From the NCBI GenBank assembly GCA_032768795.1, contig CP136490.1, forward strand, positions 6,386,001 through 6,450,000: a stretch of 64,000 bases of DNA. Reading direction: 5' to 3'. The position numbers were made by a program, and so were the translations under genes. Each line of letters opens with the position of its first letter. Position 1 is the first letter of the stretch. The stretch comes from Tremella fuciformis. Lineage: Eukaryota; Basidiomycota; Tremellomycetes; Tremellales; Tremellaceae. Below the pieces are notes generated by a model. It was not told where the DNA came from and did no database searches. It saw nothing but the letters and a program-made list of their open reading frames with translations. Shown in pieces: positions 1-64,000 of the stretch.

Positions 1-438
1 AGAGTCCTGGCTCCTTCCTTCTCCGCCACCGCCGCCTCCAGTTCCCGTGGAGAAAGCCCCATTTCCGAATCCTGGCGGAGGACCTGTCCTCGATCCCCCG
101 CCTGCGGACAGGCCAGGCGGACCGAGACTCATCTATGAATTGTCTCCGGCTCACTCTCTCGGGAGGAGGACACGGTAGGGGTAATCGAGACGGAAGATGA
201 GTTATTGGAAGTCGACGTCCATCCCGACCAAGCCGTCCGTCGGGTTGATTGGGATATGAAGATGGTCGGAAGCTCAACTCGAGTTTTACCCGAAGATGAA
301 TGCTTCGGGCCGAAAGATTCGATGGGGTCTAACGTGAGAGACAAGCAGGGCAGAAGAGATTTCGTGAACGACAGTGGGACCAACACTCCCGCCGATGTGA
401 GAGTAAGGATGCGAGGACAGAAGAGTGAGAGGGGTTGA
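1..438 (+). CDS. 3' end of an unidentified gene (partial)
   Basis: The first 180 bases read as proline-rich peptide in one frame (six consecutive prolines near base 30). Bases 180-333 read as an acidic peptide in another frame, including LPEDECFGPKDSMGSN, which is followed by a possible GT donor (gtgaga) at 334. This looks like the last exons of a plus-strand gene that begins outside the window, but I could not find a splice that joins the two frames. No family is recognised. It runs toward GRX4, which ends at 612 on the other strand. It could also be non-coding sequence with chance open frames. Confidence 0.3.
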
Positions 439-611
439 AAGGCCAAGTCACACACGAGAAAGCGAGGGACGACGACGTGCTTGGGGGTCGGAGTTTTCGG
501 CGATCCGCCACAAGGGGGATCTTTCATAACATCGCACGACGAATGTGGCACTTTTGTGGCACTTGGCACTGGAACAGAATCTATACATGTTCTTCACACA
601 GGTGTAGGTCA

Positions 612-2923
612 CTAATCGGAATTGTACAGCTCATTCCACTCGCCCGATTCAATCATCTCACGGAAGATGTCCAATCCGCCCACAAGCTCGCCATTCAGTA
701 TGATCTGAGGGAAGGCTACGCAGTCAGCACCATCCGCTTGGGTACCGATTCCACTCACTGGGCCAATCGTTGACCTTCTTAAGACCCTGTCTTACGTCCT
801 CGTCGCTGAGAATGTCAAACCAGGCGAACTCGACACCGTTCTCACGTAGCAGGCCGACAGTCTGGCGAGAAAAGCCACATTTAGGCGCAGTCGGGTTTCC
901 CTTCATGAACAGAACCACCTTGTGCTTGTTCATCAACTCGTGACAACGGGCTCGGATCTCTTCCTCGGTGCGGGGACGAGGAGCTGCGGGGGCTGCGGGC
1001 GGTTGCGGAGTGGCATCAGAAGTAGCCAGGGGCGCGGAGGGAGTGGAAGGGGCACCAGAGTATTGAGCGAGAAGGGAGCGGAGAAGAGCAGCATCGGCTC
1101 CAGAATGCCGTGCCAGAAGAGTGTGACCCTGCGGACGGAAACAAATGGGTATCAATGGTATAGTTGCACAACAGTCGAGAGTCCCATGGATCAGCGAGAT
1201 GAGGAGGTTGGGGACGCCGGACGCGATCCGCGATCGGTGTTGATGTCGTTGTCATCCAAACCATTGTCATTTTCGTCATCGTTGACATCGTCGGCGGAAT
1301 CCATCAAGCCAAATACACGTGACAGACCAGAGCCGCGTCGGTTCCCCATCAACACATGCCGGTAGCGAGGATGGCCAGAGAAAGCCAGAGACATTGGACC
1401 AGGTTTGCCAGAAGGAGGTGAGGGGTTGAGATTCAGGTTGACGAATGGCGACGCGATGGAATGTTGCGCCGCGTCGTTTGGATTACGGTTGGGCGGCAAT
1501 TCAAGCAGTTGCGCAGAGGGCATGATGAATTGAGGCGAGTGCGGGATGTTGTGAAGGTGATCGAGGTTGTCCAAGGGAGACGGTTTGCCCGAGACCGGGG
1601 TGTTATTGTCAGAAGACGAGGAGGTTTCAGACCCGTGGGAAGGGGAAGGGATTTTGATGTGAAGCGACGATGGAGGGGCAGATTTCATCTTACCCATCAA
1701 CGCGATTTCAGAAGGAGGCAAATCCATGGGCGAAGGCGGCGCAAGAGCGGCAAGAGCGGGCGGACCATTCCAGTTGGGCGTACGAAGTTGAAATGATGAA
1801 GCAAGCGAAGAGCCACTCGACATTGTCGAAGTCGGTGAATTGGTAAGGAAGGCCAGTGGTGTACGGGGAGTCGCACGATTGGGCGTATGAGGAGAGCCAA
1901 ATTTCCGCGCATAGGGTGATGCAGGCAGTGATGGCCGACGAGGCGCAGTGACGATGTGATTTGGGATAGGTCGAGATGACGGATTGAGAGGGGAACTCGA
2001 ATGAGGGTTTAGACGGGGACGAGGGCCAAGCGGTGATGCAGGCGAAGGAGAAGAGTCGGAGGTCGGTTCCATGTTGGGAGGAAAAGAGTTGATACGTATA
2101 ACGATATCAGCGTTCGTCCTGTAGCAGTACGGCGGTCAAAATGCTGCCTCAGAGCAGGGGATCATAGCCAGAGCTACGGTGCCAGAGAGGTAGATGATTT
2201 GACAGGGGAGGGGTATTTCATCGCCACCAGGGACTTATATATCTCTTGGGGCAGATGAGAGACCTCTGCGAATGCCAGAAACGCATTACGAATGCGTGAA
2301 AGGTAGAGCGACGACGGCGGAGCAGGCAGCATCGCGACGCGTATGACCTCCTGTCGTGCGCGAGGCCGCCATCTCCCAGGAGGTGAGAGGCAAGGGTGAT
2401 GGTATCAGAGCAGAGGCAAGTAGAGTCTCGACGAGGAGGCCATGGAGGGAGTGTGGGTGAAAGGATATCCTCCGTTCATTCCTCACACGTTTCAACGACA
2501 AGGCGAGTATGGGAAGGCCAGTGGCGAGTCACTAGGTGGGGAAGGGGGAAATTGGGGAAGCATGTCGGCCGTAGTCGGCCCGGAGACCGTGACCGCAAGA
2601 GAACCGGGCTCACGCGAAGGAGGAGGAAGGAAGGAACCGCTTCGATGTCGAATGATTCGGAAATGTCTGCAAGAGATTCTGCTTCTATCTGCTCGGGTGT
2701 CAGAGGTGTTCGGCTGCCTGAAATTTCGCGCTTTGGGACTGACGCTCAGGAAAAGAACCGATGGGAATTTTGCCGCTTCCTCCTCTACCACCTTGTTGAA
2801 GGCGGCGCATGGTTCTGCCCAAGGCGCCCAGAAGGAGAGGCAAGAGACCTTGTTGAGGTCGGCTGAAAGGATATCTTTGAAGTGTTCGGGCGACTCGACG
2901 TTGTAATAATTGCTTGGTGACAT
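612..2923 (-). CDS. GRX4: Monothiol CGFS glutaredoxin with thioredoxin-like domain (Grx3/Grx4 type)
   Basis: Cytosolic/nuclear iron-sulfur glutaredoxin that, in fungi, passes iron status to transcription regulators. The model has four exons (2923-2744, 2688-2614, 1128-759, 715-612) and gives 242 residues. Residues 1-85 are the thioredoxin-like domain with FWAPWAEPC in place of the usual CGPC centre. A Pro/Ala linker follows, then the glutaredoxin domain with FMKGNPTAPKCGFS and, in the last exon, FPQIILNGELVGGLDIF. All junctions keep frame and length matches the family. The odd point is intron 2 (2613-1129), 1485 nt against about 50 nt elsewhere; it encloses a complete reading frame on the same strand. 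A 688-bp repeat begins 62 bp upstream of the start codon. Confidence 0.93.
1191..2072 (-). CDS. Nested gene inside a GRX4 intron: Ser/Pro-rich protein of unknown function
   Basis: A single-exon frame of 293 residues with start and stop, lying wholly inside GRX4 intron 2 and on the same strand. The protein is rich in Ser, Pro and Asn with many SP/TP sites, for example RRPSLPASPYARKFGSP near residue 50, and has an acidic Asp/Asn-rich tail after VFGLMDSADD. No signal peptide or membrane segment is seen. About 540 nt of leader separates the GRX4 donor from this start, with a TATA-like motif at 2235-2242; the stop lies 62 nt before the GRX4 acceptor. Length and composition make a chance frame unlikely. 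SP/TP density would suit a kinase-regulated disordered protein, but that is inference; no family is recognised. Confidence 0.7.
   Translation of the reverse strand: MEPTSDSSPSPASPLGPRPRLNPHSSSPLNPSSRPIPNHIVTAPRRPSLPASPYARKFGSPHTPNRATPRTPLAFLTNSPTSTMSSGSSLASSFQLRTPNWNGPPALAALAPPSPMDLPPSEIALMGKMKSAPPSSLHIKIPSPSHGSETSSSSDNNTPVSGKPSPLDNLDHLHNIPHSPQFIMPSAQLLELPPNRNPNDAAQHSIASPFVNLNLNPSPPSGKPGPMSLAFSGHPRYRHVLMGNRRGSGLSRVFGLMDSADDVNDDENDNGLDDNDINTDRGSRPASPTSSSR
2235..2242 (-). promoter_or_regulatory. TATA-like box for the nested gene
   Basis: On the minus strand the sequence reads TATATAAG, about 165 bp upstream of the nested start at 2072. It sits inside GRX4 intron 2, so it would give the nested gene its own promoter. 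Based on sequence alone. Confidence 0.4.
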
Positions 2924-2984
2924 GTTGAGGAGCTCGGATCCGCTGCGTGGACGATGTCGCCGATACGTTGGTAGAAGAAGAAGA

Positions 2985-3672
2985 AACTAGGTAGATCGTG
3001 CAGGAAAGTGCGCGATAGGGCGTAGCTCGTTATTTCAATTCTTTTTTAGCTCTGAATTTCTAATCAGGTATTCAAGTTATTGGTTCTCAGGCAATTTGGA
3101 AAACCTAATGCAATTCCTTGTTCTTTGGTTCCGTTAGACATGGGGGGGTGGGACACCCCCCCAAGACCCCCCCTTGCGCCTAGCGGCGCAGCCATCGCAG
3201 CCCTTACGGGTCAAGCATCCGGCAAAGCCGGATGTACTGTAGAACATTGATTAGTTGCAAGCTAAAGCACTTCATCAAGAGATGCGCAAGTGCTTGTTGG
3301 GCATGCTAGGCTGATCAGATGATCATAGGCATGCCAAGCTGGTCACAGGGGCTATGTCACAGCTGCCACCTGGCAAGCCTATTGCAGTCTTGTCAGACTT
3401 GCGCTATTGTAACCATTTTGGTGCAATGATAGGGCAGGGTATGGCAGTAGCTATGTAGGCGATTGGTTCTGCTACAGAGATCATTCCATGCATCAGCCTC
3501 ATGCATAGATCTTTATTCTCTGATGAAAGGCAATTTGGCAAGGACACAATGCATATTAGGATTGTGCTGATGAAATCAGAATGGCCGGAATTTTCTTATT
3601 TAATTCCCCCATTTACCGTTTTCGTTCCAGGGACACCCGCAGAAATTCGCCCCGTAAGAGCTACGCTGATGA
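2985..3672 (+). repeat. 688-bp dispersed repeat, copy 1
   Basis: This block recurs at 9773-10460 in the same orientation, with a constant offset of 6788 at both ends and no difference that I could see by eye. It is more AT-rich than its surroundings. A 9-bp inverted pair, gcgtagctc, lies near the ends (3020-3028 and 3658-3666). Inside are several hairpins (catccgg...ccggatg at 3216-3234) and G/C-tract palindromes near 3150. No transposase frame is present and I found no clear target-site duplication. It resembles a short non-autonomous element. It ends about 310 bp before the eRF1 start and begins 62 bp upstream of GRX4. Confidence 0.95.
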
Positions 3673-3984
3673 ATGAGAATCAAGAGTGGATTTGTCAGTC
3701 CTACGGTTGACGTGCTCTGCTGTGGTCGGCTTGTTCGGATCCGAAAAACAGCTCCCCTCAGTCGCCACACGGACACTGACCGAGTTTCCCCGAAACAGAG
3801 CTTTGTTCTTGGTCTCTGTCTGTTGCATCTATATCTTCTCTCGTTCAAAAGGCTTTGCTCGACGGAGAGCATACAGCAGAAAAGGACTCAGCAGTCCCAG
3901 AAGGCTTCAAGAAGTCATTCAGCAACCCATTCGAGCTCGTGTCCAGGTCAGAATATCAGTGCATAGTAGCCCCTTCAGAGCATT

Positions 3985-5524
3985 ATGTCCACCAGCGAGG
4001 TCAGTTGCCCTGATCTCAAGGCGATGGCAGGCTGACCCTCTCAGACCGATCAGGCCATCGAGGTATGGCGATACAGGAAGCTTCTTGGCATGTTGGCGGC
4101 CTCGCGAGGCGCTGGTACCTCATGTATCACCCTCATTCTGCCGCCACGTTGGTCTTCATACCGCTTACAGTTGATGTTGCTCACCCCCAAGGCTCTCAGA
4201 TCTCCCAGGCGAGCAACATGTTGACCGCCGAATATGGTACAGCCTCTAATATCAAGTCGCGAGTCAATCGGTGAGCTTTTCTCCTCTGTCCGATATTTGC
4301 GATCGACTGAGCTGTAGACTTTCTGTTCTCTCGGCTATCACCTCGACTCAACAAAAGCTCAAGCTGTACAACCGTGTCCCGGACAACGGATTGTGCGTGT
4401 TCGTTGGCACAGTTCTGAACGAGGAAGGCAAAGAGAAGAAGATCTCATTCGCTCTCGAACCATTCAAACCTATCAACACCTCGTTGTACATGTGCGACTC
4501 ACGGTTCCACGTGGAGGCGTTGGAGGAGCTGCTGGAGACCGACTCAAAGTGGGGTTTCATCATTATCGACGGAAACGGCTCCTTGTTCGGTACGCTGTCG
4601 GGCAATACGCGTGAGGTGGTTCACAAATTCACCGTCGATCTACCGAAGAAGCACGGTCGTGGTGGACAGTCCGCTTTGCGTTTCTCCCGTCTGCGAGAGG
4701 AAGCCAGGCGAAACTATGTCCGAAAAGTCGCCGAGCTCGCCGTTCAGCATTTCATCACTGCTGACAAGGTCAACGTCGCCGGCTTGGTACTCGCAGGTTC
4801 CGCCGAACTCAAGACCGATCTCAGTGGCAGTGACCTGTTCGACCCTCGTTTGCTAGCGAAGGTCGTGAAAGTCGTCGACGTCAGTTATGGCGGCGAGAAC
4901 GGTTTCAACCAGGCCATCGAGCTTGCGGCAGACTCTTTGGCCAATGTCAAATTCGTCCAGGAGAAACGACTGATCCAGAAGTACTTTGACGAGATTGCCA
5001 CCGACACTGGCAAGTACTGCTTCGGTATTGTGGACACCTTGAAGGCACTTGATATGGGGGCTGTGGAGACATTGATTGTATGGGAGAACTTGGACACTAC
5101 TCGCAACACACTACGCAATGCTGCTGGAGGTCAGTTTCCAGCCCAATTTGGCCTTCCCAGCTAATATCGCAGAGGAAGTCATCGTCTATTCCTCGCCCTC
5201 GGACAAGGATCGTGAAAAGTTCATCGACAAGGCCACGGGGACTGAGATGGAGATGGCTGCCGAGCCGCAGCCGCTGCTGGAATGGTTCGCCGAGAAGTAC
5301 AAGGACTTCGGAGCTACACTGGAATTTGTCACCAACAAGTCTCAGGAGGGCAGTCAGTTCGTCAAAGGCTTTGGTGGAATCGGTGGTATCCTGCGGTACA
5401 AGGTTGCTTTTGAAGACCTGGGCGATCTGGAAGACGGCGATGACGAGTTCTACGGCTCGGATGAGGACAGCGGTAAGTCGGACGTGTCGTACATACCAAG
5501 CGACTAATGGGCGCAGACATCTGA
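3985..5524 (+). CDS. SUP45: Eukaryotic peptide chain release factor 1 (eRF1)
   Basis: Recognises all three stop codons in the ribosomal A site and triggers peptide release together with eRF3. Family sequence is unmistakable: [14 protein letters not shown] (the stop-codon decoding region that includes the NIKS motif), [20 protein letters not shown] (containing the GGQ hydrolysis motif) and [18 protein letters not shown]. The first exon codes only for MSTSE (3985-3999). Further introns lie near 4135, 4271-4309, 5119 and 5473-5516. After the last one, eight bases finish the protein as an acidic tail, ...EDSDI. The first 44-nt intron starts GTCAGT. Full length for the family. Confidence 0.97.
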
Positions 5525-5950
5525 CGGTGTTCATCGGGCATGATGCCCCCGCTTGTGCCGGTTGTGCGAGCAAGCGGGGATGGCGGGTCGAGCGGCGCTG
5601 TGAAGAGGGAAGACACGCTTGCGAATGACGACATGATCTTTACGAATCATTCTGTGCATAGCGCGCTGTGGGACAAGAAGATGGGTGAGAGGAAGGGGAA
5701 AGGGCTCGGCCCAACGTCCGCGGGTCATTATGGCCTCAACAAGGAACCGCTTGTGGGGGTCACAGGGCATGGCTTGCTGCCGCGTAGTCGCGTGCGGCTG
5801 CAGTGAGTCGGCTTGGGGAACTGCCATATCTGCGCAGCTGAGGATCAAGGTGATTACGTCTATTCACCATGGCAGAATCAGGCGTTTCCAACATGCATTA
5901 CCCTGTCCGCAAATTACAATCGCCGATACTTGATGCTTCAGCTCACAAGC
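5525..5950. other. Intergenic, convergent gene ends
   Basis: Lies between the 3' ends of eRF1 and the minus-strand gene at 5951. I see no conserved frame or structure; presumably both 3' UTRs. Confidence 0.5.
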
Positions 5951-7006
5951 TCACAATGCAGTGGCAGCTGGTTTCGCTTCGTCCACGTAAGCAGGCACTT
6001 TGACGACGCTGACCACCCCAGCCCGTTCAAATTGGAATCTCAATCTCAAGTGGTCGTAGCCGATAGTCGAACTGGAATGCCTCTTGGCGAAATGTCTAGC
6101 GGCACGATGGACCTCATCGGTCGACATGGAAAGGCGCGAAAGCTTGCTTGGACCTGGCGGTCCATTCGCATTCTCGATTTTATGCTTGACGGCCTGACTG
6201 GCGATGATCGTGGGCGCATCTGCGGCATGCGAGTACAACACCGGCATCTGCCGTTTCCGAGGCTGTACCGCCATCGCGGTCGTCATGCGCCTCGATCGTG
6301 GCGGTACTGACGCATCGTCTTCCCGCTGTATCTGCCGGGCGCGACCATAGCTCGTTTCGGCGCGACACGGCTCGGAGAGAGGAAAGATGCTCGAGCTATT
6401 CTCTGCGCAAGCCAGCCAGTACGTCGGTTCGCCATGTACAGCTGAGAAGGGTTCTTCGGCACTTCGATCCGGTCGAAGAGGGATACCCTCTTTCTTCAGG
6501 TCGGCCAGGGTCGGTGGTCCGTCGAAGTCGGGTTTTTGTAACCTTTTGCGCGGCAGGGTGTTGAAGGGTTGCACAGGGGTGAGGAGATACATGGGCACAT
6601 CACCTTTGGGCATAGGCGGTGGGATGGGCGGGATGCGGAGCAGGGAGCGAAATTTGCGGCGCGGAGAGGATCTACTTGAGGATGCTGTGGGCGTAGGGTC
6701 TGCCGAGAATGTGGGCGAGCTGTCAGAAGTTCTGTTTGGCCCAGGTGGAGGTTTGAGTGAGGGGCGACGACGGCTGAGCTCGACATATGGTAATGCGCGT
6801 CTAGTAGGTGTCCCAAGTGTATGCTTGAGTTTCGTCGCATTGAGTATTGGAAGGAGACTGCTGCTACTCGCCGGTGTCGGTGCCGTTGTCAACTTTGTGG
6901 TGTTGTCATCGAAGGAGATTGCCTGGCTGGAGTGGACGCGTATTGGTGTCGGTAGTCCAGGAACCATCACCAGGCCGGCGATCGCGCTCGCGACGACCGA
7001 GGTCAT
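5951..7006 (-). CDS. Hypothetical protein, basic and Ser/Pro-rich
   Basis: An uninterrupted frame of 351 residues. The N-terminal half is rich in Ser, Thr and Pro. The middle carries a basic, proline-rich patch (RIPPIPPPMPKGDVPMYLL) followed by LADLKKEGIPLRP, which looks like a short conserved motif. The C-terminal third is basic (RPRKRQMPV-like stretches). No catalytic domain, signal peptide or membrane helix is evident. The start at 7006 is the first Met in the frame; an upstream exon near 7330-7170 cannot be excluded because that stretch is also open and ends in a GT. It converges on eRF1 and diverges from YJU2. Function unknown. Confidence 0.6.
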   Translation of the reverse strand: MTSVVASAIAGLVMVPGLPTPIRVHSSQAISFDDNTTKLTTAPTPASSSSLLPILNATKLKHTLGTPTRRALPYVELSRRRPSLKPPPGPNRTSDSSPTFSADPTPTASSSRSSPRRKFRSLLRIPPIPPPMPKGDVPMYLLTPVQPFNTLPRKRLQKPDFDGPPTLADLKKEGIPLRPDRSAEEPFSAVHGEPTYWLACAENSSSIFPLSEPCRAETSYGRARQIQREDDASVPPRSRRMTTAMAVQPRKRQMPVLYSHAADAPTIIASQAVKHKIENANGPPGPSKLSRLSMSTDEVHRAARHFAKRHSSSTIGYDHLRLRFQFERAGVVSVVKVPAYVDEAKPAATAL

Positions 7007-7509
7007 TTGTTTTGATGTCTCCTTTGCGAGTCAGCATTCTATATATGTTCTTGGCCCGGGACAGAGCGTTGTGAGTCGAAGAGTCTGGGTTTTGGGGAGA
7101 TTTGGAAAAGTATGTGACGACACGTCCAGAAGACGTGGATGTCGTGACAGGCCCTGAACATACCTTTCCAGTCGCTGTGGCGCGTGCGTATGGCTCGTTC
7201 GGTCGGCGGGGCTTGGCCCGAGCGTCGGCGATGGTGATGAGCGTGATAGATCCGATGCAATAGATGCTGAAGAGGTTGGAAGAAGACAGAGAAAAGAAAG
7301 ACAGAAACATGTCTTGCATGCATTGCATGTCCTGGGTGGCAAGTGCGGCGATCGCCGCGCGTCTCGTGCTTCGTTCGCCACCTGAGAGTACGCCTTTCTA
7401 TTCTGGATTTACCTCTCACCGCTCAAAGCGGTCTTTGAGGCGACCACTTCTCAGGCCTCAGGCCGCTCTTCTCGGCTGGCGCCTCTATCTTCATCGACTC
7501 AGCGGCGCC
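7007..7509. other. Divergent promoter region
   Basis: Separates the unknown minus-strand gene from YJU2. Several frames are open but none shows family sequence. It probably holds both promoters; a minus-strand 5' exon near 7330-7170 is possible. Confidence 0.4.
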
Positions 7510-8598
7510 ATGTCCGAACGCAAGGTGCTGAACAAGTACTTCCCGCCGGACTTTGATCCAAGCAAGATCAAGCGGCGCAAGGGTATCAACAAGGACCAGC
7601 AGCAGGTCATCCGTCTCATGGCGCCCTTCTCGATGCGATGTAACAGATGTGGCGAGTATATCTACAAGGGCAAGAAGTTCAACGCCAGAAAGGAGACGGC
7701 AGTGGGCGAGGAGTATTATGGGATCAAGATTTTTCGCTTCTACATTGTATGTTCCCTGTTTCTCTGTACTTGGACTGTGCTTACCGGTGAGAAATGTCCC
7801 ATGTGCTCTGCGGAAATCACGTTCAAGACCGACCCCAAGAATGCCGACTACATCTGCGAACACGGCGCCACGCGCAATTTCGAGAACTGGTCAGATGCCA
7901 CCGACAAGCGTCTCCAAGCTCTCCCTGACGCCGCCGCGGACGACGAGTACGACTCGGACGGGAACCCTGTCGAGAGCAAAGTCGAAAAAGACGCGATGGC
8001 CGATCTGGAGAAAGCGCAAGAGGCGAGTCGGCGCGAGATGGAGATGATGGACGAGCTGGCCGATTTGCGGCAGCGCAATGCCCGTATGGAGCTCTCCAAC
8101 GTCAACGCGGATCCGGACGCTCTTCTGGCGGCGCATGCGGAGCGTGAGAGTGCGGCTGAAGAGGCTAGGCGCAAGGCAGAAGAGGACGAAGACGATGCGC
8201 TTGTCCGACAGTACTTCTCCAAAATTAGCGCTGCTCCGGGAGAGCAGGCTCCCGCGAATGGAGATAGGAAGGGCAAAGGCAAGGCGAAGGAAACGAATCC
8301 TGAGGTCGAAGAGGAGGCGGCAGAACGCGATGGTCAAGCGGAGGAAGCAGATGGGTCGGGCAGCGAATCGGATACCGCCCTTCCTGCCGCCCTCACCATC
8401 AAGCGTAGACCGGCGACCGGGGCCGCTGAGCCGACTGTCGCCAGCCTTCTGGCGGCAAAAGGGAAGACACTTGACGGGAACGGGACGACCAATGGTACGG
8501 CATTACCGGGACTTGGCGCGGCTCAGCCGGTTCAGATCAAGCGCAAGAGAGAGGGGATGCAAAAGTTGCTTGGTATCAAGAAGAAGACCAAGGTGTAG
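7510..8598 (+). CDS. YJU2: Pre-mRNA splicing factor, CWC16 family (Yju2/CCDC94)
   Basis: A spliceosome component that acts at the first catalytic step together with the Prp19 complex. The N-terminus [20 protein letters not shown] is the family hallmark. It is followed by [20 protein letters not shown] and, after a 45-nt intron (7747-7791, in frame with its exons), [20 protein letters not shown]. The two CxxC pairs form a zinc site. About 190 residues of conserved domain are followed by a long charged helix rich in Glu/Arg/Ala, then a Lys-rich end ([19 protein letters not shown]), typical of nuclear members. I chose the Met at 7510 because it begins the conserved N-terminus; in-frame upstream sequence lacks family features. 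Confidence 0.95.
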
Positions 8599-8667
8599 CA
8601 TATGCATATATGACTAGGGGAACCAATACAAGGGAGAATTGATACAATGTCGATCGAAGACTTGCGG

Positions 8668-9627
8668 TCAGGCGGAGAACTGCTTGGATAGGGACCAGCC
8701 CTGCACAATGCAAGCTAGCAGGGCGTCGACTGCAAAGCCCTTCTTGTCGTAATCTGGTCGAATCAGCAAGCCTCAGTCTTGAGCTGCAGCGCCCATGACT
8801 GACCTTGCAAGACTCCTTCGAGATCCGCGAGTGGGACGACGCGCTTGACAATATGCTCGCCCTGTTGCCGGTCAGCTCGTGCTGCTCGCAGCGATGGATG
8901 ACCATACCGGGTCGAGCTTCTGCTCCGGGTCAGGGTCGTGCTCGCCCAGCTGGATGTTGACGGTAACAAGCTGCATATTGGCGCCAGTCATCCTTTCTAT
9001 CAGCATCTCCTTTTGCGCGATCAGCGAGCAGCTCACCCTGGGTCTTTGACCAATATACTGGATACTCGGTCGACGGAGGCATTGCCCTTTCCCGCTTTCC
9101 CGCTCCCATATCCTGTCTCCTCGTGTAGCTCGCGCAGGGCAGTAGTACTGCTCATCAGTTCTGTTCTCGCGAAAAGCGAGTCGGCGCACGCGGCATCTTC
9201 GCCCTCGTCCACCAAGCCCGCAGGCAATTCTTCCATCCGTCAACTTGGTCTGTCACGAAGTTCACGTTGGTGCCTCACCAACGACTGTCTTGCCTACCGG
9301 TGGGCGGTACTGCTCGATTATAATTGTCGATACGGGCCTGCTAGGATGATGCAGTAGCGCGAGAATATGCACCGCTAGCCGATTCAGCTGAATCTCGTCG
9401 GACCAGAGGAGATCGCACAATCAACATCCCCCTTCCTCGTCGACCGATTCGCCGCCTCCCACACCCTCTGCACTTCAGCTCCCTTCTCATTCCAGCGCAC
9501 AAAAGATCTGACTCGCCTCCTTGCCGTCCTCATCCTTCCATCGTATACGCTCCATCTTCAGCCACTTGGCCTCGGTCTTGAGCTCATCGCTCCCGAGAAT
9601 CTCGGGTCGCTGTTTCGAAGAGGACAT
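8668..9627 (-). CDS. YSA1: ADP-ribose pyrophosphatase, Nudix hydrolase (YSA1/NUDT5 type)
   Basis: Hydrolyses ADP-ribose to AMP and ribose-5-phosphate. The spliced frame has the N-terminal strand KWLKMERIRWKDEDGKE, then RVWEAANRSTRKGDVD, then ILALLHHPSRPVSTIIIEQY. The Nudix box is perfect, GLVDEGEDAATTALRELHEE followed by TGY (GX5EX7REUXEEXGU). The C-terminal exons include EHIVKRVVPLADLEGVLQ and KKGFAVDALLACIVQGW. Reaching this needs a GC-AG intron at 9516-9468 (49 nt); the others are GT-AG. Intron phases after the first are 1, 1, 2, 2, 0, 1 along the gene. The frame stays open upstream to an ATG at 9768, adding 47 basic residues that look like a mitochondrial presequence. It heads the Nudix array that continues from 11184. 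Confidence 0.93.
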
Positions 9628-9772
9628 GCTGCGTGTGGGAGCGATCAAGCTACAAGTCAGGACACGCAGGTGGGGTGAGACGATCCGTGTTGGTCGTGAT
9701 GCCAGATGTGCCGCACGTCCAATGTGCATGCGATGCATGGACGACGATGTCGAGTGTCGAGGGCTCAAAGGG

Positions 9773-10460
9773 AACTAGGTAGATCGTGCAGGAAAGTGCG
9801 CGATAGGGCGTAGCTCGTTATTTCAATTCTTTTTTAGCTCTGAATTTCTAATCAGGTATTCAAGTTATTGGTTCTCAGGCAATTTGGAAAACCTAATGCA
9901 ATTCCTTGTTCTTTGGTTCCGTTAGACATGGGGGGGTGGGACACCCCCCCAAGACCCCCCCTTGCGCCTAGCGGCGCAGCCATCGCAGCCCTTACGGGTC
10001 AAGCATCCGGCAAAGCCGGATGTACTGTAGAACATTGATTAGTTGCAAGCTAAAGCACTTCATCAAGAGATGCGCAAGTGCTTGTTGGGCATGCTAGGCT
10101 GATCAGATGATCATAGGCATGCCAAGCTGGTCACAGGGGCTATGTCACAGCTGCCACCTGGCAAGCCTATTGCAGTCTTGTCAGACTTGCGCTATTGTAA
10201 CCATTTTGGTGCAATGATAGGGCAGGGTATGGCAGTAGCTATGTAGGCGATTGGTTCTGCTACAGAGATCATTCCATGCATCAGCCTCATGCATAGATCT
10301 TTATTCTCTGATGAAAGGCAATTTGGCAAGGACACAATGCATATTAGGATTGTGCTGATGAAATCAGAATGGCCGGAATTTTCTTATTTAATTCCCCCAT
10401 TTACCGTTTTCGTTCCAGGGACACCCGCAGAAATTCGCCCCGTAAGAGCTACGCTGATGA
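9773..10460 (+). repeat. 688-bp dispersed repeat, copy 2
   Basis: Same length and orientation as the copy at 2985-3672. The near-terminal 9-bp inverted pair is at 9808-9816 and 10446-10454. It begins 5 bp upstream of the in-frame upstream ATG of YSA1 (9768). Flanking bases differ from those of copy 1, so the unit itself, not a larger block, was copied. Confidence 0.95.
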
Positions 10461-11183
10461 TGTCACACGGTGAGTCCTGCGAAAGTGGCATTCTTGATTT
10501 GTGGCACTTGGCGCGGCGCGGATGCAAATGTCGCACGCTTCAACCATCTGGGCGATCTCAGCCTTGAAGTACAATGGAATAAATCAAGAAATGATACAGC
10601 GCTCTCGAGAAGTTACTGAAAGCTTGTCATAGAAGGAATGTGCTTGTTGTTATTCGGATAGCAATGACTATTGATGCGGCTTCGGTCGGTCACCGCGATC
10701 TTTGCACGGAGTTCGGACAAGCCAAAAGTGCAGGATAACGTGTGTAAAGCGCGTTGATATTCGAGTATGAAGTATTGAGCGGTCCGATACTTGCTAGAAC
10801 CCCGAAGGAGGAGGGGATGACATGGCTGGAGGGAATGTCTGTCAGAAAATTTCCGGATGGACACGGCCTGACGAGGCGTCTGGAAGACTCCTTGACCAGT
10901 AGAGTCCCCTTCTCGTTGCAGCGCAACAATGTTCGTGGCAAAGAGGCATGACAAAATGCATGAATACAGGTTGAAGATGACCACAAACCCAAAAACTTAG
11001 GAAAACTGAGAAGCGTAAACGGGATAAGGTGAAATTTGCATAGGGTGGCTTAGCTGATCCTCGGGCAGTCTTGCTGAGTATGTATGTAGATGCGGGCGAC
11101 CGAGCGAGTTGTTCAGACAGTGTAGCAGTCGGACTCACAAATAGAGATTGGAGCACAGTATGCCATGGTCAGTCGAAGGGCAC
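10461..11183. other. Intergenic between repeat copy 2 and Nudix paralog N1
   Basis: About 720 bp of moderately AT-rich sequence. No frame here matches the exons of the neighbouring Nudix family or any other family. Nothing further seen. Confidence 0.5.
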
Positions 11184-12669
11184 TTAAGACAAAAGTGTGG
11201 CCTTCTCCAGGTCTAACAGTCTTGAGGGCTGTATGGGATATTGGTTCAAACAGTCCAGGTACCAGGATTGTGGATACAGGAGGCTCATCATTGCGCTGTT
11301 AGACAACCGAGATAGCTTACTCTGGTAGGGGCCAATCTCTGTTCCCTCTGGTATCAAGCGCTTGACATCATGCTCGAGCTCTTTCAAGACCGGGTACAGG
11401 GGCGCTCTTGCCGCGTTGCCCCCTGCTAAATGGGACTTCTGGGCCACAGAGTAATTCTTTGCCGCTTCTATAACGGCCGGATCAACACTGAGTCCCTTGC
11501 TAAGCGAATCTGGTGATCCTGTCAGCCTCGTCAGTGCGCCAAATACTGACCTACTTTTGACAACGCTATCAAGATCTTCCAAACGCACAATGACACGGGC
11601 GGACACAGAAAACCTGTCGCTCTGAATCCGGTTAGCTTTGGGTGATGAACGGCGTACATACCTTAACGCCCTTGAATGGTTCATCGAGGTCAGTGACCGG
11701 ACAATCGATCTTCCAGAGGTGACCATAGGCTCTATGCGTGGCTGTGGTGGACCTGGTCATCAGAATCATTTGCTATCGACGTCGAAGACACCTAGGACTC
11801 AACTTGAGTCTCGGCAGACCGTCGGGCCTGACCAGAGGGTTCGCATGCTTTGACAGGTTGACATGTTCAAGCCAGCGATCTGATTTGCTGCTCGTAGTGA
11901 TGCGTGCGTACACACAGTCTCAAGCAGTCGAACCTTCTCCTTTTCCAGTAAAACAAGGAAAGGCTCTACATCTGCGTCATAATCGACATCGACAGTTGGA
12001 AAGGCTGCATAATCAGCTGGACCCCCAAGACAGCTTGGCCCATGGGGCTGCATTTGGGGTATCTCGGCCGCTCACCCAATGACGGAATCGCTTGAAGCGA
12101 CGTTGACGCCTGATCATCCACAGAGGGGGGGCTCAGCAATATACCAGCATCGGTGCGCAGCTGAAGGACCACATAGAGCTGTTCCTTGGACTTGGCAGAC
12201 CCTCCGTTGCTCTCCAACTTCTCTTCGCAGTCGATGACGGGGTCTTTCGCCAACAGGTAACAGACTGATGAAACGGCTGTGGATCAGTATCAAGCATTCG
12301 CGGAGACAAGACACGCTCACTGTCTGGGAGTGCTGGAATAGCAACGTGGGTCTGAGTGGGTATGATCATCGGTTCCGCTGTGCACACAGTCTGGACGCCA
12401 TCACTGACACTGATCTTGGCGACCTGCCTGGCGTTCGCGTTCGGTTCGATGGGGCTAATCGTGGCCCTGAGACGGGGAAGGGAATCGATCTTGTCCAGGA
12501 TCGCCTGGTACCCGATTATTGTCGGTACTTCTACTTCGGTGAAGTGCTCCGGCATCTTGGTGGCGTAGTTGAAAGTATGGTGCCCCCAATTCCTGTCATT
12601 GTTACCGAGCCCAGCAGATGAGAAGGAAAAACGCTCGTGGGTCTGGGTCTCTGCAAGAACAGAGTACAT
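11184..12669 (-). CDS. Nudix-like paralog N1, catalytic box lost
   Basis: Seventh and last gene of the array in transcription order. Start at 12669; exon 1 holds HFTEVEVPTIIGYQAILDKI. After a phase-1 intron comes SKEQLYVVLQLRTDAGILL, aligned with the strand before the Nudix box of YSA1. The box region reads ASLRAANQIAGLNM where N2 has SSLRELHEEVGLDM: all three Glu of REUXEEXGU are gone, so I infer no hydrolase activity. Then come DRFSVSARVIVRLEDLDSVV (phase-0 boundary) and, after a phase-1 intron, a helical tail ending ...EKATLLS. The junction after the box does not resolve with a canonical in-frame acceptor. It could be a dead enzyme kept for binding, or a decaying gene. Confidence 0.7.
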
Positions 12670-13758
12670 ACTGCACCCGTTACCAGCGGCGAATGACTCG
12701 GGTTCCGCAAAGATTGTAAATCACGCCGTGGCTCGCTCTAAGCCGTGTGGATCAGAATTTAGAGTGAGTACCGGTGCTTGCTGGTTACAGGTGAGGAAGC
12801 GGTGGAGTTCCAACTGTAGCAATCGCAACACCAGCGTTGTTGGGGGTTGGGGGCCACGGGATGTGAGGAAGGAGTGCAATGTGTAAGAATGGCAAATCGC
12901 CTCACCTCCGCGTATAGGTCAGAAGTCGAGGCTCTAGCAGCCAGCACGAGATACTCGGCAACCGTGCATATTTTTTCGCCAGAGGGCTTTTGCGACTCCA
13001 CTGGCCTTCTCGTCAATGATGCTTCTGGACACGTCGTGTTTGAACGAGGGTGCCTCCCGTGCGAAAAGGTGGTCCAGACCGACTCCACGGGCCTTCTCGT
13101 CAATGATGCCTCTGAACACGTCGTGTCTGAAGAAGGGAGCCTCTCGTGCGAGAAGGTTATCCAGACTGCCATGCTCAGAGGAGGGCAGCATATAGATAGT
13201 AGTTGTGTCAGATCGCATATAGCGTTGTTAGGGTGGTGACTTCAAAGGCTAACGTCGACTCGAATAATCGCAGTCCCGCTTCGCCCCCATGCCTGAAGCA
13301 CAGAAGACAAGGGATTCAAGTCGGCGTTATTTAAGCTCGTCCGGGCTGAGAATCGGACTTCGGTGAGGTGCACCCCTTCACTGCTGCAGCGAGCTGCAGC
13401 ACAACAAGCCGTGATTATCTCAAAGGTCAGAACCTCGGGTATGGGTAGGACGCTTCATGGTGTCAGATGTCGACGCTCATCTTGCTGCGCACACAATAGG
13501 AAAATCTGGCCCTAGGTGGGCGAATGTGTGCCACTCTTGTCCTGGAAAAATGCAGAAGAGGTGCATAACGAATGGAAAATTACGGCGAGCGTGTGACATT
13601 TACGGGGATTGTGTGGCAGAGAGCATTGGCTTGATCAAAAACGAGAGCGTGAAATGACTGACAGGGGGAATGGTCATACTGCAAAAGCCCGGAGAACACC
13701 AAAAGACATAACGCATTCTGAGATGAGCCGGTGTTCCGCGGGCGATGGATGACGAGCG
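12670..13758. other. Intergenic between N1 and N2, holding an 87-bp tandem repeat
   Basis: About 1.1 kb. Apart from the tandem repeat at 12996-13169 and the open frame across it (13218-12934, minus), I see no exon of the Nudix family and no other gene. Confidence 0.4.
12996..13169 (-). repeat. 87-bp tandem duplication, two units
   Basis: Units at 12996-13082 and 13083-13169, clearly similar with scattered substitutions. Since 87 is divisible by three, all frames repeat. On the minus strand a 95-residue frame (13218-12934) reads AREAPFFRHDVFRGIIDEK then AREAPSFKHDVSRSIIDEK, 29 residues apart. Whether that frame is expressed is unknown; it may be a small gene, a 5' exon of N1, or a relic. Confidence 0.8.
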
Positions 13759-15235
13759 TCAATACTTGAAGTAGTTAGACGGGAGGCCGACGTTTACACG
13801 CGAAGCGTCAGTGATCCACTCGTGTGACTTGTCAGGGTCGTTGAGCGTTTCTTTCTTTACACGCCGGGCGATCTCCATTACTTCCTTTGCCGTGTAGGAT
13901 GTCTTACCCAAGCTCGTGAGATTCTCCTCGATCTTGGTTTCAAGAGTATCGGCCAAATTGTAACGGCATCTCTCGCCAAATGAAATTCTGTAACTTGTTT
14001 CCTCGAGCTGTACATCTACACTTGCACCTAGTTCTCCGGCGCCTAGAGATGGCCATCAGCAGAGGTCATCATCAATGGATGGTCAGCACCATACCGTTGA
14101 TTATCGTTGATAGCTCCTTCCAGGGAATCACGTTGCGGACGAGACGTTGCTGAATCTCATTCTGGTTTAGCTCAGCCACTTGGCCGAGGCGGACGCGAGA
14201 AATCACCTTTGACAAGTTCCTGCTGGCAGGTAACGTTTCGATTGGTCGGTTCTTGACGGTCATCAAAACACGAACCTGGACGTTGGTTGCATTGGTAAGT
14301 CAAACACGATCAGCAAAGCTAATCAGGGTCGAGGCATGGACCACTTACCCAGCGTCCTTGTGCATAATCGGGCTGATTGAAAGGATCTCGATGGAGTCAT
14401 AAGTATTCATATCAAGCCCGACTTCTTCGTGAAGCTCTCTAAGACTTGACGAGATTATGATCAATTGTGCGCGCGTTCGTGGATCCGGGTACTCCGATTC
14501 GGCGGGATACAACTCGACGTCTTTTGGGTCAATTTTGCCGGCAACGTGCTCTGCTGCGTCAGTACACTCCCGCATCAAGCAGATGCGCATCTCATGGGTC
14601 GCTAACCCCCCATGAATGTCCAGGAAGATCCTTGTACTCACCAAAGCTAGGGCCGACATAGTCGGATTCGCTACAAACGCCTGGTCTGTCCTGTCGAACG
14701 CCGACGGAGTATAAGTCGCTGCAGGTCCGCTGCCCGTGTTCGTCTGTTACGGTATAATCGTGACGCACATAGGCCTCCACGGTCGTGGCTGAGGTCAGTC
14801 TATTGAGCTTTTCGCCAGCCATCACTGACTATGCGGGAGGTACTTCCAAACGGGATCGTCTTTGGAAATGGGCAGTTCCCGAAGGGCCAGAGGGTGCACC
14901 TTGTCCATGCCTTCGATTGAGATCATAGCCAGCTCCGTGTACTTTCCTGCAGGTTTCTGGCAAATTTGTTTGTCGAACTTGCTCGGCTTACGGGCGGTCA
15001 GAGAAGCTTGCACGTCTTTGAAGCTGAAACACGTTTGCATTTTTACTTCTTCGCCTACCGTACTCTGCTCAGTCGGATCCGTGCGCCCTGCACTGGCAAC
15101 CTGACAGCCAGTCTCACAGGCCCCGATTGGCTGATCGGACATGGGGCCTGGATCTGAAGGATTGTCGATAGACAACGCGGCGAAGGCCGTCGTCGGGGGT
15201 ACGGGGGGCTCTCTCTGGCTCTGGTCGTCCGACAT
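13759..15235 (-). CDS. Nudix-like paralog N2 with intact catalytic signature
   Basis: Start at 15235; a Pro/Thr-rich N-terminus precedes KYTELAMISIEGMDKVHPL. A phase-1 intron follows ...KYLPH, then TTVEAYVRHDYTVTDEHG. The Nudix exon begins AEHVAGKIDPKD and, after an insertion of about 20 residues, ends SLRELHEEVGLDMNTYDS: the REUXEEXGU half is complete (near 14417-14446). Later exons are NEIQQRLVRNVIPWKELSTI (phase 0) and a helical tail (phase 1) with TLETKIEENLTSLGKTSY, ending ...NVGLPSNYFKY. The intron after ...HKDAG has a GTAAGT donor, but no AG that keeps the expected LTNATN frame. Of the seven, this is the best candidate for an active enzyme. Substrate unknown. Confidence 0.78.
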
Positions 15236-15770
15236 GATGACTCAATTTGACTTTACGAAAAATGGGCGTACAATCCGGGATACAGTGAGCTTAGACCAGA
15301 AGACTAATGTAGATTGTGTGATTGAGGTGATTGCGCGAGTGGGCAAGCTTCTTATAGAGCGCGCACCTTCTGACAACCGAGCTCGACCGGGCACCTGTGG
15401 GGAAACCATCCTTTCTAGTATGTTCCATTCAGTGACGTCGCTTCCTCGCCTGTTCGAGACGCGGCTCAGTCTGTGGCGCATGCTGTGCAACGCTCCAGCC
15501 ATCGTAAGCGAGCGAACATCTGTCGATCCATCGTGCGGTCTTCCGGCCTAGATGCGAGACTGTGAAGTGCTTCAGCTTCACTTCCCACGCCCGGCCTGCG
15601 CCGACGAGGGGCCACAGCTGATAGGAAGACAGAGCGTCAGACATCCCTGCATGAGAAGATGCGAACGAGGGCTCGAGCGGGTTTCGCTTTCTGACGTCGA
15701 GGCGGATGCTTCCCCGATGTTAGCGGAACAGAGCCAAAACAGCCAATACATGTATGTGCACAGAGCAGTA
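15236..15770. other. Intergenic between N2 and N3
   Basis: About 535 bp containing the N2 promoter and N3 3' end. No conserved frame seen. Confidence 0.45.
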
Positions 15771-17221
15771 CTATTCAGATATGGGACCGACTTCGACTGC
15801 ACTCGAAGTCTCTGGCGTGCTGTCTTGGAGCGAGGTCGCATACTTTTCGGCATCCTCATACGCCTGTCTCATCCCCTGGAAGTAATCTCGGTACGGATCC
15901 TGTTTGTCTTTCTTCTCCAAGCTCGCGCGGACTCGCTTGGTGAAATCTTTGGTCTCCTCTTCAGACTTTTTTTTATCCGGACGCTCGTAGCTTATCCTGA
16001 ACGGAATCTAGGACGTCGGTTCTGGTTGATTGCTTCACTGCTTCAGCCACACTGAATTGCATGGACGCTGCAAAGACCTTGTTGTTCACGGCTACGTGGT
16101 TTACAAGAGCAGCTGCCCCTGTAGATGTTAGCTTTTGCATCTGCCGAACCCGGGACCCCCTTGCCAAGAAAACAGAATGAACGTACTATGTGGCGCCGTA
16201 GATAACTCTTCTAGCGGAATGAAGTGTCGGTGTAGCTCTGCCTTCTTCTCTGACTTGAAGCAGCGCGTCAGCAATCGAGCCTAGAGGCCGGAGCTGACGA
16301 CTCACCGCCTTGAGACGCCTCGATTCAGGGATGGAGTCTGGTTTGGCAGGCAGGTCGACCAGAAGGGTAGCTTCAATTTCGGGAGACACACAGAGACTAT
16401 AAGTCAGCGACGGCCCGCAGAGATTGCGTTTGAGCTCACCCCAGCTCTTTATGGGCGACGGGGAGGAGGAACAGGTGATAATTCAACCCGCTTAGGTCAA
16501 TACCGGTCTCTTCCAATAACTCTTGAAGTACGGTATGTCTCGCAACTGCCTCGATCGATGGAGTCTCTGCGTAGGAGGCCTTATCCGGCGCCTGATAGTG
16601 ATCGTTGAGACCCGCGGGGTGCTCTGCAAACATCAGTGAATGGCTCGGGTTGCGGTGAAGACTCGCCCAATCCTCTTCTAGCATCTTGAGTGAGCTTTTC
16701 GCCACTCGCATCTAAAACCACTGCTCCGGCCCTGATCTGAGAGACCATGACCATGAAATATGAGGCCTCTCGAGTCTCTCGGTCCTCGTAACGGCCGATC
16801 ACTTCAATGCTCGTACCTATCGTAAGTCAGCCATTAACAATAGCTAGGTCCTGGCTGATCTCACTTCCTGGAAGACCCTTGACAAATACCGAACGCGTGC
16901 TCTCTTTGTAGCGCACGACAACCTCCCTGGGGAGTCGTATGCCGATGTGGTTCTGGGCAACTCAGCCGGTGCTGTGACGGTTAAGAGACACGCACAGTAT
17001 GGTCGGAGACTTTCTCTCCGGTGACTGAGTCCACCAGTTGTAACGTCGAATGCCCAACCATCGTGGTAAATGAGAGGAGAACCGCTCACGGACAGTACCT
17101 GTTCGACAGGTTCCCATCTCGCTTTGCAAGGTTCTTGCAACCATTGCAAAAGCTCTTCTGTGTTGTATGTTGAGCGTCGGGATGACGGCGGACTGACAGG
17201 TCTGCTTATGACAACGCTCAT
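15771..17221 (-). CDS. Nudix-like paralog N3, catalytic glutamates kept
   Basis: Start at 17221 with a Ser-rich N-terminus and TEELLQWLQEPCKARWEPVE. The next homologous segment, TLQLVDSVTGEKVSDHT, lies in another frame (near 17045), so a 1-nt shift or an unseen splice exists there. Then NHIGIRLPREVVVRY (phase 0) and TSIEVIGRYEDRETREASYF (phase 1). The Nudix exon reads KHPAGLNDHYQAPDK and then VLQELLEETGIDLS: the Arg of REUXEEXGU is Gln but all Glu remain. Later come EKKAELHRHFIPLEELSTA (phase 0) and ALVNHVAVNNKVFAASMQFS (phase 1). The end is ambiguous: reading on gives a TAA at 15973; a 43-nt intron ending at the tag near 16010 gives a longer charged tail to 15771. Confidence 0.72.
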
Positions 17222-17640
17222 GATTCAAGTATCGTTCTCCGAAGCTGGTGCGTGGAATATGGGTGGCGAATGCTTGAAGCGGGTTGCAGCTGCGAATGCC
17301 CTTTTCTACCTGTACCTTCAAACAAGCCATTGAGCTTCGTTCTGCGAAGCCTCGTGGAGTTGGGGGTCTCCTTTGGGGTCAGTACCCTCAGTTGAAGACC
17401 ACGTTCGGCCAGTGACCGAGGATCAAGGGGCCTTGCTTCCTCCCATCTGATGCGTGTAGCAGAGAGCGTTCTCGGCTTCGCATGACGTTCTCCGATGTGA
17501 ACCTCCTTTGTCGCACTATGGCAGCACTGTTTCCCCATGTTCTCACACTTCCTGCTGCCATATTGACGGGTCCCTCCGAAGGTGGGCGGCGTTGTCAGCA
17601 CCCTACGGTGAAAGATGCCGACCACACTTTCTGCCTCTCT

Positions 17641-18196
17641 GTACTGGTCGGTGGCCATGGATACATCAATCGATTCGTGTGCCCAGAAGCAAACGAAACA
17701 AGGGCACGACGGAAAATTCTCGACTACAAGCGCTTCAGTGACGCTCGATATTGTGGCCCTCTGACCCACTGCGAGTGCCGCGGTCGTATTCGTCAGCTTC
17801 AACAATCGCCTCCTCCCTGGAGGGTGACTCTCTGGTCTGGTCCGACCATACCTGACCCATTTCCCAAGTCACATTGTGTCCTACATTCTCTCATGCATAT
17901 ATTTGGAGGTCTTTATCTCCCCGTTTTCAGTCGGCCAAACGAGCCAATTCTATGAGCCACTAAGCTGCAGGCGTTGCCGCGGATACAGCTGTAATCTCCC
18001 GACTACACCTTCATCGTGACCCAACGGCCAAGGTCAAAACCGCGAGCGGCACAGAGTGCCCAGTCAGTCTTGTCACTTTTCCTGAGACAACTTCAAGCAA
18101 GAGTTGGCTCCCGATAGTGGTGACCACCTTGACCAGGCTTACGAGGCAAGATGAGAATGCTTCTCTGGGCTCTACAGTCGACAGAGCGACCCCCAA
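17641..18196 (-). pseudogene. Possible relic of an eighth Nudix-like paralog
   Basis: Between N3 and N4, on the same strand, 18196-18011 is open and reads SQLLLEVVSGKVTRLTGHSV, similar in spacing to the N-terminal segment of N3 (TLQLVDSVTGEKVSDHT). Another open stretch near 17800 reads KLTNTTAALAVGQ, reminiscent of the LTNA segment after the box in N2, N4, N6 and N7. I find no Nudix box between them and no continuous splice model. The resemblance is weak, so this could be chance. The remainder of 17222-18391 shows nothing recognisable. Confidence 0.3.
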
Positions 18197-18391
18197 AGCA
18201 CGTAACCGCCGATTGGTCGGCAGAACTATGACTTGAGCTCAAACACCACCACAACCTCTAACGGCTACCGGGGCTCAATGCGCCCTCTTGTCAGCTTATC
18301 TGACTGTACATGGGACATCGGGAATAGATATTCTTATACAGGGGATACTAAGAGTATGTATATGCTAACTAAGGTGCTGCGAGCACCGTCC

Positions 18392-19893
18392 CTAGATGTC
18401 AGTGGATTGTCCGTGAGGAGGCTCGCGATACTCGGAATACTGCCCAGTCGGCGCTCCCGACTTCATATAATCCACCACGGCTTCGACGTAGGTCGTGTGC
18501 GCGTACGACTGGGCTTGCTGGTCCTGAGCCTTCTTGACAGCTCCCAGGATCCGAGTGATCGTGTCGGACGTTACACCTTCATTCGCCATCGAGTCACGGA
18601 AAATTAGTAAATCCGCCTCTGCCGTCAAACGGGAGGCATTTTTGGAAACCTCGTACTCCCGCGCGGCTCCTATCATCCTGGACTCCACTAGAGCGCAGCG
18701 GGGAGACTGGGTCGAAATGTCTGGCGTGTCAGATTAAAAATGCCAGCCGACGTGACAGGGCCTCGGCGGTGATAGAGAGACGGAGAAAGGGAACTTCGCA
18801 CCTTGGAAAGATTGATTAGTGTTTTTCGGATTGACGAGATGCCTGGTCAGTCTGGTCACCTTTTCCTCCTGCGGCAGTCAGCTTTCAGAACAGTCGAGCG
18901 CAGATGCATCACCTGCTCTAGGGTGCTCGACGCTGTGAGGTCCTTTATGCCGCAAGTGAGTGTGGCCACGACAATGGCTTGCGACTCGAGCGCGTTGGTC
19001 AAACTTACAGTGAGCGCTGCTCTTTGTCAGGGGAACCCAAGCTCACCCCATATCTTTGGCCACGGGAGGAGAGATGTGGACCTTGACGTCTGTTATATTC
19101 GCAGGCCGCTTCTTGTGGTCTGGCAGGACGGATCCCGCTGCCGACAACCCGAACTCCTCCCACATTTCGTTGAAGACCGTGTATACCACACACTGTTGCC
19201 AAGTGGGTAATCCCTTGGGGACCTCGTCATCTGGGTATTCGTACGCGTCGACCAGACCTGCTGTATATTCTGGGCATTTCAGTCAGGGAGCACACATGCG
19301 ACGGACTGGGCGCCCACCAATCCCCAAGAGAGACCCGCCATCCTCATGCCCTGCCGTGCCAGCGCGATCCTGCGAGACAAAAGCCGTAGCGCACTCTTCG
19401 TGGTCGGCCGACCTCAAGAGAATCTGTATGGAGACACCTGCTATCAGAAGCGATCAAGCAGATTTTGAATCTCACTGTGGGGGATACCCTTAATTGTATG
19501 CTTCTTGTCGCCGATCCTGACCGAAGGGGTTGTCCGACACATTGTGAGACGCTACGTGATTCAGCGCTGGAAATGACCCGGATGGGCGGAAAGACAGACG
19601 TTATGATCGGCAGTCGGCTGACCAGTCTTTTTGTCATACAAACGGAGTGTCACAGCCCCCGTATACCCGTCACGACACGCGGAGGCCACCCAATCATTGC
19701 TATCGGCGTTTGTGTTTGCAATGGGTTGTCCGTCGTCTGACTGAACTGGCTTCCAGGCAAGGTCCGACTTGGGACCGCCATGTTTGATGAGGTAGTCAAG
19801 GAGCTCTTCATGTCCATATGTAGTTGTTTGGACGAACTCTTCGATAGCCTGCGAGTGTGTGGGTTCGGGGACGTTAGAAACTGTCGACGACAT
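18392..19893 (-). CDS. Nudix-like paralog N4, catalytic glutamates kept, complete splice model
   Basis: The best resolved array member. Exon 1 (start 19893; in-frame Met also at 19959) has HEELLDYLIKHGGPKSDLAW and AVTLRLYDKKTGQPTADHN. Then RLTMCRTTPSVRIGDKKHTI (phase 0) and GVSIQILLRSADHEECATAF (phase 1). The Nudix exon gives EYTAGLVDAYEYPDDEV, an insertion, then VVYTVFNEMWEEFGLSAAG: REUXEEXGU with Arg changed to Asn and every Glu kept. After a phase-2 intron comes LTNALESQAIVVATLTCGIK, then EEKVTRLTRHLVNPKNTNQS (phase 0) and a tail (phase 1) with AAREYEVSKNASRLTAEADL, about 100 residues, ending ...GQSTDI. Junctions use GT-AG and keep frame, so the gene looks intact. Confidence 0.85.
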
Positions 19894-20837
19894 ATCGCTC
19901 TTGCTTCTGCGAAAGAAATCAGCGATGGCTTGTGAAAGACAGCTGCAAGGATGGGGCATGTCGAGGACAAAACCAACGTCGCGCCCGCTTTATACGTTAT
20001 CGAAGCGACCTTCTCAGGACAGCGAGTGGAGAGCTCCTTTTTTGGATGCCCCGTCATTGGGGAGGCGTTTCACTCGCTCATGACGACGCAGAGTCCAGAC
20101 ACTTCAAGAGCTCAAAAGAGCTGTTTGCAATACCGAATCGTCTTAAATGAAGGACACTGCGATGTCTGGTGAAGTGCTCGTGAGAAGCCCAAAATCTCTT
20201 CTCGTGCTCGACATGTTCTTGACGCTTCTGCATCTCGCGCTGCTCCTTCTGGCCTATTCGCCAGCGACAAAGGAGAGGAGTGAGCCCATGTTCTCGACCT
20301 TCGAACACGAAGCAGGCTGTGTGCCCCAGACGCCACAATGATGCACAGTGTCCGCCGCACCTCACGGCTCCTTTTAGTGCATAGTGCATAGTGCATACTG
20401 TATCTGGCTTGGTTCATTGTCAGGCGTAAAGTAGGGCCGTTGAGCTCAAGGGCACACCACCATGTAGATTGCGGGTTGGTCGATCCCACCGCTAAAATAC
20501 ATTTTTCCTTCGTCTAGTGGCAGCTCAGATCTGCAACACGCATTGCACCAGTACGTTTGAGAGGCAGCAACGCCCAGTCTCTTATACCGTTTTCCACGAT
20601 GAGATTGTACAGACCATCCTGGCTCCGCGCAAGTGTCGCAGCCGAATGGTCAGACTGAGCTTAGGTGGCTCTTAGCCCTCTGACGTCCCCTGACTTGCAT
20701 CGCGGTCCACGAAGGATTGATTCCCCTTTTGAAAGATATGCGCACTGTACATGATGTTGGAAGTGTATGAATGAACAGAAGGCAGCTGTGAACGAACAGG
20801 AAAACAGACAACTCCTACCTCAGTCCTAAAGCAGAGT
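19894..20837. other. Intergenic between N4 and N5
   Basis: About 940 bp. A short run of three gtgcata units lies near 20377. Frames are open in places but none aligns with the Nudix family. Confidence 0.4.
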
Positions 20838-21971
20838 TCACAATCTAGCAAGTCGATCGAGAGGACGACCCTTCATGTGCCGGCCGTCTCGTCGTAGGCC
20901 GGATACGTATTCTTCGGGGAACCAAGCCCAGCCATTGGGATCGCACTCTTGGTCGGCATTTGACGCCATCCTATACTGATGGGCCAACAAAGCTAGTGAA
21001 GGCTCGACATGCAGACGAGGATCGTTGCTCGCACCTGTAAGAGATTGGTAAGAGCTGACATTTCACAACGTCCGACAAAGCGTCCAGGGGGATCTCCAGC
21101 AGGTGCGTATTATCACCATCCTGAACCTATATACATCAGTGGATGCTCGCCGTGACGCGGCTTCCTTACATTCCATGCACAAGCTTGGCTTCGTCCGTGC
21201 GAGGGTTCTCGAGTTCTACTTGCCCACACGTCCGCAACAAGAGCAGTATCGCCGTTGAGACTACCAGTTAGTGACGTACGTATAGCCGATAGGAGTAAGG
21301 CGATCACCTTAATGCAGACTCGGGAAGCATCACCCTCTCCTGGAGTGCAAGAGTACGACCAGCTCTCAATCCCACAGCTCCGTCAAGTGACCGATCTAGG
21401 GCCGAATTGATAAGGTCAAGCAGATTTCCGGAAGCGCTGTCCTCCCTTGAAGTATCGATCGTAGGTAGGCCTGATACGGGATCAGCCCGTCGCTTTATTT
21501 CGCGGTATGCTGTCGAGATATGCCAACCACCCACCTAAGGTCTTCGATTTGCGGTCTGGTGACGCCGTTGTGCAATTCGCCGAATCGCGGGCCAAAAGGC
21601 GGACGTAAACTCTACTCGAGACCCCGTCGACAAGTTTAAGCACGAAGGGCAAAACAGTGATGGCTGTGAGTCATTCTTGATCTTGGAGCGCTCGTAATGC
21701 ATGACTCACTATACGGCCATCCAGAGCTCGAAGGTGTCTCACCGCCAGTTCCTGAACCTGAGGGCGCACCTGACTTGCGCACGGACCCATCCTTCGGGTA
21801 ACCTCAGCTGCCTTAGGTAATAAGACTCCGCTAACGGCTCACCGAATCGGAGTTCCGATCTTCAGAGGAGGTAGGCGAGCCATCAGCGGGATCCATGCGA
21901 CCTTGCTGGTCCGTGGTCCAATTGCCCCGGAGTCTCTGCAAAAGGGTCTCTACTGAGCCGGTCAAAGACAT
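20838..21971 (-). CDS. Nudix-like paralog N5, Nudix box erased
   Basis: Start at 21971: MSLTGSVETLLQRLRGNW. A 51-nt intron (phase 0) leads to DGSVRKSGAPSGSGTGGE. A phase-1 intron leads to TITVLPFVLKLVDGVSSRVY, the strand before the box. The box exon starts with GLP as in YSA1 but continues TIDTSREDSASGNLLDLINS, with none of the REUXEEXGU residues. Then SLNGDTALVADVW (phase 2), VQDGDNTHLLEIPLDALSDV (phase 0), and a tail with ASNDPRLHVEPSLALLAHQY that ends ...LDRLARL. The last junction is in phase only with an intron of 25 nt, too short for this genome, so it may be damaged; otherwise the frame stops near 20970. I infer no Nudix catalysis. Confidence 0.68.
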
Positions 21972-22493
21972 GTCTAGAGGCATCTCAATTGAGGACTGAG
22001 AGTGCTACTGATCAATGCGGAGGAGAGAGTCGCCAATGCAGCCGTCAGGGGGGGACTTGTAGCCCTTATGAGGGAGAGGGTCTGCCGACAGCAGCGTACA
22101 GCGCTCGGCTGCTCCACTTTGGCAGCACGTGTGGTCTTCCAGTCGTCCTTTGTGCCCGTCTAATCTCGCGAGAAGAAGGCGAAAGCCCCAACATGTCGCA
22201 GCGCTTGAAACACCATGCTCGGAAGGCGAGTGAGCTCGCAGTCGCACTCAGCCTCGCCTGAAGGGAAGGCGCAAGGAAGGGGAATTGCTCTCGTGATGTC
22301 CATGTGCTCAGCAGGTTGACAAGCGGGACAAGTAACAAGAAATGCAAATGTGGATGTTTGATCGGAGGACACTATGAAAGCTGGACATCGGAACATTTGT
22401 AATATGGTATTGGCAGGCGTTACGACTGTAACGGCGGTCCCGCTCGCTCGCTCAGGCAGTATCTCATATTTCTGCACTGACAGTCGAAGCCAA
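21972..22493. other. Intergenic between N5 and N6
   Basis: About 520 bp; presumed N5 promoter and N6 3' end. No conserved frame seen. Confidence 0.45.
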
Positions 22494-23717
22494 CTAGTCT
22501 TCATGGATCTCTGCGAGCGAGACTTCTTCGTGATTCGCAAGGCGATCCAGACACTCTAAGAAAGCCTGATTGTGGTTGGCGGCCAGCTCTCCTGCAGTGA
22601 AAGAGGTTTCATGGCCTCTCTCCCTGGCGCCAATGTCGTATCCGATACTCGAAACGGTATACAGAAGGCTCACCCACTTGAATAAGGTGTCCACCATCAG
22701 TCGATTGTTGGATTGAGCACCTGCTGTCAACATTCGCACGTGTCGCGCTTACAGTGCAATATCCTCACTTCGCGTGAACGACTCGAGGCTTTCAAGGGGC
22801 ACTTCGATACGGTCCAGGTCTTTTGCCTGTTCGGACTGTTCTCAGAGGACTGGCTAAGGTGAACAAGTATCGGCTCACAGGATCCAGTTTCTGGGACAGA
22901 CTGCGCATGTCGAAGCCTTCGTCCCTGTGCCACACATGAACGACCGTGGAGTTCGTGGCATTGGTGAGACGGCACATCAGCTGCGGATGCGAGGGGATTG
23001 TTACATGAGTCTTTACTCACCCTGAGTCTTTGACGGTGTTGGGATCGATCACTTTGCTGGACCTGAGTTCGAGGAGGGGTCCGGTAGAGAGACCCGTCTC
23101 CTTCCTCACGGTTCTCTCCGCGCACGCAAGGCGGAAAGATCCTTTTGCCCCTCTGTCTTCGGCAGAAACCAGACCCGCGGGGAGACCTATGGCTCTATGA
23201 GCCAATCTTACCGTGAGAGCCGAATGTCTGAAATGACTGACCGATCACTCTTACTGAAGAGGCATCACCTTTGCTAGCTGTACGGCCCACACAGCCCGGT
23301 GTATTCACATGGATTCCCATAATCGAGACCGACTGAGCCCCGCTTGCGCCCTTTGTGACCACAATAGGGATGACTGTCACACCTATGGCGTCAATTTATG
23401 TCAACGACATGAAAACTGGGAATCACTGTGAGGAATCTCATTGGGATCCACGGTGGCATCGACCTCTCCGTCAGGCGACCGGAAAAGTCTGTCGCTGATT
23501 TGGTAGACCTTTCCAGGACATGAGCGGGTCATCGCATCAGGGTGATGTGACTGACCGTAGGCTCCTCCATGCCGGTTTGAGAATCAATAGCGCGGACTTG
23601 AAAAGACCTGACAAACTTGTTGTCATCGCCGCCCACGACGAGTTTTCGACTCCAGTCTGTCGTCTCCCGCTGCGCAAGCTCGCCCACGATGGAGGACGTA
23701 TCGAATGATGCGGGCAT
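22494..23717 (-). CDS. Nudix-like paralog N6, partly degenerate Nudix box
   Basis: Start at 23717. Exon 1 ends FQVRAIDSQTGMEEPT, matching the N-terminal strand of YSA1 (MERIRWKDEDGKE). Then VYQISDRLFRSPDGEVDATV (phase 0) and VTVIPIVVTKGASGAQSVSI (phase 1). The box exon keeps GLPAGLVSAEDRG and has ACAERTVRKETGLS: two of the three Glu of REUXEEXGU are replaced (REU to RTV, EE to KE). Further segments are LMCRLTNATNSTVVHVW, KDLDRIEVPLESLESF (phase 0) and GAQSNNRLMVDTLFKWVSLL (phase 1), ending ...SLAEIHED. The intron after ...VKDSG has a GTGAGT donor but no nearby acceptor in the matching phase. Activity is doubtful. Confidence 0.7.
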
Positions 23718-24612
23718 ATTGGGAAAGATGTGTTTCTCTAAAGAAGCAATCTGAAATCACAGGAGTGACCAGTTGTCGAAGCTATTGAGACTTGAGGTGG
23801 CGACTGGAGATACTGTAACTATAATATGTTGCGGACGATGCAAGGCAGTGCCCCATCTACTCTGCGCTTCCTTTTGTATTGGTGCTTGCTTTGACAATTC
23901 GCAGAGAAGCGAAGAGTTTTGATCTAGCATCGATATCCGTCCCCGATGAAAGGACCAGTGCATCAGTATTTGAAACGTTTGGCACGTACACGAGCGCCAT
24001 AGCATTTCTCGTCCAGGGGGAGGAGAAAAGAAGGGTGGGGGCCAGGAAAGGAGCGCATCAGAGCTTGCTATACGTAGCCTTGCAAATATCTTGTATTGTC
24101 CAAGAGCGATGAGCTCAGGCCCAACCTTCATTTGGCTTTGGTAATGAGGATGTTCGAGTCTGACATATGTATGCAGGCGAGTGGAGTAGCAGTGTCTGAA
24201 ATCTGCTTGCCCTTACTTTAATCGGACATACTTTCTGTGGGCCAATGTGACTTGGAAAGTCAACAGGTGCGATCATCATGTCGGCGAAGAGCAGCGGACA
24301 CACATGCTGTCTAGGCTGACTGACAGGCACCAAGAAAGGCTGCTCAGTAGTCCGGGATGGTCTGAGCAGTCCGTCTGTCACAGTGACGACGAGAAAGATA
24401 GGAAAATGCATGCACAAGGGATGATTGTGAGATATGTTTGACATAGGTGACACAGGTGAGAGCGAGTCGTCATCATATGGCGGAGTATATATATATACAT
24501 ACAGTAGCCATGAAGAACTGGAGGATGTCATGCGGATGATCACAGAAAAGTTGTTGACAACAGATGGTACAGTCAAAGCATATGTATTCAGGTGGGCGAT
24601 CGAGCGATCCTC
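23718..24612. other. Intergenic between N6 and N7
   Basis: About 895 bp, AT-rich in parts, with a short tata run near 24488-24500. No conserved frame seen on either strand. Confidence 0.45.
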
Positions 24613-25798
24613 TCACCTGCCTGTCCGAGCTTTGTTTGAGAATGCTTCCACAAACTTGCAGGCAGGTAGGCGAGTGAGGAGCAAGCGGCCATTCTCAGGC
24701 ATCGGGATGGCTAAGAACATAAGAGACAAATGCCGCATGCAATCTTCGTTCGTTGCACTCGGATTGGCAGATCTCAGCCCTGACGCGAAGCTCTCATAGA
24801 TCTTGGCTGTTAAAAAGGTTATGGTGTCCATGCACTTATCCTTGTCACCCTGAGCGCCTGCAGGCATTAGTGCTCGTCCCCATGCACTCGAGGGAATGGA
24901 ACTGACTGCGGAAGTCCTGGAACAAATTCTCCAAAGGGATCACAAGCTTATTCACCTGTTTGTCCACTTTGCTCTGCCATTAGCAACCTGTCCACTCACC
25001 GGTCGGTCGGCGCGGGCTAACCTGATCCCGGTTGTCCCAGAGGGAGCTCAGCTGGAATGGTTCCTCCGCGTCATAGATCAGGGCGACGATCCGGTTCGAG
25101 GCATTGGTCAGGCGTACAATCAGCACAGAGTGCCCACTTCCTTGGCCTACGACAAGCTGCTCACCCTGCATCCCTGAGACTCAAGTCGTCGAAGACTTTG
25201 AAGCATCTGAGCTCGATACCATGACTTTCGACAGTAAGGCCGGTGTCCCTGCGCACTGCACGGAGTGCGCAACCGACGGTCCCATTGTGCGAAAGCTCAT
25301 TGTGCTCGACCAGTGCTGCCGGCAGACCTGCATGCGAACGTCAGGAACGGCTCTCATAATCCGAGACAGGGGGAGCCTGCAGAACTCACCGAAGACCGTC
25401 TTTGATTTGACAAGATCATCCGTTTCAGAGGGGTACACAGAGCCCGGAGGGTCCACCTCGACGACAAGTACAGAGGTTGTCTGAGGCTTGTCTTCGGCGG
25501 TGGTTATCAGAATGGGGAGTACTATCACCGCTGGAGTGTCAGATAAACCCACGAGTTAGGCGCAGCCACGGACTGTGCGGCTCCTCAGTGAAGTCGGTCT
25601 TGACAGGATTTCCGACTTCGTCCAGGATAGTCCTATTAAGCAGCGTGTAAGACTACGCGTGTCATGAATACCTCTACTCGATTGACGAAGGGGCGGGCTC
25701 AACGTCACGCCTCCTCTTTTGGTTAGACACTCCACGGCGACAGGGCCGTCCCGCAATCTGGTTTCTTTGGTCCACGTGGTCCCCTCTGTGGCAGACAT
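24613..25798 (-). CDS. Nudix-like paralog N7, degenerate Nudix box
   Basis: First array gene in transcription order; start at 25798, a short N-terminus. Exon 2 has TILDEVGNPVKTDFTEEPHS, then a phase-1 intron and VIVLPILITTAEDKPQTTSV. The box exon reads GLPAALVEHNELSHNG and then CALRAVRRDTGLTVESHG: the spacing of YSA1 with REUXEEXGU changed to RAVRRDTGL, so every catalytic Glu is lost. Then come VRLTNASNRIVALIYDAEEP, KVDKQVNKLVIPLENLFQ (phase 0) and, after a phase-1 intron, AQGDKDKCMDTITFLTAKIY, parallel to the last exon of YSA1. The junction after the DAG triplet is in phase only with a 28-nt intron. I infer a catalytically dead Nudix fold. Confidence 0.73.
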
Positions 25799-26461
25799 GA
25801 TGGCCTGTTAGCGTTGAGTGGTGAGTATCGGATGCGGGATGAGTACAGTAGTTGACAGGTGCAAGCGGTTGTGCATGCAGTACCGACGGGCCCGCACCGC
25901 TATTCTTATAGGTTTCTGGGCTCATGAGAAAACGATACTATGCGCCGCGCTTGCTTTGAAGCGGTGAGGGCTGAGCGGAGGCCACAAAGGCATTTCGTTT
26001 GCAGATGACGACCCTTGTCAGCCAGGCTGTCCAGCACCTCCTGTTGGTAAAAGAGGTAAGCAAGACAAATGTCGACTCAAAGGTCAATATGGTGGCGACC
26101 AAGGATGGTCATGGGCAGCTCTGCAGCATTTGAAAATCATCTGGCCTGTTTTGTCAAGCTCGGCAGAAACAAGTCGGCAGATTTCAGATGGCCGTGAAAG
26201 GACGAGTGATATGGGTGGGCCTTCTCCGACTCACATTCGCTGTCCGCCGATGAATTTGTAAACCCACGTTGGTCCGGATAAGAAGGCCATGGGGCACTGT
26301 GCAAGTCTCGGATGGCTACCGCGGGGCGCGGAACGGTCTGTCCGACTGACTCTCGTGTCAGCTATGTGCAATGATGCAAATACAGTGTCTGTGGTTGTTC
26401 GGATCTTCCCAATGGCTGCGCTCGCTGTGCGATGCGACTTTCCCCGAGCACACCCACAGTA
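25799..26461. other. Intergenic between N7 and CMC1
   Basis: About 660 bp holding the CMC1 3' end and N7 promoter. I see no further Nudix paralog here, so the array ends at N7. Confidence 0.5.
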
Positions 26462-26897
26462 TCATATTCTCTGCGGAGTCGATGCCGCCTCCTCTTTCCG
26501 GCCCATCATCGCCTTGAGCTTCTCCAATCTGCTCGCCTTGAGCGCCTCGACCGCCTGTCTCCCTTTCTCCGACCGATGAGCGATGTAGTCGAGTTTCATG
26601 TCGTCTATCCGCTCAGTCGTCATACTCCTCGATCAGCTCTTGTCACTCAGTCCTGCTGTAGATCGGGTGAACACACTACTCCCTCATGCATGCCTGCATG
26701 GCTTTGTGTTGAGATCGACATGAGAAAGGCAGAGAGAACGTCCGGCCCTCGGCGCATTGAGCGAATTCTGATCGTGAGGTTCTGAGACGCTGGATGTTGA
26801 CCTACTCACCTCGAACGATATCGTCGCACGCCTTGAGTGCCTGAGACTTGGCGGCTTCTACCACGGCCTCCTCTTCTCGTCTGGAAAGCGCCTCCAT
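26462..26897 (-). CDS. CMC1: COX assembly mitochondrial protein, twin CX9C (Cmc1 type)
   Basis: A small intermembrane-space protein that supports cytochrome c oxidase assembly, probably in copper handling. Three exons give about 117 residues. The N-terminus MEALSRREEEAVVEAA is followed by two exact CX9C motifs, CDDIVREFAQC and CRSQHKAMQAC, which form the helical hairpin imported by the Mia40 relay. The C-terminus is a basic helix, KLDYIAHRSEKGRQAVEALK. Introns of about 40 and 52 nt keep frame. The start at 26897 fits the family; there is no presequence, as expected for this import route. Divergent from the NUFIP-like gene at 27121. Confidence 0.88.
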
Positions 26898-27120
26898 CTT
26901 GCCACTGGAAGCATGAAGACTGTCGAAGTACGAAATGGCCAAAGACTGGGACGGAGAGATCAGGTCGGTCAGCTTTCAGGCACGGAAGAACATCGTCACG
27001 CCGACAACGGGGCCAACAGAAATTTACGCCGGCCTCTAAATCTCATTCGGTCTTTGATCAAACATGAGAAGCTAGACTCGAGGTATCGACACTCACCGTC
27101 CCTCGCTCGACGCTCTCACC

Positions 27121-28862
27121 ATGACCCATCCACGCGGCTTGTCGGGGTTGCCGCCTCGCCCCAACTTCAGCGGGCAACCGAGCACAGCTGCCGGTCCATC
27201 CCGTCCACCGAGGCATCAACCCGTGAACAACTCGGGATATGGCGGGGGATATGCTCAGGCGTACCAACAGTATGATGCTTCGAACTACTACTACGCCCAA
27301 ACCCAGGGCTTCGGTTGGCCTGGTTACGCGCCGCAGAATATACCTTACGCGTACCCTTACTCGTTCCCATACCCTGGCCAGCCCGCACAACCGCAAAGCT
27401 TTGGCCAGTCGCTGTTCGCCTTCAGGCCCACTGCAACACCCGAAGGATACTCTTACTCGTCCACGTATCAGCCGGAGCCAGTGGTCCCGCCGGATCGTCG
27501 CCCACCCCAATCGCTGCCCAACAAACGAGCCAGATTCACACCATCGGGGAACGTCAAAGGTGGTTCAAACCAAGCTTGGCGGAATTGCTCATATCCTGGA
27601 TGTAATTTCGTCGGCTCTGGTCACGATGTGGAGGTACACGAGGGAGACAGGCATCTCATGTTTCCGAAGGGAAAGATGATCGAACGCAGCGAGGAAGAGG
27701 AGCAATATGCACGCATACTTGGGTGGGGTCTTCTCTGCTCCTGCGTAGAGGAAGACTGACCCGACAGGCCCAATCCCGTCATACAGGGGACGAGCATCCG
27801 TCTGCAGACGGAGGAGGAAGTCGCCAAGTGGCTCGCCGATCGCAAAGCCAAGTGGCCGTCCTCGAAGCGAATTGCTGAGAAAGCTGCAGAATCTGCGCAG
27901 GCTTATGCACGAGGAGAGCTGTCAGGGCGAGGTCGAGGGAGAGGAGCGGGAGGCGGCGCATTAGGAAAGGGGGCGAGAGATCCTGCTGCCCAGGCGGAGG
28001 ACTGGGGGAGAGAGCCAGCGGAAGAGACTTTTCGCAGAGACACTGGCAGAGGCCGGGCTAGAGGGAGAGGGAGAGGCGATCATCTGGGAGGCGGTAGGGG
28101 CAGAGGCAGAGGCGGACATCACTCGGCGCCGCAAAGTCATGGACGTCCGCCTACTCCTACGGTGTCAGGAGCCATTGAGCCGCCACGTCCCGCCGAGAAG
28201 GCCACCGAAGATGATGGTAAAACCAAGATGGCGAATAGTCATCTCTTGGCGGGCCTCGACGACTACAGCTCTGATGATCTGTCTGATATCTCGTCAGATT
28301 CAAGCCTATCCGACTCCTCGTCAAACAGCACGTCGTCCGACGATGGCTCCGACAGTGGCTCTGACTCCGAATCAGATTCTGTCACAACAAGCGAGGACGC
28401 TGCCGCCAACGGCAGCATCGCTGAACCTTCCCCCGCACATCCCGTCCCTGAAAAACCGACATGCAAAGCCTTCTCACAAAACGGCAAATGCAAATTCGGT
28501 GACAAATGCCGTTTTGCGCATCGAGTAAGCTTTGAGTGTCGGATCTGTCTCCATCTGACCACTCCAGACTGGTGGCGGACAGGCCCAGGGCCTGGAGTCA
28601 AGGCCAAGACCCCCACGTCAACCCCCACCTCGCAAGGTCAATCCTTTTGAGCGCCCAAGTCTGCTTGGAGCAGTACGTTGATCTCGATATATGCAGCATC
28701 GCTGACTTGCAGCTCTTGGCAAATCCTATTCAGAACACCATCTCCCAGCTGTCTCAAACGATCCGTTTTCTGGTCGCAAACGACATGCTCGAAGGCGTCG
28801 AATTGCGGCCTGGAGAAGTGGATGAAGAGCAGCAGGCGCGGAACAAGGTGGTAGAGTTGTAG
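27121..28862 (+). CDS. NUFIP1-like protein with CCCH zinc finger
   Basis: A Tyr/Gly/Pro-rich N-terminus (about 130 residues) precedes a Cys/His segment, CSYPGCNFVGSGHDVEVHEG. After an intron near 27723-27767 comes GTSIRLQTEEEVAKWLADRK followed by AKWPSSKR, the NUFIP1/Rsa1 signature used in box C/D snoRNP assembly. Next are RGG-like repeats, an acidic Ser/Asp tract, and a CCCH finger CKAFSQNGKCKFGDKCRFAH. Two more introns lead to SLLGALLANPIQNTISQLSQ near the C-terminus. Nuclear RNA-related function is inferred from the family; the RGG and CCCH elements support RNA contact. The gene diverges from CMC1 with a promoter of about 220 bp. Confidence 0.85.
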
Positions 28863-29063
28863 AGTATGGTGTCGTGCACGCTGGAGTCATTGTTGTCACC
28901 ATTATGCTGCCGTTACCTTGTTATGCAGCGGCTTCACCATCGGTCATGTCCGCTCTTCGGCTATCGGCCACCTCGGACACGTGGGGCACAGCGAGATGAC
29001 TGAAAGCACTTGCCCCGCTCCTTTCACCTCTCCCATCTACTTCTCTACGAGTGGTAGCCCGAA

Positions 29064-30808
29064 ATGTCGTCCACTACGCCCCTGCTGGGCGGTCCGACGA
29101 CCTCGCCCGCTCAGAGTGCTCGACGCTCGCTACTCTCGACGGTGCTTGTCCCGGTATTACTCATCGCCGGCGTCATCTACATCACCGTCCGGGGCGAGAG
29201 AGAGCCAAAGGACGATCTCGGCAAAGTCAAGTACTGGATGAAGTCGTGAGTATCTTTTCAGGTGCAACGAGGTCGTATGCGAAGTAACGAGCTGACAAGT
29301 GAGTTCGCCAGTCATCGATGGACATATTGATCTGCCTATTTTTGTCAGAGAGGTGTATGGCAACAACATCACTTCGTTCGACCTGAACAGCAAGCTGGTG
29401 CGCTGCTAGTGTTGCACTATGACGCAGCTGATCCTTCATAGCCTGGCCATATGGATATACCCCGAGCTCGTGAAGGACGCCTCGGTGGCTTCTTCTGGTC
29501 GATGTGGGCAGCCATCTCATGTCTAGCACCAGCTGACCGTCAGCTTCACCGAGTGCCGACCAGAAGAAGACGGCCCAGATTTCCTCAACCCCACTGTGAC
29601 CGTCCGAGGCATGTATCGCTGTCTTGCGACATCGTGCCGGCTGATATTCAGACACCCTGGAGCAAATCGACGTCTCGCTCAACCTTATGGAGCAGTATCC
29701 AGACCACTTTGCCCCTGCCCGGACCGCCGACGATGTCATGAGCGCTGTCGGACAAGGCAAGATCGCCTCGCTCATGGGTGTCGAGGGGTGAGTGGTCTCG
29801 GATGGTCGACCTGACAGTCCTGAGCTCATCGTCAGTGCGCACATGCTCGGCAACTCGCTCGGCGTGCTGAGGATGTATTATGACCTCGGGGTCCGGTACA
29901 TGACCTTGACTCATAGCTGCAACAACGCCTTCGCCGATTCTGCCGGTATCTTCGGCCAGGTCGAAGAGCGATGGGGCGGGCTTTCGTGAGCAACCTTGCG
30001 GCGTACTGTTCTGAATTGTGCTGATCATAGGCCTCTTGGGAGGAAGCTGATCTGGGAGATGAACAGGATCGGAATGGTCATCGATCTCTCCCATGTCTCC
30101 GACAAGACTGCCGATCAGGCTTTGTCAGTCGCTGCTCACGGTGACTGGGCTTATGCTGATTTAGTAGGAGCCTCACCCGGGCACCCGTCATGTGGTCGCA
30201 CTCTTGCTCACGTCACTTCAACGATATCCAACGCAACGTTCCCGACTACATTCTTGACAAGGTCGGCAAGGGCAAACACAAGGTGGACGGGGTAGTAATG
30301 GTCAAGTGAGCCCGTCCCGGTCATGCAGAGTGGCCTGGCTCACGAACAGCTTCTATCCCGCCTTTGCGCTCCCAGAATCTGAAGCCAAACTTGGGAACAC
30401 ATCGACCATTGCTGACCATATCGACTACATTGGAAACAGGATCGGGCGGGACCAGTAGGTTGTCGACCCTTCTGTCTGAGCAGCAGCTAACCGCCAGCGT
30501 TGGTATCGGCTCAGACTACGATGGGATCGAGTCCACCCCTCATGGGCTGGAGGATGTCTCAAAGTACCCGAATCTCGTTAGCTATGCTTTATCAGCAGCG
30601 ATCAAGTAGCTCATGCCAGTTTGCCGAGTTGTACCGCCGCGGCTGGTCACAGCACGACCTCTCCGGGTTGGCGGGCGCCAACTTCCTTCGCGTCTTGCGT
30701 GGCGTTGAGGCAGTCAGCAAGAAGATGGCCAAAGATGGCAAGGCGCCCAGTATGGCAAAGTACGACAAGCGCAGGGACCTCGACCCGCACGACCCTTGGA
30801 TGGGATGA
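29064..30808 (+). CDS. Membrane dipeptidase-like zinc peptidase (family M19)
   Basis: Hydrolyses dipeptides and related substrates with two zinc ions. A single N-terminal membrane anchor ([18 protein letters not shown], about residues 24-41) would place the enzyme on the lumenal or extracellular side. Exon 2 opens with [12 protein letters not shown], the metal-binding His-x-Asp motif. Later exons carry [26 protein letters not shown] and [20 protein letters not shown], all typical of renal-dipeptidase homologues. At least seven short introns are needed. The end, ...[16 protein letters not shown], fits family length. It faces ICP55 tail to tail, only 140 bp apart. Confidence 0.9.
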
Positions 30809-30948
30809 ATGTTGAGCCAGCACAGTCATAGAGTCGGTTCGAAAGTTGCATTGCACGAGCCATATGCTGTGATGCGCAGTGCGAGTGATGCTTGATGCTT
30901 GTATATCTGTTGGAGCTGGACAACTCTGGATCTTGGCTGGTTGGCGAG

Positions 30949-33075
30949 CTATTCCAGTACCCCCTGACAGGCTCCTTCGACGTCGACAATTTCCTTGGGA
31001 GCATTGGCACTGAGCACGAGGGGGCCATCTTTGGTGAAGGCGACTTCGTCCTGCTTGTCAACATGTAGAAGTTGCGAGTCATGTTGCCTCACCTCTATAC
31101 GAATGCCTAGGCCGTGAAAGGCGGATGGAAAGGCATTGTCGAAGGGGACATATATACCGGGCTCGATAGTAACCACCATCCCTTCAGTCAAACTTGCCGT
31201 CAGCATCGCCAGCTCCTGCCGTTTCGGTGCGTACGTAGTGGATCTGTCCGTAGTAGGGCAATCGTGGAGGTCTGAACCAAGATGATGGGACAAGAAATGC
31301 GGATACTGATGATTAGGCGACAGGAAATAAACACATGCTCTACCTGACCAATTTGCGCTCCACGTCCCCCGTAGATAGTCTGAAGCCAATCTGCCGCAAC
31401 TCGGTGGTCAACATGACGCAGCTGGCTCGGTGCAGCTCGTTTAGGTTGACCCCGTCCTCGATCTTGCACCGCTTGACGCATTCTTTCTGGACGTTCAGGA
31501 CCGCTTCATAGAGGTCCCGTTGGGGAGCGGTGAACCGGCCCGAGGCGGGGAAGGTGCGGGTGATATCGGAGGCGTAGTGGTGCAACTCGCATCCCGCATC
31601 GATGAGGATGAGCTGCAATCAGCCCCACTCATGTGTGCCATGACAAGGATCTCACGTCGTCGGGATCGAGGAGGCAATTGTTGTTTGTGTAGTGGATGAC
31701 AAGGGCATTGGCACTACCGTAAGCTTGCCTCTTCGTCACTCGAGAAAGTTTCTCACCCGCTCGCCACAACGGGAACGTATGCTGGTCGTTCCGAGCCTGC
31801 GAGGGCGCAGTGGTATTCGAACACAGCGGCTAGCTGTGACTCCGCCACGCCCGGCTGCGCATACCGCATGACCTTGGTATGGGCATCCGCACTAACGTCG
31901 GCAGCTCGCTTCATGAGATCCAGCTCCCGAGCGCTCTTGATGACTCTCAGGCGTTGTACCTCGCGCTCAAGCGGACGAGCTCGCTCGCTAGCCAGAGCAG
32001 CAGCGATGAGCAGGTGGGGCGGGTCTTTCTCGGACCCAAGGCCAGTAGAGGATGATGGGTCGTGTTGAAACAGTTTGAGCAGGGACGACCGTTTTCGCGG
32101 TGGAGGGGGATGGAAGGGCTGAGACGACTGCGAGGGAGACGGTGAGGGTGGAAGTGAGCAGAAGAGGTGCTCGGCGCGGAGAAAGCTGGGAAGATAGGAC
32201 GACAGCGAGGTGTTCGGGTACGCCTCGTCCGCAGCGAAGATCTCGGTCGCGCCGTCTACGCCAGAACTCTCGCCTGCCCATAAGGCCTCGTGCGGATCTT
32301 TGGGCGGCACGAAGAGGGTGTACTTGTATCCTCTCGGTGACGAGTTGGACTCTTCTGGGTTAGCCAGAGCCGCACTTCGCCGGTATGGTCAGCCCACCTA
32401 GGATCATGGTCGCGTCGGGCTCATCGAAGCCGGAAAGGTAGAAGAAGTCAGTCGCTACGAGTCAGACCATATCTCTTGAGGCACGGATGACTGACCTTGT
32501 CTGAACTTGTAGCTTGGCAGGTGTCAGTTCGGAATCCCTGTTCAAATGTATCTAGCTGCTCACAAGATCTCTGAGGCATCAGCAAATGATACGTCTGCAG
32601 GTCGTTCTCCTCTGAGAGCGCAGCGACTCACGCTGCGAGACAAGCCGGACTGTCCCTCCCATGCATACCACCACACTCCCTCCCGGTAGACTCGCCATCA
32701 GTTTCCGTCTCCTCGCCTCGTACTCTTCCCCGGGCACACCCGGCGTGAGCTGGCCTTTCCGGACAAGATGCGGATGTGTCGAAGATAGAGGTTGGCCATA
32801 TCGACCAGGCTTGGCGGGATGCAAGGATCCGCTCGGGTAGACCGTCGGATTTGATGATGCATATCCTCGCCTGGACTGCGATACCGCGCGTGGTGCTGAA
32901 AGTCAATGATGTATCCGGCATTGGGCGTTGCAAGACCAAGGAGTGAGGGTGAGGCAAGGGACCGACCTGACGGGCCTGCTACAGGTGCGCGCCATGCACT
33001 CTGTCGACCTGTAGCGCATCTCAGAGCTCTTGTACATGCTGTCGGCGTCAACGCCCGCCCGGCAGTTCCCGACAT
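30949..33075 (-). CDS. ICP55: Mitochondrial Xaa-Pro aminopeptidase, M24B (Icp55/XPNPEP3)
   Basis: Trims one residue from imported mitochondrial proteins after the matrix peptidase. An Arg/Ala-rich N-terminus without acidic residues (MSGTAGRALTPTACTRALRC) looks like a mitochondrial presequence and is split by an intron before SRRGYASSNPTVYP. Then GRYGQPLSSTHPHLVRKGQL, the family's signature opening. The creatinase-fold catalytic part has DAGCELHHYASDITRTFPAS (two metal Asp), PHFLSHHLGSDLHD (His), TIEPGIYVP (Glu) and GIRIE (Glu), so all five ligands are present. Stop at 30949. Many small introns; the gene sits 184 bp downstream of the PRP4 stop on the same strand. Confidence 0.92.
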
Positions 33076-33258
33076 GTGTTCAAGTCAATGGAGCAAAGAA
33101 ACCTTGAAAAAGAGCGAATGTCCAGCGACATTTCACCAACTTTGCCGTTGTCGTCGGATCATCCCGACGTCCCCCGACTGAAGTCCATGACAGCCGCCAT
33201 GCCATGCCAGGTGCATTGCCGAAGATACAACACGATACCAACACTATGAAAACACACT

Positions 33259-36179
<2,921 letters not shown>

Positions 36180-36567
36180 GATTGGCGATGTGTGAGAACA
36201 CTTCTGCTTTCGGGTAGATGAGAGTTTACAGATGACCAGACTCGCTTGATGGAGTCTCTCGAGCGACGAGTCGCGAGATTCTTCTCTCCCGACGCAGAAT
36301 AGAACACAAGGGTCGAACTGGAAAGGAGAGGGGCAGATGAGAGCGAGGATGAGAGACATCGACTCTGTCATGTAGAGGTATGAGCTTATCACCTTCACTC
36401 CCAGCCTTTTTGCCACGTGGATATATCAAAGGGCCAATGATCGCGTTTCAAAGGTCAAAATCAGTCGCCTCGACGTGTCGCTACATCGTGCACTGAGTCC
36501 GCCGAGCAAAGATCGACTGCAAGGCAGCAGAAGAGCAGTGAGATACTCGCTGGTCTCGCTCGACAAC

Positions 36568-38678
36568 ATGGTCGCAACATCTTTGACCCCTGCCGCTCAG
36601 GCTCAGATGGCCCAAGATATCCGGCAGACCATTCACGAATTGAGAGGGCGCGGCCTGCTGGTGGCATCAAGATGGGCTTGCGAACTGCTAACGGCCCTGC
36701 CCAAAGAGGCGCGTTCGGCGCCAGGCTTGCCATTCTCGCCCCCGCCCCAATCGCATGATGCTCAGCTGCACCCGCCGCCCGACTCATCGCCGGTTGCCGT
36801 AGCTCCGAGACAGTCAATGGAGTTCCTGCCCTCCCCAGGCCCAGGAGCGTTCCAAGACCCATCAATGCAAGCCGGGCCTTCGCGGCGAAGATTCCAGTAC
36901 GAGGAGGAGGAGGACCCGATTGAAGAAGATGAATATCAGCTGGCCAAGAGTTACTTCGATGTCAAAGAGTTCGACCGGGTCGTCTTCACCTTGAGGCGAG
37001 CCCAGGGGAAGAGATCGGTCTTCCTGAGGGTGTATTCGGCGTACCTTGTCAGGAGTTCTGAAATGGTGCGAGAAAGGGCTGATACATGTTAGAATGCCGA
37101 CCGCAGAGCACAAGAATCGCTCACTCACTTCCTCGCTACGAAGGAAGAACGGTTAGCATTGTACCCGCCATTGTCCGAGTTACTCGACGAGATCGCCGAC
37201 GATCCGGACCCTTACTTGACGTATCTGAGAGGGATCATGCACATGCGTCTCGATCAGCGGCCACAGGCGATAGAGTGTTTCATCCAAAGTGTGAAGGACA
37301 AGCCGTACAACTGGAGCGCTTGGAGTCAACTAGCGCAGCTCATCAAGTCGCCACAAATGGTCCGTGCTCTCTGATACCGTCGTCGAAGCGCTGATCATCC
37401 AGTTTGTCGAGCTCAAAGAGCGCTTGACGCCATCTCCGATGCTCAACTTCTTCGCCGTCACCGTCATGCTGGATCTTCATACCGCCACGGACCTCGTCAT
37501 GAACACGATCAATGAGCTCCTCCAGGTCTTCCCGACAAGTATACACTTGCAATCACAGGCGGCAATGGTGCACTATCACATGCGAGGTGAGCGAGATTTG
37601 CGTAAAATTAGGAAGGTGCTGATTGACAGATTTCGAAGCCGCAGAGAAGCAGTTCGATGCGGTACATCGGCTGGATCCGTACCGAATGGACGAAGTAGAT
37701 ATCTACTCTAACATGCTCTACGTCATGGACAAGCGCGCGAAGCTTGGCAAACTGGCACACGAGTATGCCGAAATTGACCGCAATAGAGCCGAGGTTTGCT
37801 GCTTGATAGGTTCATCACCCCATTCTCGGTCAATCACCGCGCTGATCTGCCTAGGAAATTACTACTCCTCTCGGGCGGAACACACCAAAGCCGTGATCTA
37901 CTTCAAACGGGCCTTGATGCTGAATCGCGAGTATCTCCCTGCATGGACTTTGATGGGTCACGAGTACGTCGAGCTCAAGAACTCGCATGCGGCAATTGAA
38001 GCATACCGGAAGGCAGTCGGTAAGCTCTCTTCGGTACACTTAAAGCAAATTCTGAAGTGTGGATGTGAACGCGAAAGACTATAGAGCATGGTACGGCTTG
38101 GGCCAGGCTTACGAGCTGCTGGACATGCCCATGTACGCCATCGAGTACTACAACCAGGCGACCTCACTCCGGCCCTACGACTGTAGGATGTGGACGGCAC
38201 TGGCAACAGTGTATGAAGGGTTGCAACGGTAAATCCGAACAGAATTCCCAGGTTCGGCGGCTGATTTGGTAGAGTACCGGACGCAATACAAGCTCATACT
38301 CGGGCTCTACTTGGTGCAGACAAGTTTCAGACCCCGCAGATACTGCAGAAGCTGGCATCCCACCATCAAGCTCTGGCTCAAGCTGCGGGAGAAAGGTACT
38401 CTAGCGAGAGTGTCGGGTGTCACAGAAGGCTCATCGCCTTGGGCGAGCAGAGCGGGACGCCAGTCAGTGATCTAGCGAGCAGCTACATGGCCGTCGCAGA
38501 GTGGGAACTTCGGGACGTCGGTGTTGAGGGTGCGACCAAAGAGGCAGCGGCCGGGGATTGGACTTTGGCCCAAGGTTACCTGGAGAAGATCGCCCAGAGC
38601 CACACGCCGCTCCGAGACCGCGCCGAGGAGATGTTGCGGGGTTTGCGGGTGTACGAGGCGATGCATGGGGACCGATGA
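36568..38678 (+). CDS. CDC23: Anaphase-promoting complex subunit 8 (Cdc23), TPR protein
   Basis: A scaffold TPR subunit of the APC/C ubiquitin ligase that controls exit from mitosis. The N-terminus [20 protein letters not shown] with ELLTALP is diagnostic for APC8. After a Pro-rich insertion come [20 protein letters not shown] and a run of TPR helices: [60 protein letters not shown] and [20 protein letters not shown]. At least six short introns. I chose the Met at 36568 because it immediately precedes the conserved helix; the frame is open further upstream to 36475 without family features. The last exons end ...YEAMHGDR. Roughly 600 residues. Confidence 0.92.
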
Positions 38679-38843
38679 GGCCGTCTTGTCAGCATGTCTG
38701 GTGTTGTATATCTTAGTGACACTTATGAATAACGAGCTATTGGGTGCTAGAAAGGAGAGTTCGGCAATGACAAAGCCACTTTGCCACTCGATTCATCTGG
38801 TCTTTCATCTGATTTTCGCCAACACAGTTGCATACTTGAGAGC

Positions 38844-39703
38844 ATGAGCTGTGCAGACGACCTGACGATCGATGATCTCGAGAACGGAGCGACGCCCGAG
38901 GTCCTCGAGCGGGTCTCCGCGGGCGAAGGCAGCAACCAGAACCTCTGGGGCCACATCGACCGCGACAAGTGCGTCATTTTTGTAGCAGGTCGCGGAATAG
39001 GCGGTGGTGCTGATGGCAGTGTGACCGGTGTCAATCTGTTAGAGCCAGACTCTGCCCCAAGAGTAATCAAGACGTGGGACAACCGGTTGGTCGAAGACGA
39101 GCCAGTCCAGTCGGGCGTCGACGACGAGGTGAGTCCACTCGCCGAACGTCCAAGGGTCAGATGTGAGGGAGGGGAAGTGGTGCAGTGCAGAAGGGAAGGG
39201 AAGGAGAATGGTAGGAGATGTTTACTTACTCGCAGCTCATCCTACACATCCCATTCACCTCCTCTCTGCGCCTTCGACAGCTGCTCCTGCTCCCGCCTCC
39301 GCCATCGCACCCACACCGTTCATCGCGCTTACGGCTCTACGCCAACCTGCCCCACTGCCCGGACTTTGCCGAGCTCGAGGCCCAAGGGGCGATCATGGAC
39401 ATTGACACCTCGACGCCGCTCCGGACTGGCGCAGAGGGTCGCACGGCCGACGGGCGGCGCGAGGTGGAAGAGTACCCGCTCAAAGTGCACAAGCTGGCGA
39501 ATGTGCACAGCGTCACTCTGCTCTTCACAGAGTCGACGACCGGCCAGCGGACAGCTGTGCATTATGTCGGGTTCAAGGGCGATGCCAAGGACCTCAACAT
39601 GGACATGAGCAAGTTGGGACAGGTGCCCGCGCAGAATGCGGCAGACAAGCGCGTCGACGGTGTAGCAGAGAAGAAGGGTGCTGGGTACACCACCATCCGA
39701 TAG
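38844..39703 (+). CDS. PITH-domain protein (PITHD1 type)
   Basis: The PITH fold is the proteasome-interacting module found in thioredoxin-like protein 1 and, as here, alone in PITHD1. Exon 1 runs from MSCADDLTIDDLENGATPEV to DDE; a 106-nt intron (39129-39234) follows; exon 2 begins LILHIPFTSSLRLRQLLLL, the core strand. RLRLYANLPHCPDFAELEAQ, HSVTLLFTESTTGQRTAVHY and VGFKGDAKDLNMDMSKLGQ follow. About 250 residues with no thioredoxin domain in front, so I assign PITHD1 rather than TXNL1. Role in proteasome biology is by family only. Confidence 0.87.
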
Positions 39704-39967
39704 ATCTTCGAGCATCGTCCTACTCGCCTACACATCCGACGGTCTGCCCATCGTCACCCTGTTGTACAAAGTTGTATGCATTCTGGCCCAGTTGGCAACG
39801 CTATTGATACAAGATATAGGAAAGCTGATCAGTGCTGTAGAAATACCGAATGTCGCGCAGGTCCTGCCTGCTTTTGTTCCAATTTACTTGTCTTCAGGTT
39901 GAGGGATGTACGAGAAATTCCTCGAGAAGCTTGCAATCAGCCGTAACGCTCAGCGTTCAGGCGCGAC

Positions 39968-42900
39968 TTACTCTCTCAGCTGCTCTTCTCGGGCAATAGG
40001 ATCCGTGGCATCGGCGACTTCAGGTGTAGGCAGACTGGAAGGTCAGCGGCTGGATCGTGACGCAACCGAGGCTCTTACCTGGAACGCAGCCGCCCGATTG
40101 CTCTGAGTCTGCTTCGCCATGGAGTGATATACTCGGCTTGACTCATATCCGCCGCGTCTCTGACATAGCTGAACCTTGCTGCCATGTCATTGGCAAGCAT
40201 TGCGATTTGCCGTACCAGGATCGGTAGCGCGCGTCGGCTGACCACCTTCCCTTCGCCTATCGCGCTAAAGTCGGGAATGCCGGGCGCCCGCTGCAGCGTG
40301 ACGGTAAAGAAATCCCCATCGTCTCCATCTCCGGGCTTAGACAGGATAGTGCACGGCGCAACTGCACTATGCGGTGCAATGACAATGTTGACAAAGTTGA
40401 AGGCGGTCTTGATGGTATCGAAAGCGAACGGCTGGCGGTGGTCGTTGTACACAATTTTGACAAAGTCATTGCCGATCAAACGCTTCTTGTTCGAGTGGCC
40501 CTGAGTTTCGGCAGTCTCACCAGGCTGCAAGGGAAGGTTGGGCATCATGGTTGGTGTATGGAAGATGACTTGGGTCAAGTCGTCCCACCAGGCGTACGCG
40601 TACTCTCCGTCCGAGTCCCGCTCACGATCGAGACCGCCGACAAACACGTCTACCTGTCCTTTCAGTCGAATGATGCGACCGAGCCCGGAGAGAAAGTCGA
40701 GGTACAATGGCGAGCCATCGACGTTGCCCAGTATTTCTCTTTCGGTTGTTTGACCAGGCGCAACGTAGAGGACGGCGATTTTTAGCGTGTCTATGACCGG
40801 CGTGTTTTCTATACCGCGCAGAGCCCGGATAAATCGATCTTCCTGGGGGATGAGCCGACCCCTTGGCGTCTCGAGACTGGCATTCGGATACGATGAGAGT
40901 AATTGTAGAGCGAGGAAAGACGGCTCGATGACGACGTCTTTTCTGCGCTGAGATGGCGTCGCACCCGACCAGATGTAGCCATGCTGAGAGTCCTGATTAA
41001 AGTCTTGCAAGGGGGATGGAGTCGATTTCACGTCGAAGATCTTCTTGACAGGGTCTTCGGCCGCGCGGCTGTTCTCCTCTTCATCTTGCGTGATCGATTC
41101 GGGCTCGTTCTTCGTTTCCGCAGTAGGGATCTCGCTGGTCGCTTCGCCGACATCCGCGGGCTCGACCTTCTTCGTTCGATCAGCCAATATTACAGCCGGA
41201 AGGGATATGAGATCCGCGTTTGCCTCGCCCAGTTCGAGTAAAGGAATGTTCTCCAGCTTGCATATGATCGACGTCGTTCCGGTCGGTCGAGTCGTTTTGA
41301 TTGTCGCCCATCCGCTTCTTGCATGCGTGTTGATCGTCACAATCGCACCACCCAAGAGCCAACTCTGACTTTTCACAGGATCCTGCTCTTTCTTGTCTCC
41401 CATGACCATTTCGGAAAGGAAGCTGGTGGCCGGTCGGGGATCTGCACTACCATACGTGTATCGAGCGAGCCAGTCGAAGCATACTTCCGCCATCTCATCG
41501 ACCGCTGCGCGTTTCGACCTTGCCTGGAGCAGGCGTTGGGTGATGTCGGATACGTAACGGTGTCTCTGGGGTAGCTTGATAGCCATGAACCAGACGTAGA
41601 TGGAATAGTACGCCAATCCTATCACTTGTTGCGACAGAGTGTATTCCTCCTTGTCGCCTGCAGGCTGTTCAGATCTCGCGTTGTGTTCGGCGATGTAGCC
41701 AGTGGCAACGGCGAAGACGAGCCGATACTGGTCTTCGGTAAAGTTGCGGAAGAGACTGCCATGTTGACCGAGAGTGATGAGGAATTCGAGAATATGCACG
41801 GCGATGGCGGTTGTCGAGATGATATTCTTCATCCGCTCCACAATCGCAAGCAGGTGACGGCCTAGATAATGTTCGAGCTCGAAAATTGTCAGAGTCAATG
41901 CCTGGATCACAGGCTTGGCCACCTCACGACGGCCTTGTAGTCCAGCGGCAAGAGCCTGGATCACAATGTCATTCTGCTCCTTGGACAGGACATCGCTGAA
42001 TGCGATGAGCCCAGTGATCGTCTGGTAGGCGACAGCGTTGATCTTGAGACGAGTGATGAAAGACGGCACGCTGAAACGTTTCTCCCAAGGCCTGCCGCCA
42101 CCCATGACTCCTTCGCAGAGAACATCCGCCAATGCCCTCACCTCTTTGGTCGCTCGACTGCCGTGAAAGAAGAGTTTGTTCCGGATCTGCACAGCCAAGA
42201 AGCAGAGAACATACGAGACAAGCTCCCAATCGTGACCGCGCAGGATGCCATTGAGAACACGGACGTATTCCGAGACGGGCAGCCAGACTTCTTCTACGAG
42301 TGGCGCGCTAGCGTCTCGGAGTGAAGGAAAGGCTGGATCCCACGTTGTCATGCCTTCGCTGGGCGTTTCGTCTGGAGGATGCTCAAAGTCCACCTCTTCC
42401 GGAAGACGCCACAGAGGATTGTAAGATGTCGCATCGGCGGCGCCCTTGATTATCGCCGGCTGTTTCGATCGACTGCGACTGCGCGGTGCATCGTCGCGTA
42501 CACGTATGGACCGTCCACGTTCTTCGCCAGCGCCCTCGTTTTTGCCCACATTGGCTGAGACTCGTATTCGGCGGGCATCGGCGGCATCGGTCGCGGCTCT
42601 AAGTTCGGCTTCCCGCTCTTTAGTTCTGTGCAAGGTGTCGGCAAAAGGCATGATTACAGGATCGATATTGTGTCGGAAAAAGATTCGGTGCTTGCCATCC
42701 GCTCTGAGTCTACTCAGGAATTGCAAGATGGTCAATCTTGCCCGGGGGCAACGGGCGGGAAGATTTTTGACGGTAGTGCTACTGACCGCGGCCTCGTTCA
42801 TGGGATAGAGAAGCCCGAGAAGGTCGCGAAAGATTGTGATGCATCGAGATGATGCCGGAGTTCGAGTGGCTCGCGAGCGCAACGAATCAGCGGGCGCAAA

Positions 42901-45900
42901 AGCGAGACGCACGAAGATCGCAATGAGCGCCTTGCTTGCGTTGATCGATTTGCATTCGGCATGAGGCTTGGCGGAGATCGTCGCGGCTTCCGCTTGCAAT
43001 GGAGGAGTGTGATCCAGCTGGGACGCCACAGTTGACAATGTCGGGAATTCTGCGTTCTTCAGCGTCGGCGAAAGGGACAGCGATGCTCTCGCAGTAGCCG
43101 CCGCTTTCCCTGAACGCGAACGACGAATCTCGCCAGAGACATGCGTCAAGTCAGCACCGACTGTAGTGGGCATTGGAGGCGACGTCAGGCCCGCAGGAGT
43201 GTTCTCATCGGTGCACGGTGCCTGTGAACCGAGTCGGATGATCAACCGACGGATGGCGTGAAAGCTCCCTCCGGCCGCTAGGTCTTTCGCGTTCTGACTT
43301 GGGAGCGGGGCACTGTCTTCTGCTTGAATGTCCGGCGTCGACATCCCCTGTCGAGCTTGACGTCGTTCTTCGTCCCTCTCCAGAGTTTCTGCGACGGCAG
43401 CAGATACGAGTACGTTAAGCGCAAGCTTCTGGAAATCTTCGGTCTCATCGATCAAAGACTTGTCCAGGAACGGGACCATAACCTTTTCGACTAGCTCGAA
43501 TCGGTAGTCCGACATATCCTCGACGTAGCCGTACACGTCTTTGAACAACAGAGTGGCTACCTTTTGCCGGGTCTGAACAAGGGGCGAACTAGCAGAGAAG
43601 AACGGTGTGACGAGCTTCCAGATGTTTTGAATCCATCGCGAGTTGAAAGGCAGGCACAGACTCTCTCGTTGGTAGTGCTCGATGATGATACTCGCTTCGT
43701 CCTCATCGAGGTATGGTGAGAGGTCAAGGAGGAGGTCGATGTATGCGGGGTGGTAGAAGGCAGGAGTCGAAGTCTTGCCGGTATGCAGCTGGCCCAAGGC
43801 CATGGGTAATTGGTGGACAATGGCGTTGTATAGCCCGGCGAGGGGATGGGCTTCGAATTCGTAGTTCGCGATTTCGCGTGAGTTTTTGATGTCCGAAAGG
43901 GAAGGAGCGATGGCTTTGAGCAAGTCGCATGCCGCGTCCCCTTCGGTCCATACATCGTCAGCGACTGGTCCGTTGTCTGATGTATGTTGCTCGATAGCGA
44001 AAAGATGATCCTGCAATAGGGCAAGGATTTCGTAGTCAACCGTTTGCCACCGGAGCCGGTCGTTTAGCTGTTTCGAGTCTGGAAGACGGGAGCTCGAGGT
44101 AGCGGCTCGAAGTGAAGGAACCAAAGACGGTAAGGAGACGCTGGCGAAGTCAGACGAGGTTTCGCTTGATCGCAGTAGATGTCGAGTGGCCCTGGCGGGT
44201 GAGTATCAGCTTCGAGAAGCTGCCAAGCTTACTTACACTACAGCGCCACGAGTCATTTTACGATTTTCGGAAGACATCTTGACCTTTTCAGCAGAGGGAA
44301 TCTCAATTACCTTCCCGTCCAGTATATCCCTGATGGCAAGCTCCCCCCGGCGTCCACTCCTTGACCCAAGGATTGCGGCCAATAACTTTTGAGCCGCATC
44401 CCATGCGTCGTCAGACATCATATCATCGTGGTCCTGGCCAAACGCCAAGCAAAGAAAGGCGATAATTTTCTCAAAGATCCCTTCCTCTAGTGCCGCATTG
44501 CTCATCAAGTGCTCGATGAGAGTGCAGAAGGGTAGCACAAGCTTTGACCATCGTGGAACTCGAAGAATCCCTTGTGGCGAGGGCGAGCGGAAGGCAGGAG
44601 ACCCGACAACAGGCGGAGAGGCGATGCTTGGGCTACTGACCATACGAGAGTGTCGGCCAAGTACCGGGGTCCCGCTGGCGGAGACTGTTGTATTTCGTGG
44701 GCGTGACACTGACGACCGTACAGCGGGCTCGAGGCCGAGGGCACCACCAATGATCGATTGGGATGGCGAGTTGAGAGCAGTCGATGTAGGGGAACCTCTG
44801 CGGGTGACTGTTGGACTGATGCTCGGCGAGAATATGGGCTGTCTCTCTTCGGTAGGCGTGGAGCAAGCGGCGATCCCCATCCAGAGGAAATTGAGAATGG
44901 GCTGGAGAATTCGCGTCAGGTCGTCAGGAGTGAAGAGGATTACATGTTGTGAGAGTATGTTGTAGAGGAGTTCGATAATAGCTGAAGCGGTCTCGGCGGG
45001 TGTCGAAGGCTTGGTCGGTCCCAAAAGATGGTGTTGAGGATGCAGAATGTCACCCCTGTCTTGTCCGCGACACCACGCCAACCAGTCCTCTGTGAGTGAC
45101 TGTATACTCTGGACGAGCCATCCGACCAAGCCTGGGCACTGCTCAACAGCAGAACCGTTCTTGGTCAGGGCTTTGAGAGCCTCTACCTGCACGAAAATTT
45201 TGTCCACATCGACCAATATAGACTTCGCCACTATCACACGATATATCGACCTCGCGTGTATGCCGAGAGGAAGAGGCAGGGTTGTTGGCTCGGTCGGTGT
45301 GCGCGGAGGGGGAAAGGTTGCCAGGAGGACCGCAAGCAGTCGCAAAGTTGAAGTGCGAAGAAACGTGGATGAGGCGGATCTGTTTCCGGCCAGGTGTACC
45401 GCCTTCTCGTACAGGTTTGCGACTCGCTTGGGGTCCAATGTGGGCCTGGGTTCTCCTGGAGGGCCGAAGATATCTTCATGCTCGGAGTATAGACCCGCAA
45501 TATAGGCCCCAATGCCCCTGGCACTTTCTGCCAGTTCGGCATCTGGAGTATCGTCCTGTTGCAACACATTGATGGCTTCGTCTAGGTCAAAGGGTGTCGC
45601 AGGGACGGCTCTTGACTCTTCGGTGGGGGGCAAAGTACCGAAGCGGCTCTTTGGCGACCTGTGCGATGTTTTCCTTTCGATGGGCTCGCCTTGCCTTCTT
45701 GTCGGGTCGCTGGAGCTGGACGAGCGGGAGGAAGAGGGTTTTGAGCCGAACAGCCGGGGGAACAAGCTAGACAGTCCTCCACTGGGGGCTGCATTGGGCA
45801 CAGCACTGCCACCGGCAGGGCTTCCGGGTACGCCTACACCTCTCCGCTGGCCAGCTCTCGGCGTGTCACTCTTCTGCGTTGTCTGCGGAGTGTTCGCCCG

Positions 45901-45921
45901 AGGCGCTCCTGTCGGATTCAT
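39968..45921 (-). CDS. TSC2: Tuberin homologue, Rap/Ran-GAP domain protein (TSC2)
   Basis: Large regulator that, with TSC1, acts as GTPase-activating protein for Rheb and restrains TORC1. Exon 1 (45921-44233) gives 562 residues with a Ser/Pro-rich start and a helical tuberin N-domain (LYNILSQHVILFTPDDLTRI). A short intron leads to a second exon of about 1340 residues of HEAT-like helices with a disordered Arg/Ser-rich insertion. Near the C-terminus lies the GAP domain: LYLDFLSGLGRIIRLKGQVD, RLIGNDFVKIVYNDHRQPFA and FNFVNIVIAPHS. After a small intron the frame ends ...IAREEQLRE at 39968; a GTAAGT overlapping this stop could instead splice on to a stop near 39875. The presence of TSC2 sets this fungus apart from Saccharomyces. 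Confidence 0.92.
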
Positions 45922-46466
45922 GATTTGGGTCGGTCCTTCTTCGTGTGCCAGCTGAGAGGGCCGGGTGACGAGGCCTGCGCGTCAGCAAGTCAAGCACGAA
46001 GGCAAGTAGGGGTATTCTGCATGGTTCATCATGCATGTGAGCGTTCACTCACCGGGCACCTCAGCAAGCTTGTTCAGCGAGGTAGCTTGATCATTATCGC
46101 ATGCCAGGCTGGCAGGTAGCTATCTTTTCCCCGGGCAATTAGGTCCTTCACGGGTCGAGAGCGCGGTTGCTGAGAGTTGCAGGCAAGTAGGGGGTCGATA
46201 GCCAGTGCACAAGGCCGTGAACAATGAGGAACGAGTGATAGAGAGTGAATGTAAAGAGCTGCGTTGGGCATCCGCTTTTAAGGAGGCCGAGTCGCTTCCC
46301 CGCTTAATCCCGAATTCCAAGCCGGCCCCCACTCTCATGCACTCTCCAAGCAGCGACGAACACTCTTTTGGCGTCGTGGAGTCTCTTGTTGCGACACCTC
46401 ACCTCCTTTGCAAACGAAGCGCAGGCGACAGCAGGAGTGTGGGCGCCTGAGGACGGTGCAGCAACG
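45922..46466. other. Divergent promoter region
   Basis: About 545 bp between TSC2 and the plus-strand membrane-protein gene. No frame or structure worth naming. Confidence 0.5.
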
Positions 46467-47356
46467 ATGGGCGGCGCTCGGACCGCCAGTCGTCTGGCAT
46501 TCCTTCTCGGCCTTCTCCTGTTAACCGTGAGTTGAAACCCCTCTCTATGGTTCGTTGAGCTCTGACTGAGACTGTAGCTCCCGAGTGCGACTGCTTCTAT
46601 CTTTTCAGATCCAGTCCTATCTTACTGCAAATGTACGCTCATAGCTGATCTCGGGCCGCGATGGCATGTTAACAGCCAGGCATATGCTTCTCCAACTCGA
46701 CCATCATTCCGCTCTGGCACCCTGCCGACCCGTCAAAGCCATGTCTATCCTGCACAAAACAGTTCTGCCTGGACCAGAAGCTGCAGATATGTAGAGGTGG
46801 GTTGTGAAGCACTCCATTTCCGCGGGCAAACTGACGACCAATAGATGCTGAGGTTCCCGAACTAGACACAGACGTCGGAACCGGCCTGGAGGGCGATGTC
46901 GAGGCGCGATGTTTCAGTATGTGGCCTCTTTACCAGACAAACTCCCTTGTGCGCTGCACAAGCTGATCGCGCATAGAGCGAGACTCCCCCCGTGACCAGC
47001 TCATCGTCACCTTTTTCCTGCTCATCATCGTCGGGCTCCTCCTGTATGCGGGCGTACGGGCAAGGCAAGTCTTCGAAGCTGGGAGCTATGCCAGACTAAA
47101 CTTGCAGACTACAGAAAGCGATCGAAGCTCGCGGCAGACCGACCGATCTGCGGGAATGGTCAGAAGTAAGTCGGAGTCAGGCGTCCTGTAGCACAAGGCT
47201 CATGCTTAGGCTCTTCTCCCCCAACCGCTGCACCCCATCTCAGCGAGGCTGCTGTCCAGTGTATCAGGCAGGAGAGGTGGCGGAGGAGTACTTGGCAGAG
47301 GTGACATGCAGGAGACGCGGATTGGGAGAGGGTACGCCCCGGTGGGCAGCGGCTAG
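46467..47356 (+). CDS. Cys-rich type I membrane protein, function unknown
   Basis: Six or seven small exons. Start MGGARTASRLAFLLGLLLLT is a signal peptide. The lumenal part has a Cys-rich module: YCKCICFSNSTII, then KPCLSCTKQFCLDQKLQIC, suggestive of disulfide pairs. After GDVEARCFKRDSPRD comes one membrane helix, LIVTFFLLIIVGLLLYAGV, and a basic cytosolic tail (LQKAIEARGRPTDLREWSE). One junction in the tail uses a GC-AG intron (47065-47107, donor gcaagt); the next uses GTAAGT and leads to a stop at 47356, though the 3' end is less certain. I recall similar short proteins from other fungi but no assigned function. Confidence 0.7.
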
Positions 47357-47861
47357 AGATCACATAGACACTTTTGGGGACAGTCTTGTACATGCATAGG
47401 ACTCTACGACCTGCAATACCTCAGCTTGCTGCTATCTAACCTTTCCCAAGAGGTGCATCACGCCACCAGTAGTCATTGACGACGGCAGCCGGTTGGGCGA
47501 AGCGGGGACCCCTTTACGCGCAGCATAGATCCCTTTGAATGACAGCGCCATCTTCTCCGTCTCTTTTCTCTACCTACTGAGCATCTGCTCACGTCTACTC
47601 ATCTATTATATTTGGTTCATCGCTCACGAAGCATATCACGACACCACACTCATTGAGACGTCGCCGCGCAAGGCCACTCGAAGAAAACGGGCTTTTCTCT
47701 CGCCCGCGCACCGCTGGCCGGACCTGATACCCCTTTTCGACGAACGCCTTGACAACTCGCCGAAAGGTCTCTTCACGACAACTGACATTACGACCACCCG
47801 AGCGGGACTTGCCGCACGTTTGAAACGCTGTCTTCTCTCTGGATAGGGGTTGTCGAAAACG
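47357..47861. other. Intergenic, probable leader of the next gene
   Basis: About 500 bp upstream of the start at 47862. One plus-strand frame (47535-47846) is open but has a mixed hydrophobic/basic composition with no family features; I treat it as 5' UTR or promoter. Confidence 0.4.
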
Positions 47862-49777
47862 ATGGAGCATAACGACCCCGAGACTCTTCCCGCGGGTGCG
47901 AGGTTCACCATTGCCGACTACACCTACGACCGCTGGGAACCTGAAGGTGCCGCAGAGGATCGAGACTGGCCGCAGGCAGGACCGAGCACTCAACCCCAAC
48001 AACACTACAACGCTTCAGAGCCTTCCCAGGTCAACCATCGGGCCAGATCCCAGCAAACGACGACGGAGAACAAGATGTCAATGGCGAGTGGGAGCTCGAG
48101 CCGGACTCTGCGGCTCCATCAGCACGATGTGCGTGCGCAGGATCGTAAATGAGGACGATACTGACGGCAGCTGGGCCAGGTCCCACTTGGTACCGAGCTC
48201 AAACCACTACCTTCCCTCGGACCCGATTACGAGCCCTCATCATCGCCCCTGTCCCACTCGTCTCCAGCGCCCTATCCCCAGCCAAGTTTTCCGGAGTCAT
48301 CACATGCTGGGCATGTGAAACCCCAACTGGACAGTGACACCCGATCAGTCCGCTCTATGGCATCCAGGAACACGGACACAGAGTCCATGGCTGGAGGGCG
48401 CGGCAAGTCGTTCGACTTTGCCGACAAACCAGGGGCCTTGACCGGTTCGCCGGCCACGAACAGCAGGCGGTGGTGGAAGCTCGGAATTGACAGTTGGGCG
48501 TGCCGGGCGCTGCTGGCAGTCGTGATATGCGAGTCCTTGATCGACATCAGTATCGAGGTGAGCGATGAGAAATGGCCTCGTCTGGGCATTGCTGAAGCAG
48601 GTAGGCAAACATCCTTTGGAGGTTCAATAACGAGGTCGAGTCCGACAACATCACCGCGTCCGAATCTCTCAATCGGCGCCGTCTGCCAGTGCTGCTAGTC
48701 ATCTTCGGTCTGGCCCAGTATGTTGTCCTGTCGCAGCGGAATTATGCTGATAGGGATAGTCTCTGGCAACTTGTCCTTACCGTCATTGCTGTTCGTACAC
48801 GCAACACCATTCAAGTCGTCGCCGTCACAGCGTTCAATTTTGCCTTCCTTGCCTACGCCGTGATTGAGATCTTCGAGCTTAGAGAGATCCTCGGGTCTGA
48901 TCTATCCGACGAGTTGAAAAACGATGGAAACGATTCGAGTTCGGATAGCACGACCTCGCTCCTGACCCTGCCATTGAATGTTCTGACGGGCGTAATCATC
49001 GGTGTAATCGCCCTCAGTTGCTGTCTGCTAGCTGGACTGGCTTGGAAGCTGAGACAGGAGTTCGGGTGAGCAGAAGCGAAAAACCTCGGGACCTTCGCTT
49101 ATCTATCAGGTGGGAACGGTATCGCTTCCTCGGTGCGGACTTGCAGATCCGCAAGTTCTACACCCGATTCCAGATCTTCGAGTGCATCGCCTACTTCTCG
49201 GCGTTCTTCTGCGCGGGCTTCGGCATACAATTTCTCTTCCTCGTCCTGCAAAAGACCGATGCCGAATACGTCGTGACATGGGTCATGTTCCCCGTATCGA
49301 TCTTGGTGCTGGTCATGGGCCGATTCGCTGCCAAGTACGAGTTCAAGTGGGCAATGGTGCGTCTCGTCACCCCCAGCTGAGAGTGAGTGTTGACGGCGAA
49401 GGGCGGCTTCATGTTCGGTCTCATTCTCGGGCTAGCATATTTCATCTTCAAGCTCGTGAGGATATGGCAAGCCGACTCGATCTATTCGAAAGTCGCCATG
49501 TCTTTGACTTTGTTCGACGTTTTATCCATGTTGTCTCTCCTTTCATGTCTTATTTCGGGCGGAATTGTCTGGCGCAACTTTGACCGCGGTCTAAAGGGAG
49601 CTGGTGAGTCGTTCCTCCACAGCATGAGTCTGTGCTGATATCACAGTGATGAGCAAGACGAGGGGCAAGCCCCGCTCGACTTCTCCGGCTTTCTGGCACT
49701 CGCCATCTTCCGAGAAGAAACAGCTGCCGCCGGAAAAGATCGAGATGGAGTCTCCCAGGCGGATCTCCATCGATTGA
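47862..49777 (+). CDS. Polytopic membrane protein, UPF0658 Golgi family-like
   Basis: A disordered, polar N-terminus (about 190 residues, MEHNDPETLPAGARFTIADY onward) is followed by seven or so membrane helices: ACRALLAVVICESLIDISIE, LPVLLVIFGLAQYVVLS, FNFAFLAYAVIEIFE, VLTGVIIGVIALSCCLLAGL, IAYFSAFFCAGFGIQFLFLV, WVMFPVSILVLVMGRFAAKY, GGFMFGLILGLAYFIFKLV and LSMLSLLSCLISGGIVW. Between helices four and five lies the loop FGWERYRFLGADLQIRKFY, which I associate with UPF0658. A Ser/Pro-rich cytosolic tail ends ...MESPRRISID. Several 45-60 nt introns. Family call from memory of this loop; molecular function unknown. Confidence 0.68.
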
Positions 49778-49911
49778 GCGCCGGATGGGAACGCGCAGGA
49801 CGTGTTTAGCTTCAGCACATAACGGGTGTGCATGCTACGATCATGAAATGCCACGACCCTGATGAATACAACAATGCTTTGGCCATGGCCCGAAAAAAAC
49901 CGCGTTCCCTC

Positions 49912-51469
49912 TCATCTCTTCTTGGACGCCTTGATCTGCCGAGCAAAGCGGTTGAATTTTCTGTTGTCCGCCTGGATCTTGGATATTCTTCGCGCGTCAC
50001 CCGGTCGTTGGGCAAGATTGGCTTCTGGCGCGATTTTGTACTCGCGTTGCTGGACATGTCAGCACTCGTCTGAAATGCTTGCCAAGGAGCCAGATACTTA
50101 CGCTCGCCACCAGATGTCGCATTCCCCTCCTGCCCTCGTTCTCTTTCAGCGCCGCGCGGACATCGAACCTTTCCCTCTTGGGAGCCGGACGTCTTTCAAT
50201 CGTCTCCATATCCTCGTCCTCTTCGTCTACTTCACCTTCTCCATCCAAGCCTCCACGATCTCTTTGAGGTGCACCGCGCGCTGTCTGAATGTCCTTCTCT
50301 CGCATGTTTGCTGGTCGCTTAATGATGGGCCGCGACCATGCCTGTACGAGCGCATCCGCCTGGCGGTTGATTACAGGTGTGACGCGCTTTGTCTTGGTGT
50401 AGAAAAGCACGATGGGTCCGAGGCGGCATTCTTTGAGAATCTGCGTGTCGAGATCCATCTGTTCGTCAGTCTACAATCAGAAGGATCGTGAGTTGCGGCA
50501 CCTTTGGCAAGACCTCGAAGATGGCCTTTTGGATGCCGACGGCCGGAAGGGCGCCTGAGGGATATATCGGCTCGAGCCATACTCGAACAGCATCGAGAAC
50601 CTGATTGTCTCCGATAGCCTGAGAAAGTGTTTGACTGAGGGCGATCAGCTTTCCGTGCAGCAGTGGGGACGCCTGGCTCACTTTCGCAAAACACCCATGA
50701 CCTCCTCGAGCATCGCCAGTTTCGCGGTCGCAGGCAGTTTCGCATCGTTGGACTTTTTGTCTTTCTCTGCCGCTGCCAGCATTCGGTCTCGCAACCGAAT
50801 ACAGATGGTCTCATGGTACTCGTCCAGGATCTGCAAGCTTCAGCAACGATTGATCAAGCAAGAGACCAAGCTCACGTCGACATCCTCTCCACGCTTCTTA
50901 CGCCTGACGACCTTGACCTTTTTGCCGATGTTGTCGATACGCTCCTCCAACGCCATGCGCCTCTGCGTCGCTTCGTCATAGACGGGAGCAACGTCCTCCT
51001 CTTCCTCGTCGGCCACGACGGCCCTGTTCTCCTTCTCCTTCCTCCGCTTCTCCTTCTTCTCTTTACGTTTCTTCCGTTGCGCGGCTGCTTCTTCGTCGTC
51101 GTCTTCCTCTCCAGCCGCTTCCTCACGATGCTTCTTCTTGAACTTGGGTATTTTGGCGGGTGCGCTCGCGGTGGCCGGAACATACATGTCCTCCCCTTCA
51201 TCATCGTCGTCCTCGTCGTCTTCCTCGTCCATAGCCTGCTGCACTGCAGCGTCTTGCTCATCATCGTCCTCTTCGCCCTCATCCCTATCCTGGTCTACTC
51301 CTGTGGGCGGAGCTATTGGTCGTGGAGGAAATGCGACTTGTTGTCGTGCGGGCTGATAGTCTTCCTCGTCCGACAGATCATCGTCGTCGCCACCGAAGAT
51401 TTGTCCATACAGCTCCGACTGAGTATTCGTAGGCGGCACCGAAGTGCCAGGCGGCGGGGAGGCAGACAT
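49912..51469 (-). CDS. IWS1: Transcription elongation factor IWS1 (Spn1)
   Basis: Binds Spt6 and RNA polymerase II during elongation. The first 200 residues are acidic and low complexity (Asp/Glu tracts, then a Lys-rich KKRKEKKEKRRKEKEN run). The conserved core resembles the TFIIS N-terminal domain: TQRRMALEERIDNIGKKVKV, LPATAKLAMLEEVMGV, LDAVRVWLEPIYPSGALPAV and LKECRLGPIVLFYTKTKRVT. The C-terminus, INRQADALVQAWSRPIIKRP and the closing NRKFNRFARQIKASKKR, matches the family. Five or so exons; about 440 residues. Long open frames on the opposite strand are a by-product of the acidic repeats. Confidence 0.92.
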
Positions 51470-51825
51470 TGTAGTTTAAGGTAAATCCGAAAGCAGATGG
51501 CGAAGAGGAAGTCTTGGAGGAACGGTCAGCGGAGGGGTATGACGTGGCAAATGTTCCAACCGCTTGAATGCTTATCAGCTCGCCTCTTCCCTGTCTCCAC
51601 GCCGGTCTGGGCCCCAGCCTCCCCTCCCTCTTCATCGTCTCACCTCTACATCCTCTTGCTCATACACCCTCGACCGTCTGCTCATCGATCTCTCAGTAAA
51701 CCCCCTCACAAAAGTCAGAGAGTAGAGGGCATCACTCTCGCAACTTTGGTAGCAAAAAGCCGCGTCAGGCCAAAGAAACAGCACATTCCTTGCCCCGACG
51801 ACCACCCCGATTCATTTCTCTCAAA
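51470..51825. other. Divergent promoter of IWS1 and squalene synthase
   Basis: About 355 bp between two start codons, pyrimidine-rich on the plus strand just before 51826. A sterol-response element would be of interest here because of squalene synthase, but I cannot name a convincing match. Confidence 0.45.
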
Positions 51826-53746
51826 ATGGGTGTCGTAGACCACATCATCATGTGTGAGTGCCTCCTGACGTCTCCTTAGGATTCATAAGGCTGACGTGCT
51901 AGTCGTGACCCACCCGGTGCGCTTTCTAAGCTCCATGTCACTCACTCGCAACTGACCTCACTAGAACGAGTTCCGTTCCATGGTCAACTACGGACTTTGG
52001 CGCGATGCTCCTAGGGATATCACCAAACCGGAGGAGTTTGCTACCTCGTTCTACGACAGACCATCCATGAGAAAGTGCTGGGACCTGCTGGACATGGCCA
52101 GCCGTAGTTTCTCGATGGTCATCAGGGAGCTCGAGGGAGACTTGGCAAGAACAGTGGGTTCAGCACAAGCTCTGTACACGCACAAAGTGTGCTCACAGGC
52201 AGGTCTGCATCTTCTATCTTGTCTTGCGAGCCCTGGACACCATTGAAGATGACATGACATTGCCCAACTCAACAAAGCTCCCCATGCTCGAGTCCCTCTA
52301 CCTCAAACTGCATGAGCCGGGATGGACTTTCGACGGCAGTGGACCCAACGAGAAGGACAGGGACGTGCTTGTGCACTTTGACATGGTTCAAAAGGAGTTC
52401 TCGCTTCTCGATGAGCGGTGCGTCCCCCACGCCTTAGATCAACAAGTCCTGCGGCCTGCTGATCACGCAGATATCAGCATATCATTGAGGACATCTGCAA
52501 GAAGATGGGCAAGGGGATGTCCATCTTCGCCGCATTGTCCACGCCTGAAGCACCTGTCGCCGAGATTCAATCGATTGCCGACTACGATCTCTACTGCCAC
52601 TACGTTGCCGGCCTGGTCGGCGAAGGCTTGTCGGGCTTGTTCTCAGCTTCGTCAAAAGAGCGCGACTTCATCGCTGGCCAGCTTACCCTCTCCAACTCGA
52701 TGGGTCTGCTTCTTCAAAAGACCAACATCCTCCGTGATATCAAAGAGGACGTGGATGAGGGACGAGGGTTCTGGCCGAGAGCTATTTGGGGGAAACACGG
52801 CTTCAACAGCATGAAGGAGTTGACCGACCCGAAGAGGGAGAAGGAGGCTTTGTTCGCAGCGAGCGAGATGACCCTCGATGCCCTACGACACGCCACCGAT
52901 GCCCTTGATTATCTCACCCTTCTTAAATGCCAATCCGTCTTCAACTTTGTCGCCATCCCTGCCGTCATGGCGATCGCGACTCTAGAACGCTGCTACATGA
53001 ACCCTAACATTCTCCGTAGAAACGTCAAGATCAGGCGAGGGGAGACTATCCAGGTCAGTCCGACCAAGCTGTCTTAAGATGTGGCTGATTGAGCTAGCTG
53101 ATCTCGAAATCGACCAACCCGCGCGATGTTGCGATCATCTTCCGGCAGTATGCTCGGCTCATCCACAAAAAGGTAGCGAGGGATGACCCAAACCTTCTCA
53201 AGCTCAGCATAGCTTGTGGCAAGGTCAGCTGAGATGTCGCGATGGGTTTAGTAGCTGATAGGCCCAGATTGAGCAATGGACGGAACATCACTACCCGTCT
53301 TTCCTGCAAGTTCAGGTGTCAAGTGGCGGCTCGCCCCAGACTGCGATCGACCCCATGTCAACTGACTGCCGAGCTCCCCTTTTCACGTCCATTGCAAAGG
53401 CTGCGCAGGAGAAGGCACTCGCCGAGAAGAGAGCCAAATTTGTCGAAGAGCTCAGGGCGAAGGGTCAGTCTTTGTTGTATGGGCTCAGTGCGAAGCAATC
53501 GTGCTGATCTCCAGGCGTTCTTCCCGCAAACAAGCCTGGGGATGAGAAGGCGAATGAGGAAGCTCGCAAGCGGGTACAGGCTGCCGAGGATGACGGTTTC
53601 CCCTGGTTGATGGTCATTGGCTTTATCGTGGCGTTCTTGTCGTTGTTCCTGATTTTGGGAGGAGTAATCTACTACATCGTGATCAAGTACTCAGATGTGA
53701 GTACAGGCCGTCCGCATTGGGGTGTCATGGCTGACGATTGCAGTAA
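51826..53746 (+). CDS. ERG9: Squalene synthase (farnesyl-diphosphate farnesyltransferase)
   Basis: Condenses two farnesyl diphosphates to squalene, the first committed step of ergosterol synthesis, at the ER membrane. Exon 1 encodes MGVVDHIIM; then FRSMVNYGLWRD, KCWDLLDMASRSFSMVIREL, and the first Asp-rich motif in VLRALDTIEDDMT. Further: YCHYVAGLVGEGLS, the second Asp-rich motif LRDIKEDVDEGRGFWP, and LKCQSVFNFVAIPAVMAIAT. The C-terminal anchor is WLMVIGFIVAFLSLFLILGG. Eight or nine exons. The last intron (53697-53743) splits the protein from its stop codon, so the terminal exon contributes only TAA. About 480 residues. Confidence 0.95.
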
Positions 53747-53846
53747 ACCCGGTTTACAGTGTATTTCGCCCATGTCCATGAGTCAAAAGGGGGCGTCGTT
53801 GAGGCATGAATATGAACATGCATACGTCTAATGCGACTTCGTATGG

Positions 53847-55182
53847 CTAGCTCGCGCTGTCCTCCCACCACTTTGCTCCTCCGCCGGACACACTCGCGGC
53901 CACGGCGGTGGTTTTCCCTCCCACAACGTCCTTCTGCCCGCGACGATGTATGACCACGCTCAGACCGCTGCTGATCCCTTTCCTCCCGCCGCCAGGGAAC
54001 CCCTTCTTCGGCCGCGCACTTGCGTCCGCCTGTTCCTCGTCGTCTTCATCATCCTCAGCCGCTCGTTTCCGCTTGCCCAGTGCCAATTCAACCGCTCCAT
54101 CAGCTTGGACCTTTGTCTTCTTCTGCTGCTGCGGTCTCGGCGGCGGCGCGTCCCAGTCGCCCTTGCACAAGCGGAACAGCGCCATGGTCGCTCGTGCATC
54201 CGTGACCTACAATGTCAGCTTCGACCTCTACCCACGAAAGCTGGCGTACGGAGCTGTGAGAGCCTTTCTGGATCTGTATCCCCAGCTCCATCTCCGCCAA
54301 CCGCTTGAGGCCCGGATGTTTCGTCTTGGCTTTTTCCCGTAGCGTCTTGCTCTTCTGCGTATCGCGGATCATCGCCCCGGGATGACTGAGCAGAAGGGCC
54401 TGCAGCGCTCAGTTCCCACAGCAACGAGCACGAAAGTGTGGGAATGCATACCTGGAGGTCGTTGCCGATGGCATGCCCGACCAGTATCCGGCCAGTGATG
54501 AGGTCCGATACCCGCTTCTGCACGTCCGTGAAGCTTGGCGCGCCGCGCAGGTCTTCCTCCCTCACGCCAGAGATCCACGTCCGGAAATCGGTCACTTGCT
54601 CGCCAGGCCGAGGAGACACGAACGTATCGAGCAACACGTGCCCGTGGTAATTCACAATCGATACCCGTGCCACGGCCGATTCTGAGCCCTTGTGCCCTAG
54701 ACCGACCATCTCACAGTCGATAGCGATGTAGTTGCCAGGGCTGTCCGTGAGCTTGGACCGAAGTGAAGAAGCGTGCAGCTCACGCCTTTTTCGACTCGTT
54801 CAGAGTGGCTTTGCCAGCGACCATCGCGCGCAGCTCGGTGACCAGGACAGACTCGCTGGGCACGGGAAGAAGCTTGACCTTTTCGCGGGCGTGAGTGGGA
54901 GGGTCGACCTCGACGAGGGTGCGAGACGATGAGCTGGGCGTCAGGTGGCACAGAGCTTGAGCCAACAAGCGACTGACGAGGACTCTCCGGCCTTCTCCTG
55001 CACCTCATGAGCGTAGCGTGCCACGCTGCCGAGCGATGCTTTCCGTTTGATCTTCTTGGCAGGAGGTTTGGAGCGGTTCTTCTCTAGTTTCTGTTGCTGT
55101 CAGCTCCTGTATTTGACTGGGCCAGGCCAAAATCTACCTTCTTAAGCTGCTCCCAGTTGCTGCTTGGTGCAGCTGGTTGCAT
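53847..55182 (-). CDS. REX4: RNA exonuclease 4, DEDDh family
   Basis: A 3'-5' exonuclease involved in pre-rRNA processing. Exon 1 is short, MQPAAPSSNWEQLKK; exon 2 is Lys-rich (KNRSKPPAKKIKRKASLG), likely nuclear-localising. The catalytic domain starts PGNYIAIDCEMVGLGHKG (first Asp and Glu), continues FRTWISGVREEDLRGAPSFT, ILVGHAIGNDLQ (second Asp), and closes HSSVTDARATMALFRLCK (His and last Asp), so the DEDDh set is complete. A basic Lys/Arg-rich tail of about 100 residues ends ...GGAKWWEDSAS. Five exons, all GT-AG by eye. Tail to tail with ERG9, 100 bp apart. Confidence 0.92.
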
Positions 55183-56124
55183 CCTGGAGACGGGTGCAGT
55201 GAGATGGACGAAAAATCAGTCGTGTCCAAGAGATGAAAAATACTTGGCAACGAGCGATTGCGGCACATGGCAGGTGGCAGATTGGCACCTCATGACCATC
55301 ACATATCAGCTACTCGACAAGAATCCTGTCATAGTCCTCGTCTGGCTCTGTTCATGCAGTCACGTCGGTCACGAGCGCACCAGAACCCTCGGTTCTGATC
55401 GACATCCATCTGAATTGTTGCAATGCCATTCTAAAGCCAGCACATCCGTCACACCTCTTACATCTTTCACATTTAAACGTCAATGCAGTCGAGAATCAGG
55501 TGCTGGCGGCACGATTTTGGCCGACGACCCGAGGGGCTACGAGCTGTTATAGGTCGTAGTATCGATGGCAAAGAGAACCACAGCGGACCCCGCTGCATAC
55601 GTCGTGGCCGTGTGTTGCTGGCCGTGGCATTGCTCCATTAGTATTGATTTGCTAATAAGCTACCGCAAAGACTAATTACCCTGACGATTCCGGTTCCCAC
55701 CCTTTGGCCCCTGGGTTCGGAGTCGGCACCGAGTTTGTTACCTCCACCTCCGATTCGTTGCACCGCATATTTGTTTCGGAGTACCAAAAATAGAAAACAA
55801 CGCTCGACCCTGGCAAAATCAGTCATGCCGTTCACCAAAGTGGCCATCGGACGGATGCATGGTCGACCATACAACATCTCTCTTTCTCTGTCATCTCTCA
55901 TCTCTCTTTCATCGCTCTTCGTTTCTCATCTCGACACATTCCCCCGCCGATCCTTTTGTCGACCTTTCAAGAAAACCCTCGCACGACATCCTTTGTACGG
56001 GCGCTCCTTCTGCCGGTGTAAGGACTGGGAAGCTGTCACTCGGTGAGTCGCTGCACTTATATCGGAGGACCGCTTGTTTACAGCAGTCGCCAAACCCTCT
56101 TTACCTTGACTTCCCCCGTCGACA
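55183..56124. other. Intergenic between REX4 and chitin deacetylase
   Basis: About 940 bp. It has a plus-strand open stretch to 55552 without family features and an AT-richer patch near 55640-55680 (attagtattgatttgctaat). Pyrimidine-rich sequence precedes the start at 56125, as for many fungal promoters. No RNA gene found. Confidence 0.4.
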
Positions 56125-57810
56125 ATGTTGGGAGCCGGCGCACTGCTGTTGGCGTTCGCTTTGGGTGCCGCAGCGCACACTGGATGCGGAGGCAATGAGA
56201 TCGGGCGACGCAATCCGGGTGGTCGTCTGGTTGAGCGTCAGAGCGCTCCGACCGACGAGGCCAGTGCCGCCAGTTCCATTGGTGCGTATCAATTGGTCTT
56301 TCCCTCTGGCAGCCCCCTCCTTACATTACCATCGACGACCAACGAGGATAGGGCACGATCAGACGTTCATGACTGATCATGCAGATCCAACTTTCGAATG
56401 CACCGGGTACTCTTATGCGCCCTTGCAGGATATCAAAGCCAACTTCCCCACCCTGTGGGAGACAGCCTACATCTTGTCCGGCGACACCGCAGCCATGACC
56501 CTTTTCGACAGCATCAACGCCACCCTCAACTCGAAACTCCCAAACGACCTGCCGAAAGGTGATTCCAACGGTTCCTTTGCCGGCGTCACATACAGCAACA
56601 CGGATCCCGACTGCTGGTGGAGCTGGCATCAATGCACCACTCCAGACTCGAGTCTAGGTCTGCCCGACGACATTGTCAGCACGCCCGAACCCGAGACATG
56701 GGGCTTGGGCTTTGACGACGGACCGAACTGCTCGCACAAGTGAGCATACAATATTACAAGGGCGAAGCATCGCTGACTCGCAGCGCACTTTACGACTATC
56801 TGCTTGAGAACGACCAGAAAGCAACAATGTGAGTGCACGCACCGCTTCTACTCGCGGACCGTGCGAGTGTATTCTCCGAGCGTCGTTCTGGCGTCGTATG
56901 TATGGCCTTCACTGACGCGCAGGTTCTACATCGGTTCGAACGTGTACGACTGGCCTCTGCAGGCTCTTCGCGCCACCACCGAGAACCATGAAATATGTGT
57001 CCACACGTGGTCGCATCAATACATGACTGCGTTCTCCAACGAAAACGCTTTCGCCGAGCTGTACTACACCCAAAAGATTATCCATGACATTCTTGGTGTG
57101 ACGCCGACCTGCTGGAGGCCGCCTTACGGTGATGTCGACAATCGTATCCGAATGATCGCCCAGGGATTGAACATGACGACCATCGTCTGGTCCGATGACA
57201 CTGTGGGTCTCCCCTTCGATAATACTCGACCTTTAGACTGACTCGTGTAGGAGGACTGGCGCGTCAACGCCCCAGGGAGCACTGTCACGGCCTCAGACGT
57301 AGACAACAACTACCAAGCTGTCATCAGCAAAGTTGGCAACGGCACATACGTCAACTCAGGTCCTGTTGTCCTCAACCACGAACTGAGTGAGTGACCCCAA
57401 CCGACTAAAACGTCGATTTAGGGGGATGACTGCTAACGCTTGCCTCAGACAACTTCACAATGTCCGAATTCATGAAGTGGTACCCTCAGATCAAATCCAC
57501 CTTCAAGGCGGTTGTCCCGATTGCTTCGGCGTACAACTGGACACACCCGTACGAGGAACAGAACATCACCTACCCCGATTTCAGCGACTACGAGAATGGC
57601 AACAAGAACGTCACTACCGGAGCTGTGTCAAGTGGCTCGGCTACCGGCTCTGCCACTAGCGGCGGCGCTTCCGGCAGCGCGAGCGCGAGTGGCAGTGGCA
57701 GCAGCAGCAGTGCTTCCGCCAAATCTGGAGCGGGACGAGCAGTGCTGCCAGTGGGACAGGTCCTCGCTGCCCTGTCCGTGGTGTTTGTGGGCGTGGCGAC
57801 CCTTCTCTGA
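56125..57810 (+). CDS. Chitin deacetylase, carbohydrate esterase family 4, GPI-type
   Basis: Converts cell-wall chitin to chitosan at the cell surface. Signal peptide MLGAGALLLAFALGAAAHTG, then a Ser-rich pro-region. The NodB domain shows motif 1 WGLGFDDGPNCSHN, motif 2 VHTWSHQYMT, motif 3 CWRPPYGDVDNRIR, motif 4 DTEDWRVN across an intron, and motif 5 GPVVLNHEL. Catalytic Asp and the metal Asp-His-His triad are all present. The C-terminus is a Ser/Gly/Ala linker (GASGSASASGSGSSSSASAK) followed by a hydrophobic tail (QVLAALSVVFVGVATLL), the GPI-attachment pattern. At least six introns. Several N-glycosylation sequons (NMT, NGT, NFT, NIT) are present. Resembles the Cda proteins of Cryptococcus. 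Confidence 0.93.
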
Positions 57811-58024
57811 GATAGACGCGAGGACTGGTTCTTCTACCGACGTCGGCTCTTCGGGGTATCGCTGTGCGAGGCGTGGGTTTGAAGTGCGTGAGGCCAGGCC
57901 GTGTCTGTCATTCGACGCCAATGATCAACGATGGACAATGAAGTAATGATGATCATGCGTACAACGAAGGCCCAAGGACAATAGTGACGACGAGCACTAG
58001 TACGCAAGTACCCCTCTAGTAGCA

Positions 58025-58476
58025 TGTAGCCAACAATGCATGAGTGGAGTCGTGCTTCGAGTCCCGCTTGGGGCACGACGTGAATCGCACGACCTCCTCC
58101 TCCTAATGGCCGATTAGAGAGGATCGCTTTCCCATTACCTTTGGAGATCAGATGATTAGCAAAGTGCGCAAAAATCGACTTCTGTACATCTTCTAATGCA
58201 TAATTCGTCAAGCATGCTTGAAGCCTCCTGTGTAAATTGTTCAGATGGAGAGGTCTATGCTCGAGCTTTCTCAAGAGGCTCGGAGTCACAGAGCAGTCTT
58301 GAGGCCCAGTTGCGCATTTTCATTAGTCTGAGATTAGGACAGTGATTCCGGACTCCTAATCCTCTCGAACACCAACACTAATTGCCGAGGTTGCTTTCCT
58401 AATCAAAAAGTGGAGGTCGTGCGATAAATGGTTCACGTCGTGCCCCAAGTGGCACTCTCGTGCTTCAGGTGCTACA
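58025..58476. mobile_element. MITE-like palindromic element
   Basis: Left arm from 58067 reads cttggggcacgacgtgaa followed by tcgcacgacctcc; the right arm (58414-58448) is its inverse, ggaggtcgtgcga ... ttcacgtcgtgccccaag, with a 7-base insert. Outer tgtagc (58025) and gctaca (58471) may mark the true ends. The 300-bp interior has no coding potential and its flanks (gagaggat/atcctctc) are also inverted. No target duplication is obvious. Lies between the chitin deacetylase and HUT1 genes. Confidence 0.6.
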
Positions 58477-58715
58477 AGCCGTGCCACGTGTCACCACCTC
58501 TCGAGCCCGAACTCAAGGCGCGTTGACTTTTGATTTTGCAGAGTTGGTTTCGGGCTGCGTTCAGCATCGCCGATCGCTGATCTTGCTTGCACCTTGTCAC
58601 CTGGAGAGTATCGCTCTGTCTGCGAGGGACGAAGGACGGCGGCTACCAGGAGTGGTGAAGGGACGCAGCTCGACATCCTCGCGGGCAAGGCATACTCGCT
58701 CGGACCCCCGGGGCG

Positions 58716-60174
58716 ATGGGCTTCTTGCGCTTGGCCGTCTGCATATCCGGGGTCTACGCCGCATTTCTGCTGTGGGCCATCGCGCAAGAGCGCCGTGAGT
58801 CAAGACCCGCTCGCCTGGTCCTTGTTGGTAGCTGACATGGCCGTAGTGTCCAAGCCCTTCCCGTCGACACTTCCCCACCATGCCTCCTCCGACAAAGGGG
58901 ACAAATTCCCCTCGCCCCTCTTCCTGAACTACGCCCAGGCCCTCGCCTCGTCGCTCTCCTCTCTTCTCTATCTCGTCTTCAGCGCATGGCGAAGCGGCAC
59001 CTGGACATCGCGACCATTGGCGGAGACATTGGGTCTGCGATGGGCCGACTTTGCCCCTGCGTCTCGCCGCCCCTCTGCTGCTCTCGCGCGGTCGAGGAGC
59101 GCGTCAGCTCCTGCTTCGGGGGACGAGAAGCCCTCGAAGAGCAAAACCTTGCAGGTGCGCATGAGCAACGGGCACGGGACAGTGGCAGAGGACCTGCGCC
59201 GGGCGGTGCCGTGGCGGAAGACCCTGCCGGGCTTGCTGCTGCAGGTGTCGCTGTGCCAAACTGTCGCGGGCCCCATTGGGTTCTTGGCCCTGAGGCATAT
59301 TTCGTACCCCACCATGGTGCTCGGCAAGGTGCGCCCTGCAACGAGAAAGAGGCCACGCTGACACGTAGTCGTGCAAGCTCATCCCTGTCATGCTTCTCAA
59401 TGTCCTGCTGTATCGCCGCCGCTTCTCTGCGCACAAGTACCTCGTCGTGGCGCTTGTGACAATTGGCATTTCCTTGTTTATGCTGCAGGCGCCTGCAAAG
59501 AAGAAGGGCGGCTCGGACAGCGCGTGGGGTCTGACGCTGCTGTTGATCAAGTGAGTAGTCCTACCCCTCAGATCCCTCTGGTTTCATGGATGCCGCGGTG
59601 TAGAGGCCATTCAGCAGGCTGACATCGCAGCTTGTTGATCGACGGTGTGACCAATTCGACGCAAGACCAGATCTTCGCGTCGTACCCACAGTACACCGGC
59701 CAGCAAATGATGTTCACCATGTCTCTGCTGTCACAGGCAATCCTCGTGCCGCTGCTGCTCCTGCCGCTCCCGCGCCATCCTCTATCCGTACTATCCCGCC
59801 TGCCCCTACCTCTATCGCCACACCTGATCTCCGAAGCACCTTCAGCGCCACTCACTCTAGCGCCCCCGGTCGCGCTGGAATGCCTGCAGTTCCTCTACTC
59901 GCACCCGACAGCAGTCCCGCCTCTGCTCGCCTACGCCTTGTTGGGCGGCCTGGGTCAACTCTTCATCTTCGAGACGATACAGCACTTCGGCAGCCTGACG
60001 CTCGTCATGGTCACGGTCACACGCAAGCTGTTCACCATGCTGCTCAGTGTCATCGTGTTTGATCATCGTCTCTCTGTGGGACAGTGGGCTGGGGTAGGTG
60101 TGGTCTTTGGTGGGATCGGCGTCGAGGCGGGCATGAAGCGCCGGGACATGCTGCGTAGAGCTAGACGTGATTAG
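58716..60174 (+). CDS. HUT1: UDP-galactose/nucleotide-sugar transporter, HUT1/SLC35B1 type
   Basis: ER membrane transporter of nucleotide sugars or nucleotides. Start [20 protein letters not shown] is the first membrane helix, followed by the family motif AIAQER at the exon end. Later exons: [60 protein letters not shown] (a strongly conserved stretch), [59 protein letters not shown] and [20 protein letters not shown]. The tail is basic ([12 protein letters not shown]). About 400 residues with a Pro/Leu-rich lumenal insertion near 59750-59870 that I do not expect in yeasts. Confidence 0.92.
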
Positions 60175-60478
60175 ATTGCTTGCTTGCATTTTGCATCGTT
60201 GACTTGCTGTGCCACGTGGTTGCCTCGACCAGGTGAGCTTGCTGGCTGTTGATGGAAATCGCCTATTTTCGTCGTCAACGGTTCTGAGAGCGATTCCTGG
60301 GCGGTATATCTGTTTGCCCAAGTCGATCCAAGTCTCACAAGACGCAGACCGCGTGCCTCTAGCCATCATACGCCAGAAAGTCTCAAGGCGAGACCATCAC
60401 CTCCTTTCCCCTCGTCAACTCGACACTCGGTCTTGTCACTGCCTTTGATCCCGCATCGCCGTGATCCAACCCAACAAA
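60175..60478. other. Intergenic between HUT1 and SGF29
   Basis: About 300 bp; probable HUT1 3' UTR and SGF29 promoter. Nothing else seen. Confidence 0.5.
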
Positions 60479-61630
60479 ATGTCCAGAGGCCGTCCCTCTC
60501 TCCCGAAAACATCCTCGAGCACCATGGTCGACACCGAGCAGGGTGAGTCCTTTTCAGGAAAGATGTCAAGTGCTAAGGCTCGCAGTCATGACGCAGGTGT
60601 GGCACGGCGTCGTGGACACGCTGCGCCAGCTGCCGGCGGTGCCATCTGCGCCGGGCGGCCCGTCCGCCGAGGCCGAGAGTCAGATCCTCGCTGCTGCGCT
60701 GGACAAGCTGGGCGTGCTGATGGCGCTCCGGAAGGGCCAGCCCGTCGCTGCCGACGCGGCGCTGTTGCCCTTTGGCTCCATCCCGCGGTTGGACGTGTCG
60801 ACGCCCACGCCGGCCCCTAGCTCCGGTGGCACACCCGGGCCCTCCGCCGGCGGTGTCAAGAGGAAGAGACGCATGTCGACGCACTCGCCCGCGCCACCAC
60901 CGCCACCTCACTCTGCGTCGCTCGACTCGGCGCTCAGCTCGCTCGCCTCGCCGCTGCCGCCCGCGCACGACAAGCGCGGGCACACGCCCACCGGCCTGGC
61001 TGCTGCCACCACGGCGTCCGCCGCGTCGGCTGCGTCCGCTGCGGGCGCGACAGGCTCGATGCGGGGCGGCACGCCCATGTCGCGCGAGGCGACGGGCAAG
61101 ATCCGCAAAGAGCTCTACTCGGACCAGCTGCCGTTGCAGCCCGGGCGGCGCGTCGCGTTCAAGGTGCCGCTCGGCAAGCGCGAGGAGGAGGCGAACGGCG
61201 AGACGTGGATCCTGGCGATGGTGCGCAAGTGCATACAGATGGACAAGATGCGGTACGAGCTGCACGACGCCGACGACGCGACGAGCATCTTCAACACGAC
61301 GCTGCGCTCCATCATCCCGCTGCCGGACCCGCTCGCCCCGCCCAGCCACCCGTCCCACCCGTCCAACGCCGACGTGTACCCGCCCAACACGCAGGTGCTC
61401 GCGCTGTACCCGGACACGACGGCCTTTTACCGCGCGACGGTGTTGTGGCCGCCGGGGGCGCCCGCGGGCAAGAAGGACAAGCGCGCGGGGCGGAGCGAGG
61501 ACAAGTACAGGCTCAAATTTGTCGACGACGGTGAGAACGAGCACGATGTGGACCGCAGCTGTGTCGTCTTGGTGCGTCTCTCTCTCTCGCCCAAGAAATA
61601 CCCGCTGACACCGTACAGCACCCGACATGA
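60479..61630 (+). CDS. SGF29: SAGA-associated factor 29, tandem Tudor reader
   Basis: Chromatin reader of the SAGA acetyltransferase module that binds H3K4 di/trimethyl through two Tudor folds. Exon 1 (MSRGRPSLPKTSSSTMVDTE) joins an N-terminal helix, MTQVWHGVVDTLRQL. A long Pro/Ser/Ala-rich linker follows. The C-terminal SGF29 domain begins LQPGRRVAFKVP and contains ETWILAMVRKCIQMDKMRYE, LHDADDATSIFNTTLRSIIP, VLALYPDTTAFYRATVLWPP and KYRLKFVDDGENEHDVD. The last intron (donor gtgcgt near 61572) leaves a terminal exon coding only HPT and stop. The coding strand is very GC-rich, which produces long open frames on the opposite strand. Confidence 0.9.
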
Positions 61631-61791
61631 ATCTCCGATCGTGCGTTATGTACTGTACCCCTACCCCTACGCTGTACCTGTACCACCTGCCCCTCCCGAC
61701 CATCACATGCATGTCGTGCTATCGTGAATGCTACCTTCTACCCATACCCGTCACATTGTACCACGTCACCTCACAGCTTGGGGATCTGACA

Positions 61792-62634
61792 TCAGCACGC
61801 GCTCTCTCTTGCACCTAACCTGCAACCCACCCGCAGCGTCTTGCTGACCATCATCGCACCCCAGATCGCAAAGATGCCCGAGGCGAGGTGCACCTCTCCC
61901 CAGCCCCCCTTCTCGCCCCACAACCTCGCCAACCCGAACGGCACGTCCGCCCCGCCTCGTTTGCCCAGCGCGTGCCAGCCCTGCCGAACCCAGTACGACA
62001 TCATACTGGTCAGGAACAGGCTGCTGGGGATGGGCAGGCCCTCAAAGTACTTGGACTTGCCGCTCGCGTCGGCCGGGATGAGCGCCACGGTCGCGTTGAA
62101 GCGCGCGAGGCGAGCGAGTCCAGCAGAAACAAAGAGCAGCAGAGCGACGAGGTCGAGGGGCGTACGGAGACCGAGGACAAAGGCCAGCGTGGCTGGTGCC
62201 ACGCCGAACGACACGAGGTCTGCGAGCGAGTCCATCTCCTGCCCGAGCATCGACCCGCCTCCCATCCACCGCGCGACCTTGCCGTCCAGCGCGTCGAAGC
62301 CGAAGCCGAGGATCGGCAGCAGGTGCGCGAGGTAGAGACAGCGCAGGGCTTCGCTCGATGGGGGACCGGGGAGGTTGGACGAGAGGATGAGGTACCGGCA
62401 GGAGGTGAGGATGGACGAGACGCCGCATACGCCGTTCATGATGGTGATAAGGTCGGCGAGGCGGAAATTTCTGCTACATGAGAAGGGGCAGAGAGGGTGC
62501 GGATATGATTGTATTTACCTGACGAGGGAGAAGTGTCCATCGTCGTCTCTGTACTGTTGGAGCAGCTTGCGCCGCTCTTCAGCCACGGTCGCGCCCTTGC
62601 CCGAGGCCTTGGCGGAGGGAGTGGGAGTGGACAT
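61792..62634 (-). CDS. CHO1: CDP-diacylglycerol-serine O-phosphatidyltransferase
   Basis: Makes phosphatidylserine from CDP-diacylglycerol and serine in the ER. Start MSTPTPSAKASGKGATVAEE with LLQQYRDDDGHFSLVR; a short intron leads to NFRLADLITIMNGVCGVSSI. The CDP-alcohol transferase motif is complete: DALDGKVARWMGGGSMLGQE followed by MDSLADLVSFGVAP, the DGxxAR...GxxxDxxxD pattern. Membrane helices follow (LVALLLFVSAGLARLARFN, GIFAIWGAMMVSKTL). The C-terminus is uncertain: reading on gives VGCRLGARESAC and a stop at 61792, while splicing after KTLR to the acceptor at 61777 gives Leu and a stop at 61771. Confidence 0.9.
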
Positions 62635-63224
62635 TTTGTCGGTCGTGCGAGGTGTGGATACAAAAGTGATGATGCCAGCACGAGGCTGGATGGATGAAGG
62701 GAAGAAGGGATGACGCTGTGGGAGGTTCGAGTGACATGCGTGAGGAACGTGGCACAAAGGAGGGTTTCGATCGGACATCGCCGCTTTGGCCCAGCATTTA
62801 GCTTGGCATTTTCGTCACAAGTGGGCGGCTAATTTAGAGTTGGAGTGATACGCTGCAGACGGGTAGACGACCAACACGGTGCTCGGGATTAGTCGGCCAG
62901 GGCAGCCCCATGGGGTTATAGCTATGCATCATGGGTGGCATGGCGGCTCGGCGGCAGAAAGGAATAAGCCGGAGAGATCGGGACATATTCGGCCGGGTGG
63001 GGACGGTGGGGACGTGCACACACACACTCTAATGAACCGGCAACTTGAAAATACCGGTTGACTCAGGTAGCCGTTTGTCATTCAGGGTCATCCAAAGGAT
63101 GGTATGCCAGTTGTCCATCAAGTGGCCGCCAATAAGTCACGAGCCCATACATACATTTACAACGATCCTCATTGTCTACTCATCTCATTCATCACCTTAC
63201 CCTCTCTCCACCGTCAAGGTCAAG
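62635..63224. other. Divergent promoter of CHO1 and acetyl-CoA synthetase
   Basis: About 590 bp between two start codons, with a CA-rich stretch near 63015-63028. I see no conserved frame. Upstream elements for inositol/choline or carbon-source control would be expected here from known biology but none is unmistakable. Confidence 0.45.
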
Positions 63225-64000
63225 ATGCCAGACTACAAGGTGCACCCCCTCCCAGACTCGGTCGACGAGGCAGACGACATCTTTCCTCCCCCGCCGCGAC
63301 TCCAAGGCAAAGACGGCAGACCCAAACCGCACATCGGGCCAGATTACCAGGCCTACCTCGCGGAATACGAAAAGACAATCGGGAAAGGCTCGGACGAGTG
63401 GTGGAGAGAACAGGCCAAGCAGCTTGACTGGTACACCCCTTTCAAGACGGTCAGAGCAGGCGGCTTCGAGCACGGTGACATCCAGTGGTTGTACGTCAAC
63501 CCCCCGTTCCCGGCCTTTTAGCCGCGGAGAGAGCTGACGCCGCAGCCCCGAGGGCACTTTGAACGCCGCATACAACTGTCTCGACAGGCACTTCTATGCC
63601 AACCCGGACAAGACGGCCATCATTTATGAAGCAGATGAGGCCTCGGAGGCACGAGAGGTGTCCTATGCAGAGCTCTTTCGCGAGACTTGCAAAGTTGCGA
63701 ATGTTCTCCGCTCCTGGGGCGTCAAGAAGGGCGATGCCGTATCTATCTAGTACGTCCGCCTCGAGCTTCGTTGGTCCACGCCTGACGCGTAGCCTTCCCA
63801 TGACATGGCAGGCCGCTGCCGCCTTCCTTGCGTGTGCAAGAATTGGTGCGGTCCACTCGGCCGTCTTCGCAGGTTTCAGCGCCGAGTCTTTGCGGGACCG
63901 AGTGAACGACTGTGAATGCAAAGTGGTCATCACTACCGATGAGGGTCGCCGAGGTGGCAAGTCCATTGCAACCAAGCAGAGTGAGTCCGATCTTCCCTAC
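63225..64000 (+). CDS. ACS1: Acetyl-CoA synthetase, 5' part (partial)
   Basis: Activates acetate to acetyl-CoA via acetyl-AMP. Start [20 protein letters not shown]; then [20 protein letters not shown] and [19 protein letters not shown], the family N-terminal domain. After an intron near 63491-63545, [20 protein letters not shown] continues into [13 protein letters not shown] further intron near 63750-63792 leads to [20 protein letters not shown] with [20 protein letters not shown], where the adenylate-forming fold begins. The window ends inside the intron that starts after ...IATKQ (about 63981). The AMP-binding and C-terminal domains lie beyond the window. Confidence 0.94.

Follow-up and report, generated by a model that had tools for sequence, protein, structure and literature searches.

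YSA1 and the neighboring genes N1–N7

The window, i.e., the 64-kb stretch of Tremella fuciformis DNA that was analyzed as a whole, contains the gene for the ADP-ribose pyrophosphatase YSA1, an orthologue of NUDT5, and beside it an array of seven genes, N1–N7, spanning positions 11184-25798 (Table 1). All eight genes are encoded on the minus strand, YSA1 being the 3′-most gene in transcription order, and the gene models end at the very positions at which an earlier note on this DNA had placed seven same-strand genes next to YSA1. For YSA1 itself, a protein-database search yielded 1,547 relatives with the nearest proteins coming from Tremellales, and a search of its own genome detected only one copy. 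The initial YSA1 model, which differs from the present one in three residues at intron 1, matched NUDT5 in the PDB with an E-value of 1.7e-25 and the Pfam NUDIX family with an E-value of 1.8e-10.

The models of N1–N7 show open frames across 289-411 codons at a mutual identity of 13-32%, and in an exon-anchored alignment their identity to YSA1 amounts to 16-26%. The encoded proteins carry C-terminal tails extending past the end of YSA1. Their N-termini had been described as all different, which is too strong, as the exon-anchored alignment shows that they are not wholly unrelated and that W22 (5/7 copies), D32 (5/7) and G35 (6/7) are retained. R45 is likewise kept in five copies. No Rfam family matched within the 64-kb window at gathering scores.

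Table 1. Genes of the array and intron c of N2, N6 and N7 (positions within the window; held-out z, score in the leave-one-out scan)
Feature	Position	Strand	Properties
YSA1 (ADP-ribose pyrophosphatase, NUDT5 orthologue)	8668..9627	-	8 exons, 7 introns; Nudix box intact; spliced alignment
N1, diverged YSA1 paralogue	11184..12669	-	411 aa model; Nudix box lost; held-out z 6.5
N2, paralogue	13759..15235	-	400 aa model; RELHEEVG and distal Glu retained; intron c acceptor TTG; held-out z 15.7
N3, paralogue	15771..17221	-	345 aa model; QELLEETG and distal Glu retained; held-out z 11.4
N4, paralogue	18392..19893	-	400 aa model; NEMWEEFG and distal Glu retained; every acceptor AG; held-out z 12.8
N5, most doubtful copy	20838..21983	-	289 aa model; catalytic residues lost; held-out z 2.7
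N6, paralogue	22494..23717	-	300 aa model; RTVRKETG, 2/3 Nudix-helix Glu replaced; intron c acceptor CCG; held-out z 22.0
N7, paralogue	24613..25798	-	291 aa model; RAVRRDTG, catalytic residues lost; intron c acceptor ACG; held-out z 10.1
N2 intron c (phase 2)	14301..14348	-	GTAAGT...TTTG; homologous border without AG; score 229.9 AG-free vs 190.8 AG-only
N6 intron c (phase 2)	22970..23020	-	GTGAGT...GCCG; without AG; next exon 91 nt; score 268.1 AG-free vs 243.1 AG-only
N7 intron c (phase 2)	25113..25164	-	GTGAGC...TACG; without AG; score 160.7 AG-free vs 153.6 AG-only

N1–N7 share a common origin with YSA1

YSA1 and its copies have an exon architecture in common, as proposed in the earlier note: the introns a (phase 1), b (phase 1), c (phase 2), d (phase 0) and e (phase 1) are present at shared positions in all eight models. 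However, this is not the complete architecture of YSA1, which has seven introns including a GC-AG first intron in phase 0 (9516-9468) and, as seen in the spliced alignment, a phase-2 intron within the Nudix box, the latter without counterpart in the copies. The exon between introns c and d measures 91 nt in N1 and N3–N7, 94 nt in N2 and 85 nt in YSA1, and the exon between d and e measures 67 nt in N1–N5 and N7 and 58 nt in N6 and YSA1. The phase-2 donor following a D-x-G triplet, which had been noticed in most copies, was recovered as intron c, with D-x-G preserved at this intron in four of the seven copies.

As the gene models had been built with homology in mind, a leave-one-out test was run, in which each gene was sought in raw DNA with a profile built from the remaining seven plus the intron anchors and compared with 48 control segments, allowing AG acceptors only. 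YSA1 reached a z-score of 8.7, and for YSA1 and six of the seven copies (Table 1) none of the 48 controls scored as high; N5 gave a weak signal, exceeded by one control. Hand-placed borders were recovered in many cases, not in all. With a YSA1-family profile lacking the anchors, again restricted to AG acceptors, N2 and N3 scored above all 48 controls, while the score of N4 was reached by 1, of N6 by 6, of N1 by 8, of N5 by 34 and of N7 by 35 controls. Chance open frames were rejected as the source of N1–N7 on the basis of the leave-one-out control scans. Moreover, a profile of N2–N7, scanned over 238 tiles covering the window and 40 kb flanks, recovers YSA1 (148.1) and N1 (123.8) above the highest non-copy background tile (101.4), and no further copies were found in this region. 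The background tile in question (L060) lies in an apparent SET-domain gene.

Profile-profile alignment points in the same direction. In one-to-one hhalign comparisons, run without an unrelated control profile and with a YSA1-family set of 27 proteins out of 120 listed, the Nudix core was aligned and the family was matched by N1–N7 (97.0%, E 8e-11), N2–N4 (98.0%, E 2e-13) and N5–N7 (94.5%, E 7.4e-8); against YSA1 alone N1–N7 gave 87.7% and E 3.4e-6. The phylogenetic tree groups N5–N7 (bootstrap/SH-aLRT 90/88), N3 with N4 (89/88) and N2–N4 (77/88) in agreement with the gene order, with moderate support only, none of the groupings reaching the 95/80 mark of the tool. The codon bias z-score is 4.0 for YSA1, 3.6-4.4 for N2, N4, N6 and N7, 2.9 for N1, 2.0 for N3 and 1.2 for N5. 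The computations show that N1–N7 share a common origin with YSA1, and the intron anchors, the profile alignments and the tree groups in gene order bear out the earlier suggestion of local duplication followed by very fast change.

Beyond the array, relatives were not detected by the searches performed. None of the seven proteins matched Pfam NUDIX (PF00293) at E ≤ 1, two N-protein alignment profiles (A1 and A4) hit no PDB chain at E ≤ 1, and Pfam, NCBIfam and PDB profile searches returned nothing above the curated cut-offs (one search covering all seven proteins, another three pieces of N2 and N4, and a third N2, N4 and N6). Weak matches, each far below its cut-off, were DUF515 (E 0.0025, tail of N2), a ZHX zinc finger (E 0.017, N7) and an NMNAT/ADPRP NCBIfam model (E 0.0083, N6). 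Searching the own genome with PF00293 resulted in five places, none in the window; YSA1 itself was missed because this search works exon by exon. The N1–N7 alignment found nothing in the protein database at E ≤ 0.001 (7,994 candidates scored) and N4 nothing at E ≤ 10 (4,981 candidates), in a search that requires shared five-residue words and could therefore miss fast-evolving orthologues. In the own genome, matches of N1, N2, N3, N4, N6 and N7 were confined to the array, the best cross-match being N7 to N6 (E 0.0018). The notion of a new family thus agrees with the lack of relatives in the protein database and, for six of the seven proteins, in the genome, and holds within these searches and their limited sensitivity. 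Literature searches covering open-licence PMC papers turned up no described cluster of this kind. Furthermore, a crude hydropathy check of N1–N7 indicated no signal-peptide-like or membrane segment; no N-terminus was strongly hydrophobic, the highest 12-residue mean there being 1.28 (N2).

Catalytic residues and splice borders

As judged from the alignment, the copies split into those that appear to keep the catalytic residues (N2–N4) and those that have lost them (N1, N5–N7), a division absent from the earlier note. In N2–N4 the Q-x-R motif is present together with every glutamate of the Nudix helix and the distal one, whereas in N1, N5, N6 and N7 nearly all catalytic residues are gone. The REUXEEXG core is complete in N2; N3 and N4 keep the three glutamates and the glycine and have lost the arginine, and the core is absent from the other four. 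The position corresponding to NUDT5 E166, the distal catalytic glutamate that acts as the base, is occupied by Glu in N2, N3 and N4 and by D, Q, K and K in N1, N5, N6 and N7, respectively. For seven chosen catalytic and ligand residues, a set picked after the alignment was seen, N2–N4 kept 21/21 compared to 46/114 other family-invariant residues (Fisher p 6e-8), N5–N7 1/21 compared to 46/114 (p 0.001) and N1 1/7 compared to 11/38 (p 0.65); a five-residue subset gave p 1e-5 for N2–N4 and 0.019 for N5–N7.

Binding of ADP-ribose to NUDT5 needs a pair of tryptophans, W28 and W46. The first one (W22 in YSA1 numbering) is kept in N3–N7, the second adenine-stacking tryptophan, at the position of NUDT5 W46, is lost in all seven copies. 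The G-x5-E-x7 spacing ahead of the Nudix core, with 13 residues between Gly and Arg, is not found in N1–N7: the Nudix loop between these two residues comprises 17-32 residues in N1–N7 compared to 13 in YSA1 (between G90 and R104), with an insertion of 15-19 residues in N2–N4 (loop 28-32) and smaller ones of 4-10 residues in N1 and N5–N7. It is only a guess that the insertion of N2–N4 originates from an exonised Nudix-box intron; YSA1 with this intron retained would have a loop of 27 residues compared to 28 in N3 and N4.

Intron c of N2, N6 and N7 ends without AG at the homologous border, and allowing such ends raised the score in each case (Table 1); in N7 the in-frame AG alternative would require a 28-nt intron. 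These three acceptors are among the uncertain borders, together with an N1 intron (11911-11880), the first intron of N3 with its ATG acceptor, the tail frame of N3, and intron e of N5 with only 25 nt. As controls for splicing served CCT1 (L012) and ARP2 (L021) as well as eRF1 and YSA1 from the window; L011 and L019 (wrong orientation), L008 (nothing in the PDB at E ≤ 1e-150) and L020 were left out. Stwintrons, i.e., nested introns, were rejected as a cause of the non-AG ends: they would need an AG-G form before the exon, which is not seen there. An assembly error is unlikely, since three genes share the same oddity at one intron. If real, these three paralogous introns with non-AG acceptors at one position would constitute an unusually clean test of 3′ splice-site choice in fungi.

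Possible functions and comparison with known systems

The explanation that we favor and consider probable is that YSA1 duplicated locally and that its copies diverged fast, giving one class that is putatively active on an altered substrate and another of putative pseudoenzymes. Repeated local duplication would have created the tandem array, the copies then being altered very quickly. N2, N3 and N4 may be working Nudix hydrolases whose substrate has moved off ADP-ribose, as suggested by the loss of the second adenine-stacking tryptophan in all copies and by the long loop insertion of N2–N4. N1, N5, N6 and N7 would be pseudoenzymes that retain parts of the fold and act by binding, be it of another protein or of a nucleotide-type ligand, probably via the new C-terminal tail; pairing with YSA1 or with N2–N4 is one possibility. 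A more far-reaching version of this explanation is speculative and regarded as unlikely, namely that the locus is a two-class system derived from one ADP-ribose pyrophosphatase, in which the hydrolases N2–N4 and the dead N1 and N5–N7 jointly sense or signal via a nucleotide-type ligand, perhaps by forming mixed dimers, and in which splicing of the homologous intron c uses TG in N2 and CG in N6 and N7, making the full-length proteins dependent on unusual splicing.

Several of the features described might also reflect decay. If the array were a birth-and-death graveyard, composed mostly of YSA1 duplicates that are decaying and have no separate function, the broken splice sites and the loss of active sites would be signs of this decay; the non-AG acceptors of N2, N6 and N7, the uncertain borders of N3 and N5, the weak codon bias and profile score of N5 and the missing active site in N1 and N5–N7 are consistent with this. 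However, the frames are open across 289-411 codons despite a mutual identity of 13-32%, the exons that follow the odd acceptors are nearly constant in length, the codon bias of N2, N4, N6 and N7 resembles that of YSA1, and N2–N4 retain 21 of 21 chosen catalytic and ligand residues, making general decay improbable. The latter retention is selective and fits enzymes better than a conflict or recognition locus diversified by positive selection, e.g., in allorecognition, defence or host interaction; a conflict-related role had been suggested in the earlier note. For such a locus speak the tandem arrangement, the extreme divergence and the lack of relatives elsewhere within the searches run, yet the crude hydropathy check revealed no signal-peptide-like or membrane segment, and we give it little credence.

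It was described in PMC13421311 that NUDT5 is dimeric and controls PPAT without hydrolysis, which raises the question whether all copies, N2–N4 included, are non-enzymatic and either dimerize with YSA1 or regulate it, or purine metabolism, allosterically. The presence of W22 in five copies and the C-terminal tails are compatible with this role, but N2–N4 hold all seven chosen residues, beyond what binding alone should need, and such a role for the whole array appears quite improbable. Finally, the low identity to YSA1 (16-26%) and the N6 match to the NMNAT/ADPRP model (E about 0.008, far under cut-off) would be in line with another Nudix gene that landed beside YSA1 and gave rise to the copies. 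This is hardly conceivable given the intron positions and phases common to YSA1 and the copies, the profile matches to the YSA1 family and the D-x-G at intron c in 4/7 copies.

Compared to known systems, the copies resemble YSA1 of the same genome in their intron positions, and the YSA1/NUDT5 ADP-sugar pyrophosphatases in the REUXEEXG glutamates, distal glutamate and Q-x-R of N2–N4 and in D32 (5/7), G35 (6/7), R45 (5/7) and D-x-G (4/7). They differ in being unseen by Pfam NUDIX, in their low identity, loop insertion and C-terminal tails, in lacking the second adenine-stacking tryptophan and, for four of them, in the lost active site. Avr3b of Phytophthora sojae is reportedly a secreted Nudix effector linked to ADP-ribose and NADH. 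It likewise belongs to a fast-changing group, whereas the N models are without a secretion signal in the crude check and the array adjoins and derives from a housekeeping gene.

That fungal Nudix genes duplicate and diversify is also documented by a survey of 183 proteomes that reported lineage-specific NUDIX subfamilies (PMC12210691); the words “tandem” and “Tremell-” are absent from its main text. As membership in Pfam NUDIX families was the criterion for including proteins in this survey and N1–N7 have no PF00293 match, it would probably miss such genes, and Pfam-based surveys in general would probably overlook them. That a Nudix domain works, or may work, without hydrolysis is indicated for DBC1, a non-catalytic Nudix protein (PMC5389931), and for NUDT5 acting on PPAT, where the catalytic mutant NUDT5(E112Q/E116Q) retains PPAT binding, so that hydrolysis is not always required for a Nudix protein to act (PMC13421311). 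The array may show how a conserved enzyme seeds altered enzymes and pseudoenzymes at one site with the parent left intact and, as all of these occur in one place, the order of losses and gains could be tested copy by copy. In contrast to DBC1 and NUDT5 on PPAT, four diverged paralogues here share one array with the active parent and with three siblings that are putatively active.

Gene structure shared by YSA1 and its neighbours

YSA1 is the sole copy of its gene found in a search of its own genome (28.1 Mb, 11 contigs), and with the first hand model as query (which differs by three residues at intron 1) its closest relatives among the matches listed were Tremellales proteins, entries from Kwoniella, Tremella and Saitozyma being 66–79% identical, which suggests that the source fungus belongs to the Tremellales. 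A spliced aligner written for this analysis and tried on ARP2, CCT1 and eRF1 placed seven introns in YSA1, with phases 0 (GC-AG), 1, 1, 2, 2, 0 and 1. The seven diverged paralogues N1–N7 lie on the same strand, upstream of YSA1 in transcription order. Reading of all frames followed by hand splicing gave open models of 289–411 residues, and all seven carry five introns (a–e, phases 1, 1, 2, 0 and 1) at the positions and in the phases of YSA1, which bears out the common exon architecture proposed in the earlier note. The exon between introns c and d measures 91 nt in six of the seven copies and 94 nt in N2, and the exon between d and e 67 nt in six copies and 58 nt in N6 and in YSA1; the Nudix-box intron of YSA1 is missing from all seven models. 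N3 needs a first intron ending in ATG near 17059 and a frame change close to an A8 run in its tail, near 15966, and is either wrongly modeled or a damaged copy.

Positions of the genes and associated features
Feature	Position	Strand	Remark
YSA1	8668-9627	minus	clear orthologue of NUDT5; E 1.7e-25 with the first hand model
YSA1 intron 1	9468-9516	minus	GC-AG is the best reading; yields conserved GKERVWE motif
N1–N7	11184-25798	minus	
N3	15771-17221	minus	
N5 intron e candidate	21035-21059	minus	25 nt only, phase kept; 16 control introns 40–65 nt
687–691 bp element	2985-3672	plus	
687–691 bp element	9772-10462	plus	between YSA1 and N1
87-bp unit, two copies	12993-13166		87% matches; between N1 and N2

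All 16 introns of the control genes (ARP2 4, CCT1 4, eRF1 1, YSA1 7) have an AG acceptor. Four of the 43 introns in the N models lack one, namely the first of N3 and intron c of N2 (TG), N6 (CG) and N7 (CG). Behind these c introns the phase and the recurring peptide anchor LTNA are kept, the next exons measuring 94, 91 and 91 nt, respectively, and the aligner, given free choice with a penalty, picks the non-AG intron in all three; the one odd acceptor it also picks in N5 (gain 1.4) is read as noise. An in-frame AG alternative in N7 would leave a 28-nt intron and add eight residues, one in N6 uses a different donor, and no AG alternative keeping LTNA was found in N2. In Ganoderma lingzhi, GT-CG and GT-TG introns are reported at about 0.02% each (PMC11590231). 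Judged from genomic sequence, intron c of N2, N6 and N7 may truly be spliced at a non-AG site, may be spliced in an alternative way that escaped notice, or may have been damaged recently.

Common descent of the array

In a leave-one-out scan of raw DNA, using a profile of the other seven genes with intron anchors and AG acceptors only, YSA1 and six of the seven copies scored above all 48 control segments (40 from 27–62 kb of the window, both strands, and eight opposite strands), N5 falling below one control. When 238 tiles covering the window and 40 kb of flanks were scanned with a profile built from N2–N7 alone, YSA1 (148.1) and N1 (123.8) were recovered, the top background tile not overlapping any copy reaching 101.4. 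This chance score came from a gene in the right flank (L060 1-2540) with an apparent SET domain (Ezh2-like, judged by eye). A YSA1-family profile without anchors clearly found only N2 and N3; for N1, N5, N6 and N7 the argument thus depends on gene structure and on profile–profile comparison. The latter, made against 27 YSA1-family proteins of 120 listed and with no unrelated control profile among the comparisons, gave E-values of 8e-11 for N1–N7, 2e-13 for N2–N4 and 7.4e-8 for N5–N7.

Mutual identity among the copies is 13–32%, yet their frames stay open. Codon choice in N2, N4, N6 and N7 shares the bias of five long open frames found in the window (z 3.6–4.4; YSA1 4.0); this bias is weaker in N1 (2.9) and N3 (2.0) and not clear in N5 (1.2). 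Array neighbours group together in the tree, with N5–N7 at 90/88, N3+N4 at 89/88 and N2–N4 at 77/88 (bootstrap/SH-aLRT), none at the tool's mark for strong support; the branches leading to N1 and N5 are long. This moderately supported grouping, the common introns a–e and the profile–profile comparison uphold the earlier proposal of local duplication followed by very fast divergence, and successive tandem duplication is the simplest account of the array.

The 687–691 bp element looks like a very recent mobile-element burst. It occupies at least 41 near-full-length places at 99–100% identity (39 of 241 candidates scored), including head-to-tail pairs at one genomic locus (L047), and the genome holds 190 exact matches to a 34-base segment at its start. 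Comparison of 13 copies by eye revealed no evident target-site duplication. The 87-bp repeat sits within a minus-strand open frame (P0121) that had no match in a Pfam search.

Catalytic residues and possible functions

In an exon-anchored alignment, 45 positions are family-invariant (at least 95% of 121 sequences). Seven YSA1 residues, picked after viewing the alignment (Q75, R77, D93, E105, E108, E109 and E166), divide the copies. N2, N3 and N4 retain 21/21 of them and 46/114 other invariant residues; N5–N7 retain 1/21 versus 46/114, and N1 1/7 versus 11/38, a depletion not significant for N1 alone. For a five-residue subset, p was 1e-5 (N2–N4) and 0.019 (N5–N7). NUDT5 E166 and R84 (YSA1 R77) count among the catalytic or ligand residues. 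YSA1 E105 and E109 align with NUDT5 E112 and E116, the double mutant of which is described as hydrolysis-defective, and mutation of the NUDT5 pair W28/W46 as disturbing ADP-ribose binding (PMC13421311). YSA1 W22 (NUDT5 W28) is kept in N3–N7 and W40 (NUDT5 W46) in none of the seven copies, so that even the putatively active N2–N4 probably act on another substrate.

The simplest mechanism would be duplication with functional release. The housekeeping task would stay with YSA1, N2–N4 would have retained the chemistry, with half of the adenine clamp gone and a loop insertion and a tail acquired, and N1 and N5–N7 would have retained parts of the fold and lost the chemistry. We infer that the N proteins may bind nucleotides, partners or each other. 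Neither the N1–N7 alignment nor N4 found relatives in a protein database rich in Tremellales proteins, a method that fast-evolving orthologues could escape. Recruitment by Pfam families, as described in a fungal Nudix survey from 2025 (PMC12210691), would probably have passed over genes of this kind. Catalytically dead NUDT5 is reported still to bind PPAT, in a complex with AMP as glue and the NUDT5 C-terminus inside the PPAT active site (PMC13421311), and DBC1 is described as carrying a non-catalytic Nudix domain (PMC5389931); both are precedents for non-enzymatic Nudix work as proposed here for N1 and N5–N7.
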